From Marvinbryantia formatexigens DSM 14469 (GTDB taxonomy: Bacteria; Bacillota; Clostridia; Lachnospirales; Lachnospiraceae), in the NCBI RefSeq assembly GCF_025148285.1, contig NZ_CP102268.1, forward strand, positions 2,335,001 to 2,399,000: a stretch of 64,000 bases of DNA, given 5' to 3'. The notes under the pieces were generated by a model, which was given only the letters and a program-made list of their open reading frames with translations, was not told the origin of the DNA and ran no database searches. The translations under genes were made by a program, and so were the position numbers. Position 1 is the stretch's first letter. Each line of letters opens with the position of its first letter. Positions 1-64,000 of the stretch are shown here, in pieces.

Positions 1-407
1 TCCCGCTGATCTGGCAGTATATCGGATACTACATGGTTATCATCATGGCGGCAATGAGCTCGATTGACCCATCCATCTATGAAATGGCGGAGCTTGACGG
101 CGCGGGCGGCGTGCAGAGAGCACTGAAAATCACGCTGCCGATTATCAAAAATTCCATTGGCGTGGCGGTCATGCTGTGTATTGCCGGAAACATGAAGATT
201 TTCGACCATATTTATGTAATGACAAACGGCGGACCGGGAACAAGCTCTATGGTAATGGCACTGCAGGTGTATAAGACCACCTTTGTGAAGAATCAGTTTG
301 GTTATGCCAGCGCAATGTCAATCGCTATTCTGATTCTGAGCCTTGCGATTACAGGCGGCAGCCGCCTTCTGATTAACCGTCCGTGGAGAAAGGAGAAGGA
401 TTTCTGA
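1..407 (+). CDS. Carbohydrate ABC transporter permease, MalF/UgpA type (5' truncated by window edge)
   Basis: The reading frame is open from base 3 and has no start inside the window, so only the C-terminal part of an integral membrane permease is seen. It contains the cytoplasmic EAA loop (EMAELDGAGG, followed by LPIIK), which contacts the transporter ATPase, and two further hydrophobic segments. This is the first of two permeases of a CUT1-type sugar importer; the second starts inside its stop codon (TGATG). The binding protein presumably lies upstream of the window. No ATPase is encoded here, so a shared MsmX-type ATPase is likely. The downstream beta-mannosidase suggests an oligomannoside or mannose-containing glycan substrate; that is inference. 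Confidence 0.93.
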   Translation, partial: PLIWQYIGYYMVIIMAAMSSIDPSIYEMAELDGAGGVQRALKITLPIIKNSIGVAVMLCIAGNMKIFDHIYVMTNGGPGTSSMVMALQVYKTTFVKNQFGYASAMSIAILILSLAITGGSRLLINRPWRKEKDF

Positions 408-1234
408 TGATAGGGAAAAAAATAGGGCGAGTGCTCTGCAATCTGATTTTTATTATTTTTTCGTTTACCTGTGTGTTTCCGATTATCTGGATTTTCTATT
501 CTTCTTTTAAAACCCAGGCGGAGTTTATGCAGAGCTCTGTTGCACTGCCGGAAGCGCTCAATCTTACAAACTATATCAGCGTATTTACTTCCACATCCAT
601 GCTGAAGTATATGCTGAACAGTGCAAGAAATACCCTGCTGGCAGTGGCTGTTATCATTATTATTGCATTTCTTGCAGGCTATGTGCTGTCACGGTACAAG
701 TTCCGCGGCAGAGGAGCGATTTATAACTATTTTATCATGGGTATGCTGATTCCCATACACGCGCTGCTGGTACCGATGTATATCCAGTTAAACGGAGTGG
801 GACTGACCAACCACTGGTATACTCTGCTGATTCCGTATATCGGATTCGGACTGCCGATTTCGATTATGCTGATTGAAAGCTATATTTCTTCTATTCCGGG
901 TGAGCTGGAGGAGGCGGCAGCCATTGACGGATGCAGCTTTACCAGAACGCTGTTCCAGATTGTATTTCCACTTGCCTCCCCGATACTGGCAACGGTTGCA
1001 ATCATCCAGTTTTTCGCGGTGTGGAATGAGTTTACTTTTGCACTGATACTTGTAAATGACGACAGCCTCCGCACGGTGCCGGTAGGTCTGACGATGTTTA
1101 AGGGAGCCTACACCGTCGATTATCCGAGAATGATGGCGGGAATTATGGTGACGATGCTTCCGGTTATGATTTTGTACTTTATCTTCAGCAAACGTATTAT
1201 TGAAGGTATGGTAGCCGGTGCGGTAAAGGGCTAA
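407..1234 (+). CDS. Carbohydrate ABC transporter permease, MalG type
   Basis: Second permease of the CUT1 importer, 275 residues with six predicted membrane segments. The conserved EAA loop (ELEEAAAIDG, then IVFPLASPI) is present at about residue 165, and the C-terminal end (FSKRIIEGMVAGAVKG) is typical of MalG proteins. An in-frame ATG at 383 would add eight residues. The ATG at 407 is preferred because AGGAGAAGGA at 391-400 is well spaced from it and it overlaps the previous stop codon, indicating translational coupling. It is followed by a repeat-filled spacer and then a beta-mannosidase, so the importer and glycosidase are likely one operon. Confidence 0.93.
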   Translation: MIGKKIGRVLCNLIFIIFSFTCVFPIIWIFYSSFKTQAEFMQSSVALPEALNLTNYISVFTSTSMLKYMLNSARNTLLAVAVIIIIAFLAGYVLSRYKFRGRGAIYNYFIMGMLIPIHALLVPMYIQLNGVGLTNHWYTLLIPYIGFGLPISIMLIESYISSIPGELEEAAAIDGCSFTRTLFQIVFPLASPILATVAIIQFFAVWNEFTFALILVNDDSLRTVPVGLTMFKGAYTVDYPRMMAGIMVTMLPVMILYFIFSKRIIEGMVAGAVKG

Positions 1235-1246
1235 AGAAGAAAATGA

Positions 1247-1380
1247 CTGCCGGCGTTGCACAAAAATTCGGGACATAAGTATCTGCCGGCATTGCACTAA
1301 AGATGGGAACAAAAATATCTGCTGGCATTACGCAGAAAATATGGGACATAATTATCTGCCGGCGTTGTGCGGTGCCGGAG
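1247..1380 (+). repeat. Imperfect tandem repeat, about 36 bp, between permease and beta-mannosidase genes
   Basis: Four successive units begin with CTGCCGGC or CTGCTGGC, at 1247, 1283, 1319 and 1356. The first three are 36, 36 and 37 bp long and share the pattern CTGCyGGCrTT/ATTrC...GGGAmA; the fourth is partial and runs into the ribosome binding site of the next gene. The units have diverged from each other, so the duplication is not very recent. No open frame crosses the array. It occupies nearly the whole 1235-1393 spacer. Confidence 0.85.
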
Positions 1381-1393
1381 AATGGAGGAAACG

Positions 1394-3916
1394 ATGGTAA
1401 ACTTAAATAGTGGATGGCAGCTTCATGAAAGCCGCCTGGATGTGGACAAAAATCAGTGGGCTTCGGTGCTTGCACAGAAAGAGGACTGGTATGACTGCAG
1501 CCTTCCGGCGGATGTCAGAATGCCGCTGCTGGAGAACGGGGTAATCAGGGAACCGTTGAAAGCCGATTACTGCTTTGAATCCGAATGGATTGAAAAAAGA
1601 GCATGGTGGTTTAAAAAAGAATTTGACAGTGCAGAAGTGGACTTTGATGATGACATTATCCAGCTTATCCTGGAAGGACTGGATTCCAGAGCCGATATTT
1701 TTGTAAACGGAAATTACATTGGGACACATGTCAGCGTACATTATCCGTTTGTGTATGACATCAAAGGTCTGCTGGTGGAAGGAACCAATACCATTCTTGT
1801 CCGTGTGACGACCGGATTGGAAGAAGTGACGGATAAAGACCTTGCGGAGCTGAATTATGCTGTGTGCACAGAATATGACAACGGAGGCAAATACCGCAGC
1901 GATAAGAGACGTGCGTTTGTCAGAAGACCGCAGTATACGGTAGGCTGGGACTGGGGACCAAAGGTTGTGAGCTGCGGGATTACCGGCGGCGCCAGACTGG
2001 AAGGACACCGGCAGATCGCGCTCAGAGAGGTGTATGTGCAGACCGTGGAGGCGGCGGAGACAGCAAAGCTGAAAATAATGCTTAATATCGAAAATCTTGG
2101 CTTTATCAGCTCAAGAACCGGCGCCTATAAAATCCGGATTTCCTATGATGGTAAAACGGTTTACGAAAGAAGCTGCAGCGATGTACTTCTGACCTCCGGG
2201 TATAATTACATAGAGGAAGAAGCTGTGATTGAAAATGCGCAGCTCTGGTGGCCGAACGGATATGGCAGCCAGCCGCTGTACGATGTGGAAGTGGAAGCTT
2301 CCTGCAATGGTGCAACAGAGCACTGGCATAAAATGCGTTATGGTATCCGCACAATCAGTATAGATACGTCCGTCATCAGCGGAGAAGACCGGAAGTTTGA
2401 ATTTCTTGTAAATGGGAAAAAGGTATTCTGCAAGGGCGGAAACTGGATACCGAATGATTTTATTTACGCGCGTGTGACAGATGAAAAATACCGCGCACTG
2501 ATTGACGAGGCTATTGAAGCGAACTTCAATATGCTGCGCATCTGGGGCGGCGGTCTGTATGAGAGAGATTTATTCTACGAGCTCTGCGATGAAAGGGGTA
2601 TTATGCTGTGGCATGATTTTATGTTTGCGTGCGCAACGCTTCCGGACCACCGGCAGCAGTTCCGTGAGGAAATACGCAGAGAATTTGATTATCAGACAAA
2701 ACGTCTGAGAAACCACTGCAGCCTTGCACTTTTCTGTGGATCCAATGAGGTTCACTGGCTGTTTAACCATCTGGATAATCCGAGGTGGGGAATCGAGTTT
2801 TCTTATGAGCATGCTTACGGAATGTCACTCATGAATATACTGGCAAAGGAAATCATCCATGCCAACTGCCCGTCGGTTGCTTACTGGAACAGCTCGCCAT
2901 ACGGCGGAGAACGTCCGAATGACAATTCCCTGGGTGATATCCATCACTGGAATTGTGCTTTTATGAGCCAGAAGATGGAAGAGCGCATCGAGGCAAAGGA
3001 TTACGACAAAATCGGGGCGAAATTTGTATCGGAATACGGCTACGTTGGGCCATGCTGCCGGGAAACTATTGAAGAATATATGGACGGACAGCCTCTGGAC
3101 CGCAGCAGTAAGCTCTGGTGGTGGCACAGCAATGTTTTTGAAAAAGGCACTGTGCATACTGCGATTGAGAAAAACTATGTGGACCATGCGGATGAACTGC
3201 CTCTGGATGATTACATCACTTACGGCGGACTGGTTCATGGGCTTATGTATGGCTATTCGCTGGAATCCATGAAATTTAAGGAGCATTGCTATGGCGGACT
3301 CATCTGGATGTATAACGATGCATGGGGTGAAGTTGGCTGGACGATTATTGACTACTATCTGAGAAGAAAAATTCCGTTCTACGCGGTAAAGAGAAGCCTG
3401 GCACACCGGAAGTTTGCAATGCGTGTGGTAGACGGGGATGTGATTCTGCAGGGTATAAATGACCTGCCGGAAGCAATGGAAGTGACCGGACGGTTTGGAT
3501 GGATTTCCTTTGACGGAAAAGAACAGGAGCTGCGGGATGTTTCGTTCCGTGTGGAAGCAGGAGAGAGAACTTATCTTCTGCGCGAAAAGCTGCCGCAGAA
3601 GGACTTTACAAAAGGAACAATGGTTCTTTACGTTGATTCGCCGGAAATTGCAAATGCATGGCTTCGCATGGATGATATGAGAAAGCTGGCTGTTCCGGAG
3701 GCGGAGGTGACCTGCCTGGAAGACCGACGGGAAGGCGATGACCGTATTATCAGAGTTACCTGCAATACGTTTGCACACGCGGTACATGTCGATGGAAACT
3801 GGAAATGCTCCGATAATTATTTTGATTTGCTTCCGGGGGAGGAAAAGACATTTACCGTGAAGGACGCCAGAGAGAACGCGCTTACCGTTTCTGCGGTAAA
3901 CTGGCAGAGCATGTAA
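1394..3916 (+). CDS. Beta-mannosidase, glycoside hydrolase family 2
   Basis: This large cytoplasmic glycosidase (840 residues, no signal peptide) removes terminal beta-D-mannose from imported manno-oligosaccharides. The GH2 order is visible: an N-terminal jelly-roll sandwich domain, an immunoglobulin-like domain, then the TIM barrel. The likely acid/base is Glu452 in CGSNEVHW and the likely nucleophile Glu547 in SEYGYVG, both where the mannosidase branch of GH2 places them. The WDWGPK segment near residue 180 is also typical of mannosidases. ATG 1394 is chosen because GGAGG at 1384-1388 sits 5 bases upstream; in-frame ATGs at 1367 and 1382 lack such a site. The isomerase downstream can process the released mannose. 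Confidence 0.93.
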   Translation: MVNLNSGWQLHESRLDVDKNQWASVLAQKEDWYDCSLPADVRMPLLENGVIREPLKADYCFESEWIEKRAWWFKKEFDSAEVDFDDDIIQLILEGLDSRADIFVNGNYIGTHVSVHYPFVYDIKGLLVEGTNTILVRVTTGLEEVTDKDLAELNYAVCTEYDNGGKYRSDKRRAFVRRPQYTVGWDWGPKVVSCGITGGARLEGHRQIALREVYVQTVEAAETAKLKIMLNIENLGFISSRTGAYKIRISYDGKTVYERSCSDVLLTSGYNYIEEEAVIENAQLWWPNGYGSQPLYDVEVEASCNGATEHWHKMRYGIRTISIDTSVISGEDRKFEFLVNGKKVFCKGGNWIPNDFIYARVTDEKYRALIDEAIEANFNMLRIWGGGLYERDLFYELCDERGIMLWHDFMFACATLPDHRQQFREEIRREFDYQTKRLRNHCSLALFCGSNEVHWLFNHLDNPRWGIEFSYEHAYGMSLMNILAKEIIHANCPSVAYWNSSPYGGERPNDNSLGDIHHWNCAFMSQKMEERIEAKDYDKIGAKFVSEYGYVGPCCRETIEEYMDGQPLDRSSKLWWWHSNVFEKGTVHTAIEKNYVDHADELPLDDYITYGGLVHGLMYGYSLESMKFKEHCYGGLIWMYNDAWGEVGWTIIDYYLRRKIPFYAVKRSLAHRKFAMRVVDGDVILQGINDLPEAMEVTGRFGWISFDGKEQELRDVSFRVEAGERTYLLREKLPQKDFTKGTMVLYVDSPEIANAWLRMDDMRKLAVPEAEVTCLEDRREGDDRIIRVTCNTFAHAVHVDGNWKCSDNYFDLLPGEEKTFTVKDARENALTVSAVNWQSM

Positions 3917-3967
3917 AGGTATCCGCGGCGCGGCGGAACAGGAATAATTGAGAAGAAGAGGGATGAC

Positions 3968-4720
3968 ATGAAACGCTCAGAAATAAATGCAGCAATTCTT
4001 TATGTGATGAAGGCACTGCGGGAAAATAAATTCCCGCTGCCGCCCTTCGCTTATTATACGCCGGAATACTGGCGGACTGTGGATGAGAGCGAGGTGGAAA
4101 TTGCCGATAATATGCTCGGATGGGACATTACGGATTTTGGCTATGGAGATTTCGAGAAAATTGGTCTTTCTGTATTTACGTTCCGGAATGGAAATTATAA
4201 TTTTCCGGAAAAATATCCCAAAAATTATGCGGAAAAAATACTTTTTGTGAGAGACGGGCAGATTCTGCCGTTTCATTATCACTGGTATAAACGGGAAGAT
4301 ATTATTAACCGCGGAGGCGGGGATCTGGAGATTACCGTATATAATTGTACAGAAGATGATTTTGCTGACGTGGAGGGCGGAAGAGCGGGTAAACCGGGGA
4401 AATTTGCGGATACCGATGTACATACTGTTATAGACGGGAAAAAGATGACGGTTCCGGCAGGCGGGAAAATCGTTTTAAAGCCCGGACAGTCCATAGCTAT
4501 CGAGCCCGGACAGTACCATCAGTGGCAGGGCGTTCCGGGAACCGGCGATGTGATTTTGTTTGAAGTATCTGCCACCAACGATGACAATATCGATAACCGT
4601 TTTTACACGAGCGGCAGGCGGATTCCGGAGGTGACGGAGGATGTGGAACCGGAATATCTGATGTTTGCTGATTACAAAAATTATTATAATCCTGCCGTGC
4701 AGCAGGCGGAAAGAGCTTGA
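3968..4720 (+). CDS. D-lyxose isomerase family protein, probable D-mannose/D-fructose isomerase
   Basis: A 250-residue cupin-fold aldose-ketose isomerase. The metal-binding signature is clear: His-Tyr-His-Trp near residue 100, Glu in KREDIINRGGG just after it, and a further His in PGQYHQW near 182. The family converts D-lyxose to D-xylulose, and many members also interconvert D-mannose and D-fructose. Placed 51 bases behind a beta-mannosidase and a sugar importer, a mannose isomerase role feeding fructose metabolism is the more plausible one here, although that is inferred from context. GAAGAAGAGGG precedes the ATG. Confidence 0.88.
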   Translation: MKRSEINAAILYVMKALRENKFPLPPFAYYTPEYWRTVDESEVEIADNMLGWDITDFGYGDFEKIGLSVFTFRNGNYNFPEKYPKNYAEKILFVRDGQILPFHYHWYKREDIINRGGGDLEITVYNCTEDDFADVEGGRAGKPGKFADTDVHTVIDGKKMTVPAGGKIVLKPGQSIAIEPGQYHQWQGVPGTGDVILFEVSATNDDNIDNRFYTSGRRIPEVTEDVEPEYLMFADYKNYYNPAVQQAERA

Positions 4721-4731
4721 CAGTTTTACCC

Positions 4732-4760
4732 TTGTATTATGTTCCCTTCTTTGTTAAAAT
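4732..4760 (+). promoter_or_regulatory. Putative sigma-A promoter for the YcaQ-like gene
   Basis: TTGTAT at 4732-4737 and TAAAAT at 4755-4760 are separated by 17 bp. An inverted repeat, TTCCCTTCT (4742-4750) with AGAAGGGAA (4775-4783), straddles the -10 element and the expected start point, so it could be an operator. It lies just after the isomerase stop codon and would give a leader of about 150 nt. Confidence 0.4.
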
Positions 4761-4801
4761 AAAGACGTAAAATGAGAAGGGAATGCTCGGATCTTCGTTG
4801 C

Positions 4802-4871
4802 ATTACCCATGATTACCGGATATCTGCTTTGGTCGGTTTACGACATGGCAGAACCGGTAGTTGTGGGTAAT
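4802..4871 (+). other. Candidate structured RNA leader (four stacked helices)
   Basis: A 70-base segment folds into a long interrupted hairpin: ATTACCCA (4802-4809) with TGGGTAAT (4864-4871), TACCGG (4814-4819) with CCGGTA (4854-4859), CTGC (4824-4827) with GCAG (4848-4851), and GTCG (4832-4835) with CGAC (4841-4844) closing a GTTTA loop. Short unpaired stretches separate the helices. No T-run follows, so it is not a terminator. It sits between a plausible promoter and the start of the YcaQ-like gene. It does not match a riboswitch class that I recognise. A mobile inverted repeat is the alternative. Confidence 0.5.
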
Positions 4872-4917
4872 TGTGTTTGGGAAAAATATGCCGGAAACAC
4901 GGGGCGGAGGGGATGGT

Positions 4918-6162
4918 ATGTCCCGGATTAAGCTGGCAGGATGTACAGGGAGGATAAGCGTGATAACATTAACAAACCGGCAGGCGCGGCAGTTTCTGCT
5001 GCTGAAGCATGGACTCCTGGGAAGTTATAAATTTTCCGGAAAAGAGGGAGCGCTTGCATTTATCCGGCAGACTGGCTGTATCCAGTTCGATCCAGTGGAT
5101 GTCTGCGGGAAAAATGCAGAGCTTACGCTGCAATCCAGAGTAAAGGGATTCCGCAAGCAGATGCTTCATGAACTTTTATATAAGGACCGGGCGCTGCTGG
5201 ATTATCCCGATAAAAATCTTTCCATTATTCTGACGGAAGATTTTCCATACTTTTCAAGGTACCGGCAGGCGGCAAGAGAATGCGGACGCAGTTTTGAAGG
5301 ACTTGCGGAGCTGGAGAAGCAGGCGCTGGCTTATATAGCGGAAAACGGTCCGGTCAGCTCTGATTCACTGCCGGTTTCCGGCTCAATCGTCTGGCATTCC
5401 AGTATTCACTGGAGCGGAAACTGGGGCGGGCGGACAAATGCCGCCAGGGCAGTGCTGGAACAATTATATTCCTCCGGGGACTTGATTATTTATGATAAGA
5501 TTGGTTCGCGGAAAATATATGATTTGGCGGAGAAATATATTCCCACTGATATTCTGGAAGCGGAGGAGCCTCTGCCGGAAGAATTTGCACATCAGAAATG
5601 GCGCATGCTGCGCCGCATCGGAGCGGTTGGACTGTTGTGGAACCGTCCGTCAGACGCCTGGCTGAATATCTGGAATCTGAAAACTGCGCAGCGCAGCGAA
5701 ATATTCCGTCAATTACTGCAGGAAGAGGAAATCCTGGAGGTAAGAGTAGAAGGCATAAAGGACATCCTGTATGGCAGGAGTGTGGACCGGGCGCTGCTGG
5801 ATGCTGTGCAGCAGAATGCGTTCTGCACACCGCGCTGTGAGCTGCTTGCGCCTCTGGATTGCATGATGTGGGACCGGAAGCTGATAAAGGCGCTGTTCGG
5901 CTTTGAATATACATGGGAAATTTATACGCCTGCCGCAAAACGGAAATATGGATATTATGTGCTGCCCATGATTTATGGGGAACGGTTTGCCGGACGGGCG
6001 GAGGTTGTGGCAGATAAAAAGGCGGATGCGCTGATTGTAAAGAATATCTGGTATGAGGATGGAATCAGGCAGAGCGGGGCGATGGCGGATGCCGTTGACA
6101 GGTGTATGAGGCGCTTTGCCAGATTTAATGAATGCAGTACGGTCGTCCGGCAGGATAAATGA
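4918..6162 (+). CDS. Winged-helix DNA-binding protein of the YcaQ / crosslink-repair glycosylase family
   Basis: About 414 residues. The N-terminal LTNRQARQFLLLKHGL segment, the FIRQTGCIQFDPVDV block and the later CELLAPLDCMMWDR block match the HTH_42/YcaQ family. E. coli YcaQ is a DNA glycosylase that unhooks interstrand crosslinks, while AlkX/AZL-type relatives protect against specific genotoxins. Start choice is uncertain: ATG 4918 has GGAGGGG 5 bases upstream, but GTG 4960 has GGGAGG 6 bases upstream and begins right at the family's usual N-terminus. The gene is preceded by a candidate structured leader and followed by an EamA exporter, so a drug-resistance pairing is possible. Confidence 0.82.
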   Translation: MSRIKLAGCTGRISVITLTNRQARQFLLLKHGLLGSYKFSGKEGALAFIRQTGCIQFDPVDVCGKNAELTLQSRVKGFRKQMLHELLYKDRALLDYPDKNLSIILTEDFPYFSRYRQAARECGRSFEGLAELEKQALAYIAENGPVSSDSLPVSGSIVWHSSIHWSGNWGGRTNAARAVLEQLYSSGDLIIYDKIGSRKIYDLAEKYIPTDILEAEEPLPEEFAHQKWRMLRRIGAVGLLWNRPSDAWLNIWNLKTAQRSEIFRQLLQEEEILEVRVEGIKDILYGRSVDRALLDAVQQNAFCTPRCELLAPLDCMMWDRKLIKALFGFEYTWEIYTPAAKRKYGYYVLPMIYGERFAGRAEVVADKKADALIVKNIWYEDGIRQSGAMADAVDRCMRRFARFNECSTVVRQDK

Positions 6163-6197
6163 GAGGGAATCATTGATAGAAGGGTAAGGGATGTACA

Positions 6198-7073
6198 GTG
6201 AATAAAGAAAATTATGTGCGGGGAATGCTGATGATTATTCTGTCGGCATTCTGTTTTGCGTGTATGAATGTATGCGTGCGGCTGTCCGGGGAACTCCCGT
6301 CTGTACAGAAGAGTTTTTTCCGGAATCTGGTAGCGGCAGTATTTGCGGGAATTGTAATTGTGAAAAACCATACGTCTCTGAGAATTGAGCGGGAAAGCCG
6401 TCTTCCACTGGCGATGCGGTGTATATTTGGCACAATGGGAATTCTCTGCAATTTTTATGCAGTGGACCATCTGATGGTGGCGGATGCTTCGATTTTGAAC
6501 AAGCTGTCCCCGTTTTTTGCGATTTTATTTTCGTTTCTTCTGCTGAAAGAAAAGATTACGCATATCCAGGCGGCGTGTGTGGCGCTTGCATTTGCAGGGT
6601 GCCTGTTTGTTGTAAAACCGGGATTCCAGAATGCCTCTTTTGTTCCGGCGCTAATAGGCGTCTGCGGCGGGCTTGGAGCCGGAATTGCATACACGATGGT
6701 GCGTAAGCTTGGCACGCAGGGAGTAAAGGGACCGGTAATTGTATTTTACTTTTCGCTGTTTTCCTGTCTGATCGTCATACCGTGGATGGCGGCAGTGTTT
6801 GTGCCCATGAGCGCGGGGCAGATAGGGATACTCCTGCTTGCCGGATTATTTGCAGCAGGCGGGCAGTTTTCCATCACAGCGGCTTACACCTATGCACCGG
6901 CACGGAAAATATCAATTTACGATTATTCCCAGATTATTTTTGCAACCATCCTTGGTTTTGCGATATTCCGGGAAATTCCGGATGCATATAGCTTTATCGG
7001 CTATGGTCTGATTATAGCAGCTTCCTTCTTCATGTTTCTGTATAACCGGAAGCAGCAGGAAATGGGCGCCTGA
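6198..7073 (+). CDS. EamA/DMT family transporter
   Basis: A 291-residue protein made of about ten hydrophobic helices, built as two homologous five-helix halves typical of the drug/metabolite transporter superfamily. The start codon is GTG at 6198, with AAGGGTAAGGG 7 bases upstream; the ATG at 6191 runs into a stop after four codons. The C-terminus is basic (YNRKQQE). The substrate cannot be told from sequence; family members export amino acids, purines or riboflavin-type metabolites. It lies 35 bases behind the YcaQ-like gene and could be co-transcribed with it. Confidence 0.85.
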   Translation: MNKENYVRGMLMIILSAFCFACMNVCVRLSGELPSVQKSFFRNLVAAVFAGIVIVKNHTSLRIERESRLPLAMRCIFGTMGILCNFYAVDHLMVADASILNKLSPFFAILFSFLLLKEKITHIQAACVALAFAGCLFVVKPGFQNASFVPALIGVCGGLGAGIAYTMVRKLGTQGVKGPVIVFYFSLFSCLIVIPWMAAVFVPMSAGQIGILLLAGLFAAGGQFSITAAYTYAPARKISIYDYSQIIFATILGFAIFREIPDAYSFIGYGLIIAASFFMFLYNRKQQEMGA

Positions 7074-7145
7074 TGCCAGTATGGGGCTTTTCTGTGCCAG
7101 GATATCCTATGGCTGTTTATGGATGTGTCCAGGAGGAAAAAGAGA

Positions 7146-7173
7146 GCCGGGAATCTGATGCGGGATTCCCGGC
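7146..7173 (-). terminator. Hairpin between convergent genes, terminator of the Rpn-type gene
   Basis: A perfect 10-bp stem, GCCGGGAATC (7146-7155) with GATTCCCGGC (7164-7173), has an 8-base loop. Read on the minus strand it is followed by CTCTCTTTTTCC, so it best serves the minus-strand gene ending at 7184. It may also stop transcripts of the EamA gene. Confidence 0.75.
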
Positions 7174-7183
7174 CGGTGTTATT

Positions 7184-8050
7184 TCATGCAATCGGAGTTG
7201 TTTTCAGCGCCTGTATTTCATCCGGAGAAAGACCGGAAATCTCGGCAATTTCGTCCGGAGTATACTTTCTTGCCTGCAGCATACGAAGTGCAATATTTTT
7301 CATACCTTCCTGCAAACCGGCCTGCCTGCCAGCCTGAACTCCTTCCTCCCAGGACTGCATTCTCATATCTTCCATAGCCTTGCACATAATCGCGGTTCCC
7401 TCCTTACTTTCTTTAAAGAATCTTACTCTTTCTGCCAGTATGTCATAATACATATCGGATGGGTCTGTGCAGGCAAAATCGTGCATCAGTTTTCCGACAG
7501 GCGAATCATCGCGGTAAGCGCCATTTACATAAAGAATATGCGAACCGTCCCCGAACAACTCTCCGGTGTTTAAAATATAGCGCTCAATGGTGTACAGAGG
7601 CTTCTCTTTTCGCATAATGTCATTTTCGGTTATGAAAATCACATAGGTTTCCGGAAGACTGTCAAAATCATCGCCTTTTTTCAGAAGATTTGCATCCATC
7701 ATACTGCTGTTATAGCGTGCTCTTTTTCTGCCTGCACCCTTGTCTTTACGCTGGATTTCAACATTATACTTCCGGTTGTTTCTGTCCGTTGCCAGTACAT
7801 CCAGCCTTATGGAGCGGTACATAAGATTTTCCACAAAAACCTGCGTATGTACATCGAGCACGGATAAATCTGGTATATCCAGTATAATCTGAAGTACCAG
7901 TTCGATGCCTGCCGGATTGTCTTCAAAGCACTTTGTCAGAAAATCATCGTCAAGCAGACGAAAATTCCGGAGACGTTCTAAATCTTTCTGATGATTTAAA
8001 GTTTGCCGGTGCTTTAAATCTTCCAGCTTTAACGTTTTTTGTATAGTCAT
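7184..8050 (-). CDS. Rpn-family recombination-promoting nuclease / PD-(D/E)XK transposase-like protein
   Basis: The 288-residue protein carries the PDDEXK core in the form RLDVLATD followed by YNVEIQRK (Asp then Glu-x-Gln), as in the PF12784-type Rpn/YhgA-like nucleases. It ends with a Gln/Glu-rich helix (GRQAGLQEGMKN) and a small helical tail often seen in these proteins. E. coli RpnA is a Ca2+-stimulated DNA endonuclease that promotes recombination; whether this protein mobilises anything is unknown, and no terminal repeats were seen around it. Start: the ATG whose complement is 8048-8050, just after AAAGAGGA. A longer frame to 8152 exists without a better site. Confidence 0.83.
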   Translation of the reverse strand: MTIQKTLKLEDLKHRQTLNHQKDLERLRNFRLLDDDFLTKCFEDNPAGIELVLQIILDIPDLSVLDVHTQVFVENLMYRSIRLDVLATDRNNRKYNVEIQRKDKGAGRKRARYNSSMMDANLLKKGDDFDSLPETYVIFITENDIMRKEKPLYTIERYILNTGELFGDGSHILYVNGAYRDDSPVGKLMHDFACTDPSDMYYDILAERVRFFKESKEGTAIMCKAMEDMRMQSWEEGVQAGRQAGLQEGMKNIALRMLQARKYTPDEIAEISGLSPDEIQALKTTPIA

Positions 8051-8194
8051 ACTATCATAAATCCTCTTTCTTTTCAAGACGGTATAATTGGTGGTCAGAG
8101 TTTTAAATGGCTCTGTAAAGACCATTGCGAACGGGCAGTAACTGCATGGCAATAGCTATGATAAGCTGCGGCATCTGGAACGTTGTGCGATAAT

Positions 8195-10057
8195 TCAGCA
8201 GATTCCAACACGGTATCTTACCCGCGCAAATGCAATTTCATCGTCGGGGCGGATTTTAACCGGTTCTTTGATTGCAAGCCGCTGACCGTTTAAAAAGGTG
8301 CCATTTGTGGAATTCATATCGCAGAGGTAATAGTCTTTGCCGTATCGCTGGATTCTGGCATGGACACGGCTTACGGAAGAATGCTCCAGTACAATATCAG
8401 ACTGCGAGGGCAGCTTTCCGACGATATAGCTGTCATTTTCCAGGACGATACCGTCCTTGCGGCGCGGGTCTGCGCTGACGAGAACGAGATGCGGCTCGTA
8501 GTCGCCGTTTTCTTCGCAGAGGACGCCGGTATCGCCAAGCCGGCGTCTCCGCTCATTATCTGCCGAAGAAACCGCGGCGCCGTATGCGCGCGCAGAAGCA
8601 TAAGCAGGACGCTCAGAGACCCCGGAGGAATCGTATGCCGGATACTCTGGGGAGTGCGCAGAAGCATAAGCAGGGCGCTCAGAGACCCCGGAGGAATCAT
8701 ACATCGGATACCCTGAGGAGCGGGCAGAAGCATAAGCAGGACGTTCCAAGACCCCGGAGGAATCATACGTCGGATACTCTGAGGAGCGGGCAGAGGCATA
8801 GGCAGGGCGCTCTGAAAAGCCTGTATATGAATTTTTCGGATGCCTGTTTTCTGCAAAGTGAGGGACCTCTTCATAATAGGGCTCTTCCTGGAAATCTTCC
8901 ATTGCCTTTGCGAGGGCTTTGTCTTTTTGCTTTTCTTTCTTTTTCTTCTTTTTTTCTTCCAGAGAAAGACCGTAAGCGAGCAGTCCCGCCAGAAGAAAGA
9001 TAATACCGCCAATCTGCGTGGTGTCCAGCTTCCAGAGCCACATGGCGACCAGCGCAAGAAAAAGGGCAAATCCAAAGCAGACAATAAGAAAAACGCGGCT
9101 GGAGGGATTTGCGTCGTCAGCTTGTTTCTCCGCCGAAGACTTTTTCTCATGCTTTGTCTTTTTCGGCTTTTCCGCTTTTTTATCAGATACCTTGTTTCTG
9201 CCGGCACCAGCGGCGGACTTCTTTGCATCCGGAAATCCGGAACCGGTATTTTTTCGGCTGCCGGTTGGGCGCAGGGCTTCTTCATCAGAGGCAGCATACC
9301 GGGAAGAACCTTTGCGCGGAGCACCCTCATAGGGCTCCGGGCGTACAGTATATCCGGCGGAGCCCTTACGGGGAGCGTCTTCATAAGATTTCTGGCGGAC
9401 GGAGTATCCGGCAGAACCTTTGCGCGGAGTATTTTCTGAGGTATCCGGGGCATATTCCGGAATATCCGGCGGCAGGGCGGAACCATCATATTCCGGTGGT
9501 ACTGTATCTGCAGCTTCCGGTCTGCCTGCTTCCTGGAGCAGCTTTTCCAGACTGTAATTTTCGATGCGCGCCTTCCGGTAAATTTCATAGCCGGAGAGGA
9601 CCGCAGAGCTGTCATTCTGGTCCAGGTGCTCAAGCAGATAAGCTGTCAGCTCGCGGAAGGACTGCAGCAAATCGCCCTGGTATCCCGGAAGATAGCAGAA
9701 ATACGGTTCTCTGGTCTCGATATCCATGTAAATCATGTCCGGCTTCAGAACAATCCGGTCGACATCCAGAAGGTACTTCTTTACTTCTTTCAGAGCGCGG
9801 TACAAGCCTCGCAGAAGCGCGCGGATATCGGCGGAGTTCAGACTGCGGCTGCCGTAAATATGTTCCATAGACTGACGCGAGGTAATGTCATAGAAAAAAT
9901 GGCTCTGGCAGTTAATTTTTTTCAGACTGCAGGGCAGCAGGCCGCGGATATGATTTTCTGTCAGCATACGGATGCGGTAATCGTCCTCATATCCGGCGGC
10001 TGTTAAATCCGGGACCATGTAATTGTGCGTCATATCGCGTTTGTATGAAATAGTCAT
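8195..10057 (-). CDS. DUF6382/FHA-domain membrane protein of the Tad locus
   Basis: A 620-residue protein. Residues 1-170 form a DUF6382-like domain. About 200-250 hold three 18-residue repeats around PRKGSAGY, two membrane helices lie at about 319-362 flanked by Lys-rich stretches, and about 414-488 hold 22-residue repeats around RPAYASARSS. Residues 536-605 form an FHA domain with SSVSRVHARI and NSTNGTFLNG, the usual phosphothreonine-binding signature. It is the last gene of the pilus operon and overlaps the TadE stop by 4 bases (ATGA). A scaffold role reading Ser/Thr phosphorylation at the pilus machine is an inference. RBS GAGGAAGAGAG is well placed. Confidence 0.85.
   Translation of the reverse strand: MTISYKRDMTHNYMVPDLTAAGYEDDYRIRMLTENHIRGLLPCSLKKINCQSHFFYDITSRQSMEHIYGSRSLNSADIRALLRGLYRALKEVKKYLLDVDRIVLKPDMIYMDIETREPYFCYLPGYQGDLLQSFRELTAYLLEHLDQNDSSAVLSGYEIYRKARIENYSLEKLLQEAGRPEAADTVPPEYDGSALPPDIPEYAPDTSENTPRKGSAGYSVRQKSYEDAPRKGSAGYTVRPEPYEGAPRKGSSRYAASDEEALRPTGSRKNTGSGFPDAKKSAAGAGRNKVSDKKAEKPKKTKHEKKSSAEKQADDANPSSRVFLIVCFGFALFLALVAMWLWKLDTTQIGGIIFLLAGLLAYGLSLEEKKKKKKEKQKDKALAKAMEDFQEEPYYEEVPHFAENRHPKNSYTGFSERPAYASARSSEYPTYDSSGVLERPAYASARSSGYPMYDSSGVSERPAYASAHSPEYPAYDSSGVSERPAYASARAYGAAVSSADNERRRRLGDTGVLCEENGDYEPHLVLVSADPRRKDGIVLENDSYIVGKLPSQSDIVLEHSSVSRVHARIQRYGKDYYLCDMNSTNGTFLNGQRLAIKEPVKIRPDDEIAFARVRYRVGIC
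8592..8815 (-). repeat. 66-bp in-frame tandem repeat in the FHA protein gene
   Basis: Units start at 8592, 8658 and 8724, with a partial unit from 8790; each encodes 22 residues (SERPAYASARSS, then EYPxYDSSGV). Copies differ at only a few bases, so the array is young and likely variable between strains. The encoded segment is rich in Ser, Tyr, Ala and Pro and lies between the membrane helices and the FHA domain. Confidence 0.93.
9306..9449 (-). repeat. 54-bp in-frame tandem repeat in the FHA protein gene
   Basis: Units begin at 9306, 9360 and 9414 (last one partial) and encode 18-residue blocks of the type APRKGSAGYTVRPEPYEG. This is a second array, distinct from the 66-bp one, in the linker before the membrane helices. 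It is basic, with repeated PRKGS, a plausible Ser phosphorylation context. Confidence 0.88.
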
Positions 10058-10515
10058 TCTCTCTTCCTCCTGAGGGCATTTATTACTTTCGAGGCTCCGC
10101 GGATTTTCTGTATGCGCCGGGAGGGGCGCTCCAGACTGAGGGTAACACCGGACCGGATAACGGATGCAGATTGTCCGAAAAAGGGGAGCGTCAGACCGGG
10201 AAAGGAAAAAGTACCTTTGTATGTTACCGCAATCTGGCGCGTACCCTCGGAGGCGCTGGCGGAAATGTCATGTGTGCCAAGCGTCCTGCCTGCAATCAGC
10301 TTCTGGGCGGCAGTCTGGGCGTCGAGGCTGTTATCGTCAGCGTGCAGGCTTGCACAGGCGGCTGTTTCATGCGCGGCGCACTGCAGAAAGCTGCGGTCGT
10401 GCAGAAAAAATCCCATATAAATAATTCCGACCAGAAGCGGAAGGAGAATCCCCATCAAAAGAGAGGCTTCGATAGTATAACTTCCGGAAAGAACATGATT
10501 TTTTTGTGTTGTCAT
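10054..10515 (-). CDS. TadE-like pseudopilin
   Basis: About 153 residues with one N-terminal membrane helix directly after a short basic-polar leader: GSYTIEASLLMGILLP. This matches TadE/TadG-like proteins, in which a prepilin peptidase cuts before a hydrophobic segment and a conserved Glu follows. The rest is an extracellular domain with few landmarks. ATG 10515 has TGGAG 7 bases upstream; an ATG at 10527 is an alternative. It lies between the prepilin peptidase and FHA genes. A small GC hairpin (GCCGCC/GGCGGC, 10530-10549) precedes it. Confidence 0.82.
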   Translation of the reverse strand: MTTQKNHVLSGSYTIEASLLMGILLPLLVGIIYMGFFLHDRSFLQCAAHETAACASLHADDNSLDAQTAAQKLIAGRTLGTHDISASASEGTRQIAVTYKGTFSFPGLTLPFFGQSASVIRSGVTLSLERPSRRIQKIRGASKVINALRRKRE

Positions 10516-10603
10516 ATAAATCTCCATTCCGCCGCCTTTCAGTTGGCGGCATAAATTTGATTTCCGCGGGCAATGAACCGGGTGAACGTAGAGGAATGCG
10601 CAA

Positions 10604-11146
10604 TCAGAAAATACTGACGGCGAGCCACAGCAGATATCCGGCAAGCAGATAAGGAACGAACGGCAGCCTCTTTTTGCGACCGGCTTTTCTGACCGCGATA
10701 TAAAAAAGGGACACCGGAGAGAGGAGTAGCAGGGCGGTCAGAAAAATTCCTGTTCCGGCGGAAAATCCCAGGTACAGTCCGATAACAAGCAGAACAACGC
10801 CGTCGCCGTATCCGATTTCCTGCCGTGTGATCCATGCCGCAGCCAGCAGAAAGACACCGGGCAGCATTCCGGCAAGGCAGGACAGAAGCAAAGAGGTCAG
10901 TGCACCTGCCCCGCCGGAAAGCGTGTGGCATAACCCGCCGGCAAAGCCGGATGGGAGTATGTCTGACGAAATAGCTGCATTGCTGATATGGACAAAGCAT
11001 TCTGCCGCCAGACGCAGAAGTATGCCGGAGCCTGCGGCATACAGTGCCGGGCGCAGCGGGACTGTCCTGGTTTTTATATCCCGGATGGCGGCAGCCGCCA
11101 GGTATAGCAGTAAAATGGTTTCTAAGACCCTCCGCATTTGGAGCAT
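10604..11146 (-). CDS. Prepilin peptidase, A24 family (TadV/CpaA-like)
   Basis: A polytopic membrane aspartic protease of about 180 residues. Both catalytic Asp motifs are visible: IRDIKTRTVP near residue 22, and the GxGD-type motif IGYGDG in the second half. It lacks the N-terminal methyltransferase and zinc domain of PilD, which fits the short TadV type. It should process the Flp pilin and TadE-like pseudopilins of the same operon. Start: ATG 11146 has GGAGGG 9 bases upstream; ATG 11155 abuts that site and is less likely. The gene overlaps the end of the preceding TadE-like gene. Confidence 0.9.
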   Translation of the reverse strand: MLQMRRVLETILLLYLAAAAIRDIKTRTVPLRPALYAAGSGILLRLAAECFVHISNAAISSDILPSGFAGGLCHTLSGGAGALTSLLLSCLAGMLPGVFLLAAAWITRQEIGYGDGVVLLVIGLYLGFSAGTGIFLTALLLLSPVSLFYIAVRKAGRKKRLPFVPYLLAGYLLWLAVSIF

Positions 11147-12132
11147 GCTCTCCATCCCTCCAGTTCTGACAGGGGAACGTGCATCAGCGTTCGCTTTAAG
11201 CCGCTGCAGCTTAAAGAGGAATGATAGCTCGTCCCGTAGTCGGTGATAAATACGTTTGCGCCGCTTCCACTGCAGCGTTCGCAGGCAGTATATCTGGCTC
11301 CCGATTTGTTTCGCAGGCTGCGAACCTCATCTCTGCTGACACTTTTTATCGAAAGCTTAATATGTGTGCAGTTCTCATCCTTGTGATATACATTACCGGT
11401 TGCCGTTACAATTACGGTTTCTTCTTCGGTCTCTTCGCCGGAGCTGTCTGCATCGGAGCTTCCATTTCCGTCCCGGCCGGTCCACGCACGGACACGCGCG
11501 CGGAGCGCGGACTTCAGAGCGGGAACAGGCATCGGCGTATAGGTGTTTTTAACACTGTAGGTGACGGCAAGGTCGATGATGTCATCCTTCATAAAAGAAG
11601 ATTTCCACAGATGAAGTGTACCGTCGTCCCCGGAGAAGGAGGCTTTGCGCTCAATGCTGTTTTTGGCATATGCGGCGGAGATTCCGCCGGTGAGCAAATC
11701 CGCGGCGACGCCTTCTCCGGCGGAAACGCCGAGTTCGCGGATATAGGCGTAAGCCGCCATATCCTTTGCTGTATCCTGCATACCGGCGAGGACTGCGCTT
11801 GAAACAGTAATTACTTTGAAAAACTGCATGATTGCCAGCATGGCGAATAAAAACCACGGGAGCACGCAGGCGGCTTCCAGTGTCATGCTTCCGGAAACAG
11901 TCTCCCGGCCGCTTCCGGGTGACCTTCTGCAGCTTTGGCGCCTCTCAGAAGCTGGTATGTTGCGGCTTCCAGAGACAACCAGGGGCATTCTGTGTTTCCG
12001 GGAGGCGCCGGAAAATGCCCTTTCGCGCGCAGATATATCCTGGATTTCTCCTGCCGGGAGAGAATCTATATCCTTTCTGTAATTTTTTTGCATTTGTTGT
12101 ATAGCAGATAATATCTTTAACGGAAAGAGCAT
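11122..12132 (-). CDS. TadE-like pseudopilin with C-terminal Ada-like zinc-binding repeats
   Basis: About 336 residues. A basic leader of about 80 residues precedes the pilin-like segment SGSMTLEAACVLPWFLFAML. After an extracellular region and an acidic Ser/Asp/Glu linker come two copies of a small motif: YH-x4-C then C-x2-C (YHKDENC with CERC; YHSSLSC with CSKC). This resembles the zinc ribbon of Ada-type domains. A TadE protein ending in two such modules is unusual and may bind metal or DNA outside the cell; that is speculation. Start ATG 12132 is set by AAGGAGGT at 12141-12148; a longer frame to 12162 lacks an RBS. Confidence 0.84.
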   Translation of the reverse strand: MLFPLKILSAIQQMQKNYRKDIDSLPAGEIQDISARERAFSGASRKHRMPLVVSGSRNIPASERRQSCRRSPGSGRETVSGSMTLEAACVLPWFLFAMLAIMQFFKVITVSSAVLAGMQDTAKDMAAYAYIRELGVSAGEGVAADLLTGGISAAYAKNSIERKASFSGDDGTLHLWKSSFMKDDIIDLAVTYSVKNTYTPMPVPALKSALRARVRAWTGRDGNGSSDADSSGEETEEETVIVTATGNVYHKDENCTHIKLSIKSVSRDEVRSLRNKSGARYTACERCSGSGANVFITDYGTSYHSSLSCSGLKRTLMHVPLSELEGWRACSKCGGS

Positions 12133-12151
12133 TTTTAGGCACCTCCTTATG

Positions 12152-13681
12152 TCAGTATGCAAAGCTTCCCGAAGCGTGGTAAGCGGTTGTGGTCGTGCCT
12201 GCTTTTAAAAATGCGGCAGGCACCCGCAGAAACAGCGGCGGAATGGTAAAGTCAGCTTCTGCCTGTATTTTACAGATTGCATGGTCCGCGCGGAAAGCGG
12301 CGGTCGCCGGACGGGAATTCATATAGCCCTCTATCAGGTCGAGAGCGCGCATCGGATACTTTCCGGAGCTGCCCAGCGTAAATAAAATCTGCAGATAGGC
12401 ATCGTAGCTGAGACCTTCTTTGCAGGAGCCGTCTGTCTGTTCCAGGATCTGCCAGAGACCGGGGATGGAGGTCAGCGCAAGCCGCCAGGTAGAGGCGGAC
12501 TTCAGCACGGGTACCCTGCCGCCGGCAAGCAGCTCCCGGACATCCAGCAGACTTTCCGCGTATGCCCATGCAAGCAGAAGAGCATACGCTGTTACCGTCA
12601 CCAGACCGGGAATGGGCACAGCGCCGACGAGCAGCGCGGCAAGCGCACTGGCGGCTTCCATATTTGCGGCATCACTGGAGAGATAGAGAAAATTTGCGCC
12701 CTCTCTCAAAAGCAGCAGACGTGTGACAACACTTTTCAAATTGCTTTCATCGCTGCTTTTTCCGCACAGAATGTATTCCAGCTCATAGTCCAGCACACCG
12801 TTCTTTTCGCTGTCCGTAAACAGGGAGAAGCGCTCAAACAGATATTGCTGGAAAAGCAGGTCAGCCGTGAGACCGCTGTACTTTTTTTCCACTGGAAGAT
12901 TTCCACTCTGGTTTGTCCGCTTTGAAGGAACAGAGGAGGAAAGCTTTTTCTGTGAGATTACGCTTTTATCCTTCAGCACTAGACCGAAGATGCCTTCCTT
13001 TTTCAGCCTGCGGACGACGCTAAGCGGGTTCTGCGATTCCGGAATGGCAGGCAGCGCTTCTGTTTCGGGCGGAATTTCCCCCTCCGGCAGCTCCGCTTTC
13101 TTTTGTTCTTCAAGCTGCTTTTGGGCCTCTTCCATCTGCTGTAAGCTCTGGGAGACCGTTTTATCGCTGTTCGTGTAAAGCTCACCGGCATTTTCAAGCC
13201 GGTTTCCGTCCTTCATCCGTTCCAGCCAGGCGCTGATAAATTCCGTACCGAGATTTTCGTGCATAAAAGCGACTGCCTGCTGATAAAAAGCGGCGCCCTT
13301 TTCATCGGTTGCATGCGTGGTTCCGGTAATTTCCGCGCTCGTCATATCCAGACGGAAAAAGTCGGACTGACGGATGAGAAGTTCTTTATTGGGAGAAACA
13401 TTGTACTCCATATATTCCTGCAGAGTCTGGCTGAGTTTTTCCTGGCTGAAGGAACCGCTTCCGGCGGCGCCGTCCAGGAAAAATACATCGTAGCGCTCCA
13501 GCAGCGCGCGCTCAAATTCGCCCATGACGGAAAACATCCCCATATCCAGCGCGGAAGCAGCTTTTGCCCGGCACCCTTCTATCCTTGCCGATTCCACGGC
13601 AGTACAGAGAAGGGAAAAAAACAGGACACATATGAGACTGAGAAAAACTGAAATTGCCCCTTCTCCGTAATACCGTTTCAT
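12152..13681 (-). CDS. DUF5702-like pilus-associated protein
   Basis: 509 residues. The N-terminal GEGAISVFLSLICVLFFSLL looks like a pseudopilin-type leader and helix, followed by AVESARIEGCRAKAASALDMG as in DUF5702 proteins of clostridial Tad loci. A Glu/Gln/Lys-rich coiled coil lies near residues 170-200, and a hydrophobic stretch (LAALLVGAVPIPGLVTVTAY) near 350. The function is unknown; a TadG-like role in pilus assembly is a reasonable guess. It sits directly behind the Flp pilin gene, with an AGGAGGT ribosome binding site. Confidence 0.82.
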   Translation of the reverse strand: MKRYYGEGAISVFLSLICVLFFSLLCTAVESARIEGCRAKAASALDMGMFSVMGEFERALLERYDVFFLDGAAGSGSFSQEKLSQTLQEYMEYNVSPNKELLIRQSDFFRLDMTSAEITGTTHATDEKGAAFYQQAVAFMHENLGTEFISAWLERMKDGNRLENAGELYTNSDKTVSQSLQQMEEAQKQLEEQKKAELPEGEIPPETEALPAIPESQNPLSVVRRLKKEGIFGLVLKDKSVISQKKLSSSVPSKRTNQSGNLPVEKKYSGLTADLLFQQYLFERFSLFTDSEKNGVLDYELEYILCGKSSDESNLKSVVTRLLLLREGANFLYLSSDAANMEAASALAALLVGAVPIPGLVTVTAYALLLAWAYAESLLDVRELLAGGRVPVLKSASTWRLALTSIPGLWQILEQTDGSCKEGLSYDAYLQILFTLGSSGKYPMRALDLIEGYMNSRPATAAFRADHAICKIQAEADFTIPPLFLRVPAAFLKAGTTTTAYHASGSFAY

Positions 13682-13698
13682 ATCGTACCTCCTACTGT

Positions 13699-13869
13699 TT
13701 AAATGCTGTTGCTCTGACTGACGATTTTCTTGAAAATGTTGTTTACCACACTGGTAAGCTGACTTTTGAAGATGATGACCAGACCTATCAGAACTACAAT
13801 GATAAGAATGATTTCGACGGTGCTGATACCATCCTCCTCTTCATAAAGTCTTCTGAAAAACTGCTTCAT
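13699..13869 (-). CDS. flp: Flp-family type IVb pilin
   Basis: A 56-residue prepilin. The short charged leader MKQFFRRLYEEEDG is cut after Gly14, leaving ISTVEIILIIVVLIG with the conserved Glu at position 5 of the mature protein, then a short polar tail. This is the major pilin of a Tad apparatus. The start is fixed by AAGGAGGTG directly upstream; the longer frame to 13971 is spurious. First gene of the operon, driven by a near-perfect promoter at 14139-14167 through a leader of about 265 nt. Confidence 0.93.
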   Translation of the reverse strand: MKQFFRRLYEEEDGISTVEIILIIVVLIGLVIIFKSQLTSVVNNIFKKIVSQSNSI

Positions 13870-14138
13870 AATGGACACCTCCTTTCTGATAAGTGGTAAC
13901 TGCCTGTCTGCGCGTATCTGATTCTGATATTTGCCGCAGAACAGGACAGCTACAATAAATGAGCTCCACACCGGGGCATATGCTGATTTTGCCGCTTATG
14001 CGGCGCTGATCCCGCAAAGCGGGACTTTTTAGCGCGAGAGGGACCTGTCATGTGCAGACCGTGCGCTGTATAAATTTTCTCCCATATACACAGGGTTTGA
14101 TGCCGAACTGGCGGAACTCAGATGATTAGAATGATTGT
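13870..14138 (-). other. Long 5' leader of the pilus operon with stacked hairpins
   Basis: About 265 nt lie between the pilus promoter and the Flp start, with no credible gene. Two GC hairpins stand side by side: GCCGC/GCGGC (13991-14004) and CCCGC/GCGGG (14011-14023). The second is followed on the plus strand by ACTTTTT (14024-14030), so it could also terminate plus-strand transcripts. I looked for a cyclic-di-GMP riboswitch and could not recognise its conserved core. Confidence 0.45.
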
Positions 14139-14167
14139 ATTATATATGATTTGAGAATAAATGTCAA
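14139..14167 (-). promoter_or_regulatory. Consensus sigma-A promoter of the Flp/Tad operon
   Basis: On the minus strand a perfect TTGACA (14162-14167) is 17 bp from a perfect TATAAT (14139-14144). A consensus match of this quality predicts strong basal transcription, probably controlled later in the leader. Confidence 0.88.
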
Positions 14168-14202
14168 TAGTTTGCGATGAAGAAAAATAAAAAACATTTT
14201 TG

Positions 14203-14231
14203 TTGCTATTTCGGGAAATTTTATTTATACT
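14203..14231 (+). promoter_or_regulatory. Putative sigma-A promoter of mtnN
   Basis: TTGCTA (14203-14208) and TATACT (14226-14231) are spaced by 17 bp, about 80 bases before mtnN. It diverges from the pilus promoter 36 bp away. Confidence 0.6.
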
Positions 14232-14310
14232 AAAAGAAGAAAAAAACGGCTGCATGTGCGCGGATATCCGGCGGAGGCAGACCGATATGAAAGGATACAG
14301 ATAATATATT

Positions 14311-15012
14311 ATGAAGAAAATAGGCATTATCGGAGCAATGGAAGTAGAGGTTGCACAGCTGAAGGCAACGATGTGGCAGCAGCGCATGGTGACGCGCGCA
14401 AAGATGAATTTCCTGGAGGGAATCCTGGAGGACCATGCGGTAGTTGTGGTAAAGAGCGGCATTGGAAAGGTAAACGCGGCAGTCTGCGCGCAGATTCTGG
14501 CGGATGAATTTGACGTGGATGTGATTATAAATACGGGAATAGCAGGCTCGCTGAAATCGGATATCAATATCGGAGACATTGTGATTTCCACGGATGTGGT
14601 CCATCATGATATGGAAGCCTGCGGTTTTGGATATCCGGCAGGGCAGGTACCGCAGATGGAGGTATTTTCCTTCAAAGCGGATGAAAAGCTGCGTGCGGCG
14701 GCGAAGGAGGTCTGCCAGAGAGTAAACCCGGAAATCCAGGTCTTTGAGGGAAGAATTGTGAGCGGCGACCAGTTTATCTGCGACAGGGAAACCAAAAACC
14801 GGCTGGCGGATACCTTCGGGGGTTACTGCGCAGAGATGGAGGGCGCGGCTATCGGACACACTGCGTACTTAAACAACATTCCGTTTGTCATCATCCGGGC
14901 AATTTCTGATAAAGCGGACGACAGCGCCAGCATGGATTACGAAGTTTTTGAAAAAATGGCGGTGGAGCACAGCGTGCGTCTGGTGTGCGGCTTTGTGCGG
15001 AAGCTGGACTAG
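14311..15012 (+). CDS. mtnN: 5'-methylthioadenosine/S-adenosylhomocysteine nucleosidase
   Basis: 233 residues, the usual length. It splits the glycosidic bond of methylthioadenosine and S-adenosylhomocysteine, recycling methyl-donor by-products and starting the route to autoinducer-2. The N-terminus MKKIGIIGAMEVEV carries the catalytic Glu (Glu11), and SDKADDSASMDY carries the catalytic Asp (Asp200). The central VNTGIAGS-like loop (INTGIAGSLK) is also present. It is a single gene with its own promoter and a perfect stem terminator, which has been interrupted by a group II intron. The RBS is weak: AAGGA about 15 bases upstream. Confidence 0.96.
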   Translation: MKKIGIIGAMEVEVAQLKATMWQQRMVTRAKMNFLEGILEDHAVVVVKSGIGKVNAAVCAQILADEFDVDVIINTGIAGSLKSDINIGDIVISTDVVHHDMEACGFGYPAGQVPQMEVFSFKADEKLRAAAKEVCQRVNPEIQVFEGRIVSGDQFICDRETKNRLADTFGGYCAEMEGAAIGHTAYLNNIPFVIIRAISDKADDSASMDYEVFEKMAVEHSVRLVCGFVRKLD

Positions 15013-15133
15013 TGTTAGTGTGAAAGCTGTGTTTAGGCTGCATATATGCGGGCAGATACGGATGTCCGTGGGCTTGGTTGCATTCTTTATATGGAAATTG
15101 AAAGTAGATAAAAAAATAAAAGGATAAACATAA

Positions 15134-15169
15134 AAAATGTGCAAATTGCTGATACAATTTGCACATTTT
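15134..15169 (+). terminator. Rho-independent terminator of mtnN
   Basis: A perfect 15-bp stem, 15134-15148 with 15155-15169, has the loop CTGATA. The stem ends in ATTTTC, and the rest of the T-tract (TTTTTGCG) is found only after the group II intron at 17034, so the intron splits the terminator tail. Confidence 0.9.
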
Positions 15170-15171
15170 CT

Positions 15172-17034
15172 GTTTGCGCGTCATGGGCGCGCTCTAACGG
15201 GTGCAAGTCCCGAACATGCCCGGATAGTGGGAAATGTATAGCTGAACAGCAAGGGTGTCCATCGCGAGGTGGAATCTGAAGGAAGCTGTAGGCAAATCTC
15301 TGGTCCGACGGACAGAAATCGCATATAAGGCTAGGCTACGAGAGATAAGCTGGCAGAAAGCAACGAAGTCTAATAACTATCACGTTTGTAGTAGCAGAGT
15401 AAATGCGGCGGATATATGGAGAGAAAGAGCGTGCACCTTAAGCGTGGAGGTCTCACAGAGGTTCCATCAGCCTAGTAACAACGAACTGTGAGAAGTCAGC
15501 AGAGTCCATAGTAGTGAGGAAGTCTCAGTAATGGAGATGGAGCGAAGGGGCGAACAATCAATCAGTTTGAGTAGGTCTCGTGTTGCAGAAGAGACAGACA
15601 TCCGCCGTAACCAATCGGGGAAAAGATGGTCAAATCAAGCGAGACGGAAAGGAAAGAACGCATGGACACAAGTAGTCTAATGGAGCAGATATTATCCAGA
15701 GATAATCTCAACAGAGCGTACCTGCAAGTCGTACGAAACAAAGGTGCAGAGGGAGTGGACGGAATGAAGTACACGGAACTTAAGGAGCACCTTGCAAAGA
15801 ACGGCGAAATCATCAAGGAACAGCTGAGGACAAGGAAATATAAGCCTCAGCCAGTACGAAGAGTGGAGATACCAAAGACGGATGGCGGTGTCAGAAATCT
15901 GGGAGTACCAACAGTAACAGACAGATTTGTACAACAAGCCATAGCACAAGTGTTAACACCAATCTATGAAGAACAGTTTCATGACCACAGTTATGGATTT
16001 AGACCAAACAGATGTGCACAGCAGGCAATCCTTGCGGCACTCGACATGATGAATGACGGAAATGACTGGATTGTAGATATTGACCTGGAAAAGTTCTTTG
16101 ACACAGTAAACCATGACAAGTTAATGACTTTAATTGGCAGAACAATCAAAGATGGAGATGTTATCTCTATTGTAAGGAAATATCTTGTAAGCGGAATCAT
16201 GATAGATGATGAGTACAGGGAATCAGTTGTGGGAACACCACAAGGAGGAAATCTTTCTCCGCTGTTAGCAAACATCATGCTCAATGAACTCGATAAGGAA
16301 ATGGAAAAGCGAGGGTTGAACTTTGTAAGATATGCGGATGACTGCATTATCATGGTAGGAAGCGAAATGTCTGCAAAGCGGGTGATGAGAAATATATCAC
16401 GTTTCATCGAAGAGAAACTGGGACTCAAGGTCAACATGACCAAGAGCAAAGCAGACAGACCACAAGGGTTAAAATACCTTGGATTCGGATTCTACTATGA
16501 CCCAATGGCACACCAATACAAGGCTAAACCACATGCAAAATCAGCTGAGAAATTTAAGAAGAAGATGAAAGAACTCACCTGCCGTAGCTGGGGCGTTAGC
16601 AACAGCTATAAGGTGGAGAAACTCAACCAACTCATCAGAGGATGGATAAACTACTTCAGGATAGGAAGCATGAAAACGCTCTGTAGAGAACTGGACGGAA
16701 ACATCAGATATTAGATTGCGCATGTGTATATGGAAACACTGGAAAACTCCCCAGAACAGAGCAAAGAATCTGATGAAACTTGATGTACCAAGATGGGCGG
16801 CATACAATATCGCTTATTGTGGCGATAAATACGCTCGTCTCGCACACAATGGCTGGATACAGAAAGCTATAAGTACAAAGAGACTAACCTCATTTGGATT
16901 AGTCTCAATGCTGGATTACTACACCGAGAGGTGTGTCACTTGTTAAGTTGATTGAACCGCCGTGTACCGAACGGTACGCACGGTGGTGTGAGAGGTCGGA
17001 ATTTCTCATTTAAGAGAAATTCCTCCTACTCGAT
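15172..17034 (+). mobile_element. Group II intron inserted in the mtnN terminator tail
   Basis: A 5' ribozyme region (15172-15625), a reverse transcriptase frame and 3' ribozyme domains are all visible. The first stem pairs GCGCG (15176-15180) with CGCGC (15188-15192). Domain V is at about 16954-16988, with a GAAC loop and a two-base CG bulge; domain VI follows with GGAATTTCTC pairing GAGAAATTCC, and the element ends CTACTCGAT. The 3' end at 17034 is fairly sure. The 5' end is inferred by restoring a continuous T-tract (ACATTTTCT/TTTTGCG) and may be off by a few bases. Insertion next to a terminator stem is typical of class C-like introns. Confidence 0.85.
15626..16946 (+). pseudogene. ltrA: Group II intron reverse transcriptase/maturase, frameshifted
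   Basis: The first part (15626-16714) encodes complete reverse transcriptase blocks, including IPKTDGGVRNLGVPT, YGFRPNRCAQQA, GTPQGGNLSPLLANI and the active-site FVRYADD. The frame ends at TAG 16712-16714 right after LDGNIRY. The maturase X-domain continues in another frame up to 16946 (RMCIWKHWKTPQNRAKNL, later SMLDYYTERC). One extra T around 16711-16712 explains the shift: removing it joins RY to RLRMCIW. No HNH endonuclease domain is seen. The intron may therefore depend on a maturase supplied in trans, unless the extra base is a sequencing error. Confidence 0.88.
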
Positions 17035-17173
17035 TTTTGCGCGAAAATGAAACGATATTATAAAAATTGAAATCATGTTGCATCACTATCAATAAAAAAA
17101 TGAGAATAGAATTCATTAATCATATTCTAATCGACGAAAAAGATGAAAGTACATGCCAAAATAGAAATTATTA

Positions 17174-17202
17174 TTGAAAATAATTTTCAAATATTATATT
17201 AT
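17174..17202 (+). promoter_or_regulatory. Possible promoter of the PatB/NanA-like island
   Basis: TTGAAA (17174-17179) and TATTAT (17197-17202) are 17 bp apart in very A/T-rich DNA, so chance matches are common. The -35 box overlaps a perfect inverted repeat, TGAAAAT/ATTTTCA, around 17175-17189. The rest of 16947-17279 holds only intron domains V and VI and A/T-rich sequence. Confidence 0.35.
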
Positions 17203-17279
17203 TAATAATATTAAAAGTTTAGCCATATTTATATTATTTTAACAAAAATAATCAAGAAATAGAAGAAAGGATGTGCCAA

Positions 17280-18452
17280 ATGTACCAATACGATTTTGAC
17301 GCCATAATTGACAGGAATGGAACAGATTGCAGCAAGTGGGACGATATTCCTTATCAGGTACAGGCAGATGATATGCTCCCTATGTGGACAGCAGATATGG
17401 ATTTCGCTTGTCCGCCAGCGGTAATGGATGCTATCCGTACTCGCATGGAACATCCGGTTTTTGGATATATGAAATTGCCTGCACGCTATGAAGAAAGTAT
17501 TATACTGTGGCACAAAAAGCGTTATGGAAGCGAAATAAAAAAAGAAGAAATTATCCCGGTAGCAAGTGTACTGGGAGGTGTGGCAATGGCAATCCAGGGA
17601 CTGACAGAAAAAGGAGACAAAATTTTGATTTCCACACCGGGATATCATGCCTTTTCCAATGCGGTCCTAAATAATGAAAGAATCCTGGTTCCTTCTCCTA
17701 TGATAAAAAAAGAAGAACTTTACTATATGGATTTTGCACGAATGGAGAAACAGATAGAGGAAGAAAACATTAAATTATTTTTGCTTTGCTCACCACACAA
17801 TCCGACGGGACGCATCTGGACACAGGAGGAATTGGAAATACTGGTAGAATTGTGCTGGCGTCACAGGGTGTATATTATTTCAGATGAAATACACGCGGAT
17901 ATGACTCTGACACATCCGTTCCTTCCGGTTTTGAAAGCAGGAGGGGACAAGGCAGCGGAAATTACCATTGCTCTTTATGCACCTACAAAAACCTTTAATA
18001 TTGCTGGTCTTTGTACAGCCTATGCAGTGATTAAGAACCAGAATCTCGCGGATCGCTTTAAAAAAGCTTTGCTCGCTTCCGGACTGAAGCTGAAAAATAC
18101 ACTTGGCGTAGAAGCTATGATAGGGGGATATCTGAATGGAGCGCAGTGGGTTGATGAGCTGCAGAGGTATTTGCTGGATAATGCGAGCTTTGCGGTGGAA
18201 TATATAAAGGAAAATATTCCGGTCATTCAGGCTTATGTACCGCAGGCTACATATTTTCTGTGGCTGGATTTTGCAAAGACCGGTCTTTGCCAGGATGAAA
18301 TCATAGAAAAAATTGTAAATGAAGCGCACATTGCAGTAACAAGAGGTGATGATTTTATAAGAGGCGGAGATACCTGCGTACGTATGGTCTATGCATGTCC
18401 GAGGACCAGGCTCGCAGAGGCTTTGACCCGGCTCAAAAAAGTATTTGCATAA
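17280..18452 (+). CDS. PatB/MalY-family pyridoxal phosphate C-S lyase or aminotransferase
   Basis: 390 residues of fold-type I PLP enzyme. The cofactor lysine is Lys237 in APTKTFNIAGL, preceded by the SPHNPTGR and ISDEIHADM blocks. The N-terminal MLPMWTADMDF segment separates the MalY/PatB branch (cystathionine beta-lyase-like) from ordinary aminotransferases. It should cleave C-S bonds of cystathionine or cysteine conjugates. ATG 17280 is chosen because GAAAGG lies 9 bases upstream; ATG 17271 is too close to that site. It is 14 bases before the aldolase gene and is probably the first gene of the operon, yet its link to the sugar genes is unclear. Confidence 0.88.
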   Translation: MYQYDFDAIIDRNGTDCSKWDDIPYQVQADDMLPMWTADMDFACPPAVMDAIRTRMEHPVFGYMKLPARYEESIILWHKKRYGSEIKKEEIIPVASVLGGVAMAIQGLTEKGDKILISTPGYHAFSNAVLNNERILVPSPMIKKEELYYMDFARMEKQIEEENIKLFLLCSPHNPTGRIWTQEELEILVELCWRHRVYIISDEIHADMTLTHPFLPVLKAGGDKAAEITIALYAPTKTFNIAGLCTAYAVIKNQNLADRFKKALLASGLKLKNTLGVEAMIGGYLNGAQWVDELQRYLLDNASFAVEYIKENIPVIQAYVPQATYFLWLDFAKTGLCQDEIIEKIVNEAHIAVTRGDDFIRGGDTCVRMVYACPRTRLAEALTRLKKVFA

Positions 18453-18466
18453 AGGAGGATAAGAAA

Positions 18467-19384
18467 ATGGAAAAAAGATATCCGAGGATGGCACTGGGGG
18501 CGGCACTGGTTCCGTGGAAGAATGATTTCACTCTGGATGAGGCGCTGTTTCGAAAAGGCGTACACACGATGTCAGAGGGTGGTTTGAAATATTTGTATAT
18601 CTTTGGAACGGCAGGCGAAGGGTTTGCGGTAAATGATGAGCAATTTGTGGAAATCAGCAGAATTTTTGTGGATGAGTTGAAGAATACAGATACAACACCG
18701 ATTGTGGGAGTAATCAGTCTTTCTTCTTCCGAAATTCTGCATCGCTTACAACTGGCGTATAATCTGGGGGTGCGGGATTTTCAGATTTCTTTTCCATCAT
18801 GGGGAGCGTTGACGGATGAAGAAGTGGATGTTTTCTTTCATCAGATATGTGATTCGTTTCCAGATTGCAAATTTATGCATTATAACAATGGGGGGCGTTC
18901 GAAAAAATTGCTCCGTGCCAAGGATTATGTGCGGCTTGCCAGTGAAATCCCGAACCTGGCAGCGGTTAAGTTTATGAATGATTCTCTGGAGGATGTAATT
19001 AATGCAGTAAAAGCGGAAACTCCGATTCAGTTTGTGCTGAGTGAGTATGGCTATGGATATGGCTGTCTTTTTGGAGAGTGCAGTATGTTATTTTCCAGTA
19101 TCTCCTCACATCTTCCAACAGCATGGCGGCTATATCGTGCGGGAATTGAAAAGGATATTCCGACAATTGTTGAACTTGAAAAGGAAGTGGCAGTTTCACA
19201 GGAGGTTCTGTTTGAAACATGTGCGACACCGGTAATTAATGCGGCATACGATAAACTTTATATAAAAACAGTGCTGCCGGAATTTCCAATGAGATTGTAT
19301 CCGCCATATCAGACCTTCTCGGAAGAGCAGGTAAACAACTACATGAGAAAAATGCGGGAGAGACTTCCACAATGGTTTCAATAA
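18467..19384 (+). CDS. DapA/NanA-superfamily aldolase, divergent
   Basis: 305 residues of TIM-barrel class I aldolase. The Schiff-base lysine is Lys168 in AAVKFMND and the catalytic tyrosine is Tyr139 in MHYNNG; GTAGEG takes the place of the usual substrate-binding GTTGE/GSSGE loop. These enzymes condense or cleave pyruvate with an aldehyde. The Gly-Gly-Arg after the catalytic Tyr and the IFGTAGEG loop differ from the paralogue downstream, so the aldehyde partner probably differs too. RBS AAAGGAGG is 9 bases before ATG 18467. The substrate is unknown. Confidence 0.86.
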   Translation: MEKRYPRMALGAALVPWKNDFTLDEALFRKGVHTMSEGGLKYLYIFGTAGEGFAVNDEQFVEISRIFVDELKNTDTTPIVGVISLSSSEILHRLQLAYNLGVRDFQISFPSWGALTDEEVDVFFHQICDSFPDCKFMHYNNGGRSKKLLRAKDYVRLASEIPNLAAVKFMNDSLEDVINAVKAETPIQFVLSEYGYGYGCLFGECSMLFSSISSHLPTAWRLYRAGIEKDIPTIVELEKEVAVSQEVLFETCATPVINAAYDKLYIKTVLPEFPMRLYPPYQTFSEEQVNNYMRKMRERLPQWFQ

Positions 19385-19409
19385 TTAATACATATAAAGG
19401 AGGAAACAT

Positions 19410-20330
19410 ATGAGAGACATTACAAAATATCAGGGAATTATACCGGCATTTTATGCCTGCTATGCAGAGGATGGCTGTATAAGTGAAAAGAGGACGCAAA
19501 TCTGGGCACAGTATTTGCTGGAGAAAGGCGTGAAGGGCGTATACGTTGGGGGCTCTTCTGGTGAGTGCATTTATCAGAGTGTTGAGGAACGCAAGAGACT
19601 TCTGGAAGCGTTGATGGAAGTGGCAAAAGGAAAAATGACTGTGATTGCCCATGTTGCATGTAATAATACGAAAGATAGCTGCGAACTGGCTGCCCATGCA
19701 CAAAAGTGCGGCGTGGATGCAATTGCCTCTATTCCGCCGATTTATTTCCATCTGCCGGAGCATTCGGTTGCACAGTACTGGAACGATATTTCTGCAGCGG
19801 CACCAGACACGGATTTTATAATCTATAATATCCCGCAGCTTGCCGGAACAGCACTTACGATGTCACTGTTTCATGAAATGCTGAAAAATCCACGGGTGGC
19901 AGGCGTAAAAAACAGTTCCATGCCAATTCAGGATATTCAGATGTTTAAAATGGATGGCGGAAAAGATTTTGCTGTATTTAATGGTCCGGATGAGCAGCTT
20001 GTCGGAGGACTTGCTATTGGTGCGGATGGGGCGATTGGCGGAACCTATGGTGTAATGCCGGAATTGTACCTGAAGATTTATGAGCTTTGTAAAAATGGAG
20101 AATATGAAAAAGCGCGCCCGATTCAGTATGCGGCAGATGAGATTATTTATGAAATCTGTTCCTGCAGAGGAAATATGTATGCGGTAATTAAAGAGATTAT
20201 CCGCAGAAGAGAAGGAATTGATTTGGGTGATGTAAGAAAACCGCTGGCCTCTGTTGACAGAAAGCTGGATGAAGCAAAGATTGAGAGCAGTCTGCAGAAA
20301 ATCAGGGAAGCTGTTGCAAAGTTTTCATGA
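19410..20330 (+). CDS. nanA: N-acetylneuraminate lyase-like aldolase
   Basis: 306 residues. The motifs fit N-acetylneuraminate lyase: GGSSGECI loop, Tyr139 in YNIPQLAG, and Schiff-base Lys167 in AGVKNSS, spaced almost exactly as in E. coli NanA (Tyr137, Lys165). The reaction would split sialic acid into pyruvate and N-acetylmannosamine in the cytoplasm. Downstream come an ABC importer and a YhcH/NanQ-like protein, which supports a sialic-acid-type role. However, no NanE epimerase or NanK kinase is present in the window, so the true substrate could be another ulosonic acid. RBS AAAGGAGG. Confidence 0.85.
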   Translation: MRDITKYQGIIPAFYACYAEDGCISEKRTQIWAQYLLEKGVKGVYVGGSSGECIYQSVEERKRLLEALMEVAKGKMTVIAHVACNNTKDSCELAAHAQKCGVDAIASIPPIYFHLPEHSVAQYWNDISAAAPDTDFIIYNIPQLAGTALTMSLFHEMLKNPRVAGVKNSSMPIQDIQMFKMDGGKDFAVFNGPDEQLVGGLAIGADGAIGGTYGVMPELYLKIYELCKNGEYEKARPIQYAADEIIYEICSCRGNMYAVIKEIIRRREGIDLGDVRKPLASVDRKLDEAKIESSLQKIREAVAKFS

Positions 20331-20368
20331 TGACTGATAATTGATTTTTCAAAAAGGAGAAGAATCAG

Positions 20369-21259
20369 ATGAATAAAACGAAAAGGAAGTGGCATTGGAA
20401 TAAAACACTGACAGGTTTTCTGTTTGTATTGCCGCAGCTGTTGTTTTTTGCGGTATTTACAGTTTACCCGATTTTTGAGGGATTTCGTATCAGTCTTTAC
20501 AAGACAACTGCCGTAGAAAATACGTTTGTAGGACTGCAGAATTACATTACTCTTTTCCAGGATAGCGTATTTATTAAAAGTATTTTCAATACATTATTTT
20601 TAGTTGCAGTTATTACTGTGGGAATGCTGCTTCTGGGACTGGTAATTTCTCTGGCGATATTTGACAAGAGCAATGGCTATGTTACTTTTATCAGAAGTAC
20701 AGTTTACCTTCCGGTAATCGTTTCCACGGTCGTAATGAGTATGGTATGGAAATTCCTGCTGAATCCGGCAAATGGTCTGGTGAATTATTATCTGGGAAAG
20801 ATGGGTTCGAAGAATACGAATCTGCTTGGTAATCCGGACACGGCAATCTGGGTGATTGCGTTTGTAACGATTATTGCAAGTGTGGGTACGGCGGTAATTA
20901 TGTATGTAGCAAGTATGAATGGCGTTTCTTCGGAAATGCTGGAGGCGGCAAAGGTGGATGGCGCAAGCAAACTCCAGATTTCCATAAAAATTATTATTCC
21001 GCTTGTGAAAGCGACAACGCTGTATCTGTCTGTTACAACAATTATTTCGATTCTGAAGCTGTTTGTTGTAATCCAGCTGATGACAGATGGAGGACCGAAT
21101 AATGCTACTATGACAATGATGTATTATCTGTACAAAAATGCATTTGCATATGACAAGAAAAATATTGCGGCTGCAGTTGGTGTACTGATGTTTATTATAG
21201 CGGTAATTATTGCAATCCCCCAGTTTTCAAGCATGACGGAGAAGGAGGGCGGTCGATGA
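20369..21259 (+). CDS. Carbohydrate ABC transporter permease, MalF type
   Basis: 296 residues and six membrane helices. The EAA loop is SEMLEAAKVDGASKLQ followed by KIIIPLVK. The N-terminus (WNKTLTGFLFVLPQLLFFAVF) is typical of the first CUT1 permease. RBS AAAAAGGAGAAG precedes the ATG. Its last codons overlap the second permease by 4 bases (ATGA). With the downstream binding protein it forms the importer of the aldolase island, probably taking up a sialic-acid-like sugar; the ATPase must be supplied from elsewhere. Confidence 0.93.
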   Translation: MNKTKRKWHWNKTLTGFLFVLPQLLFFAVFTVYPIFEGFRISLYKTTAVENTFVGLQNYITLFQDSVFIKSIFNTLFLVAVITVGMLLLGLVISLAIFDKSNGYVTFIRSTVYLPVIVSTVVMSMVWKFLLNPANGLVNYYLGKMGSKNTNLLGNPDTAIWVIAFVTIIASVGTAVIMYVASMNGVSSEMLEAAKVDGASKLQISIKIIIPLVKATTLYLSVTTIISILKLFVVIQLMTDGGPNNATMTMMYYLYKNAFAYDKKNIAAAVGVLMFIIAVIIAIPQFSSMTEKEGGR

Positions 21260-22110
21260 AGAAAAAGAAAGGCTTTTTACGTAAATGGAAGCGCATGGAA
21301 CCGCTGGATAAGTTTGTGAATGTACTGGTTATTTTATATGCCATCATTAATTTATTTCCATTTTACTATCTTATCACAAGTTCCTTCAAAACATCGGCGG
21401 CAATTTTTAAGATGCCGCCGGACTGGTGGCCGAAAACTTTCCGTTACCAGAATTATCTGGATTTGTTTAGAGGACAACCGGCATTCCGGTGGGCGGCAAA
21501 CAGTTTCCTGGTTGCTTTTTTGACAACAATGCTTGTGGTTATCTGTTCATCAATGGCTGCCTACGGAATATCAAAGGTTCGATTTAAAGGAAAAAATATT
21601 ATATTTGCTATTTTTATAGGTGCACTGATGATACCGAAGGAGATTTTCATTGTTCCTTTGTTTCAGATTATTACAAATTTGAATCTCAGTGATACATATG
21701 CGGGAATGATATTACCGAATGTGGCAAGTACGTTTGGCGTTTTTCTGCTGAAAGGATTTTTTGACACCGTACCGGATTCGATAAGGGAATCGGGTAAGCT
21801 GGATGGCGCAAGTGAATTCCGTATTTTTTCAGAGCTGATAATACCAATCGTGAAACCAGGTATTGGAGCGTTGTTTATTTTGAATTTTGTAAATATATGG
21901 AATGATTACCTTTGGCAGTTATTGATTGCCAGAAGCAAGAATATGATGACGTTAATGGTTGGTACAGCCAGCATTATGCAGGAGATTAGCCCGAACTATG
22001 GTTATAAAATGGCAGGAGCTGCGGTGGCAAGTGTACCTATGCTTTTAATTTTCCTGTTTTTCCAGAGGTACTTCACATCTGGTATTACGATGGGTGCAGT
22101 AAAAGAATAA
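21256..22110 (+). CDS. Carbohydrate ABC transporter permease, MalG type
   Basis: 284 residues with six membrane helices and the EAA loop DSIRESGKLDGASEFR followed by ELIIPIVKPG. The end, FFQRYFTSGITMGAVKE, is typical of the second CUT1 permease. The reading frame starts inside the last codons of the preceding permease gene, so the two are translationally coupled. It is followed after 70 bases by the gene for the binding protein. The order permease-permease-binding protein is the reverse of the more common arrangement seen at 30365-33544. Confidence 0.93.
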   Translation: MKKKKGFLRKWKRMEPLDKFVNVLVILYAIINLFPFYYLITSSFKTSAAIFKMPPDWWPKTFRYQNYLDLFRGQPAFRWAANSFLVAFLTTMLVVICSSMAAYGISKVRFKGKNIIFAIFIGALMIPKEIFIVPLFQIITNLNLSDTYAGMILPNVASTFGVFLLKGFFDTVPDSIRESGKLDGASEFRIFSELIIPIVKPGIGALFILNFVNIWNDYLWQLLIARSKNMMTLMVGTASIMQEISPNYGYKMAGAAVASVPMLLIFLFFQRYFTSGITMGAVKE

Positions 22111-22180
22111 TGTTTTAATATGGTTTGAGGAATGACATGAGATGCATTCTTAAACAATAAAATTCAAAGGAGGAAATCAA

Positions 22181-23548
22181 ATGAAAAAAAGAGTAATGGC
22201 AATGGCACTGGCTTCTGCAATGGTACTGTCAATGACGGCTCCGGCAACTGCAGCTGATGAAGGACAGGAAATCGCAGGCGGAAAAGATGTATCACTGACG
22301 CTGTGGCTGACACCGAGCTGGAAAGGTGTTTTCAGCGGGGATGAACCGGATGCGGATTATGACAGTTTCTTCAAGGAAGCTGCAAAGAGATACAACGAGA
22401 TGCATCCAAATGTAACGATTAATGTAGAAGTTATTGCAGGCGACAGCAGAGACGAAAAACTGAATGTTGCGGAGTCAACAGATACGCTTCCGGATATTGT
22501 GTATGAGGGAGCATTTACAATGTCTTCTTATTATCATAAAGGCTCGATTGTAGCTCTGGACGATATTATCAGCGAGGATGACAAGGCAGACATTGCGGAT
22601 GGAATCTGGGAAAACTGCCAGGTAGAGGGAGCAACATTTATTTTCCCATTTGCACATATGCCGGGGACATTGATTTACAATGCCGATATGTTTAAAACAG
22701 CAGGTCTTGATGACTACATTAAAGGGGAATATGAGATTGCTACATGGTCGCCGGATGAACTGCGAGAAATACTGACAGCTCTGAGAGACTGTGAGGAGCT
22801 GGGCGGCGTATATCCGATGTCGCTGTTCTGCATGAACAATCAGGCAGATACATGGAATCTTACCTATCTGAGAATGTTTGGAAATACGTTTTTTGACGAA
22901 ACCGGGCATCTGTGTGTAAATGAAGAGAACGGAGTAAAGGCGCTTCAGTACATTCTCGACCTGTCTGCGGACGGTCTGACTGTTCCGGGAGCGGAATCTC
23001 TGACTTCGAATGACTGTAACGCGATGTTCCAGAATCAGCAGATTGCGGTAAGTTTTACAAACAGTACATTGTATACAAATCTTCAGACGGATATGTCAAA
23101 CGGTACAGTAGAGCCGTTTGATGCTAGACTGGCCAACATCCCTGGAGACCCGGAACCGCATTCTTTCACGTATGTTTCCGGCTTTATGGCAATGAATACA
23201 GGTGACGAAGACAGAATTGCTGCTTCTAAGGACTTCATCCAGTATGTATGCACGGATGAGGAACTGGTACTTGCTTCTAAGAATACTTTGCCGGTGCGCA
23301 CTTCTGTAACGGAGCAGGTAAAGGATGAAATGCCGTTATTGGAGGCATATAACGCAAATGCACAGTATATATTTAATTTTTCCAATAACATGCCGGGTTA
23401 TAACGAGCTGAGAAACGTGCTGTTCCCGGAACTTCAGGCTGCACTGATTGGACAGAAAACGGCACAGGAAGCTCTGGATGATTATGTGGAAAAGGGCAAT
23501 CAGGTAATTGATGAAGGACGGGCAAACTCTGTGGTTTATAATCAGTAA
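22181..23548 (+). CDS. Extracellular sugar-binding protein (family 1) without lipobox
   Basis: 455 residues. The signal peptide MKKRVMAMALASAMVLSM ends in PATAAD, a type I cleavage site; no lipobox cysteine is present, so the mature protein would not be lipid-anchored in the usual way. The body shows family 1 binding-protein features (LTLWLTPSWKG, KDFIQYV near the C-terminus). It is expected to deliver the island's sugar to the two permeases. RBS AAAGGAGG is ideal. A hairpin at 23613-23642 follows and may separate expression of this gene from the enzymes downstream. Confidence 0.9.
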   Translation: MKKRVMAMALASAMVLSMTAPATAADEGQEIAGGKDVSLTLWLTPSWKGVFSGDEPDADYDSFFKEAAKRYNEMHPNVTINVEVIAGDSRDEKLNVAESTDTLPDIVYEGAFTMSSYYHKGSIVALDDIISEDDKADIADGIWENCQVEGATFIFPFAHMPGTLIYNADMFKTAGLDDYIKGEYEIATWSPDELREILTALRDCEELGGVYPMSLFCMNNQADTWNLTYLRMFGNTFFDETGHLCVNEENGVKALQYILDLSADGLTVPGAESLTSNDCNAMFQNQQIAVSFTNSTLYTNLQTDMSNGTVEPFDARLANIPGDPEPHSFTYVSGFMAMNTGDEDRIAASKDFIQYVCTDEELVLASKNTLPVRTSVTEQVKDEMPLLEAYNANAQYIFNFSNNMPGYNELRNVLFPELQAALIGQKTAQEALDDYVEKGNQVIDEGRANSVVYNQ

Positions 23549-23612
23549 ATGATTATAATCCGTTCTGCGGCAAAAATTCTGTGATATGAGTAATATTGTT
23601 TCAGATTCATGA

Positions 23613-23645
23613 AAGAGCTGCAGATTTATATCTGCGGCTCTTACT
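23613..23645 (+). terminator. Hairpin after the binding-protein gene, weak terminator
   Basis: A 13-bp stem with one G-T pair, 23613-23625 with 23630-23642, encloses the loop TTAT and is followed only by TTACT. It looks like a partial terminator or mRNA-stabilising 3' structure rather than a full stop. Confidence 0.55.
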
Positions 23646-23705
23646 CTCAGTGGAGAACTGGATTGCGCTCCGGTGCAATCAGAAATGATGAATGGGGTTG
23701 CATAT

Positions 23706-24500
23706 ATGTATAAAATAATAGATGTTCATGCGCATTTTGGAAATCCGGATGGATTTCCGCAGGGGGTTCTGGAAAAAGAAATGTATCGTATCAGCTTAAA
23801 GAAGCTGGAGGAAATATACCGTCTGCAGGGAATCCAGGCAGCCTGCATTTCACCGATGGAGGGGATATTTCCACGTAATAAAGAGGAATTGCTGGATGCT
23901 AATCGTTGCATGGAAGAGCTGTCGCAGACGCATGACTGGATTTATCAGTGGGTAGTTGTTAATCCATTGATGCCGGAGAGCTATTATCAGGCGGAAAAAA
24001 TGCTGCGGGGAGAAAAATGTGTCGGGGTGAAAATACATCCGGATGCACAAAAATATGATATTGGACAATGGGGAGATGAGATTTTTTCGTTTTGCAGCAA
24101 TCAGAAAGCGGTATTGCTGTCCCATAGCGGAGAAATGCTGAGTATGCCGGAGCATTTTGTGACGTTTGTGAATCGTTTTCCGGATGTACAGGTAATTGTT
24201 GCTCACCTCGGATGTGGTTATGACGGTGATATTTCACATCAGGTGCGGGCAATCAGAGAAGCAGCGAAAAATAATATTTATACAGATGTATCAAGTGCCA
24301 GAAGTATTCTGAACGGGCTGATAGAGTGGGCGGTGCGTGAGGTTTCTGAAAAGAAACTGCTGTTTGGGACAGATACTCCGCTGCACCATATACCAATGAT
24401 GAAAAAAAGAATAGAAACCGCGGAGCTGACGGAAAAACAGAAAGAAGCGATTTTCTGGAAAAATGCAGTACAACTGCTCCCAAAGCTGGCAGATGTGTAA
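23706..24500 (+). CDS. Amidohydrolase-family metal-dependent hydrolase
   Basis: 264 residues of TIM-barrel hydrolase. IIDVHAHFGNP at the N-terminus gives the first metal-binding His-x-His, GVKIHPD and LLSHSGE the middle ligands, VIVAHLGCG another His, and LFGTDTPLHH the catalytic Asp. This is the PF04909-like branch, whose members hydrolyse amides or lactones or decarboxylate. In this island a lactonase or N-deacylase acting on the imported sugar acid is possible but unproven. ATG 23706 is taken as start because the conserved fold begins there; the upstream in-frame codons to 23673 lack an RBS. Confidence 0.82.
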   Translation: MYKIIDVHAHFGNPDGFPQGVLEKEMYRISLKKLEEIYRLQGIQAACISPMEGIFPRNKEELLDANRCMEELSQTHDWIYQWVVVNPLMPESYYQAEKMLRGEKCVGVKIHPDAQKYDIGQWGDEIFSFCSNQKAVLLSHSGEMLSMPEHFVTFVNRFPDVQVIVAHLGCGYDGDISHQVRAIREAAKNNIYTDVSSARSILNGLIEWAVREVSEKKLLFGTDTPLHHIPMMKKRIETAELTEKQKEAIFWKNAVQLLPKLADV

Positions 24501-24517
24501 GAAGAATGGAGAATAAA

Positions 24518-24967
24518 ATGATATATGGAAACGTAGAGCAAAAAGAAACATGGCAATTTCTGGAAGAAAAGCTGACAGCATGCTTTGCTTATGTGAAAAA
24601 TCATGACATGCTGCATATGCAGCCGGGAACATATGAAATAAATGGGAGACATTTTTATGTAAATGTTTCGGAGTATACAACAACTGTGCGCAGTGAACGC
24701 TTTTGGGAAGCACATCGGAAATATCTGGATGTGCATGTGATGCTGCAGGGAATAGAAACCATTGACCTTGGATTTGTCTGGAGGATGAATCCGGGAGAAT
24801 ACGAACCGGATAAGGATTTCCTGCCACTGGACGGGCAGGCGACGGCAACTGTGACGATGCGGGAGGGAGATTTTTTGATATGTATGCCTCAGGATGCACA
24901 CATGACAGCGATTATGAATGAGCAGCCACAGAAGATAAAGAAAGCGATTTTTAAGGTACAGATATAA
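24518..24967 (+). CDS. YhcH/YjgK/YiaL-family cupin (NanQ-like)
   Basis: About 149 residues of single-domain beta-barrel protein. The metal-site residues are visible: RKYLDVHVMLQG with His, an acidic residue in GIETIDLG, and PQDAHMTAI with a His near the end. E. coli NanQ (YhcH) opens or anomerises sialic acid so that NanA can use it, and YiaL-type members occur in other sugar-acid pathways. Its presence supports a sialic-acid-type role for the island. ATG 24518 has TGGAG 6 bases upstream; ATG 24506 is less well supported. Confidence 0.88.
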   Translation: MIYGNVEQKETWQFLEEKLTACFAYVKNHDMLHMQPGTYEINGRHFYVNVSEYTTTVRSERFWEAHRKYLDVHVMLQGIETIDLGFVWRMNPGEYEPDKDFLPLDGQATATVTMREGDFLICMPQDAHMTAIMNEQPQKIKKAIFKVQI

Positions 24968-24987
24968 ACAGCAGAGGGAAACAGGGA

Positions 24988-25857
24988 ATGAAAGAAGACG
25001 GGAAAATTCCGATTCCATTTATCAGAACAAAATACGAGAGCTTTACACAGATTGAAAAATGCATTGCAGATTTTTTTACCGATGAAGAACGTCTGTCAGG
25101 ATACGGGACAGAGGAACTGGCGGCAAAGAATGTGGCGGAACGCCTGTTTGTTTCGGAAGCATCTCTTTCGCGCTTTGCGAAAAAGTGCGGTTTCCGGGGG
25201 TATCGTGAAATGATTTATCAGTATGAGAAGAGCCTGAGGGATGTCAGACGAAAAAAGCATGCTGATAACAACATACAAATGGTTCTGGATTTATATCAGG
25301 AGGTTTTGAATAAAACCTATAATCTGGTAGATGAGACCCAGATTCTGCATATTGTACGTTGCATGAATACGGCAAACCGGGTGTATGTATGCGGAATGGG
25401 AAGTTCCGGACAGGCAGCCTGTGAAATGGAAAGCCGTTTTGCGCGGATTGGTGTAGACATTGATTCTATCCAGGATGCGGACAGAATGCGGATGCAGACT
25501 GTTTTCATGAATCCGGGAAAACTGGTAATCGGGCTGAGTCTGAGCGGAGAAACCGAAGAGGTACTGTATCTTTTGCGGGAATCGGGCAAGAGGAAAGCAC
25601 AGACGGTACTTTTTACGGCCAATGAACGGGAACAGCTCCGGCAGTACTGTACGGAAGTGGTGCGTCTGCCTTCTTTTCGATATATGAATTTTGGAAATGT
25701 GATTTCGCCGCAGTTACCGCTACTGATATTAATTGATATTTTGTATCATTATTATGTAAATCAGGACCGGTATTTAAAAAAATCCCTTCATGGGGATACC
25801 TTAACAGCGCTCAATGAAGGCAGAAGGCTGTACAGAACAGAAAGACTGCCGGTCTGA
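24988..25857 (+). CDS. MurR/RpiR-family transcriptional regulator
   Basis: 289 residues. An N-terminal helix-turn-helix (AERLFVSEASLSRFAKKCGFRG spans about residues 48-69, key residues SEASLSRF) is followed by a SIS sugar-phosphate-binding domain with VYVCGMGSSGQAA and LSLSGETEEV. RpiR proteins commonly control sialic acid, amino-sugar and sugar-acid loci by sensing a phosphorylated intermediate. It is the last gene of the island, ends in a strong terminator, and is the most likely local regulator. Confidence 0.9.
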   Translation: MKEDGKIPIPFIRTKYESFTQIEKCIADFFTDEERLSGYGTEELAAKNVAERLFVSEASLSRFAKKCGFRGYREMIYQYEKSLRDVRRKKHADNNIQMVLDLYQEVLNKTYNLVDETQILHIVRCMNTANRVYVCGMGSSGQAACEMESRFARIGVDIDSIQDADRMRMQTVFMNPGKLVIGLSLSGETEEVLYLLRESGKRKAQTVLFTANEREQLRQYCTEVVRLPSFRYMNFGNVISPQLPLLILIDILYHYYVNQDRYLKKSLHGDTLTALNEGRRLYRTERLPV

Positions 25858-25889
25858 AGGTTTTCTGACCTCCCGACCGGCAGTTTTTG
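25845..25889 (+). terminator. Rho-independent terminator of the aldolase island
   Basis: A 10-bp stem, ACTGCCGGTC (25845-25854) with GACCGGCAGT (25875-25884), is followed by TTTTTG. The stem starts inside the last codons of the regulator gene. It lies between convergent genes and probably also limits read-through from the minus strand. Confidence 0.88.
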
Positions 25890-25949
25890 TTGCCATGCAT
25901 ACGACGCGACCGGTGGATGCTTTTTAGTCCTGCTCGCTTCCTGTTCTTA

Positions 25950-27029
25950 TCAGTCGAAGGTGATTGCCACCTTGAAGTCTCCGTATTTGCCGCTGGCGTA
26001 TTCGAAGGCTTCCTCCCATTTCTCGATGGGGAAGGTACGCTTTATCAGACCGTCCGTTTTCAGGCTGCCGTCGGTCATGTGCTCAATGACGAAGGGATAG
26101 CAGTAGGGGCTGATGTGGGAGCCGAGTACGTTCAGCTCTTTGCCGTCGCCGATGACGGACCAGTCGACGCTGGTTTCCTGCGCGAACACACCGAACTCGA
26201 CAAAGGTGCCGAGCTTGCGGACCATTGCCAGACCCTGTTTCACGCTGGAGGGATGTCCGGTTGCTTCGATGTAGATGTCGCAGCCGTAGCCGTCGGTCAG
26301 CTCCATAATCTTTGCGATCGCATCCTCTTTAGAAGGATTGATTACAATATCCGCTCCGAAATCCTTTGCTTTTTCCAGACGCTCGTCAATCATATCCACC
26401 ACGACAAGCTTTGCCGGGTTTTTCATGCGCGCGTAGGTAATCATGCCAAGACCGAGGGTACCGGCTCCGGCGATAACGAGAATATCCTCGTTTGTGACGC
26501 CCGCGCGGTCCACCGCGTGCTTGGAGCAGGCATACGGCTCAATCAGCAGGGCTTTTTCCCGCGGAAGCTCCTTTGGAACCCTGGAAATGACGGCTGTCTT
26601 TGGATAGCGCACATATTCCGCCATGCCGCCGTCGTTGGTATTCTGATAGCCAAACATTTTGTGCGGCTGGCACATCCAGTATCTGCCGCTTTTGCAGAAA
26701 CGGCATTCGCCGCAGGGCAGTATCTGGTCGGCGGTGATGCGGTCGCCGATTTCGAAGCCCTTCACGTTTTCGCCGATTTCCGCCACAAAACCGAGAAATT
26801 CATGTCCGGGGATGAACGGCGGCTCCACCCATGCTTTTTCAGTCTCACTTCCCCAGTATCTTCCGGCACCGTGATAGCATTTTACATCACTGACGCAGAC
26901 GCCGCAGCCTTCGGTTTTAATAATGATATCGTCCGGTCCGCAAACCGGTACCGGATGCTCCGTCTCCAGACGGTAATCGCCCGGTCCATAGGCAACCAGT
27001 GCTTTCATGGTTTTAGGTAAATTACTCAT
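25950..27029 (-). CDS. Zinc-dependent medium-chain polyol/alcohol dehydrogenase
   Basis: 359 residues. Catalytic zinc ligands are in GCGVCVSD and PGHEF, and the structural zinc site is C-x2-C-x2-C-x7-C in CGECRFCKSGRYWMC. The nucleotide fold has GAGTLGLG and an acidic residue (VVVDMIDE) favouring NAD+. It resembles erythritol/threitol or sorbitol-type dehydrogenases. At the end of the arabinoside operon it could oxidise or reduce arabinose or arabitol; that is inferred from position. ATG 27029 has AGGAG 9 bases upstream. The first frame codons to 27059 are not needed. Confidence 0.88.
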   Translation of the reverse strand: MSNLPKTMKALVAYGPGDYRLETEHPVPVCGPDDIIIKTEGCGVCVSDVKCYHGAGRYWGSETEKAWVEPPFIPGHEFLGFVAEIGENVKGFEIGDRITADQILPCGECRFCKSGRYWMCQPHKMFGYQNTNDGGMAEYVRYPKTAVISRVPKELPREKALLIEPYACSKHAVDRAGVTNEDILVIAGAGTLGLGMITYARMKNPAKLVVVDMIDERLEKAKDFGADIVINPSKEDAIAKIMELTDGYGCDIYIEATGHPSSVKQGLAMVRKLGTFVEFGVFAQETSVDWSVIGDGKELNVLGSHISPYCYPFVIEHMTDGSLKTDGLIKRTFPIEKWEEAFEYASGKYGDFKVAITFD

Positions 27030-27095
27030 AGTCTGTCTGCTCCTTTCTGAATTGTACAAAAGTCAGGTGTTGTTATGCGCGAAGGAATTTGTGTC

Positions 27096-27146
27096 GGAAT
27101 CCGTCTGCCTATCGTCTGCCGCCAGACATATGGCAGACGGAATTCC
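27096..27146 (-). other. Large intergenic hairpin in the arabinoside operon
   Basis: GGAAT-CCGTCTGCC (27096-27109) pairs with GGCAGACGGAATTCC (27132-27146) with one bulged base, and an inner GTCTG/CAGAC stem extends it. No T-run follows on either strand, so RNA processing or transcript stabilisation between the GH51 and dehydrogenase genes is more likely than termination. Confidence 0.5.
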
Positions 27147-27184
27147 CCTACAAATACCACAGCGCAAAGGTTTCATTATGTATG

Positions 27185-28786
<1,602 letters not shown>

Positions 28787-28825
28787 TCAGATAATCTTTA
28801 TAGAAACAATATCACAAGCCGGAAA

Positions 28826-30331
28826 TTACCCGATCTGCAGGACGCCGACCATATGGGGTTTCAGATGGACGGTCATGCCGGGCGTGTACGCGCCGAGCGT
28901 CTCCCGCTGGATTGTTACTTCGGTATGTCCGATATCATTATAAGCCTCCGTGCTGTCGCCGGCAATATAATAAAGCACCGCTTCCCCGGCTCCCTCCAGC
29001 ATAAGCTGCACGGACTGTTCCTCTGCCGGGTCTTTATTTACCAGCGCAACTGCCAGCCCTTCCCGGTCGGAGAAGCAGGTCACTACAAAGTCGCAGATAT
29101 CTGTTTCCTGCGTCCCGCCCTGCTTGTCGCGGACAGTCATGCATGGCATATCCGCGCACCAGCCATCGAGCACCGTGTCGCCCAGATAATTTACATAGAG
29201 GTCGAATACATGGTAGGTCGTGCGCAGCACGATGCCCTCCGGATACGTGAAAATACAGCCCCTTGTGTTTACAATGGGAGCGAAGTTCGCCATCCCCACA
29301 ATATCACAGTGACGGTTGCAGGCATTCAGGAAGCAGGCGGTAAACACCGCGTCCGCCATCGTATACCTGCTGTTTTCGTCGTTCTTATCGCGCGGGTACA
29401 GATAATCCTCTTTCGTGCGCCCCTGCTCGATGGTATGCACATTGGGATGGTACCAGCCGCGCAGGTTCCACTCGTCAAACGCGATGCGGATTTTTTTATC
29501 CAGCTTCATGGCGGCAAGCAGACCGCGCACCTCCCGGATAGAATGGTCTATGTTGTTTGTGTATGCGCAGACCGCTTCATAGTCTGCATAATCGTTCGTC
29601 TGATGGATAGCGTCCCAGTATTCGTGGATGGAAATCCAGTCGAGAAACTGTCCGCTGCTCTCCAGCAGATTGATGTTCCACCTTAAATCTGTAAGCGCCG
29701 CCGCTGTCAGCTCGGTGTCCGGGTCCACATGTTTTATCATTTTGGCGGCTTCGCAGACAAGATGTCCCCACTCGTCTGCTGTTTTGGCTCCGATTTCCCA
29801 GAAGCCGTAGTTTTCATTGCCGATGCTCCAGTAGCGCACCTTATGAGGCTGTGGGAAACCATTCTGAATCCGCCATTTTGCATACTGCCCCTCGTTTTCC
29901 AGGTTGCAGTATTCCACCCAGTCGCTCATTTCCTCGGCGGTACCGGTTCCGGCGTTTGTGCAGATATACGGCTCGCAGCCGATTTTTCGGCAGAGGCGGA
30001 TATACTCATCCGTTCCGAAGGAATTCGGGTCCTCCACGCGCCACGCCTTATCGAACAGGGGAACCCGGTTTTTGCCGACGGCATCCTTCCAGTGATAGGA
30101 GGAAACGAAGCAGCCGCCCGGCCAGCGCAGAACGGGCACCTTTATTTTTTTCATGGCTTCGATGACGTCGCTGCGGAAGCCGTCTTCATCGGAGAGCGGA
30201 TTGCCGGGGTCGTACACGCCGCCGTAAATCTGACGGTGAAAATGCTCGATAAAATGTCCGTATATCATAGGATTGCGCTTGCCGGTCACCCGCTGCCGGG
30301 TGCCGTATAATTTCATAATGCTGTCACTCAT
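28826..30331 (-). CDS. Second alpha-L-arabinofuranosidase, GH51, divergent subgroup
   Basis: 501 residues. GH51 signatures are complete: IYGHFIEHFHRQIYGG, LRWPGGCFVSSYHW, acid/base Glu173 in SIGNENYGFW, nucleophile Glu287 in AFDEWNLRGW. It differs from its neighbour in nearly all surface segments (HFHRQ instead of HLGRA, a longer HPNVHTIEQG insert), so it is not a recent duplicate and likely prefers a different linkage or chain length. It lies directly behind the permease genes. Confidence 0.93.
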   Translation of the reverse strand: MSDSIMKLYGTRQRVTGKRNPMIYGHFIEHFHRQIYGGVYDPGNPLSDEDGFRSDVIEAMKKIKVPVLRWPGGCFVSSYHWKDAVGKNRVPLFDKAWRVEDPNSFGTDEYIRLCRKIGCEPYICTNAGTGTAEEMSDWVEYCNLENEGQYAKWRIQNGFPQPHKVRYWSIGNENYGFWEIGAKTADEWGHLVCEAAKMIKHVDPDTELTAAALTDLRWNINLLESSGQFLDWISIHEYWDAIHQTNDYADYEAVCAYTNNIDHSIREVRGLLAAMKLDKKIRIAFDEWNLRGWYHPNVHTIEQGRTKEDYLYPRDKNDENSRYTMADAVFTACFLNACNRHCDIVGMANFAPIVNTRGCIFTYPEGIVLRTTYHVFDLYVNYLGDTVLDGWCADMPCMTVRDKQGGTQETDICDFVVTCFSDREGLAVALVNKDPAEEQSVQLMLEGAGEAVLYYIAGDSTEAYNDIGHTEVTIQRETLGAYTPGMTVHLKPHMVGVLQIG

Positions 30332-30364
30332 AATCAGGTCTCCTTTTCAACAGGGCATGATTGC

Positions 30365-31207
30365 TTATCCTTTTACGCCGCCCGCGGTCATACCTTCGAT
30401 AAAGTAACGCTGGAAGCAGATAAACAGAATCAGAATCGGTATGATGGCGAAGCAGGAGCCGGCAATCAGAATGTCGTAATTGTTTCCATACGGGGAGAGC
30501 AGGCTCTGCAGACCGACCGGAAGCGTAATCTTGTTGATATCATTGATTACGATCATCGGCCAGAGGAAATTGTTCCAGCTCTGCATACCCTGGTAGATGC
30601 CCATTGCCGCGAAAGAAGGCTTCATAAGCGGAACCATGATTTTGAAAAAGATTCCGTATTCCGTACAGCCGTCCACGCGCGCCGCATCGAGGAAATCCCG
30701 CGGAATGCCGGACAAATATTGCCGGAAGAAGAACACCAGCATCGGCACAACAATATAGGGAAGAATGATGCCCCACATGCTGTTCATCAGCCCCATTTTC
30801 TGTACAAGACGGTACAGCGGAAGCAGGATGACCTCGTTTGGAACCATCATGACAAGCAGTACGCACAAAAAGAGCGTGTTCTTAAACTTAAAATCGTACA
30901 TGGCAAAGCCGTAGCCCACGCATGCGCTGAGGAACAGGGCGAGCGCCACCTGCACCACCGTGATGACAAGGCTGTTGCGGTACCAGATAAAGTAATTGTT
31001 TTCTCCGCTGAACAGCAGTTTGTATTCATCCAGATTCGCGTTTGCCCAGTCGATGGAAAAGTTCAGTCCGTAACGCATCAGGTCTGAGCCGGGACGCAGG
31101 GAGGATACCGCCAGCAGCAGGAGCGGAAGAAGCGTAATGATGGCAATCACGGTAAACAGTATAAACAGCAGGATGGAGCTGATTTGTGATTTTTTCTTCA
31201 TGGACAT
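30365..31207 (-). CDS. Carbohydrate ABC transporter permease, MalG type
   Basis: 280 residues and six helices; EAA loop DFLDAARVDGCTEYG then IMVPLMKPS, and the C-terminal FIEGMTAGGVKG. Start ATG 31207 follows GGAGAGTAAGACT; a longer frame to 31276 has no RBS. It lies 4 bases behind the companion permease. It is the second membrane subunit of the arabinoside importer; no ATPase gene is present. Confidence 0.93.
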   Translation of the reverse strand: MSMKKKSQISSILLFILFTVIAIITLLPLLLLAVSSLRPGSDLMRYGLNFSIDWANANLDEYKLLFSGENNYFIWYRNSLVITVVQVALALFLSACVGYGFAMYDFKFKNTLFLCVLLVMMVPNEVILLPLYRLVQKMGLMNSMWGIILPYIVVPMLVFFFRQYLSGIPRDFLDAARVDGCTEYGIFFKIMVPLMKPSFAAMGIYQGMQSWNNFLWPMIVINDINKITLPVGLQSLLSPYGNNYDILIAGSCFAIIPILILFICFQRYFIEGMTAGGVKG

Positions 31208-31211
31208 AGTC

Positions 31212-32123
31212 TTACTCTCCTTTCTTTCCGAACGTACCGTTGAGACGGAGCTGGAACAGATTGACGACAAGTACAATCGCCAGGAAAATTACGCCGATGG
31301 CGCTTGCAATACCAAGCTGGTTCTGCTCGAAGCCCATGCGGTAAAGCATACCGACAAGCGTGGTTCCCACATTGTTCGGGGATTTGTTTCCGTTGAAGAG
31401 CATGTAGCTTTCGGAGAACATCGCCATGCCGCCGAAAATGGAAATCGTAAGTACGTAAATCGTGGTCGGCTTCAGAAGCGGGATAGTAATATAACGCATC
31501 TGCTGCATTGCGGAGGCTCCGTCAATGGAGGCAGATTCGTAAAGATCCTGGGGAATCTGCTGAAGTCCGGACAGATAATACATCATGTTTACACCGGTCC
31601 ATCTCCACAGACAGAGGAAGAACAGTGCCAGCCATACGGTCACGGGCTGACGCAGCCACACCAGCGGACCAACGCCGAAAATAGACATTACCTGGTTCAT
31701 AAAGGAGCCTTCCAGCTCGCCGAACATCAGACGGAACACAACGCCCGCCACAACGACTGAGGTCAGTGCCGGAATAAACAGAATGCTCCGGAAGGTGCTC
31801 TTGCAGCGCATATGCTTGCTGTTCAGAAGAATGGCAAGCACCATCGGGATGGGAATCATCAGCGCGCAGGAGACAATGGTGTAGAAGATACTGTTTTTCA
31901 GGCTCTTAATAAAGACGGCGTTTGTTACGATCGAGTAATTCTTTAATCCTGCAAAGGTGGAATTGGCGCCGGCAACGTTCTGGAAGCTCATGATTATCAT
32001 GTTCACGATGGAATAGGCAAAAAATACCAGAAACGTAATGATGAACGGTGCGACAAATACATAGGGCGCTACCTTCTGCGAATACAGGAATCTTTTAAAC
32101 AGGCTTTTCTTTTCGCTTTTCAT
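31212..32123 (-). CDS. Carbohydrate ABC transporter permease, MalF type
   Basis: 303 residues. The EAA loop reads QDLYESASIDGASAMQ followed by ITIPLLKPTT. The N-terminal Lys/Arg-rich tail and SQKVAPYVFVAPFIITFLVF are typical. RBS GGGAGGG is upstream. A hairpin terminator at 32148-32178 separates it from the binding-protein gene, so permease expression is probably set lower than that of the binding protein. Confidence 0.93.
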   Translation of the reverse strand: MKSEKKSLFKRFLYSQKVAPYVFVAPFIITFLVFFAYSIVNMIIMSFQNVAGANSTFAGLKNYSIVTNAVFIKSLKNSIFYTIVSCALMIPIPMVLAILLNSKHMRCKSTFRSILFIPALTSVVVAGVVFRLMFGELEGSFMNQVMSIFGVGPLVWLRQPVTVWLALFFLCLWRWTGVNMMYYLSGLQQIPQDLYESASIDGASAMQQMRYITIPLLKPTTIYVLTISIFGGMAMFSESYMLFNGNKSPNNVGTTLVGMLYRMGFEQNQLGIASAIGVIFLAIVLVVNLFQLRLNGTFGKKGE

Positions 32124-32147
32124 TATATATCCCTCCCGTTTCTAAAA

Positions 32148-32178
32148 AGGGTGCCGCAGGCTCTGCCTACGACACCCT
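32148..32178 (-). terminator. Intercistronic terminator/attenuator between binding protein and permeases
   Basis: On the minus strand a 13-bp stem with two G-U pairs (outer GGGTG/CACCC, inner AGGC/GCCT, loop AGA) is followed by TTTTT. It would let most transcripts stop after the binding-protein gene, a familiar way of making more binding protein than permease. Confidence 0.8.
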
Positions 32179-32221
32179 GTCCTGTTCTATGCGTTTTCTC
32201 AGGAAATCCGCAAGGTTTGTT

Positions 32222-33544
32222 TTAGTAGATAATGGTATCCTGTTCGCTCTGGAGCAGTTCTGCTGCATCCTGGTCTGTTGAGAACTCGAACGCGTTGGAG
32301 TAGGTTGTGGATACCAGTGTGCTGTATGTAGCGGAGTAGGAACCGGAGATATCCGGAGCCGTAATATCCGTACCGTTTGCTTTCAGAATATCAAACGGAT
32401 TTGTGAGGAAGAAGGACAGGAACTTGTTGTCCGTATTTTCCGTGATAGCCGGGTCATCCCACAGCTCTGTGCGGATCGGGTCAAATCCAAGCTCTTCCCA
32501 CTCATAAGTACAGCCTTCTGCGGAGAGCTTTGCAAATGCGATGAAGTCTTTTGCAAGCTGCTCGTTTTCTGTGCCTTTGATAACGGAGGTTCCGGTACCG
32601 CCCTGAAGAACTTCACGTGTATCGCCTTCGTTCCATACCGGAATCGAGTAGATAGCCATCTTCTGGTTCAGATCTGAGCAGTAATCTGTGAAACGTCCCA
32701 TGTACCACAGCGGCATGGTGATGGAAGCAACGTTGCCGCCGTTCAGGAAGCCGTACCATTCTTCTGTGTGGAAGCCGCCGCCCGGTGCGATAATGCAGAT
32801 GCCTTCGTCAAGCATGCTTCTGATATAATTGATAACCTCTGCGTGCTCTTCTGTTGCGATCTGCGGGTTTCCTTCTGCATCTACGTACTGTACGCCTTTT
32901 TCAAGCAGCATACACTGCGGAAGGAAGAGGTCTGAGGTCTCTACTGCGCACATCGGCTTGCCGGTCTTTTCCAGAACTGTTCTGCCTGCTTCTACATAGT
33001 CGTCCCAGGTTACGATGTCTGCCGGGTCGATGCCTGCTTCATTCATGATGTCCATGTTGTAGTAGGTAACGGTTGCGCCAAGGTGGAAGTCTACACCGTA
33101 GTAGTTGCCTTCGCTGTCGCCGTACATGGTGACACGGGACATAACAACATCATCTTTATAGGGTTCTACCGCATCGTTGATCGGAACCAGATAGCCATCC
33201 TTCAGAAAGGAACCGTAATAACCGATTTCGATATCCGCCATATCCGGTGCGCCCTCACCTGCCTGGCAGGCAATCAGCAGCTTGCTGTGCAGGGAATGGG
33301 ATTCTCCGGTGGTAACGGTAAGGTTAATCGGTCTGTCCGGATTCTGCTCATTCCATACATCTGCCATTGAGGTCCAGAATGCTACGTGAAGCTCCTGGAA
33401 GGTCCAGAATTCCATGTCTGTTCCGCCGTCCACAAAGGTGTTGGTTCCCTGTGTGGAAGCGTCTTCCGCCAGCGCAGTGCCGCCGAAAGCCATTGTGAGT
33501 GCTGTTGCCGCAGCAAGTGCGCCTGTAACTAATTTTTTGTTCAT
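32222..33544 (-). CDS. Extracellular sugar-binding protein (family 1) without lipobox
   Basis: 440 residues. The signal peptide MNKKLVTGALAAATALTMAF ends in GTALAED, a type I site, with no lipobox cysteine. The mature part begins with an acidic linker, then MEFWTFQELHVAFW. It should bind arabino-oligosaccharides for the two permeases and is the first gene of a minus-strand operon that includes two GH51 enzymes. ATG 33544 has AGGAG 7 bases upstream; codons back to 33616 precede the promoter and are not used. Confidence 0.9.
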   Translation of the reverse strand: MNKKLVTGALAAATALTMAFGGTALAEDASTQGTNTFVDGGTDMEFWTFQELHVAFWTSMADVWNEQNPDRPINLTVTTGESHSLHSKLLIACQAGEGAPDMADIEIGYYGSFLKDGYLVPINDAVEPYKDDVVMSRVTMYGDSEGNYYGVDFHLGATVTYYNMDIMNEAGIDPADIVTWDDYVEAGRTVLEKTGKPMCAVETSDLFLPQCMLLEKGVQYVDAEGNPQIATEEHAEVINYIRSMLDEGICIIAPGGGFHTEEWYGFLNGGNVASITMPLWYMGRFTDYCSDLNQKMAIYSIPVWNEGDTREVLQGGTGTSVIKGTENEQLAKDFIAFAKLSAEGCTYEWEELGFDPIRTELWDDPAITENTDNKFLSFFLTNPFDILKANGTDITAPDISGSYSATYSTLVSTTYSNAFEFSTDQDAAELLQSEQDTIIY

Positions 33545-33587
33545 GAATGTTCTCCTTTCTTGTTGCGAGATTATATTTGTTGTGTTT

Positions 33588-33616
33588 AGATTAACGTTAT
33601 TCTTACAATTTGTCAA
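33588..33616 (-). promoter_or_regulatory. Promoter of the arabinoside operon
   Basis: On the minus strand TTGACA (33611-33616) and TAATCT (33588-33593) are 17 bp apart, about 45 bases before the binding-protein start. A CG-centred palindrome lies in the spacer, as expected for LacI control. Confidence 0.8.
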
Positions 33617-33640
33617 GATAAAAATTGACTATTTTAGTCA
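33592..33640. promoter_or_regulatory. Candidate operators of the LacI regulator
   Basis: Two palindromes are visible: TAACGTTA (33592-33599), with the central CG that LacI-family operators usually have, lying between the -10 and -35 boxes; and TGACTATTTTAGTCA (33626-33640), a perfect 6+3+6 inverted repeat just upstream of the -35 box. The first is the better LacI candidate. Confidence 0.45.
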
Positions 33641-33716
33641 TTTTAACATATTCAACAAAAACGATATGGCATTTTTGTATAAAATGATATGAAAAAATAG
33701 TGCAGAAAATTATCTG

Positions 33717-33745
33717 TTCAATATTCGCGGGGGATATGTTATGAT
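33717..33745 (+). promoter_or_regulatory. Possible promoter of the LacI regulator gene
   Basis: TTCAAT (33717-33722) and TATGAT (33740-33745) are 17 bp apart, about 50 bases before the gene start. The -35 match is modest. Confidence 0.45.
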
Positions 33746-33797
33746 AGTGGATATAAAAGTTCCGGCGTCCGGAATATGTGAAAGAAAAGGGGTTTTT

Positions 33798-34841
33798 ATG
33801 CAGCGCACAAATCATCGTGTTACACTAAAAGACATTGCAGATGCCTGCGGGGTTTCCGTCAATACGGTGTCCCGCGTACTCCGCGGCGATATGCGCCTTT
33901 CGGAAGAGACCAGCCGGAAGGTGAGGGATACGGCAAACGAGCTTGGCTACATCCGGAACAATCTTGCGTCCTCCCTCAGAAAAAGAAGAAGCAATATGAT
34001 TGCTATTATCATTGACGATATTAAAAACCAGTATTATACAGAAATCATTGCACAGATGAATGAACTGCTGAAAGCGCAGGGCTATAATGTCATTATCTTG
34101 TGCACGGATAAGGAAGGAACCTCGGATATGGAGATTCTGGAAACGGCGCTTTCGCATTACGTGGACGGAATCCTCTTCTTCCCCAAAACGTATGACCAGC
34201 CGATGGTGCTGCGCAGCCACCAGGCGAATACACCGGTTATTCTGGTGGGGCGCGACCTGCCGGATATGCCGGCGGACAGCGTGCGCTGTGATGACTTTGC
34301 GGGCGGCTATCTTGCCGGAAAAATTCTGACGGATTATGGTCACCGCAGGCTGCTTTATCTGGCGGGACCGCTTGATAACGGCGCCCAGCCTCTGCGTCAA
34401 GAGGGAATCCTGGCGGCACTGCGTGACGCCCGCATTCCGGAGGAGAATATCCGGATTATTTCTTCGGTGGAATTCCTGAAAGCAGTGGATGAGAACCGTG
34501 TGCATGAGCTGATACTTCCAGTGGATTATACGGCGATACTCTCTTTTAACGACCAGATGGCGTATTATGCCATGAACTGCCTGAAGAGCAGAAAAATTCA
34601 TATCCCGGAGGATGTGTCGGTTATCGGATTCGATAATCTGACTGCCAGCATTCCCTATCTGATGCAGCTTTCCAGTATCTCCTGCCAGCCGGAGAAGAGC
34701 CTGGGCATCTCCGCCACCCGTCTGCTGCTCACCCGCCTGCAGGATCCGGCAATTCCGGTCAGAAAAGAAATTCTGCCGGTGGAGCTGTTTGACGGCGGAA
34801 CTGTCGGACCTGCGCCGGCAGAATCAAAGACCCCGCTGTAA
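33798..34841 (+). CDS. LacI-family transcriptional regulator
   Basis: 347 residues. The helix-turn-helix VTLKDIADACGVSVNTVSRV occupies about residues 8-27, followed by the hinge helix (NNLASSLRKRRSN) and a periplasmic-binding-type sensor domain (IAIIIDDIKNQYY, DGILFFP, SVIGFDNL). It is transcribed divergently from the arabinoside importer and enzymes and most likely represses them until an arabinose-type ligand binds. RBS AAAAGGGG is 5 bases before ATG 33798; codons back to 33741 are not used. Confidence 0.93.
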   Translation: MQRTNHRVTLKDIADACGVSVNTVSRVLRGDMRLSEETSRKVRDTANELGYIRNNLASSLRKRRSNMIAIIIDDIKNQYYTEIIAQMNELLKAQGYNVIILCTDKEGTSDMEILETALSHYVDGILFFPKTYDQPMVLRSHQANTPVILVGRDLPDMPADSVRCDDFAGGYLAGKILTDYGHRRLLYLAGPLDNGAQPLRQEGILAALRDARIPEENIRIISSVEFLKAVDENRVHELILPVDYTAILSFNDQMAYYAMNCLKSRKIHIPEDVSVIGFDNLTASIPYLMQLSSISCQPEKSLGISATRLLLTRLQDPAIPVRKEILPVELFDGGTVGPAPAESKTPL

Positions 34842-34919
34842 GCCAGGCAACTGGCTCTTTGCTTGCGGGAATAAACGCGCAGTTATCCGCTGTGCGGACC
34901 GGGAAATATTTTATCAGAA

Positions 34920-34962
34920 AAGCCGCGGACTGCCTTCTGCCGAAGGAAAATGTCTGCGGCTT
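34920..34962 (+). terminator. Terminator of the LacI gene
   Basis: An outer stem, AAGCCGCGGAC with GTCTGCGGCTT (one G-T pair), encloses an inner hairpin CCTTC/GAAGG. AAAAAATTTTT follows. The T-run is a little distant, so efficiency may be partial. Confidence 0.65.
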
Positions 34963-35087
34963 AAAAAATTTTTGCAAGGTTTTTTATTTCCCGGTGTATA
35001 AGTAAGTGAAAGCACTGTTGAAGGTTGTTGCGAACGGAGTGAACAGCAGTAAACAGCAACTAAGCTGCAGCAGAAGGGAGGAGACGG

Positions 35088-35648
35088 ATGGACGAAGATA
35101 TTATGGAGCTGCTTGTCAACAGAGACCAGCAGGGAATCGTGCTGATTGAACAGCGCTATGAAAAGCTCATCCGCTATATTGCTGTGACGATTCTGCGCGG
35201 CAGGGACACAGTGGTGGAGGAGTGCATCAATGATGTCTATCTGAAGCTCTGGAATCATGCTGCGGAGTTTGACTGCCGGAAGGCGTCTTTTAAGACATAT
35301 CTGAAGGCGGTTACGCGGAACACGGCGCTGAATCACTTACGGAAGCTGCGCAGGCTGGAGGAACTGGAGGGTCTGGATGAAGAGGATACCCTGCAGTCGG
35401 AGTACATAGATTACAGCCAGGGACCGGAGCAGAAGATGATTTTCCGCGAGGAAGTGGAAGCGCTGCGCCGTGTTCTTGCCGGACTGAAGCAAAAGGACAG
35501 AGAAATTGTGCTGCGCCGCTTTTATTACCTGCAGAGCACCAGACAGATTGCTATGGGAATGGGGATGTCGGAAAATGCGGTGGACAGCAAATTGTCCCGG
35601 CTGAAGAAAAAAATCCGGAAGCATTATGAGAAGGAGGTGGCAGAATGA
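35088..35648 (+). CDS. ECF-type RNA polymerase sigma factor
   Basis: 186 residues. Region 2 (VVEECINDVYLKLWNHAAEF, with the FKTYLKAVTRNTALNHLR helix) and region 4 (LKQKDREIVLRRFYYLQSTR then MSENAVDSKLSRLKKK) are clear, with no region 1 or 3. RBS GAAGGGAGGAG precedes the ATG. Its last codons overlap the small membrane protein gene, a normal layout for a sigma factor and its anti-sigma factor. The target promoters cannot be read from this window; the fatty acid operon downstream is a possible target but has a sigma-A-like promoter. Confidence 0.92.
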   Translation: MDEDIMELLVNRDQQGIVLIEQRYEKLIRYIAVTILRGRDTVVEECINDVYLKLWNHAAEFDCRKASFKTYLKAVTRNTALNHLRKLRRLEELEGLDEEDTLQSEYIDYSQGPEQKMIFREEVEALRRVLAGLKQKDREIVLRRFYYLQSTRQIAMGMGMSENAVDSKLSRLKKKIRKHYEKEVAE

Positions 35649-35884
35649 GTTTGTGGAGCCAGGCGCGTCTGATTGATATATTTAGCCAGATGGATATGGA
35701 ACTGGCGGCAGACGAAATCCCGGAGGGAGATATTCAGAAAGAAGAGCTTCTTCCGTATACAAAACCAAAACGGAACAAAAAAAGAATCGCCATTGTGTCC
35801 GGAATTGCGGTCACCTCGGCGGCGCTGACAGCGGCAGTGGCACTGCTTGTATGCAAAAAACATGCACGTATGGGGTCCATGTAA
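35645..35884 (+). CDS. Short single-pass membrane protein, putative anti-sigma factor
   Basis: 79 residues, coupled to the sigma gene by an ATGA overlap. The N-terminal half is acidic and amphipathic (LIDIFSQMDMELAADEIPEG), as in sigma-binding domains; a membrane helix lies at about residues 49-69 (IAIVSGIAVTSAALTAAVAL), followed by only ten residues. It has no extracellular sensor domain, so it is much shorter than known RsiW/RsiV-type proteins. The anti-sigma role is inferred from position and topology alone. Confidence 0.7.
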   Translation: MSLWSQARLIDIFSQMDMELAADEIPEGDIQKEELLPYTKPKRNKKRIAIVSGIAVTSAALTAAVALLVCKKHARMGSM

Positions 35885-35926
35885 TCAGAATGCTGTGCAG
35901 GTGCAGACCTGTACAGACAGAAAATG

Positions 35927-35955
35927 TTGACGAATCAGAGCGGGCGGCATAAAAG
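35927..35955 (+). promoter_or_regulatory. Possible promoter of the fatty acid operon
   Basis: TTGACG (35927-35932) and TAAAAG (35950-35955) are 17 bp apart, 27 bases before acpP. A hairpin, GTGCAGGT with ACCTGTAC, at about 35896-35915 precedes it. No FapR-like operator palindrome was recognised. Confidence 0.45.
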
Positions 35956-35981
35956 AACGCGCGCGGATAAAGGAGAGAACA

Positions 35982-36215
35982 ATGTTAGAAAAATTAATAT
36001 CAATCGTGGCGGAGCAGTTAAATGTAGAAGAGGAGCTGGTGAATCCGGAAACGGATTTCCGGAAGGACCTCGGAGCGGATTCCCTGGATTTATTTGAGCT
36101 GGTTTCCGCACTGGAAGAAGAGTACGAAGTGGAAATACCGTCGGAAGAACTGGAAAAGCTGAACACAGTACAGGCTGTGGCAGATTACCTGGAGGAAAAG
36201 GGGAGCTGGAAATAA
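35982..36215 (+). CDS. acpP: Acyl carrier protein
   Basis: 77 residues, strongly acidic. Ser38 or thereabouts in GADSLDLFELV is the phosphopantetheine attachment site, and the EEEYEVEIPSEELE segment is typical. It carries growing acyl chains for the fab enzymes encoded downstream. RBS AAAGGAGAG. Its TAA stop overlaps the fabK start by one base. Confidence 0.97.
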   Translation: MLEKLISIVAEQLNVEEELVNPETDFRKDLGADSLDLFELVSALEEEYEVEIPSEELEKLNTVQAVADYLEEKGSWK

Positions 36216-37141
36216 TGAGAGGAACGGCAATTACAGAATTGCTTTGTATACAGTATCCAATTCTCCAGGGCGGCATGGCATGGGTAGCGGAAAGCACCCT
36301 TGCGGCCGCCGTTTCTAATGCCGGAGGTCTGGGAATTATCGCGGCGGCAAACGCGCCCTGCGAATACGTGAGGGAGCAGATAAGAAAGGTAAGGGAGCTG
36401 ACGGACAGACCGTTCGGTGTGAACATTATGCTGCTCAGTCCCTATGCGGAGGAGATTGCGCATCTTGTGGCAGAGGAGCATGTTTCGGCAGTGACGACTG
36501 GAGCGGGCAATCCGGGAACCTATATGGCGATATGGAAGGAAGCGGGAATCCGTGTGATACCGGTGGTCGCGTCGGTGGCGATGGCGAAGATGATGCAGCG
36601 CAGCGGCGCGGACGCCGTGATTGCGGAGGGCTGCGAATCCGGCGGACATATTGGAGAGACTACCACGATGGCGCTGGTGCCGCAGGTTGTTGACGCAGTA
36701 CAGATACCGGTGATTGCGGCGGGCGGAATCGGCGACGGACGCGGCTTTGCGGCGGCGATGATGCTCGGAGCACAGGGCGTCCAGATGGGAACACGCTTTC
36801 TGGCGGCAAAGGAGTGCATCATTCACCCGAATTATAAGGAACGCGTCCTGCGTGCGAAGGACATTGATACGGCGGTGACGGGACGCACGGGAGGTCATCC
36901 GGTGCGCGCGCTCCGCAATAAAATGACGCGGGAATATCTGCGGATGGAGAAGGAAGGCTGCGGCTTTGAGGAGCTGGAAGCGCTGACTATCGGCGGACTG
37001 CGCAGAGCGGTGCAGGATGGCGACACCGATAACGGCTCCATGATGGCGGGACAGATTGCCGGACTTGTGAAAAAGGAGCAGACCTGCCGGGAGATAATAG
37101 AGGAAATTATGGGACAGGCAAAGGAGCTGCTGCATGAGTAA
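36215..37141 (+). CDS. fabK: Enoyl-ACP reductase II, FabK
   Basis: 308 residues of FMN-dependent TIM-barrel reductase in the nitronate monooxygenase-like family. LQGGMAWVAE, VSNAGGLGIIA, AEGCESGGHIGE and GGIGDGRG mark the flavin and phosphate sites. It carries out the last step of each elongation cycle and replaces triclosan-sensitive FabI, as in many Firmicutes. It overlaps fabD by 8 bases. Confidence 0.95.
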   Translation: MRGTAITELLCIQYPILQGGMAWVAESTLAAAVSNAGGLGIIAAANAPCEYVREQIRKVRELTDRPFGVNIMLLSPYAEEIAHLVAEEHVSAVTTGAGNPGTYMAIWKEAGIRVIPVVASVAMAKMMQRSGADAVIAEGCESGGHIGETTTMALVPQVVDAVQIPVIAAGGIGDGRGFAAAMMLGAQGVQMGTRFLAAKECIIHPNYKERVLRAKDIDTAVTGRTGGHPVRALRNKMTREYLRMEKEGCGFEELEALTIGGLRRAVQDGDTDNGSMMAGQIAGLVKKEQTCREIIEEIMGQAKELLHE

Positions 37142-38057
37142 AACGGCATTTTTATTTCCGGGTCAGGGTGCGCAGTATGTGGGAATGGCACGGGAATTTT
37201 ATGAGGAATACGAAGAGAGCCGCCGCATGTTTGCGCTGGCGTCGCAGGCGGCGGGCTTTTCCATAGAGGATATCTGCTTTACAGAAAATGAAAAAATCAA
37301 TGAAACACAATATACACAGCCCTCTCTTCTGACGGCGTGCTGCGCGATACTGAGCGCGGTGAAGAAGGAGGGAATCCGCGCGGATGCCGCCGCCGGACTG
37401 AGCCTTGGAGAATATTGCGCGCTGACAGCGGCAGGCAGTTTTTCTTTTTCGGACGCCGTGCATACTGTATGCAGACGCGGCGTCTATATGCAGACGGCGG
37501 TACCGGAGGGGGAGGGCTGCATGTGTGCGGTACTCTCCAGAAAACCGCTGCCGGTAGAAGAAATCTGCGCGGAGATAAATGGCGTGGTCAGTCTGGCGAA
37601 CGATAACTGTCCGGGACAGCAGGTTATTACCGGGGAAAAGGAGGCTGTCCGGGAGGCGTCTGAAAGATTGCTGGCGGCGGGAGCCGCGCGCGTCGTGCCG
37701 CTGAAGGTCAGCGGACCGTTCCATTCGCCCATGCTTGCCGGGGCGGGGCAGAAGCTGGCGGATGTCCTGGAGAACGTGGATATCCGGGAGCCGGAGCTTT
37801 TGTTTGTCTCCAACGTGACGGCTGAGGCGGTATCCGGTGTGCAGATGCTGCGCCGTCTGCTGGCGCAGCAGGTATATTCTCCCGTGCGCTGGCAGCAGAG
37901 TATGCGCTATCTGATTGGAGCCGGGGTGGACACCTTTATTGAAATCGGACCGGGAAAAACTCTCAGCAATTTTATGAAGAAAATTGACGGTTCTGTGAAA
38001 ATGTATCATATTGAAACGCCCGCAGAGCTGCGTGCCGTGCAGGCGGAGCTGGGATAG
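37134..38057 (+). CDS. fabD: Malonyl-CoA:ACP transacylase
   Basis: 307 residues. The catalytic Ser90 is in GLSLGEY and His197 in SGPFHSPM; the N-terminal FPGQGAQYVGM block is standard. Leu replaces the more common His of GHSLGE, a variant known in Firmicutes. It loads malonyl groups on the acyl carrier protein. The last six codons are part of a 44-bp unit that is duplicated in the following spacer, so the stop region has been copied. Confidence 0.95.
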   Translation: MSKTAFLFPGQGAQYVGMAREFYEEYEESRRMFALASQAAGFSIEDICFTENEKINETQYTQPSLLTACCAILSAVKKEGIRADAAAGLSLGEYCALTAAGSFSFSDAVHTVCRRGVYMQTAVPEGEGCMCAVLSRKPLPVEEICAEINGVVSLANDNCPGQQVITGEKEAVREASERLLAAGAARVVPLKVSGPFHSPMLAGAGQKLADVLENVDIREPELLFVSNVTAEAVSGVQMLRRLLAQQVYSPVRWQQSMRYLIGAGVDTFIEIGPGKTLSNFMKKIDGSVKMYHIETPAELRAVQAELG

Positions 38058-38164
38058 AAACCGGCAGAAGGCTGTGCAGAATGCAGGCGGAGCTGGGATA
38101 GAAACCGGCGGAAGGCTGTGCAGAATGCAGCCGGAATGAGAGATGGGAGAAGGCTGTGCATGGC
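38039..38164 (+). repeat. 44-bp tandem duplication covering the fabD stop codon
   Basis: Copy 1 is 38039-38082 and starts within fabD; copy 2 is 38083-38126 and differs from it by a single base. A degenerate third copy (38127 to about 38164) and a fourth partial one (GCAGCCGGGATAGAAAGCAGG-like, from 38165; quoted part split here) run up to the fabG ribosome binding site. Each full copy carries GGGATAG, the codons and stop that end fabD. Confidence 0.92.
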
Positions 38165-38195
38165 GCAGCCGGGATAGAAAGCAGGAGGAATCTAT

Positions 38196-38936
38196 ATGCT
38201 GGAAGGAAAAATTGCACTGGTGACAGGCGCCGGGCGCGGAATCGGCAGGGAGACGGCTCTGACGCTTGCCAGGTACGGCGCGGATGTTGCGGTAAATTAC
38301 AGCGGTTCGCGCGAGGGTGCGCAGAATACAGCGGCGGAAATACAGGCAATGGGCAGGCGCGCGCTGGTGGTCCATGCCGATGTCACAAAAGAAGCGGACT
38401 GCACCGCCATGTTCCATGAGGTGGAGGACGCGCTTGGAAAAATTGATATTCTGGTAAATAACGCCGGGATTACCAGGGATTCTCTGGCGGTGCGCATGAG
38501 CGAGGAGGCATTCGACGCGGTGCTGGACACGAATCTGAAGGGAACTTTTTTCTGCATGAAGCTGGCGGCGGCTTCTATGATTAAGAAGCGCAGCGGCAGA
38601 ATTATCAGTGTCTCCTCTATCTCCGGCGTGCGCGGAAATGCCGGGCAGATGAATTACTGCGCGGCGAAAGCGGGCGTTATCGGCATGACGAAATGTCTGG
38701 CGAGAGAGCTTGCGGCAAGAGGCGTGACGGTGAATGCGGTAGCGCCGGGATATATTGATACGGATATGACGGCGGCTCTTCCGGAACGTGCGAAGCAGGA
38801 GATTCTTTCGCAGATTCCTCTGAAACGGATGGGAAGCGCGCGGGACGTTGCGGAAGCGATTGCATTTCTGGCGTCGGACGGCGCCGGCTATATTACGGGG
38901 CAGACGCTCCTGGTGGACGGAGGAATGGGAATCTGA
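38196..38936 (+). CDS. fabG: 3-oxoacyl-ACP reductase
   Basis: 246 residues of short-chain dehydrogenase. The NADPH-binding GAGRGIGRE is at about residues 12-20, NNAGITRDSL follows, and the catalytic Ser (SVSSISG), Tyr and Lys (YCAAKAG) are in place. It reduces the 3-oxoacyl-ACP made by FabF. RBS GGAGGAA. It overlaps fabF by one base (TGATG). Confidence 0.96.
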   Translation: MLEGKIALVTGAGRGIGRETALTLARYGADVAVNYSGSREGAQNTAAEIQAMGRRALVVHADVTKEADCTAMFHEVEDALGKIDILVNNAGITRDSLAVRMSEEAFDAVLDTNLKGTFFCMKLAAASMIKKRSGRIISVSSISGVRGNAGQMNYCAAKAGVIGMTKCLARELAARGVTVNAVAPGYIDTDMTAALPERAKQEILSQIPLKRMGSARDVAEAIAFLASDGAGYITGQTLLVDGGMGI

Positions 38937-40168
38937 TGAGGAGAGTAGTTGTGACCGGCATGGGGATTATTTCTCCGCTGGGAAATTCGGTAGACAGCTT
39001 CTGGAGCAGTCTGAAGGAGCAGAAGGTGGGAATCGGCACTCTGACGCGGTTTGACACCACGGATTACCGTGTGAAGGTTGCCGCGGAGATTACGGATTTT
39101 CACCCGGAAAATTATATGGACGCGAAGCTGGCAAAGAAGATGGAGCTTTTCAGCCAGTATGCGATCGCGGCGGCGGATGAGGCGATAAAGGATGCGCATC
39201 TTGCGCCGGAGAGCGAGGATTGCACGCGCATCGGCGTCTCGGTGGGATGCGGCATCGGAAGCCTGCAGATTATGGAGAAAGCGTATGAAAAGCTGCAGAA
39301 GCGGGGATCGAAGGCGATTCCGCCGCTGATGGTTCCGCGTAAGATTACCAATATGGCAGCAGGCAATGTGGCGATTCAGTATGGGCTGAAGGGAAAATGC
39401 GTGAATGTCGTGACGGCGTGTGCGACCGGAACGCATTCTATCGGGGAAGCCGCCCGCGCGATTCAGTGCGGGGATGCGGATGTGATGGTCGCAGGCGGAA
39501 CGGAGGCGGCGATCACGCCGCTGGGAATCGGCGGCTTTGCGGCGCTGACAGCGCTTTCTGTCTGCGAAGACCCGCTCAGGGCGTCCCTGCCGTTTGATAA
39601 AGACCGCAGCGGCTTCGTGATGGGAGAGGGCGCCGGCGTGGTGGTGCTCGAATCCCTTGAGCATGCTCAGAAGCGCGGCGCGAAGATTTACGCAGAAATC
39701 GGCGGATATGGCGCTACCTGTGATGCGTTTCATATGACCTCGCCGGAGGAGAACGGGGAGGGCGCGGCGCGCGCGATGATGCTGGCGATGCAGGAAGCCG
39801 GGCTGACGACGAAAGAGGTGCAGTATATTAATGCGCACGGAACCGGAACGCATCATAATGATTTGTTTGAAACGCGGGCGATTAAAAAAGCCTTCGGAGA
39901 GGATGCTTATGCGCTGAATGTCAATTCGACAAAGTCCATGACGGGACATATGCTGGGCGCTGCCGGAGCGGCAGAGTTTATTGTCTGCGTGAAGAGTGTA
40001 ATGGAGAATTATATCCATGCCACGGCTGGTTTTCAGGAAGCGGAGGCAGAAATGGATTTGAATTATACGAAGGAGCCGGTGGAGCGCGAGGTGACGGCGG
40101 CCATCAGTAATTCGCTCGGCTTCGGCGGCCACAACGGCAGCCTGCTGGTGAAGAAGTATACAGACTGA
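38936..40168 (+). CDS. fabF: 3-oxoacyl-ACP synthase II
   Basis: 410 residues of thiolase-fold condensing enzyme. The active-site Cys162 is in VTACATGTHS; the two catalytic His are in NAHGTGTHHND and SMTGHMLGAAG. It elongates acyl-ACP with malonyl-ACP. FabH, the initiating synthase normally upstream in clostridial fab operons, is absent from this window, so initiation must be encoded elsewhere. Confidence 0.97.
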   Translation: MRRVVVTGMGIISPLGNSVDSFWSSLKEQKVGIGTLTRFDTTDYRVKVAAEITDFHPENYMDAKLAKKMELFSQYAIAAADEAIKDAHLAPESEDCTRIGVSVGCGIGSLQIMEKAYEKLQKRGSKAIPPLMVPRKITNMAAGNVAIQYGLKGKCVNVVTACATGTHSIGEAARAIQCGDADVMVAGGTEAAITPLGIGGFAALTALSVCEDPLRASLPFDKDRSGFVMGEGAGVVVLESLEHAQKRGAKIYAEIGGYGATCDAFHMTSPEENGEGAARAMMLAMQEAGLTTKEVQYINAHGTGTHHNDLFETRAIKKAFGEDAYALNVNSTKSMTGHMLGAAGAAEFIVCVKSVMENYIHATAGFQEAEAEMDLNYTKEPVEREVTAAISNSLGFGGHNGSLLVKKYTD

Positions 40169-40200
40169 TGCCAGATGGGACGGCAGGCTGGCACAGCAAA

Positions 40201-40260
40201 GAGGCAGCCTGCCGGAGAGGTGTGAGGACTGATATGGCATGGAGGCAGCCTGCCGGAGAG
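40201..40260 (+). repeat. 19-bp direct repeat in the fabF-accB spacer
   Basis: The same 19 bases (GAGGCAGCCTGCCGGAGAG) occur at 40201-40219 and 40242-40260, 41 bp apart, with a looser third echo (GGCAGGCTGGCA) at 40182-40193. The second copy ends 21 bases before the accB start. No gene lies in the spacer. Confidence 0.88.
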
Positions 40261-40281
40261 AAATTTGCGGGGTGAAATAAC

Positions 40282-40869
40282 ATGGAATTCAGTTTAAATG
40301 AGATATTTTGCGTAATTGATAAGGTGCAGCAGGCGGGCGTTGCTTCCCTATCCTATCAAGATGCGGACACAAAGCTGCACATAAAAATGCAGGGCGGTGC
40401 GGAAGTGGATGGAGACCGGGAGAGCGGCAGACAGGGCGGCGCCGGAGCCAATACATGCAGCGCCAGCGCAGGAATGGAAGCCGGCGGAAGCCGGGAAAGC
40501 GGCGGATATGGCGGCACCGGAGCTGATACATGCGGCGCAGGAGTGGAAGCCGGTGAAAACAGGGCGCACGCCGGAAGCACGGCGACCGGCGGAACGCATG
40601 AGGAGGCTTCGCAGGAAGGGAAAAAGACCGGAGAAGCCAGATATATAGAATCACCGATGGTGGGCACTTTTTATACAGCTCCGTCCGAGAAGGAAGCGCC
40701 GTTTGTTTCTGTGGGCGATACGGTAAAGAAGGGGCAGGTTGTGGCGATCATAGAGGCGATGAAGCTGATGAATGAAGTGGAAGCGGAGTGCAGCGGCGTC
40801 GTGGAGGAAATCCTTGCAGAAAATGAGCAGCTCGTAGAATACGGACAGCCTCTTTTCCGGCTGCGGTAG
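40282..40869 (+). CDS. accB: Acetyl-CoA carboxylase biotin carboxyl carrier protein
   Basis: 195 residues. The C-terminal biotinyl domain has Lys161 in EAMKLMNE, the biotin attachment site. The N-terminal 40 residues form the usual AccB helix. Between them lies a Gly/Ala/Glu linker with a tandem duplication: residues 44-68 (GDRESGRQGGAGANTC...) and 69-91 (GSRESGGYGGTGADTC...), encoded by 40411-40485 and 40486-40554. Each copy contributes a Cys, which is odd for a flexible linker; usual linkers are Pro/Ala-rich. Confidence 0.94.
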   Translation: MEFSLNEIFCVIDKVQQAGVASLSYQDADTKLHIKMQGGAEVDGDRESGRQGGAGANTCSASAGMEAGGSRESGGYGGTGADTCGAGVEAGENRAHAGSTATGGTHEEASQEGKKTGEARYIESPMVGTFYTAPSEKEAPFVSVGDTVKKGQVVAIIEAMKLMNEVEAECSGVVEEILAENEQLVEYGQPLFRLR

Positions 40870-40870
40870 C

Positions 40871-40991
40871 CGGGCGGGTGCATACATGCTTTTTCCGGCT
40901 GTAGTGCGGGGCGGATGTACATACGCTTCAAGATGAAGATAGATGGGCAGGCTTATTCTGCTTAAGTACGGGCGGGTGCACATATGCTTTC
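40871..40991 (+). repeat. Three diverged copies of a 22-23-bp unit before fabZ
   Basis: Related segments start with CGGGCGGGTGCAT, CGGGGCGGATGTAC and CGGGCGGGTGCAC at 40871, 40907 and 40969 and end in ATGCTTT or ACGCTTC. Copy 3 contains an ATG (40984) in frame with fabZ that extends the frame without an RBS and should not be taken as the start. Confidence 0.7.
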
Positions 40992-41028
40992 GCGGCGGTG
41001 TGCCGGAAAACGGGAACAGGAGAACAAT

Positions 41029-41451
41029 ATGTTAAATGTAACACAGATTATGGAAATTTTGCCGCATCGGGCGCCATTTCTGCTGGTGGACCGCATCGAC
41101 GAGCTGGAGCCGGGAAAACGGGCGGTCGGATGTAAAGCGGTAACTTATAATGAACCTTTTTTTGCCGGGCATTTTCCGCAGGAGCCGGTGATGCCGGGCG
41201 TACTGATTTGTGAGGCGCTGGCGCAGGTTGGGGCAGTGGCACTGCTGTCCTGTGAAGAATACCGCGGAAAGCTGGCGCTTTTTGGCGGAATCCAGAAGGC
41301 GAGGTTCCGTCAGAAGGTGGTTCCGGGAGACGTGCTTTGTCTGGAGACGGAGCTGATTAAATTAAAGGGAACGATTGGAGTTGCGAAAGCAACAGCGTAT
41401 GTGCAGGGCAAAGTGTGCACAGAGGCGGAACTGACCTTCGTAATCCAGTAG
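41029..41451 (+). CDS. fabZ: 3-hydroxyacyl-ACP dehydratase
   Basis: 140 residues of hot-dog fold. The catalytic pair is His48 ([12 protein letters not shown]) and Glu62 (LICEALAQ). It dehydrates 3-hydroxyacyl-ACP before reduction by FabK. ATG 41029 has AGGAGA 5 bases upstream. Only one dehydratase is encoded here, so how unsaturated fatty acids are made cannot be told. Confidence 0.96.
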
Positions 41452-41496
41452 AGGAGCGGCACAGGCGCTTCCGGGAATTTGATAGAGGAAGAAAAT

Positions 41497-42852
41497 ATGT
41501 ATCAGAAGATTTTAGTTGCAAACAGAGGGGAGATTGCCGTGCGCATCCTCCGGGCGTGCCGGGAAATGGGAATCCGGACCGTTGCCGTATGCTCGACGGC
41601 GGACAAAATGGCGCTGCATGCGCAGCTTGCGGACGAATGCATCTGCATTGGCGGGGCAAAGCCATCGGAGAGCTATCTGAAGATGGAAAGTATTTTAAGC
41701 GCTGCAATCGCCTCCGGGGCGCAGGCAATTCATCCGGGCTTTGGATTTTTGTCGGAGAATGCCCGGTTTGCCAGTCTGTGCGAGCGCTGCGGAATTGACT
41801 TTATCGGTCCGTCCGCGCAGTGTATTGCAGATATGGGCGATAAAGCGGAGGCGCGCCGGAAAATGCAGCAGGCTGGGATTCCGGTGATTCCGGGAACGGA
41901 AAACGCGATGACAGATGCAGATGCCGCCCGGCGTTTTGCGGATGAAATCGGTTATCCCGTTATCATTAAGGCGTCTGCCGGAGGCGGAGGAAAAGGAATG
42001 CGCGTGGTAGAGCAGCCGGAGCAGTTTGAGGAAGCCTTCCGGCTGGCGCAGCGGGAGACGCAGCTTGCATTTGGCGACGACCATATGTATGTGGAAAAAT
42101 ACCTCCATCCGGTACGTCACATAGAGTTTCAGATACTTGCGGACAGGCAGGGAAATACGATTCATCTTGGAGAACGCGACTGCTCTATACAGCGCAGACA
42201 TCAGAAGCTTGTGGAGGAAGCTCCGGCGGTATTTCTGTCTGAAGAGCTGCGCGAAGAAATGGGAAAAGCTGCAGTTGACGCCGCAAAGGCAGCAGGGTAT
42301 TACAGTGCCGGAACCGTTGAATTTCTGGTGGATTCCCGGAATCATTTTTATTTCATGGAAATGAATACCAGAATCCAGGTGGAGCATCCGGTCACGGAGA
42401 TGGTGACGGGTGTGGACCTGATAAAGGAAATGATACGTATTTCGGCGGGAGAAAAGCTCTCTTATTGCCAGAGTGACATCTGCGTGCGCGGACATGCGAT
42501 TGAGTGCCGGATTACGGCGGAAGATGCCGGGCGCGGATTTCTTCCCAGCACGGGAACCGTCACCGAGTTGCATATTCCGGGTGGAAATGGAGTCCGTGTG
42601 GATACGATGCTGTATAACGGCTGTGAGATTCTTCCATATTATGATTCCATGCTTGCCAAGGTAATTGTATGTGGCAGAAACAGGGAGGAAGCTATCAGCA
42701 AAATGAGAAGTGCGCTGGGTGAGCTTATTATAGAGGGTGTCACAACAAACCGGGATTTCCAGTATGAGCTGACGGGCAGCGATGAATTTGCAGCCGGAGA
42801 TATAGATGCGATAAATGAACGCTTGCAGACGGAGGATATGCGGCGCCGGTGA
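41497..42852 (+). CDS. accC: Acetyl-CoA carboxylase biotin carboxylase subunit
   Basis: 451 residues of ATP-grasp enzyme. LVANRGEIAVRI at the N-terminus, the Gly-rich ATP loop KASAGGGGKGMR near residue 160, and EMNTRIQVEHPVTE near 290 are all intact. It carboxylates the biotin on AccB. ATG 41497 follows GAGGAAG; an in-frame ATG six codons upstream is less likely. Confidence 0.97.
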   Translation: MYQKILVANRGEIAVRILRACREMGIRTVAVCSTADKMALHAQLADECICIGGAKPSESYLKMESILSAAIASGAQAIHPGFGFLSENARFASLCERCGIDFIGPSAQCIADMGDKAEARRKMQQAGIPVIPGTENAMTDADAARRFADEIGYPVIIKASAGGGGKGMRVVEQPEQFEEAFRLAQRETQLAFGDDHMYVEKYLHPVRHIEFQILADRQGNTIHLGERDCSIQRRHQKLVEEAPAVFLSEELREEMGKAAVDAAKAAGYYSAGTVEFLVDSRNHFYFMEMNTRIQVEHPVTEMVTGVDLIKEMIRISAGEKLSYCQSDICVRGHAIECRITAEDAGRGFLPSTGTVTELHIPGGNGVRVDTMLYNGCEILPYYDSMLAKVIVCGRNREEAISKMRSALGELIIEGVTTNRDFQYELTGSDEFAAGDIDAINERLQTEDMRRR

Positions 42853-42922
42853 ATGGGAAAAGATGTGAGCAGGAAAAACGGCGGACTGGCGGACAGGAAT
42901 TTGAGGAAGGGACAGGAATGCG

Positions 42923-43807
42923 ATGCTGAAAGAACATTTTAAGAGACAGGCGGAGGAACCGGCGGAACTGACGAAAAAAAAGAACCGGCCGGCGGGCAGA
43001 GGACAGGTACCGGACGGCATGTTCCGGAAATGCGACGGCTGCCGGAAGGTCGTCTGCGAGGAGGATGTGCAGAAGAATCTGTATTGCTGTCCGGAATGTG
43101 GAAAACATTTCCGGATTGAACCGCGCGTGAGGATAACTCTGACGGTGGATGCGGACAGCTTCCGGGAGTGGGATGCCGGGCTTGTCGGAAAAAATCCGCT
43201 TGGGTTTGACGGCTATGAGGAGAAGCTGCAGCAGGTCAGAGAGAGCACAGGACTTTCCGAGGCGGTTCTGACCGGGGAAGCGCTGATTGGCGGCATCCGC
43301 ACAGCAATCGGCGCAATGTCGGCAGATTTTCTGATGGGAAGCATGGGAGAGGCGGTCGGAGAAAAAATCACCCGCATGGTTGAGCGGGCGACCAGGGAGC
43401 GGCTGCCGGTTATTCTGTTCTGCTGTTCCGGCGGTGCGCGTATGCAGGAAGGAATTTTCTCTCTGATGCAGATGGCAAAGACCGCGCAGGCGCTGAAAAA
43501 GCATGATGAAGCCGGGCTTTTATATGTTCCGGTGCTGACGGATCCGACGACCGGCGGTGTGACGGCAAGCTTTGCGATGCTTGGTGATGTGATTCTCGCG
43601 GAGCAGGAGGCGCTGATTGGCTTTGCCGGACCGCGCGTGATACGGCAGACAATCGGGCAGAAGCTTCCGGCGGGTTTTCAGAGCGCGGAATTTCTGCAGA
43701 AGCATGGTTTTGCGGACCGGGTGGTAAAGCGGCGGCAGCTCAGAAAAACGCTTACGATACTTTTGCAGAGCGCAGGAGGAAAAGAATATGACGGAAAAAC
43801 AATATGA
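42923..43807 (+). CDS. accD: Acetyl-CoA carboxylase carboxyltransferase subunit beta
   Basis: 294 residues. A zinc finger of four cysteines (Cys37, Cys40, Cys56, Cys59: CDGC and CPEC) precedes the crotonase-fold carboxyltransferase core with CCSGGARMQEG and DPTTGGVTASFA. With AccA it transfers the carboxyl group to acetyl-CoA. It overlaps accA by 20 bases. Confidence 0.96.
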   Translation: MLKEHFKRQAEEPAELTKKKNRPAGRGQVPDGMFRKCDGCRKVVCEEDVQKNLYCCPECGKHFRIEPRVRITLTVDADSFREWDAGLVGKNPLGFDGYEEKLQQVRESTGLSEAVLTGEALIGGIRTAIGAMSADFLMGSMGEAVGEKITRMVERATRERLPVILFCCSGGARMQEGIFSLMQMAKTAQALKKHDEAGLLYVPVLTDPTTGGVTASFAMLGDVILAEQEALIGFAGPRVIRQTIGQKLPAGFQSAEFLQKHGFADRVVKRRQLRKTLTILLQSAGGKEYDGKTI

Positions 43808-44582
43808 TGCATGGGAGTGCGTGCAGAAGGCGCGCAGTACGAACCGCCCATACGCCAGAGAGTATATTGCGCAGGTTTTTGATGGCTTTATGGAGCTGCA
43901 CGGGGACAGGCTGTACGGAGATGACCGTGCGGTAATCGGCGGCATTGCTTCCATAGAGGGGCAGTATGTCACGGTAATTGGACAGCAGAAGGGGCGCAGC
44001 GCAAAGGAAAATAAGCACCGGAATTTCGGAATGCCCAATCCGGAGGGCTATCGCAAGGCGCTGAGGCTGGCAAAGCAGGCGGAAAAATTCGGCAGACCGG
44101 TGATTTTTTTTGTGGATACGCCGGGAGCTTTCTGTGGAATTGAAGCGGAGGAACGCGGACAGGGGGAGGCGATTGCGCGCAATCTCTGTGAGCTTTCGGA
44201 CCTGCGTGTGCCGGTGCTTTCCATCATAACGGGCGAGGGCGGCTCCGGCGGGGCGCTGGCGCTCGCGGTGGCGAACGAAGTCTGGATGCTGGAAAACGCT
44301 GTTTATTCTATCCTGTCGCCGGAGGGCTTCGCGTCCATTCTCTGGAAGGACGGAAAGCGTGCGCCGGAGGCAGCGGCGGTCATGAAAATGACGGCGGCGG
44401 AGCTGGCGGATGCCGGAATTATAGAAAAGGTGATTCCGGAAGCGGTTCCGGCGGATAAGGACGATATGGGAGAACTGGCGGCCTGTCTGCGGCAGGAGAT
44501 TTTAGAATTTCTGAAAAAATACCAGGGTAAATCGGGAACGGAGATTGCCGAAGCGCGGTATCAGAGATTCCGCAGGATGTAA
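43788..44582 (+). CDS. accA: Acetyl-CoA carboxylase carboxyltransferase subunit alpha
   Basis: 264 residues. FVDTPGAFCGIEAEERGQGE and TGEGGSGGALALAVAN are the characteristic alpha-subunit blocks. It is shorter at the N-terminus than E. coli AccA, as usual in Firmicutes. RBS AGGAGG lies within accD. It is the last gene of the fatty acid operon; the next gene is convergent 51 bases later, and no strong terminator was seen between them. Confidence 0.96.
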   Translation: MTEKQYDAWECVQKARSTNRPYAREYIAQVFDGFMELHGDRLYGDDRAVIGGIASIEGQYVTVIGQQKGRSAKENKHRNFGMPNPEGYRKALRLAKQAEKFGRPVIFFVDTPGAFCGIEAEERGQGEAIARNLCELSDLRVPVLSIITGEGGSGGALALAVANEVWMLENAVYSILSPEGFASILWKDGKRAPEAAAVMKMTAAELADAGIIEKVIPEAVPADKDDMGELAACLRQEILEFLKKYQGKSGTEIAEARYQRFRRM

Positions 44583-44633
44583 GGCGCAGTATCCTGTGGA
44601 CGAGCTGAGGCTGGAATACTGGAAGAAACAGTT

Positions 44634-45440
44634 TTACCGCATGACGCCGTATGCGGAACCGATGTTATCCCCTTCGAGCAGCACTTTTTTTACTTTTCTC
44701 TGCAGAGAGGTATCTTCTTTAAGCTTGCGGCAGTCCGTTTCTGCGGATACGTGAAACAGCCATTGGATAAATTCCCTATCGTCGGGGTTCGTGCTGATAA
44801 GGTCGAACCGGCGCTGGAATTTCCGGATATTGGAGCTTTCATCCAGCAGGGCGCCAAGCTTTGGCGATAGCAGCCAGGAATCGCAGGTATACCGGCAGCC
44901 GGTATATTCCGGATAGTATTTTTTGCAAAATTCGACTGACTGGCGCAGGGATTCCTCCACAGATGCATCACGGAAATCCGCATCGGAGGGAATGTGGACT
45001 GCGATTGCCGGTTTGTTTTCATAACGGGTCCACTCGTACTCAAGAGCACCAATCCGGAATAAGGTCATGGAAAGCTGACGGTATGTCCACCAGCCGCGGT
45101 CAAACGCATATCTTCCCGTTTCGGCGTAACATTCACCGATAAATCTGGTAAAGCATTTCATGGTATCCACGTAAATTTCATCGGGGATATGTTTCTGCCT
45201 GTATTTTTCATAATCTCTTGCCGCACATTCCAGACTGCATGCAAGAAGAGAAAGATTATCCGGGTCTTCGCCGAAATAATTTTTCAGCTCTTCATAAGCT
45301 TCCGGGGCTGTCCGGATGTCCGTCAGCCGGTCAAGCTGGTCTGCCAGAACCGGAAAGTGGATGTTTTTTACAACGTCATAAAGTCTGCTGACGACTTCCT
45401 TCTGCAACTGAATTTTTCTGCACAATTCAAATAATTCCAT
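44634..45440 (-). CDS. Two-domain GNAT-like acyltransferase (NAT_N/GNAT_C type)
   Basis: 268 residues. The helical N-terminal half (LCRKIQLQKEVVSRLYDVV...) and the C-terminal half with IGALEYEW, AIAVHIPSDADF and SVEFCKKYYPEY resemble the 'acyltransferase domain-containing' proteins of Firmicutes that pair a helical domain with a degenerate GNAT fold. The substrate is unknown. RBS AGGAGGAGAAG before ATG 45440 is strong. It converges on the fatty acid operon. Confidence 0.68.
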   Translation of the reverse strand: MELFELCRKIQLQKEVVSRLYDVVKNIHFPVLADQLDRLTDIRTAPEAYEELKNYFGEDPDNLSLLACSLECAARDYEKYRQKHIPDEIYVDTMKCFTRFIGECYAETGRYAFDRGWWTYRQLSMTLFRIGALEYEWTRYENKPAIAVHIPSDADFRDASVEESLRQSVEFCKKYYPEYTGCRYTCDSWLLSPKLGALLDESSNIRKFQRRFDLISTNPDDREFIQWLFHVSAETDCRKLKEDTSLQRKVKKVLLEGDNIGSAYGVMR

Positions 45441-45504
45441 TTTCTTCTCCTCCTGCCTTATTAAATAAAACCATTGTAGCATACAAAGTTTCTTCTGAAA
45501 ACTC

Positions 45505-46380
45505 TTAATCGGGCTTCCATATGGATTGCAAGGCTGATTTTTTGCTGGTGGAGGAAGATAATTGTCGAAGCCATTGCGAAGGCGTACATCCCATATGGCG
45601 TTTGAAGGTCTCGATGAAGGACTTCACATTTGGAAAGCCGTTGTTCAGCGCGGCGTCCGAAAGGTTGACCGAGACGTTGCGTTTGATATCGTCAATACAA
45701 TGCATAAGACGGATATCTTGAAGATATTGATAAAAATTGCAGCCGGCATTGTTTTTGAACATCCGGGACAAGTGCTCCGGGGTGTAATGAAATTGCTGTG
45801 CGATAGAGGACAGAGTAATAGAGTCCGCATAGTGTCTGTTCAGATATTGCAGAATCGGGCGGAGCTTCTCAAGGCTGTCGCTGTTTACCTTGCTGTCTTT
45901 GGCAGCGGACTGTATGCAATATTTTTTCAAAAGAACCATAAAATGAAAGACCTGCTCCATCCCTTCCAGACTTTCAAGAAGCTTCTGATTATCCAGCTCT
46001 CCAAACCGGAGGATACTCTTCGCAATCGTTTCTCTTGCCTCTTCGTTTTCCGGAATCTGGAAACGTGTGTCATTTCCCAACCAGCAGTCAAAAAGATTTT
46101 TTGAAAAAAGAACGGTGAAGCCTTCGTAGAAATCGTTTGTCTGAACCCAGTAATTTCCATGCAGTTCGCCGCTGTTGACCACATTCCATTCTCCAGCCAT
46201 CTGCTCCCGTTTTTTCCCGGAGATGAGAGTCAGGATTCGTCCGCTGGTTGTCAGATTAAATTCCACGCTGGTATGCCAGTGGAGATATGTATAAATATTT
46301 TCACCTTTTAATGAGTGAAAGTAGACTTTGACCGGCACATTCGCAAAAATATAGTCTTCTTTTTCATACAGCTCGTACAT
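45505..46380 (-). CDS. AraC-family transcriptional regulator
   Basis: 291 residues. An N-terminal cupin sensor (LHWHTSVEFNL, GELHGNYWVQ) is followed by a C-terminal double helix-turn-helix from about residue 185 (ITLSSIAQQFHYTPEHLSRM; GFPNVKSFIETFKRHMGCTP). It is divergent from the sugar-binding lipoprotein gene and probably activates it. RBS AAAGGAG is 7 bases before ATG 46380. Confidence 0.9.
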   Translation of the reverse strand: MYELYEKEDYIFANVPVKVYFHSLKGENIYTYLHWHTSVEFNLTTSGRILTLISGKKREQMAGEWNVVNSGELHGNYWVQTNDFYEGFTVLFSKNLFDCWLGNDTRFQIPENEEARETIAKSILRFGELDNQKLLESLEGMEQVFHFMVLLKKYCIQSAAKDSKVNSDSLEKLRPILQYLNRHYADSITLSSIAQQFHYTPEHLSRMFKNNAGCNFYQYLQDIRLMHCIDDIKRNVSVNLSDAALNNGFPNVKSFIETFKRHMGCTPSQWLRQLSSSTSKKSALQSIWKPD

Positions 46381-46574
46381 GGGAATTCTCCTTTGCAAGG
46401 CAGTTTTTATTATTTTACACCGTCTTAGCGCAGAAGCGCAAGCTATGGATAAAATACATCAAAATATGACAATCCGATCATCAAACATAAACAAGATACA
46501 AAAGGAAAAGAATGCTAATATAGAGGCAGCTTCAGGGTGGACGCAAACAATAATTTTATTTCAGGGAGGTTATT

Positions 46575-47882
46575 ATGCAAAAAAAACGATTATTGCAAAT
46601 GAAGAGGACAGGGGCATTTCTTCTGACAGGGACAATGCTTGCAGTCTGGATGACGGGGTGCGGGAGTTCCACTGGCGATTCGCCTGCGTCTGATGACGGG
46701 AAGGTTGCCATCACAATCTTTAATACGAAGTCGGAGATTCAGGACCAGATGGTGGAGATGGCAGAAAAATATTCCAAAGAGAAGGGGGTCAGCGTGGAGG
46801 TCTATTATTCCAACGACCCTCCGGCAACGCACCTCAGCACGAAATATGCATCGGACGATCCTTACACCATCAGTATGGTCGACGCTAAAAATATTACCAC
46901 GTTGGGAGCGGAGCATGGGATCGATTTATCTGATGAAAAATGGGTAGATGACACAGAAATGGAAATACGCATTGACGATAAGGTTTATGGATTCCCTGTT
47001 TGCGTAGAAGGACGGGGTCTTATGTACAATGCGGATGCAATCGAAAAGATTACTGGAAAAGCCTTTGCCCCGGAAAGTATTACGAATCTGGATGAGTTTG
47101 AGGATTTGCTGGAGGAGCTCGCTGCGGGCGGAATGAAAAGTCCGGTTGGCATTCAGAAAGAGGATTGGTCTCTTGCGGCACATTACCTTGCGGAAATCTA
47201 CGATAAGGCAGAAAATCCGGACGCGTATGTGGAGGGACTGCACGATGGCTCCATTAATATTGCAGAGGACGACAGCTTTAACGCTCTGATGGATACTTTT
47301 GATGTGCTCATGAAGTACAATTATGCGAAGGATTCTGCCGTTGCCGCTGAACGCGAACTGACAGAGCAGAAATTTGCGGAAGGCGAGATTGCATTTCTGT
47401 ACGGAGGCAACTGGGACTGGTCCCTTATTAATGCCTATGATTACACGGAAAATATGGGGATAATGCCCGTGCCGGAAAACATAGAATCCGATACGAAGGA
47501 TCAGATTGCTGGCGGTGCGACAAAATTCTTTTATATTGATTCCTCTGATGAGATTTCTGATAAGGAACGCGAAGCAGCCAGAGACTTTCTGAACTGGCTT
47601 GTCTATGATGAAGAAGGGCAGAAGTTTGTTACGGAGGACTGCAATATGATTTCTCCGTTTTCGACCAACAGTACACTGGAAGTGTCGGATCCTCTGAGCA
47701 AATCTGTTCAATCATATCTTGAGGCGGGAAAGATTACCGGAATGTATGATTATCAGCCGGACGATTACTATACAGTAGTAGGAGCGTCTTTCCAGAAATA
47801 TCTTGCGGGTCAGATGAGTCGTTCTGATTTCGCAAAGGATATTCAGACCTACTGGAAAAATACGGCACTGGTGGAACATTAG
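46575..47882 (+). CDS. Extracellular solute-binding lipoprotein, no permease partner nearby
   Basis: 435 residues. A lipobox is present (AVWMTGC, Cys about residue 29) followed by a Ser/Asp-rich linker, unlike the other two binding proteins in this window. The body fits the family 1 sugar-binding fold (VAITIFNTKSEIQDQMVEM, later FLYGGNWDWSLI). No permease gene lies on either side; instead a serine hydrolase follows 27 bases later. It may feed a transporter encoded elsewhere or act as a sensor. RBS CAGGGAGG. Confidence 0.88.
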   Translation: MQKKRLLQMKRTGAFLLTGTMLAVWMTGCGSSTGDSPASDDGKVAITIFNTKSEIQDQMVEMAEKYSKEKGVSVEVYYSNDPPATHLSTKYASDDPYTISMVDAKNITTLGAEHGIDLSDEKWVDDTEMEIRIDDKVYGFPVCVEGRGLMYNADAIEKITGKAFAPESITNLDEFEDLLEELAAGGMKSPVGIQKEDWSLAAHYLAEIYDKAENPDAYVEGLHDGSINIAEDDSFNALMDTFDVLMKYNYAKDSAVAAERELTEQKFAEGEIAFLYGGNWDWSLINAYDYTENMGIMPVPENIESDTKDQIAGGATKFFYIDSSDEISDKEREAARDFLNWLVYDEEGQKFVTEDCNMISPFSTNSTLEVSDPLSKSVQSYLEAGKITGMYDYQPDDYYTVVGASFQKYLAGQMSRSDFAKDIQTYWKNTALVEH

Positions 47883-47909
47883 TTTTTGCAAAAAGGAAAA
47901 GGGAAAAAT

Positions 47910-49400
47910 ATGGGAAAAATATATGCAGAAAAAGAAGGAATACCGAGTCTCTGGCTTACGAATATGATGGAGCGGTGGGAAGGACAGCTCTGCCATGTGC
48001 ATGGTTATATCATTTTACGAAATGGAAATACTGTAGCAGAAGCATACCGGTACCCGTATACCAGAGAGAGCAGAAGAATCCTGCATTCTGTCAGCAAGAC
48101 AATAACGGCAATCGCGATTGGTATGGCGGTAAGCGAAGGTTTGATTTCCGTAGATGATAAAGTGTTATCCTTCTTTCCCGGATATGAGCCACAGCAGAAA
48201 CCGGATGATTTTCTGAAGGAGCTGACGATTGCTCATCTGCTTACAATGTCAGTCGGACATCCGGGAGACGATCTGAATAGTATTTATGCAGAAAACCGAC
48301 CAGTATGGAAAACATTTCTGGACACGGAGATGGTATGCCGACCGGGTTCCAGATTTGTTTATAACAGTGGAGCTACATATATGTTATCTAAGATTCTGAC
48401 TATGGTGACCGGGGAAAAGCTGCTGGATTATCTGCAGCCCCGCCTGTTTGAACCCCTGGGCATTACGGATGTGGACTGGGATGAGATAGACGGGGCGAGC
48501 ACAGGCGGATGGGGCTGTATGCTTTCACTTCCGGATATGGCAAAAATCGGACAGCTTTTGCTTCAGAAAGGAAGCTGGGACGGACAGCAGCTTCTGCCGG
48601 AAACATGGGTGGAAGAAATGACAGGATGGAAGATTGCTTCCGATGAGACCAATGTCCTGGCGGACTGGAGATGTGGTTATTGCTATCAGATGTGGCGCTG
48701 CTCGCGGGAAGGGTGTTTCCGGGCGGATGGAGCTTTCGGGCAATATATTCTGGTGATGCCGCCAAAGAAAATGGTGGCCGTAATCTGGAGTGAGGATGCA
48801 TATTCTCAGGATATGCTGGATTGCTTTTGGGAGGAGGTTTATGATAAAGCGGATGACAGAATCTACGGAATAGATGGAAGAGTTTATGAAGTTTTTCATA
48901 AAAAATGCCGTGAATGGGCTGCGCCGCTTCGGCTTGCACCGTCCTGCTCTTTTAAGGAAACGCAAATCTCGGATAAAACGTATCAGTCAGTGCGGATGGG
49001 AGCTTTTATAGACAGTATGAGTTTTTCTTTTTCACAGGAAGGATATTTAAAAATAACGATGGGAAAAGGGGAGAAGGTATCAGAAATCTATGCCGGTAAT
49101 ACGGAAATGTATCTGGGAGAGGGAAAAATGAATTTTGAGATTGCTTCTTATATCCGGCTGGGAAAGAAGCGGCTGGAGCCTGCAAAATATGGAGCGGTGT
49201 ATCAGTGGATATCAGATCGAGCTCTTAAGATTATGATTAATTGGCTGGAGACGCCCCACAATATGGAAATTACCTGTGTATTTGGAGAGACTTGCGTAAC
49301 AGCGGTTCTTTCTGTGAGCTACAGAAAGCTTTTGCTGGAGTTTGATGATTCGGCATCGATTTTTAATGTTGATGAATGTTTTGTGGGGGAGATTTTATAA
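47910..49400 (+). CDS. Beta-lactamase-family serine hydrolase
   Basis: 496 residues. The Ser-x-x-Lys motif is in HSVSKTITA near residue 62, and the Tyr-x-Asn motif in VYNSGATYM near 150; the domain ends at about residue 330 with a further beta-rich C-terminal region. There is no signal peptide, so it is probably cytoplasmic. Such proteins are mostly esterases or D-amino-acid peptidases rather than true beta-lactamases. It is probably co-transcribed with the binding lipoprotein, which suggests an acylated or esterified sugar as substrate; that is speculative. Confidence 0.85.
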   Translation: MGKIYAEKEGIPSLWLTNMMERWEGQLCHVHGYIILRNGNTVAEAYRYPYTRESRRILHSVSKTITAIAIGMAVSEGLISVDDKVLSFFPGYEPQQKPDDFLKELTIAHLLTMSVGHPGDDLNSIYAENRPVWKTFLDTEMVCRPGSRFVYNSGATYMLSKILTMVTGEKLLDYLQPRLFEPLGITDVDWDEIDGASTGGWGCMLSLPDMAKIGQLLLQKGSWDGQQLLPETWVEEMTGWKIASDETNVLADWRCGYCYQMWRCSREGCFRADGAFGQYILVMPPKKMVAVIWSEDAYSQDMLDCFWEEVYDKADDRIYGIDGRVYEVFHKKCREWAAPLRLAPSCSFKETQISDKTYQSVRMGAFIDSMSFSFSQEGYLKITMGKGEKVSEIYAGNTEMYLGEGKMNFEIASYIRLGKKRLEPAKYGAVYQWISDRALKIMINWLETPHNMEITCVFGETCVTAVLSVSYRKLLLEFDDSASIFNVDECFVGEIL

Positions 49401-49449
49401 CTAATATAAAGAACAGAGCGGATTCGAGTGGAGGAAAAGGTATCTTTGG

Positions 49450-49596
49450 ATGCGCCAGCGGCGGTTCATGCTGATACTTCAGGGAGAAGAATTTCTCGAC
49501 AGCAACCGTCATTTGTCCGGGCGTCTGCCCCAGGCGGCGCGAGGAAGCGGCGGCAGCCGGAATCTGCACAAAACCGCATTACTCGAAGTGCTTTAA
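49450..49596 (+). CDS. Small open frame, 48 residues, unassigned
   Basis: The frame starts MRQRRFMLILQGEEFLDSNR and ends LHKTALLEVL. AAAAGG is 9 bases upstream within GTGGAGGAAAAGG. It is strongly basic in the middle (Arg, Gly, Ser). A perfect terminator follows at 49629. It lies in a 413-base interval between a serine hydrolase and a membrane protein that otherwise holds no gene. Whether it is translated is uncertain; it could be a remnant of a larger gene. Confidence 0.3.
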   Translation: MRQRRFMLILQGEEFLDSNRHLSGRLPQAARGSGGSRNLHKTALLEVL

Positions 49597-49628
49597 GCAT
49601 ATAAATGGATGAAGCTTTACATAAAATT

Positions 49629-49675
49629 CCTGCAGGTTCATGTACCGGTAAAACCGGCGCCTGCAGGCTTTTTTT
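49629..49675 (+). terminator. Rho-independent terminator
   Basis: An outer 8-bp stem, CCTGCAGG (49629-49636) with CCTGCAGG (49660-49667), and an inner CCGGT/ACCGG hairpin are followed by CTTTTTTT. It terminates the serine hydrolase transcript and the small frame at 49450. Confidence 0.9.
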
Positions 49676-49813
49676 GTCGAGCGGAAATGCTTTTCAAAAC
49701 CGGATTTGTGCTTTATACTCTGCAAGTGACGGCGGACATGCAGTTACCCGGGGATGATGCGTGGGACGACCGTCAGAAACCAAATTTCATAAAAATTAAA
49801 AAGGGGGATCACT

Positions 49814-50611
49814 ATGATACGCACAATCATAGAAACAGGCACATTACTTTACGCGATGGCGGCAGTCGGGATGCTGGGGATACTTTGTCAGCTCATTATT
49901 AGCAGGCGCTATAAGCTGCTGATACGGGAGGCGTCGGACACACAACTGGAAAAGCGGGATTTTATGAAACAATTGCGGTACAAATTCCGGATGGACAAAA
50001 AGCGGAGCAATGAAAATGTAAACATTCCCGTCTTTGTACGGCGGAGCATGTGTGATTACCGTTTCATGCGCATGACCTTCCATCAATGGAAGCGGCTGGC
50101 CGGCGGGCTTTATATCATTAGTATGGCGGCAGCCGCGGCGGGTCTTATTTATTGTTTCCGGACGGGATTATCCGATACATATATACAGAATGTCCTGTGG
50201 ACGGCAGGCGGCATAACGGCGGCGACCGTGGCATTTGGCTTGTGGACAGACCTTCCGTATAAGGCGTCCTACCTGCAGATGGAGCTGGAGGATTATTTCT
50301 TCCACAGCGGAGCGGCGGTCGAGTACCAGGAGGCGGAAGCAGAGGTGGCGGCTGCAGCTGTTGCAGCCCCTGTTAAGGCAAAAGTGCCGTCTGTGATCGG
50401 CATCCGCAAAAAGAAGGGAGAACAGGTGGAGACGAAGGCGCAGCGGGAAAAGCGGGAACTGAAAACGAATCTGGCAAAAATAAAAGAAGGCGCGCGGGAA
50501 ACGGCTGTTTCAGACAGCGACCGGGAACGGAACCGGGAGCTGTTGCGGCAGATGGATTCCAAAGAACAGGAGCGGATTATCCGGGACGTGTTAGCGGAAT
50601 TTCTGGCCTAA
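49814..50611 (+). CDS. Unassigned membrane protein with C-terminal charged helix
   Basis: 265 residues; no family recognised. A membrane helix lies at about residues 9-29 (LLYAMAAVGMLGILCQLII), followed by a basic loop, then two more helices at about 97-118 and 131-150. The C-terminal third is an Ala/Glu/Lys-rich segment and a long charged helix (KAQREKRELKTNLAKIKEGA) ending EQERIIRDVLAEFLA. RBS AAAGGGGG. It stands alone between a terminator and the pgi promoter region. The topology suggests a cytoplasmic coiled-coil tail anchored in the membrane. Confidence 0.7.
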   Translation: MIRTIIETGTLLYAMAAVGMLGILCQLIISRRYKLLIREASDTQLEKRDFMKQLRYKFRMDKKRSNENVNIPVFVRRSMCDYRFMRMTFHQWKRLAGGLYIISMAAAAAGLIYCFRTGLSDTYIQNVLWTAGGITAATVAFGLWTDLPYKASYLQMELEDYFFHSGAAVEYQEAEAEVAAAAVAAPVKAKVPSVIGIRKKKGEQVETKAQREKRELKTNLAKIKEGARETAVSDSDRERNRELLRQMDSKEQERIIRDVLAEFLA

Positions 50612-50631
50612 AAACCGGGCATGCGCCCTAT

Positions 50632-50693
50632 GCTGCTTGTTTCAAAACATCCGGCGTGCAAGCAAGCTTGCGCCGTCTGTTTGAAAAAGCAGC
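50632..50693 (+). other. Long imperfect hairpin before pgi
   Basis: GCTGCTT pairs with AAGCAGC, TTTCAAA with TTTGAAA, CGGC with GCCG, and GCAAGC with GCTTGC around a two-base loop, giving a 62-base rod with short mismatches. There is no T-run on the plus strand. It may serve as the 3' structure of the membrane protein transcript; its size also fits a small palindromic repeat element. Confidence 0.6.
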
Positions 50694-50715
50694 GCACGGC
50701 TTTATGGGTATGCAC

Positions 50716-50744
50716 TTTACATTTCTCGTGCAGTCTGATAAAAT
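50716..50744 (+). promoter_or_regulatory. Promoter of pgi
   Basis: TTTACA (50716-50721) and TAAAAT (50739-50744) are spaced by 17 bp, about 48 bases before the pgi start. Confidence 0.7.
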
Positions 50745-50792
50745 AAACGTATTGAAGGGCAAAGCCCAAATGAGAAAAAGGAGCGAATAACA

Positions 50793-52142
50793 ATGGGAAA
50801 CAGAGTAACGTTCGATTATTCAAAAGCAGGGAAGTTTATCAGCGATGCTGAGATGGCGTGTATGGAGAAGACCGTTGCGCTTGCGAAGGAGACACTGGTG
50901 TCTAAGTCCGGCGCGGGCAACGATTTTCTGGGATGGATCGACCTTCCGGTAGACTATGACAAAGAGGAATTTGCCAGAATTAAAGCGGCAGCCGAGAAAA
51001 TCAAGGGCGACAGCGAGGTGCTGGTCGTTATCGGTATCGGCGGTTCTTATCTGGGTGCGAGAGCGGCGATTGAATTTTTACGTCACAGCTTCTACAACAC
51101 GGTTTCGAAGGAAATCCGCAAGACACCGGAAATTTATTTCGCGGGCAACAGCATCAGCAGCACGTATCTGAAGCATCTGATTGATGTGATCGGAGACAGA
51201 GATTTCTCTGTAAATATTATTTCAAAATCGGGAACCACCACGGAGCCGGCGATTGCTTTCCGTGTATTCAAGGAAATGCTGGAAAAGAAATATGGCAAGG
51301 CAGAGGCTGCAAAGCGTATCTATGCAACGACCGATAAAGCCAGAGGAGCGTTAAAAGGACTTGCAACAGAAGAGGGATACGAGAGCTTTGTGGTTCCGGA
51401 CGATGTGGGAGGACGTTTCTCTGTTCTTACCGCGGTAGGTCTGCTTCCAATCGCGGTGAGCGGAGCGGATATTGATAAATTGATGGAGGGCGCGGCTGCA
51501 GGCAGAAAGCATGCGCTGGAGGCGGATTTTGCCGACAATGACGCGCTGAAATATGCTGCGGTGCGCAACATCCTGCTTAGAAAAGGAAAATCTGTTGAAA
51601 TTCTTGCAAATTACGAGCCGAGCCTGCACTATGTATCCGAATGGTGGAAGCAGCTCTATGGCGAGAGCGAAGGAAAAGACCAGAAGGGTATTTTCCCGGC
51701 ATCTGTTGATCTGACGACCGACCTGCATTCTATGGGACAGTTCATCCAGGATGGCGCGCGCATCATGTTTGAGACGGTTCTGAATGTGGAGGAATCACAG
51801 TGTGAGATTACGATCGGCGAGGAGCCGGTGGATCTGGACGGTCTGAATTATCTGGCGGGCAAGACCGTAGATTTTGTAAATAAGAGCGCCATGAACGGAA
51901 CGATTCTTGCGCATACGGACGGCAACGTGCCCAACCTGATGGTCAATATTCCGCGGCAGGATGAATATACACTCGGCGAGCTGTTTTATTTCTTTGAGTT
52001 TGCGTGCGGCGTAAGCGGCTATATTCTGGGCGTAAATCCGTTCAACCAGCCGGGCGTTGAGAGCTACAAGAAGAACATGTTTGCACTGCTTGGCAAGCCG
52101 GGATACGAAAAAGAGCGTGAAGAACTTCTGAAACGCCTGTAA
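50793..52142 (+). CDS. pgi: Glucose-6-phosphate isomerase
   Basis: 449 residues, the short Firmicute form. [13 protein letters not shown] and [11 protein letters not shown] are the phosphate-binding SIS signatures, followed by [17 protein letters not shown] and, near the C-terminus, [14 protein letters not shown] with the catalytic Lys. It interconverts glucose-6-phosphate and fructose-6-phosphate in glycolysis. RBS AAAAAGGAGCG. The hydroxyacid dehydrogenase follows after 13 bases, so the two form an operon. Confidence 0.97.
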
Positions 52143-52155
52143 GGAGCACAGGAAC

Positions 52156-53112
52156 ATGAAAATAGTTATGCTGGAGCGCAGCTCCCTTGGAGAGGATATT
52201 GATTTAACGCAGTTTGAAAATCTGGGAGAACTGGTGATGTATGACCAGTCAACTGCAGCAGACACGCCGGAAAAGGTAAAGGATGCGGATATCATTATCG
52301 TCAACAAGGTCCCGATGAACCGGGAAACGCTGGAGGGCGCTGCTAATCTGAAGATGATTGCCATTACAGCCACCGGATACAACATCATCGACAAAGCTTA
52401 TACGGACAGCAGGGGAATCGCGGTAGCCAACGTGGGCGGGTATTCGACCGATTCCGTTGCACAGCATACCTTTGCGCTGGCGCTGTATCTGCTGGAACAG
52501 CTGGATTATTATGATAAGTATGTAAAGTCCGGCGAATATGTAAAATGTGATATTTTCTGTCATATGGACAGGAGAATTTCCGAGCTGGCGGGAAAGACCT
52601 GGGGCATTATCGGGCTTGGCGCGATCGGAAAGCGTGTGGCGCAGATTGCGCAGGTGTTTGGCTGCAATGTCATATATTATTCTACTTCCGGGAAGAACAG
52701 GGACAGCGTTTATGAATCGGTATCCCTGGACGAGCTGCTTGCACGGGCGGATGTGGTGTCCATTCACTCACCGCTGAACACAGCGACGGAAAATATGATG
52801 AATATGGAACGGTTCCGCAAAATGAAGCCGGAAGCGATTCTGATTAATGTGGCAAGAGGTCCGATCGTAAACGAGCGGGATCTTGTCACGGCACTGAATG
52901 AAAACCTGATTGCCGGAGCCGGGCTGGATGTTATCTCGGCGGAGCCTATGAAAGCGGGAAATCCACTTCTGGAGATACAGGACAGCACAAAGCTGATCGT
53001 AACGCCGCATATTGCATGGGCAACGCGCGAGGCGAGAAGCCGTCTGATGGATGAGGTATATTTGAATATCCAGGCATTTCTGCGCGGGGAGAAGAGAAAT
53101 CTGATTCCGTAG
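52156..53112 (+). CDS. NAD-dependent D-2-hydroxyacid dehydrogenase
   Basis: 318 residues. The NAD fold has GIIGLGAIGKRVA near residue 150, the substrate Arg is in NVARGPIV, and the Glu and His of the catalytic set are in DVISAEP and TPHIAWATREAR. It could be a hydroxypyruvate/glycerate reductase or a lactate-type dehydrogenase; the substrate is not readable. It is co-transcribed with pgi and followed by a clear terminator. Confidence 0.92.
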   Translation: MKIVMLERSSLGEDIDLTQFENLGELVMYDQSTAADTPEKVKDADIIIVNKVPMNRETLEGAANLKMIAITATGYNIIDKAYTDSRGIAVANVGGYSTDSVAQHTFALALYLLEQLDYYDKYVKSGEYVKCDIFCHMDRRISELAGKTWGIIGLGAIGKRVAQIAQVFGCNVIYYSTSGKNRDSVYESVSLDELLARADVVSIHSPLNTATENMMNMERFRKMKPEAILINVARGPIVNERDLVTALNENLIAGAGLDVISAEPMKAGNPLLEIQDSTKLIVTPHIAWATREARSRLMDEVYLNIQAFLRGEKRNLIP

Positions 53113-53137
53113 CAGGGCGCCGGGAATATTGCGTGCG

Positions 53138-53172
53138 CCGCACGGCAGAGGAACCTGTCGTGCGGTGTTTTT
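53138..53172 (+). terminator. Terminator of the pgi operon
   Basis: An 11-bp stem with one G-T pair, CCGCACGGCAG (53138-53148) with CTGTCGTGCGG (53155-53165), is followed by TGTTTTT. Confidence 0.9.
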
Positions 53173-53177
53173 CCGTC

Positions 53178-53218
53178 GCCAGGCATCTAAGGGGAGCGCC
53201 GGTGGCTGGTCCTGTAGG
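53178..53218 (+). repeat. Dispersed 41-42-bp repeat, copy A
   Basis: This segment (GCCAGGCATCTAAGGGGAGC, then GCCGGTGGCTGGTCCTGTAGG; quoted in two parts) matches the one at 58566-58607 at about 34 of 42 aligned positions. Both copies directly follow a terminator T-run. Confidence 0.65.
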
Positions 53219-53302
53219 CTGCCAGGCATCTGAAAGCCTGAAATTAACAATAAAGGATAGAAACGGAGACATCCGGGAAAGGAAAACGTTAAGGAGAAAA
53301 TA

Positions 53303-54157
53303 ATGAGTGTAAAGATTATATCGGACAGTACCTGCGATTTATCAAAAGAACTGATTGAAAAATATAAGATACAGATTTTGCCGCTGCATGTGATTCTGGG
53401 AGAGCGGGAATGTCTGGACGGCATCAATATCAGCCCGGATGAAATTTACCGGTGGGCGGATGAGAACCGCTCCGTGCCGGGTACGTCGGCGCCTTCTATA
53501 ACGGAAACCATGCAGCTTCTGCAGAAATGCGGCTCGGATGGCAGTGAGATAGTCTGCTTTTCTATTTCGGAAAAGATGTCCACTACCGCCAATGTGATGC
53601 GGCTTGCCGCCAAGGAACTGGATATGGAGGACCGTGTTTTTGTGGTGGATTCAGAAAATCTGTCCACCGGAGTGGGATTGCTTGTACTGGAAGCGGCAAC
53701 TATGGCGTTGGAGGGCAGAACGGCGGGAGAAATTGTCACGCAGATTCAGAAGCTGAGACCGTGCGTGAGAGCAAGCTTCGTTGTCGATACGTTAATCTAT
53801 CTGCAGAGAGGCGGCAGGTGCGGCAGCGTTACAGCGCTGGCAGGGGGCGCTCTGAAGCTGCATCCCCGGATTGTCGTTTCCAATGGGGAGATGCAGGCGG
53901 ACCGGAAATATCGCGGAAAAATGGAGAAGGTTCTGCTGAATTATGCGGATGATTTGAAGCCGCAGCTTTTAAATGCCAGAAGAAACCGGGTATTTGTCAC
54001 GCATTCCGGCTGCAGCGCGGAAATTGTGGAGCTGGTCTGCCAGCACATTAAGGCGCTGGGAATATTTGAAGAAATCCTGGTGACCAGAGCCGGCAGCGTC
54101 ATTTCCAGTCATTGCGGTCCGGGGACGCTGGGCGTGCTGTTTATTGAACGCGGATAA
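53303..54157 (+). CDS. DegV-family fatty-acid-binding protein
   Basis: 284 residues. VKIISDSTCDLS at the N-terminus, the TSAPSITETM segment and YLQRGGRCGS are DegV hallmarks; the family binds a free fatty acid in a pocket between two domains. In Firmicutes some members (FakB) present fatty acids to the kinase FakA for phosphorylation. No fakA is seen here, so which role applies is open. RBS AAGGAGAAA. Confidence 0.93.
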   Translation: MSVKIISDSTCDLSKELIEKYKIQILPLHVILGERECLDGINISPDEIYRWADENRSVPGTSAPSITETMQLLQKCGSDGSEIVCFSISEKMSTTANVMRLAAKELDMEDRVFVVDSENLSTGVGLLVLEAATMALEGRTAGEIVTQIQKLRPCVRASFVVDTLIYLQRGGRCGSVTALAGGALKLHPRIVVSNGEMQADRKYRGKMEKVLLNYADDLKPQLLNARRNRVFVTHSGCSAEIVELVCQHIKALGIFEEILVTRAGSVISSHCGPGTLGVLFIERG

Positions 54158-54202
54158 GCATTCCCACGCTTAAGGTGCGCAGGGCACTAAGCGGTGGAAT
54201 GC
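54158..54202. terminator. Long hairpin between convergent degV and AAA genes
   Basis: GCATTCC pairs with GGAATGC, CGCTTA with TAAGCG, and an inner GTGC with GCAC. There is no long T-run, but position and size suit a bidirectional terminator. Confidence 0.6.
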
Positions 54203-54213
54203 GAATATTTGCT

Positions 54214-55923
54214 TTACAGGGAATAAAGCGGGCTTCCAATCAGCACGGTTTTTCCCCTGAAGGCAAAGCCATATTTCCGGATCCGGCTCTGCGGTATCCC
54301 TCTGGCTTCCAGTACAGAGGTATATTCTTTATCCTCAATCTGCTGCAGGGCGGCTTTTACGGTGTCGGCTAACGTTTTTTCATCCTCCGGGTCCTGCACC
54401 TTGAATTCCATGATAATGCCGGCGTCCTGCGCATTCCGCGGTTCCATGAGAACATCATATCTGCCGAAGCCGCTTTCACGGTTGGAGGTAATGATGTAAC
54501 GGTCTTCCAGCGTCACCATCAGTCCGAGTACAAAGCCGTGATAGAAGCGTTCCGGTTCACTTTCCTCTGAGGGGCGGTTTCCGCTGTCAAAATAGCTGAA
54601 GGTTGTTTTTGTGATGCGGTTCATGTAGGCATTCATCGCCTTCAAATCATCTGCCAGAAGCCCTTTGATAAAATCATTATAATTTGATGCGGAGGAGGCA
54701 AACCATCCTTTTACCATATTCCGGAACATGATTTTCGTTTCATAATTGGTAATTTCCAGCTCGTAGACCTGTCTCCAGCCGGAGTATGCCGTTTTTTCCG
54801 TTCTGCGGTTTTTTACCCGGAGATAGCCGCTTGCCAGAAGCAGGCTCCAGATTGCGCTTTCATCCAGATTAAGCTGATTATATACAATCTGTTCATCAAT
54901 TTCTGTACAGATGGAACCGCCATCCAGTAGCTGCTGAAAAGAGTCCTTTACCTGTTTTGTACCTTCGCGGATCAGCTTTCCTGCCAGACTGTTGCTGCTG
55001 GTATTCGCCCAATAGGGGGAAAACTGCTGTTTGTCCAGAAAATTGATAATGGACCACGGATTGTAAATGTCTGCTTTATGCCCAAATATAAAACCGTCGT
55101 ACCAGTCTTTCACTTCTTCTTTTTTGTCAGAGAGACAATATTCGTCCAATGCGGAAAAAACCTCTTCCTCCGTAAAACCAAAGCAGTCTTCATATTTATT
55201 GGAAGTGGTTGTTATAATTTCCAGATTGTTCAGGTCAGAGAAGATAGATTCCCGGCTGACCAGCGTGATTCCGGTCATAATTGCGCGCTCCAGATAAGGG
55301 TTTCCCTTAAATGTGGCATTAAATAAACTGCGGGTAAAAGCCGCCAGTTTTTCCCAATATCCATTTACATAAGCTTCCTGCATGGGAGTGTCATATTCGT
55401 CCAGAAGAATGATGGCTTTTTTTCGATATCTGCGATACAGATATTCGGACATTCTGCGCAGAGAAATCGTAATTGCGGCATCATCGCTGTCTGAGGAGAG
55501 CGCGTTGTAGTATGTTTTTTCTTTTTCCCCTAACGTATCGTCTTCGGCAAGAAAGGCATATTTGTTATAGATATCTATAATGGACTCGCAGATTTTTTTC
55601 CGCGCCTGTTCATAGGAGACCTCTTTAATATCGGCGAAGCTTAAAGATATCACCGGATACGTACCCTGCAGTGTCCGGCAGGCGCAATCTTTCCAGATAT
55701 TTGTGTTTTCGAATAATTTGCTGCCGGCATATTCGACGGAGAAGAAATGCTCCACCATGCTCATGGTAAGTGTTTTTCCAAAACGGCGCGGGCGGGTGAT
55801 TAATGTCACATCGTCCATAGATTCCCACCATTCTTTGATAAACAGCGTTTTGTCTACATAAAATACATTCCGGGTAATTATTTTTTCAAAATCCTGGATT
55901 CCGATTCCTATTGTTTTTGCCAC
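54214..55923 (-). CDS. AAA-ATPase-like protein with C-terminal PD-(D/E)XK nuclease domain
   Basis: 569 residues. The N-terminal AAA-ATPase_like domain (PF09820-type) has a Walker A variant RPRRFGKT at residues 44-51 and Walker B IILLDEYD near 172; the C-terminal PDDEXK_9-like domain has Asp490 in RYDVLM and Glu506-x-Lys508 in MEFKV. Such proteins are abundant and often multicopy in gut Firmicutes and Bacteroidetes; a role in defence or genome maintenance is suspected but not established. GTG start with AGGAGGT 7 bases upstream. It stands next to a toxin-antitoxin-like pair. Confidence 0.88.
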   Translation of the reverse strand: MAKTIGIGIQDFEKIITRNVFYVDKTLFIKEWWESMDDVTLITRPRRFGKTLTMSMVEHFFSVEYAGSKLFENTNIWKDCACRTLQGTYPVISLSFADIKEVSYEQARKKICESIIDIYNKYAFLAEDDTLGEKEKTYYNALSSDSDDAAITISLRRMSEYLYRRYRKKAIILLDEYDTPMQEAYVNGYWEKLAAFTRSLFNATFKGNPYLERAIMTGITLVSRESIFSDLNNLEIITTTSNKYEDCFGFTEEEVFSALDEYCLSDKKEEVKDWYDGFIFGHKADIYNPWSIINFLDKQQFSPYWANTSSNSLAGKLIREGTKQVKDSFQQLLDGGSICTEIDEQIVYNQLNLDESAIWSLLLASGYLRVKNRRTEKTAYSGWRQVYELEITNYETKIMFRNMVKGWFASSASNYNDFIKGLLADDLKAMNAYMNRITKTTFSYFDSGNRPSEESEPERFYHGFVLGLMVTLEDRYIITSNRESGFGRYDVLMEPRNAQDAGIIMEFKVQDPEDEKTLADTVKAALQQIEDKEYTSVLEARGIPQSRIRKYGFAFRGKTVLIGSPLYSL

Positions 55924-55963
55924 ACGGACACCTCCTTCTGCTGCATAGTATCCTTATTCTGAT

Positions 55964-55992
55964 ATTATAGACTTTCTTTTCCGTCCGCACAA
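55964..55992 (-). promoter_or_regulatory. Promoter of the AAA/PD-(D/E)XK gene
   Basis: On the minus strand TATAAT (55964-55969) is perfect and TTGTGC (55987-55992) lies 17 bp upstream of it. Confidence 0.6.
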
Positions 55993-56049
55993 CCACAATT
56001 TCGTTATTATTTTGATAGTTTTACGGTTAAGGAATACTGAAAATGCCAC

Positions 56050-56078
56050 TTGAAAATACTTCGGCATACCGATATAAT
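56050..56078 (+). promoter_or_regulatory. Promoter of the XRE/nucleotidyltransferase pair
   Basis: TTGAAA (56050-56055) and perfect TATAAT (56073-56078) are 17 bp apart. ATGCC (56043-56047) and GGCAT (56063-56067) flank the -35 box and could be an operator for the XRE protein. Confidence 0.72.
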
Positions 56079-56103
56079 ATAATCAGAAAGGAATGGATGA
56101 AGT

Positions 56104-56694
56104 ATGATTATTGATGATTTGCTTCTGGAGGCTAAAATGAGCCGTTATAAGTTAAGCAAAGAAAGTGGTGTTGCACAGGCAACGATATCAGATATTTGCA
56201 ATGGAAAAGCGTCAATGGAAAAATGCTCTGCAGGAACGCTGTACAAAATTGCAAAAGTTTTGAATGTGACTGTGGATTCGCTATTAGAGGCAGAAGGGCA
56301 ATCAAATGCAGAAAATAAGGAATATCGCAGTTCTTTTGAAACATTCAAAAGTAATATTTGTCATCATGTGAAGGATATGGGGGATATTGACTTTATCATT
56401 GAGATACTTGAAAGCGATAAAATTCGGAATTTATATAAAAAAAAGTGGTATCCGGAATCGCTGTATCTGCTGGGCATGGTTGACTACCTTTCTAAAGTTA
56501 ACGATTTGCCGATATGTACGAATTATAATGATATCCGGAAGCATAAACTGGCGCAAACGGTGTATCCTTCAAGTGTGTTGATTCGGGCAGCAGTCATGCA
56601 TAGCGAAGAGGTTAAAGCGGAAGCGAGAAGAAAAGCAATTCCGGAATTCATGCGGTTTAATATAGTGGAAAGCGAGGTAAGAAATCTTGTCTGA
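56104..56694 (+). CDS. XRE-family regulator, probable antitoxin
   Basis: 196 residues. The helix-turn-helix lies at about residues 10-62 (SRYKLSKESGVAQATISDIC, then LYKIAKVLNVTVDSLL). The C-terminal 120 residues are helical and of no family I recognise, with basic and aromatic patches (YKKKWYPESLYLLGMVDYL). It overlaps the nucleotidyltransferase gene by 8 bases, the layout of a type II/IV toxin-antitoxin pair in which the regulator represses the operon. Confidence 0.84.
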   Translation: MIIDDLLLEAKMSRYKLSKESGVAQATISDICNGKASMEKCSAGTLYKIAKVLNVTVDSLLEAEGQSNAENKEYRSSFETFKSNICHHVKDMGDIDFIIEILESDKIRNLYKKKWYPESLYLLGMVDYLSKVNDLPICTNYNDIRKHKLAQTVYPSSVLIRAAVMHSEEVKAEARRKAIPEFMRFNIVESEVRNLV

Positions 56695-57397
56695 AGTTTC
56701 TTTTACGAAAGATAATCTTGACGGTTATTTGAAAGAACTTTCCAGGGAATTCCGTAAAATGAATGGGACGCGGATGCCTGCGGAGATTATTCTGATTGGC
56801 GGCGCGGCTGTTTTGATTAATTATGGATTTCGTGAAATGACCTATGACATAGATGCAATTATACAGGCATCGTCTACAATGAAAGACGCAATTAACCATG
56901 TTGGAGACCGAATGGGGCTTCCCAATGGCTGGTTGAATACAGATTTTATGAAAACGACATCATATACGCCTAAGCTGATTCAGTATTCCAGATATTATAA
57001 GACTTTTTCAAATGTGCTGAGAATACGGACTATATCGGCTGAGTATCTTGTTGTTATGAAACTAATGGCAGGAAGACAATATAAAAACGATTTGTCGGAT
57101 GTGGCAGGAATCCTGTTGGAGCAGAAAAATGCTGGGAAAGAAATCAGTTTTGAAAGCGTAAAGAGAGCAGCCGGGGAGCTCTATGGAGGTTATGATAACT
57201 TGCCGGAAACCTCCCGGACATTTATTGAGGCTGTTTATCAGAATGCGAATCTGGCGGAGCTCTATACGAAAATCTGTGAGGAGGAGAAACAAAATAAAAA
57301 TATTCTGCTGGAATTTGAGGATGATTATCCGGAGGTTCTCAATGGTGATAATCTTGCTGAAATACTGAAAGCCGCTAAGGCAAAGAAAAATAGATGA
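56687..57397 (+). CDS. Nucleotidyltransferase of DUF6036/AbiEii-like type, probable toxin
   Basis: 236 residues. The nucleotidyltransferase core is Gly38-Gly39 in LIGGAAVLINYG followed by Asp54-x-Asp56 in YDIDAI. The middle contains the EYLVVMKLMAGRQYKNDLSD block typical of DUF6036/AbiEii-like proteins, in which the domain modifies tRNA or another target. It begins with TTG at 56687, inside the antitoxin gene, after GCGAGG. A/T content is higher than in the neighbours, which suggests transfer. The toxin role is inferred from family and pairing. Confidence 0.84.
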   Translation: MSEVSFTKDNLDGYLKELSREFRKMNGTRMPAEIILIGGAAVLINYGFREMTYDIDAIIQASSTMKDAINHVGDRMGLPNGWLNTDFMKTTSYTPKLIQYSRYYKTFSNVLRIRTISAEYLVVMKLMAGRQYKNDLSDVAGILLEQKNAGKEISFESVKRAAGELYGGYDNLPETSRTFIEAVYQNANLAELYTKICEEEKQNKNILLEFEDDYPEVLNGDNLAEILKAAKAKKNR

Positions 57398-57457
57398 TAT
57401 ATGATATAGAAAAATAAAGGAAATATTTTATTTTCAGGCGGCCGCGTGGCGCACCGC

Positions 57458-58291
57458 CTATTGCGCTGACAGGGACACCATGTGTTCTCCGGAGGGCGCC
57501 GCCTGGTTCAGCCGCCGGTATTCCCGCGGCGTCATGCGGAAGCGCTCCTGGAAAACGCGGTTAAAGGTACGCTGGCTGGAAAAGCCGGCGTTTTCATAGG
57601 CTTCTGTGATGCTCTGGTCCGTGTGGCGGAGCAGATGGCACACGTAATCAAGGCGGACATCGTTGAGATAGCCGTTAAAATTGGTGTGAAATGTTTTAGA
57701 AAATACGCCGGAAAGCGCGCAGGGGCTGTATCCAAGAGCCTTTGCCATCCCGGAAAGCGAGAGTTCTTCTGTAAAATGTCCTGCAATGTAGGCGACGGTA
57801 CGGTAGATTATGTCGTTGCTGCCGACAGAGCTTTTTTCAGCAAAGCTGAAATGCGGCATGGCTCTTGCAAGGATGATTTGTGTATAGGACTGCTGAAGTA
57901 CGGCAGTCTCTTTTTCATAAGCGGTTTCGGACAGCCGGTTCAGCGCATAGGGAATATCCGGGTGAACGGCGTCGGCTCTGATAACCGGATACCGGGGACA
58001 GAACTGCTGCAGGGCGGGCTGGTAGCTTCCGCATAATGCGGGGGATGCGAGAAGATAAATTGCTTTGCAGGGGCGGCTGTCGAATACCTGGTAGTGGTGG
58101 ATGAGCTCCGGAAATACGATTCCGAAGTCATGCGTATCCATGTGATATAATTCCTGTCCGACACCAAGCTCCAGCGACCCCTCCGTTACATAAATGAACT
58201 CGGCGGACTTATGAAGGTGCGGAGAAACATGGCGGGATTTTTTATGGAAAATCTCAAGATTGTTTTTACAATCCTTATAAACAGGCAGCAT
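57458..58291 (-). CDS. AraC-family transcriptional regulator
   Basis: 277 residues. A cupin sensor (SPHLHKSAEFIYVTEG, with paired His) and a C-terminal AraC DNA-binding domain (LSLSGMAKALGYSPCALSGV; GFSSQRTFNRVFQERF). RBS GAGGAGGTTTTGCT. It is divergent from the 25-residue peptide gene and lies near glpK; targets are unknown. Confidence 0.9.
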   Translation of the reverse strand: MLPVYKDCKNNLEIFHKKSRHVSPHLHKSAEFIYVTEGSLELGVGQELYHMDTHDFGIVFPELIHHYQVFDSRPCKAIYLLASPALCGSYQPALQQFCPRYPVIRADAVHPDIPYALNRLSETAYEKETAVLQQSYTQIILARAMPHFSFAEKSSVGSNDIIYRTVAYIAGHFTEELSLSGMAKALGYSPCALSGVFSKTFHTNFNGYLNDVRLDYVCHLLRHTDQSITEAYENAGFSSQRTFNRVFQERFRMTPREYRRLNQAAPSGEHMVSLSAQ

Positions 58292-58342
58292 AGCAAAACC
58301 TCCTCATAGAATTTGGCTGGTTTTTCATGGGATTTGACACGT

Positions 58343-58371
58343 ATTATACAGAAAAAACGGCTATAACGCAA
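58343..58371 (-). promoter_or_regulatory. Promoter of the AraC gene at 57458
   Basis: On the minus strand TATAAT (58343-58348) is perfect; TTGCGT (58366-58371) lies 17 bp upstream. The opposite strand of the same stretch carries TTGACA at 58334-58339, with no -10 box at the right distance. Confidence 0.6.
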
Positions 58372-58403
58372 ATGTAAAAAGAAAAGAAAGAGAGGTTTTA
58401 AGT

Positions 58404-58481
58404 ATGTGGAAAAAAATAAAACAGTATTTCAGAGAGTGTTATGAGTATTATGCAGAGTTAAGCTGCAGAATGTACAGATAA
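58404..58481 (+). CDS. 25-residue peptide gene with its own terminator
   Basis: The frame encodes MWKKIKQYFRECYEYYAELS followed by CRMYR. The AGAGAGG site is 9 bases upstream and TAA is at 58479-58481. A strong terminator follows 42 bases later, so this is a complete small transcription unit. The peptide is basic at both ends, very rich in aromatic residues (one Trp, five Tyr, one Phe), has two Cys and should form an amphipathic helix. No family recognised. Confidence 0.6.
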   Translation: MWKKIKQYFRECYEYYAELSCRMYR

Positions 58482-58522
58482 GGACAGAACACCGATGAAA
58501 ACAGAAGACAGAAGAGAATAGG

Positions 58523-58562
58523 GGCAGCCACAAATTGGGAGAGATTTGCGGCTGTCTTTTTT
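58523..58562 (+). terminator. Rho-independent terminator after the small peptide gene
   Basis: GGCAGCCACAAAT (58523-58535) pairs with ATTTGCGGCTGTC (58544-58556) with one mismatch and one G-T pair, followed by TTTTTT. Confidence 0.88.
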
Positions 58563-58565
58563 GTT

Positions 58566-58607
58566 TCCATGCATCCGAAGGGAGCTGCCGGCGGCAGGTC
58601 CTGCAGG
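58566..58607 (+). repeat. Dispersed 41-42-bp repeat, copy B
   Basis: A relative of 53178-53218; shared blocks are GCATC, GGGAGC, GCCGG, GGTCCTG and AGG. It also contains a small self-complementary part (CTGCC/GGCAG). It follows a terminator and precedes glpK. Confidence 0.65.
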
Positions 58608-58660
58608 TACGGAAAATCCCCGGTTGCAATGAAACGCAATCCGGGTTATCCTATAGTTAA

Positions 58661-60181
<1,521 letters not shown>

Positions 60182-60219
60182 ATACTGCCGGGCGCTCAGG
60201 CGTTTGACGGAGGCAGATA

Positions 60220-61122
60220 TTATCCGGGCGTCTGTGCCTGGTGTGCCGCCTTTCGGTACTCTGTGGGAGTACATCCGTATTCCCGGCAAAACAGCTTAGA
60301 GAAATAGCTTAAATGGTTAAACCCGCAGGATACCGCAATCTGGGCGATGCTGGAGCGGGTGTTTGCCAGCAGATACCGGCTGACCTCCAGCCGGTATTTG
60401 TTTGCAAAATCGATGGGCGATTGCCGGAGATAGCGTTTGAAGATAATGCAGCATTTGCTGCGGCTGATGTTTCCGGAGGCGGCTATGGCGTCGAGCGTCA
60501 GTGTGTCCTGGTAATGTTCGTATATGTATGAGACCATTTTTTTCTGCAGGGTCAGGTCGCTGTAATCGTATGCGGGTTCCTGTTCCAGCAGGGATTTGTG
60601 CTGCAGAAAGAGAATACGCCACAGAAGATAAAGGGTGCTTATAGCCTCCAGCTCATAGGCATCCTTTTCTTCCGTTTTCAGCAGAAGTATGCGGTTTAGC
60701 AGTGCCTGCACCTGTTCATGATTCGCAGAATCCGCCGCATAGTGAAAATATGCGATATTTTTATTTTCGATAAAAGGAGCCACGTAATACTGATAAATCT
60801 TTGGGCTGGCGTTTAATAGTCCTGGGTGAAAAAGAATGCAGATAAACCGGCATTCGCGGCGCAGGTGGGCGTAGCCGTAATGAAGCTGCCGGGAGTTGAC
60901 GACCAGACAATCCTTTTCCTTCAGCAGAATATCACGGTCATTTATACGGTAATTCATTTCACCTTCGATCACATAAATCAGCTCAATATCCTCATGCCAG
61001 TGGCAGAGGGCTTTCATGTCCGGATAGTTTGACAAAATGCCGGTCCGGATGTAAAGCGGGACGCCCGGATTATCATAGTGGACGATTTCTGACGCATCCT
61101 GCATAATATCAGTGTTTATCAT
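60220..61122 (-). CDS. AraC-family transcriptional regulator
   Basis: 300 residues. An N-terminal cupin (CHWHEDIELIYVIEGEMNYR) and a C-terminal AraC domain (LTLDAIAASGNISRSKCCII; CGFNHLSYFSKLFCREYGCTP). It is divergent from the MATE exporter, which it may control. Confidence 0.9.
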   Translation of the reverse strand: MINTDIMQDASEIVHYDNPGVPLYIRTGILSNYPDMKALCHWHEDIELIYVIEGEMNYRINDRDILLKEKDCLVVNSRQLHYGYAHLRRECRFICILFHPGLLNASPKIYQYYVAPFIENKNIAYFHYAADSANHEQVQALLNRILLLKTEEKDAYELEAISTLYLLWRILFLQHKSLLEQEPAYDYSDLTLQKKMVSYIYEHYQDTLTLDAIAASGNISRSKCCIIFKRYLRQSPIDFANKYRLEVSRYLLANTRSSIAQIAVSCGFNHLSYFSKLFCREYGCTPTEYRKAAHQAQTPG

Positions 61123-61201
61123 CTGTATCCCCTTCCCTGAATACGATTGTTATAAAAATTAAAGCGGAAAATGCTAGATATCCGCTGCCTGCTTTACTAT
61201 T

Positions 61202-61230
61202 ATTATAGCAGCGCAAAGATAAACCGGCAA
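61202..61230 (-). promoter_or_regulatory. Promoter of the AraC gene at 60220
   Basis: On the minus strand TATAAT (61202-61207) is perfect and TTGCCG (61225-61230) is 17 bp upstream. It runs into the ribosome binding site region of the divergent MATE gene. Confidence 0.55.
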
Positions 61231-61242
61231 GGGAGAGACGGC

Positions 61243-62634
61243 ATGAAATACAGGGAAAAGGCAAAAAGAAACGGAGAATTTTATAAAAAGCTGTTTGCAC
61301 TGGTGATGCCTATTGCGATGCAGAATCTTATGTCTGCAATCGTGAGCGCTTCGGATGCCCTGATGTTGGGAATGCAGGGACAGACGGCGCTCTCTGCGGT
61401 CTCTCTTGCAACGCAGGTTTCGTTTGTGCTGAATCTGTTTTACGCGGCGCTGACAATCGGGGCGACTGTCCTGGCGGCGCAGTACTGGGGAAAGGGAGAC
61501 CGGCGGGCGGTAGAGCAGGTGCTGGCAATCGTGCTGCGGTTGTCTGTTATTGTTTCCGTTTTGTTTTTTCTGGCGGCGGTCTGCTGTCCTAAGCTTCTGA
61601 TGCGGATATTTACAAACGGGACGGAGCTGATTGCTCCGGGGGCGTCTTATCTGCGCATTGTGAGCGGCTCTTATCTCTGTATGGGCGTGTCGCAGATTTA
61701 TCTGTGCATTATGAAAAACAGCGGAAGAACCATGAGAAGCACCATATATGGCTCGTCTGCCGTTGTAATCAATCTGATATTAAATGCGGTGTTTATCTTC
61801 GGGCTGTGCGGCTTTCCGGTGATGGGAATCCGGGGAGCAGCGCTGGCAACGCTGATTGCGAGGATAGCGGAGCTGCTTCTGGTCCTGTCTGAAAACCGGA
61901 AGGAGGAGGTTGTACGTATCCGCCTGCAGTACCTGAGAGCCCCGGACTCCGCGTTAAAAAAAGATTACATCCGCTATACGACCCCGGTTCTGGCAAATGA
62001 GCTGGTATGGGGATGCGGTTTTACGATGTTTTCCGTCATTATGGGACATCTGGGAAGCGATGCGGTCGCAGCTAATTCCATCGCGAATATTGTAAAAAAT
62101 ATTATCGCCTGCTTCTGTCTTGGCATTGGGGCGGGGAGCGGGATTATTGTCGGAAACGAGCTGGGCAGAGGAAACCTGGAGAAGGCGAAGGAATACGGGC
62201 GGAAGCTGTGCAGGATTGCGCTTGCGGCAGGGGCGCTGTCCGGAATCGTCCTTCTGGCGTTAAGCCCGGTGATCTTCCTGTTTGCGTCGAATTTAAGCCT
62301 TTTGGCAAAGGAATATTTAAAAGGGATGCTGCTTATCTGCAGCTATTATCTGATTGGAAAATCCATCAATTCCACGGTGGTGGCGGGTATCTTCTGCGCC
62401 GGGGGAGATACGAAATTCGGATTGTGCTGCGATGCGGTGACGATGTGGGTGATTATCATACCGGCCGGAGCAATAGCGGCGTTTGTGCTGAAGCTGCCGG
62501 TTCTCTGGGTTTATTTCTGGCTGAATCTGGATGAATTTGTGAAGCTGCCGGCGGTTTATCATCATTATAAAAAATACAAATGGGTAAAAAATCTGACCGT
62601 GGAAAACGCGGGAATGGACAGCGGACAGGAATAG
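61243..62634 (+). CDS. MATE-family efflux transporter
   Basis: 463 residues and twelve membrane helices in two homologous halves. MPIAMQNLMSAIVSASDALM at the N-terminus and the FVLNLFYAALTIGATVLAAQ segment are typical. It exports drugs or metabolites in exchange for Na+ or H+; the substrate is unknown. ATG 61243 has GGGAGAG 6 bases upstream; the frame back to 61171 overlaps the divergent promoter and is not used. Confidence 0.92.
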   Translation: MKYREKAKRNGEFYKKLFALVMPIAMQNLMSAIVSASDALMLGMQGQTALSAVSLATQVSFVLNLFYAALTIGATVLAAQYWGKGDRRAVEQVLAIVLRLSVIVSVLFFLAAVCCPKLLMRIFTNGTELIAPGASYLRIVSGSYLCMGVSQIYLCIMKNSGRTMRSTIYGSSAVVINLILNAVFIFGLCGFPVMGIRGAALATLIARIAELLLVLSENRKEEVVRIRLQYLRAPDSALKKDYIRYTTPVLANELVWGCGFTMFSVIMGHLGSDAVAANSIANIVKNIIACFCLGIGAGSGIIVGNELGRGNLEKAKEYGRKLCRIALAAGALSGIVLLALSPVIFLFASNLSLLAKEYLKGMLLICSYYLIGKSINSTVVAGIFCAGGDTKFGLCCDAVTMWVIIIPAGAIAAFVLKLPVLWVYFWLNLDEFVKLPAVYHHYKKYKWVKNLTVENAGMDSGQE

Positions 62635-62697
62635 CTATGTTTTTACATCCGCGCGAGAGCGGCGGAAAATCAAGTAGAAAGGAAAGGTGTAAAGAAA

Positions 62698-63330
62698 ATG
62701 ACAAACAAAGAAAGAAGAGACAGACAGTTACCGTATATTTCTGACAATGAGGTTTTTGAGGAACAAAAACGGGCGCGGAGGCTGACGCAGGAGCTGAATA
62801 CGGCGGACAGGTCCGATTTTGACAGAATCAGTGAAATTGTAAAGGAGCTTCTGGGAAAATCAGACGGGGCTTTTATCAATCCGCCGTTTTACTGCGATTA
62901 CGGCACGCACATTGAAGTCGGAAAGAATTTTTTTGCAAATTATAATTGCACGATACTGGATGTGGCGAAGGTGATAATCGGGGACAACTGCCAGATGGCG
63001 CCGAATGTGGCAATTTATACGGCGGGGCATCCGGTGCATCCCGATACCCGCAATACTGCGTATGAATACGGAATAGAGGTAACGATTGGGGACAACGTCT
63101 GGATTGGCGGAAATACCGTTATCTGTCCGGGCGTGCATATCGGGAGCAATACGGTAATCGGAGCCGGAAGCGTAGTGACAAAGGACATTCCGGAATGGGT
63201 GATTGCGGCGGGCAATCCGTGCAGGGTTATCCGTAAAATCACGGAGGAGGACAGGAAATATTACTTCCGTGACCGTGCGTTTGATGAGGAAGCCTGGACG
63301 GAAGTTGAAAGGATACTTAACGAAAAGTAG
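62698..63330 (+). CDS. Sugar O-acetyltransferase (maltose/galactoside type), copy 1
   Basis: 210 residues of left-handed beta-helix enzyme. An N-terminal helical cap precedes the hexapeptide repeats. The catalytic His is in YTAGHPVHPDTR, and GDNVWIGGNTVICPGV binds the acetyl-CoA. It acetylates a sugar or its derivative, often as detoxification of non-metabolisable glycosides. RBS AGAAAGGAAAGG. A related gene follows 13 bases later. Confidence 0.93.
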   Translation: MTNKERRDRQLPYISDNEVFEEQKRARRLTQELNTADRSDFDRISEIVKELLGKSDGAFINPPFYCDYGTHIEVGKNFFANYNCTILDVAKVIIGDNCQMAPNVAIYTAGHPVHPDTRNTAYEYGIEVTIGDNVWIGGNTVICPGVHIGSNTVIGAGSVVTKDIPEWVIAAGNPCRVIRKITEEDRKYYFRDRAFDEEAWTEVERILNEK

Positions 63331-63343
63331 AGGAGAATATGCT

Positions 63344-63970
63344 ATGAACATGCATGAGAGAATCCGTGACGGAAAGTTGTTTACGGATATGTGCGAGGGG
63401 TTGCCGCAGGAACGGCTGCAGGGAAAGCGGTACATGAAGGAGTTTAATGACAGCGCGCCGGATGAACCGGAGAAAAGATGTGAGCTTATCGGCAGAATGC
63501 TGAAGCAGGGAAAAGGGATATGGATTGAGCCGCCGTTTTATTTCTGCTATGGAAGCCATATTGAAATCGGAGAGGGCTCATACCTTAATGTAAATTGCAA
63601 TTTTATCGACGATGGAATGATAACGGTCGGGAAAAAGGTGATGTTCGGTCCGGCGGTTACGATTGCCACGGTGGGGCATCCAATCTGCCCGGATATGAGG
63701 GAGTATATGTATGCCGCCCCGGTAAAGATAGCGGATAATTGCTGGATTGGTGCCGGTGCCGTGATATGTCCGGGCGTGACGATTGGGGAAAATTCGGTAA
63801 TCGGAGCCGGAAGTGTGGTAACGCATGATATACCCGCAAACTCCGTTGCGGCAGGAAATCCCTGCCGTGTTATCCGCCCGATTGAAGAACGGGACAGAAA
63901 ATATTATTTCCGGGACCGGGAAATTACGGAGGAGGATCTCCTGGAAGAGGCAGAACTGCGAAAAGGGTAA
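63344..63970 (+). CDS. Sugar O-acetyltransferase (maltose/galactoside type), copy 2
   Basis: 208 residues, a paralogue of the preceding gene: the cap (RIRDGKLFTDMCEGLPQERL), the catalytic His in TVGHPICPD and the coil IADNCWIGAGAVICPGVT are equivalent. The N-terminal caps differ, so the two probably accept different sugars. ATG 63344 has AGAGGAGA 8 bases upstream; an open frame back to 63203 is spurious. The window ends 30 bases after the stop. Confidence 0.93.
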   Translation: MNMHERIRDGKLFTDMCEGLPQERLQGKRYMKEFNDSAPDEPEKRCELIGRMLKQGKGIWIEPPFYFCYGSHIEIGEGSYLNVNCNFIDDGMITVGKKVMFGPAVTIATVGHPICPDMREYMYAAPVKIADNCWIGAGAVICPGVTIGENSVIGAGSVVTHDIPANSVAAGNPCRVIRPIEERDRKYYFRDREITEEDLLEEAELRKG

Positions 63971-64000
63971 CATAATAAATTACAAAATTTATCATATGAA

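Follow-up and report, generated by a model that had tools for sequence, protein, structure and literature searches.

The canonical nan operon of the R. gnavus type is among the described systems closest to the locus analyzed here. The two share a NanA, which in the locus is 65% identical to that of R. gnavus and agrees with it at the pocket sites compared, as well as an ABC importer of the sugar type and an RpiR regulator. The locus differs from that operon in lacking NanE/NanK, NanOx and a sialidase, in adding a further aldolase (aldolase 2), a PatB-type lyase and an amidohydrolase, and in an importer solute-binding protein (SBP) far from the canonical one. Two other systems are relevant to aldolase 2: NahE and PhdJ (6dan), trans-o-hydroxybenzylidenepyruvate hydratase-aldolases of an aromatic pathway context, and CgNal of C. 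glutamicum (5c54, PMC5380162), a DHDPS-like enzyme that acts on Neu5Ac/ManNAc although it does not belong to the NAL group.

In the window, i.e., the whole stretch of 64,000 nucleotides that was analyzed, the island occupies positions 17271–25857 and consists of nine intact, co-directional genes, with an operator-like element upstream:

17172–17188, + strand: TATTGAAAATAATTTTC, RpiR-operator-like palindrome (GAAAATAATTTTC), 83 bases before the first island gene
17271–18452, + strand: PLP enzyme of the PatB/MalY-type C-S lyase family, encoded at the start of the operon (TIGR04350, 379 bits; cut-off 340)
18467–19384, + strand: aldolase 2 (ald2), divergent Schiff-base enzyme of the DHDPS superfamily (PF00701, 55 bits)
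19410–20330, + strand: N-acetylneuraminate lyase NanA, termed aldolase 1 (65% identity to the R. gnavus enzyme, 6rab)
20369–21259, + strand: ABC importer permease 1, sugar type (PF00528; 67% to the Gemmiger counterpart)
21256–22110, + strand: ABC importer permease 2 (PF00528; 73% to the Gemmiger counterpart)
22181–23548, + strand: importer SBP (PF13416/PF01547; 69% to the Gemmiger counterpart)
23673–24500, + strand: Amidohydro_2 metallohydrolase (PF04909, 67.5 bits); the ATG at 23706 is the likelier start
24506–24967, + strand: YhcH/DUF386 protein, possible sugar-acid anomerase (PF04074, 140 bits; TIGR00022 above cut-off)
24988–25857, + strand: RpiR-family regulator with HTH and SIS domains (PF01418, PF01380)

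The amidohydrolase, importer and RpiR regulator named in the original prediction are all present and intact; its gene list was accurate for the genes it named and left out the first one, encoding the PatB-type PLP enzyme, which ends 14 bases before aldolase 2. The importer comprises two permeases and the SBP, with no ATPase in the block. The GC content of the island was 0.36–0.46, compared with about 0.46–0.55 outside, and third-position GC was 0.40–0.46 in all nine genes versus 0.62–0.70 in the flanking host genes, which bears out the predicted low-GC block. Since third-position GC is alike in the nine genes, they form a single compositional unit. The island is a foreign-looking, probably horizontally acquired auxiliary module that represents a second gene set for sialic-acid-type import and cleavage. 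Carriage by phage or plasmid was considered and rejected, as viral contigs held no aldolase 2 and the matches on plasmids were remote rhizobial relatives only. By eye, two GH51 arabinofuranosidase-like genes were seen downstream of the island.

Neither NanE nor NanK is encoded inside the island, and the original prediction of an undescribed pathway had built on their absence. However, the genome search for nanE and nanK that it called for recovered both: at a distance of about 190 kb from the island, the same genome carries a complete nanA-nanK-nanE-transporter operon, in which a second nanA is followed by nanE (E=6.3e-66) and the gene for a ROK kinase, and which has its own SBP and permeases. 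The inference drawn from their absence in the block therefore fails, and the classical route is not missing; the absence of NanE/NanK from one cluster means little before the whole genome has been searched. What stands of the prediction is a sialic-acid-like import and cleavage island whose two Schiff-base aldolase-type enzymes differ from each other, with one falling into no known subfamily. If there is an undescribed ulosonic acid pathway, the case for it depends on aldolase 2 and on the PatB-type gene. By inspection, neither NanOx nor an IT-sialidase, as in the 2,7-anhydro-Neu5Ac NanOx/SAT2 cluster, was present in the island or the canonical nan locus, and no match in the genome scored above the BNR_2 sialidase cut-off.

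An element identical to the 17-bp palindrome upstream of the island was found at the canonical nan locus (L011:7775-7791), between the canonical nanA and the RpiR gene that diverges from it; the window and the extract of the canonical locus contain one exact copy each. The longest string common to both promoter regions was 18 nt, compared with 14 nt or less in all 3000 simulations, and similar palindromes were located near nanE/nanA of other nan loci. Its GAAA..TTTC architecture resembles that of pneumococcal NanR sites (PMC12713135). A reading as a catabolite-repression (cre) site was rejected on the basis of the known consensus, given the odd length and the lack of a central CG. The same RpiR-type operator before both operons would switch them together, and joint regulation is thereby suggested from sequence, although the two RpiR proteins share only 25% identity. 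The original prediction held that it would be refuted by nanE and nanK co-regulated elsewhere together with an importer binding plain Neu5Ac; the first half of this was found at the level of the DNA, in that both genes lie elsewhere and the element is shared.

Both aldolases carry exactly the catalytic residues predicted (Tyr139 together with Lys167 or Lys168), and they are only distantly related to each other (21% over 124 aa). As judged from its sequence, aldolase 1 (Y139, K167) is an ordinary N-acetylneuraminate lyase: the Schiff-base lysine, the catalytic tyrosine and the GSSGE and DE pocket residues are all present, the compared pocket residues are identical to those of 6rab, and the protein is 68% identical to the canonical NanA of its own genome. 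It scored 214 bits against the NCBIfam equivalog NF003164, below the cut-off of 281; since the canonical NanA also reached only 222 bits, this model appears to miss the whole NanA branch. The island's NanA probably passes its product to the NanK/NanE encoded 190 kb away.

Aldolase 2, with T48, A49, W112, Y139, R144 and K168 as key residues, belongs to no named subfamily and is the real novelty of the island. It exceeded none of the NCBIfam cut-offs, scoring 27 bits with the nanA model (cut-off 382) and 41.5 with the dapA equivalog (cut-off 206). With regard to the DapA residues (triad T44-Y133-Y107 and Arg138), Thr, Tyr and Arg are kept, while Y107, which in DHDPS crosses the dimer interface, is replaced by Trp112. 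In the tree, aldolase 2 fell outside the NAL clade and formed a separate one with remote rhizobial proteins (support 99/97, and 95/87 with more rows), a deep grouping of long branches that share about 22% identity. This clade adjoins the NahE-type hydratase-aldolases as its sister branch (99/94), with only two such rows and long branches. In the signature of aldolase 2, Trp replaces DHDPS Tyr107 and the lysine is set within KFMN, and N-A-A-x-D-K and R-L-x-P-P-Y are further elements; NahE and PhdJ likewise have the P-x-W motif, N...(D/E)K and R.PPY near the C-terminus and, in one of the two rows, K-[FY]-[ML]-N. Aldolase 2 resembles hydratase-aldolases in this signature and is perhaps of their type, although identity to these enzymes is very low, no aromatic ring-cleavage genes lie near the island, and PhdJ ranked level with many DHDPS in a sequence profile search. 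CgNal provides a precedent for a sialic-acid enzyme outside the NAL group, but it is about 15% identical to aldolase 2 in the structural match, falls in the DHDPS branch and favours synthesis. Structure prediction for aldolase 2 gave models of low confidence (mean pLDDT 61 and 63), which showed no more than the general DHDPS/NAL fold.

Close relatives of aldolase 2 occurred in only two other genomes. The first, a Gemmiger MAG (L033; 74%), keeps six of the nine island genes at 58–74% identity in a changed order, among them the PatB-type gene, aldolase 2, NanA and the importer, and has a separate nanA/nanE locus; the amidohydrolase and the 17-bp element are absent from its island. In the second (L034; 70%), aldolase 2 adjoins 4-hydroxybutyryl-CoA-dehydratase-like genes, and the genome contains neither nanE nor a close NanA, so the link of aldolase 2 to sialic acid is not universal. 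Furthermore, S. meliloti pSymB (L099, L107) carries a NanR-SiaP-TRAP-ald2-like-NanA operon whose NanR and NanA scored above curated cut-offs and whose ald2-like protein is one of the rhizobial members of the aldolase 2 clade. Like the island, it places NanA beside an ald2-like DHDPS-superfamily protein and a transporter, with no NanE/NanK within the operon; it differs in its TRAP instead of ABC importer, its GntR-type NanR, the lack of a PatB-type gene and an ald2-like protein only about 23% identical to aldolase 2 and without Arg144. A nanE-like gene beside the R. anhuiense cluster was rejected as a linked component, because it was not kept in the other rhizobia inspected.

The reading that we favour, with a probability of roughly 0.55, is that of a horizontally acquired auxiliary operon for uptake and cleavage of sialic-acid-type compounds (nonulosonates) which feeds the standard pathway, with aldolase 2 acting on a NanA-resistant form. 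The ABC importer would take up sialic acid or a variant, NanA would split the open-chain acid into pyruvate and ManNAc (or the matching hexosamine), aided by the YhcH protein as a putative anomerase, and the canonical NanK/NanE would complete catabolism, while aldolase 2 would handle a sialic-acid form or intermediate closed to NanA. The substrates of importer and enzymes alike are putative assignments, as is any part played by the amidohydrolase or the PatB-type enzyme. This reading draws on the identity and pocket of NanA, the canonical operon, the shared element, the uniform third-position GC, the Gemmiger core with its separate nanA/nanE, the S. meliloti operon and the rhizobial clade. Against it stand the L034 context, the divergence of the SBP (26% identity to the canonical one) and of RpiR, the Gemmiger island without the element, the long-branch deep clade and the missing BNR_2 sialidase.

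A separate pathway for another ulosonic acid, such as Kdn, a modified sialic acid, or the Kdo or Dha of plant rhamnogalacturonan II, seems unlikely; two lyases would then serve two related acids and NanE/NanK would be unneeded. Two clearly unlike lyases with one importer, the distant SBP, the S. meliloti pairing without nanE/nanK beside it and the GH51-like genes would fit it, but the island NanA does not differ from the R. gnavus Neu5Ac lyase at any pocket residue compared, the operator is common to the island and nanAKE, and the Gemmiger module is also accompanied by canonical nanA/nanE. The island might also be a redundant second Neu5Ac uptake operon, with aldolase 2 and the PatB-type enzyme as passengers in unrelated housekeeping or detoxifying roles; NanA is ordinary, PatB-type proteins are common and L034 has aldolase 2 without the module, yet the joint retention of four components in distant Gemmiger despite the changed order, and the recurrence of the ald2-like/NanA pairing in S. 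meliloti, make mere redundancy still less likely.

Adjacent genes and coherent chemistry also bring to mind a series in which the PLP lyase would convert an amino acid or amino-aldonate by beta-elimination to a 2-keto-3-deoxy acid, which aldolase 2, with its DHDPS-type Arg144 and Schiff-base Lys, would split into pyruvate and an aldehyde; D-glucosaminate ammonia-lyase followed by KDG aldolase is a comparable two-step series. The block holds no dehydrogenase or deacetylase, however, and neither the rhizobial clusters nor L034 have a PatB-type neighbour, so we regard this series as improbable. Very improbable is a non-catalytic or modulating role of aldolase 2 in mixed oligomers with NanA: the Trp at the interface position and the adjacency of aldolase 2-type and NanA genes in three lineages could be so explained, but the Lys, Tyr and GTxGE loop are intact in all relatives compared, similarity to NanA is very low and L034 has no close NanA. 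Beyond the favoured reading, we put forward only tentatively that aldolase 2 defines a so far unrecognised line of sialic-acid catabolism common to gut Firmicutes and rhizobia; as an enzyme of the hydratase-aldolase type, it would act alongside NanA on a nonulosonic acid resistant to NanA (e.g., 4-O-substituted or unsaturated), here with an additional PLP lyase step. A second DHDPS-superfamily enzyme that turns up repeatedly beside NanA, in two phyla and in combination with unrelated transporters, would be a candidate for a missing step in the use of sialic acid variants, which is testable in S. meliloti.

As for the remaining components, the PatB-type protein has a 58% identical homologue in Gemmiger, compared with 37–39% for the paralogues of its own genome. 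The cupin described as NanQ-like belongs to the YhcH/DUF386 family, but it scored 102 against the NanQ equivalog NF040884 (cut-off 160). Across 396 other genomes of the family, no relative of the amidohydrolase reached E<1e-20; there was also none of solved structure, and a single remote match was located on plasmids. Relatives of the SBP (30–36%, in other genomes of the family) were mostly not beside permeases and gave no hint of a substrate; two of them (L073, L080) were located with lyase genes.

The island comprises nine genes, all in one direction, with a PatB/MalY-type enzyme (TIGR04350 cut-off passed) that was absent from the gene list of the original prediction. Overall, that earlier observation was confirmed, and both aldolases were present as claimed, with Tyr139 and Lys168 in aldolase 2 and Tyr139 and Lys167 in aldolase 1. 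The relevant features of the window are the following:

15258-15550 (+), ribozyme parts of a group II intron directly upstream of the island
15626-16714 (+), maturase of this intron, a near full-length ORF
about 16950-17000 (+), intron domain V, placed by eye
17172-17188, TATTGAAAATAATTTTC
17271-25857 (+), island: PatB/MalY-type PLP lyase, aldolase 2, aldolase 1, two permeases, solute-binding protein (SBP), Amidohydro_2, YhcH/DUF386 and RpiR
18467-19384 (+), aldolase 2
19410-20330 (+), aldolase 1
27185-30331 (-), two GH51 arabinofuranosidase-like genes beside the island, assigned by eye

Third-position GC (GC3) was 0.40-0.46 across the nine genes, below that of the flanking host genes (0.62-0.70) and of the canonical nan genes (0.59-0.70), and the island therefore behaves as a single acquired unit. 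The group II intron adjoins the island promoter.

The classical NanE/NanK route had been claimed to be missing. However, a search of the genome (4.58 Mb, one contig) found a complete nan operon from 2545855 on, approximately 190 kb from the island, consisting of nanA, ROK-family nanK, nanE (PF04131, E=6.3e-66; NF002231, 294 bits vs a cut-off of 189), a GDSL esterase, an SBP and two permeases, and flanked by a divergently transcribed RpiR gene. The esterase (L011:10509-11183, in the canonical locus) is a candidate sialate O-acetylesterase. A Gemmiger MAG carrying the island core (L033) also has a separate nanA-nanE locus. Since each genome has a nan locus apart from the island, the latter is an addition to the standard sialic-acid pathway in both. 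The earlier interpretation was supported in part: its argument for a new pathway no longer holds, but aldolase 2, together with the recurring association between its clade and NanA, is a real feature and apparently undescribed in the literature searched.

The operator-like palindrome TATTGAAAATAATTTTC has one exact copy in the 64-kb window, 83 bases upstream of the first island gene, and one in the canonical locus (18 kb), where it separates nanA from the divergent RpiR gene (L011:7775-7791). The longest string common to both upstream regions was 18 nt, compared to a maximum of ≤14 in 3000 first-order Markov simulations. Several further nan loci have related palindromes close to nanE or nanA, and the site recognised by the RpiR-type NanR of pneumococcus, TCTGAAACTACTTTCAAA, is alike in architecture, although its spacer is one base shorter (PMC12713135). 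Taken together, these sequence features make co-regulation of the island and the canonical operon likely.

Aldolase 1 is most plausibly an ordinary N-acetylneuraminate lyase (NAL): it shares 65% identity (196/303) with R. gnavus NanA 6rab, given in the literature as the R. gnavus aldolase, with all pocket residues compared matching, and 68% with the canonical NanA encoded in the same genome. Most simply, the island's ordinary parts can be read as follows: the ABC system would import the substrate, YhcH would open the ring and NanA would cleave the product to pyruvate and ManNAc, after which NanK and NanE of the canonical operon would take over. In trees, the island NanA proteins of Gemmiger and of the window do not pair, a pattern pointing to independent recruitment or to replacement.

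Aldolase 2 matched PF00701 weakly (55 bits) and reached none of the curated subfamily cut-offs. It retains the Schiff-base lysine, the tyrosine and the GTxGE loop, and has Arg144 at the position of the NAL leucine; DHDPS has Arg138 where NAL has a conserved leucine (PMC5380162). Its Trp112 and KFMN make it resemble a hydratase-aldolase more closely than a plain NAL, and its substrate may be an unsaturated or 4-substituted sialic acid. No further relatives were found at E 1e-20 among 397 genomes of the family, at >28% identity among 392 genomes of the order, or in 248 genomes around Gemmiger. A scan of 84,980 species genomes, which reached only close relatives because the query was six exact peptides, returned two: L033 (74%) and a Clostridia MAG, L034 (70%). 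The former retains the PatB-type enzyme, NanA, aldolase 2, both permeases and the SBP at 58-74% identity in a changed order, with a different RpiR and without amidohydrolase or YhcH. In L034, whose genome has no nanE, genes for an HpaB/4-hydroxybutyryl-CoA-dehydratase-like protein, a CoA-transferase and a crotonase lie upstream of the homologue (L034:6103-10918).

Full-length remote relatives (~22% identity) occur on Rhizobiales plasmids and share GTAGE, N-A-A-x-D-K and P-x-W, the last placing Trp at the DHDPS Tyr107 position, and, in most, R-L-x-x-P-Y. In Sinorhizobium meliloti pSymB, the relative, annotated solely as a dihydrodipicolinate synthase family protein, lies between a TRAP transporter and nanA in a NanR-SiaP-TRAP-relative-NanA operon (L099:4434-9834, L107; SiaP as annotated in the record), in which NanR (310 vs 260) and NanA (378 vs 281) passed curated cut-offs. 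This operon is without nanE and nanK. In Rhizobium and Phyllobacterium, the relative is the last gene of a peptide-type ABC operon holding another DHDPS-family gene; in S. chiapasense, it faces such an operon. Six plasmid loci (L096, L097, L098, L101, L102, L103) combine a peptide-type ABC operon with two distinct DHDPS-superfamily genes, one aldolase 2-like, and in R. anhuiense (L097) a nanE-like gene adjoins the operon. In trees, the Firmicutes and rhizobial proteins group together (support 99/97; 95/87 with wider sampling) next to NahE-type hydratase-aldolases (99/94), deep joins that are suggestive but short of proof because the branches are long.

Among loci found via relatives of the island SBP, L080:7849-14218 is another sialic-type cluster, with a GntR/LacI-like regulator, an SBP and permeases related to those of the island, NanA above the NF003164 cut-off and a mannose-6-phosphate-isomerase-like cupin protein. 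In L072, L074-L079 and L081-L084, the SBP homologues lie, by eye, beside long membrane-protein or sensor-like genes, not permeases, and are apparently binding proteins reused as sensor parts.
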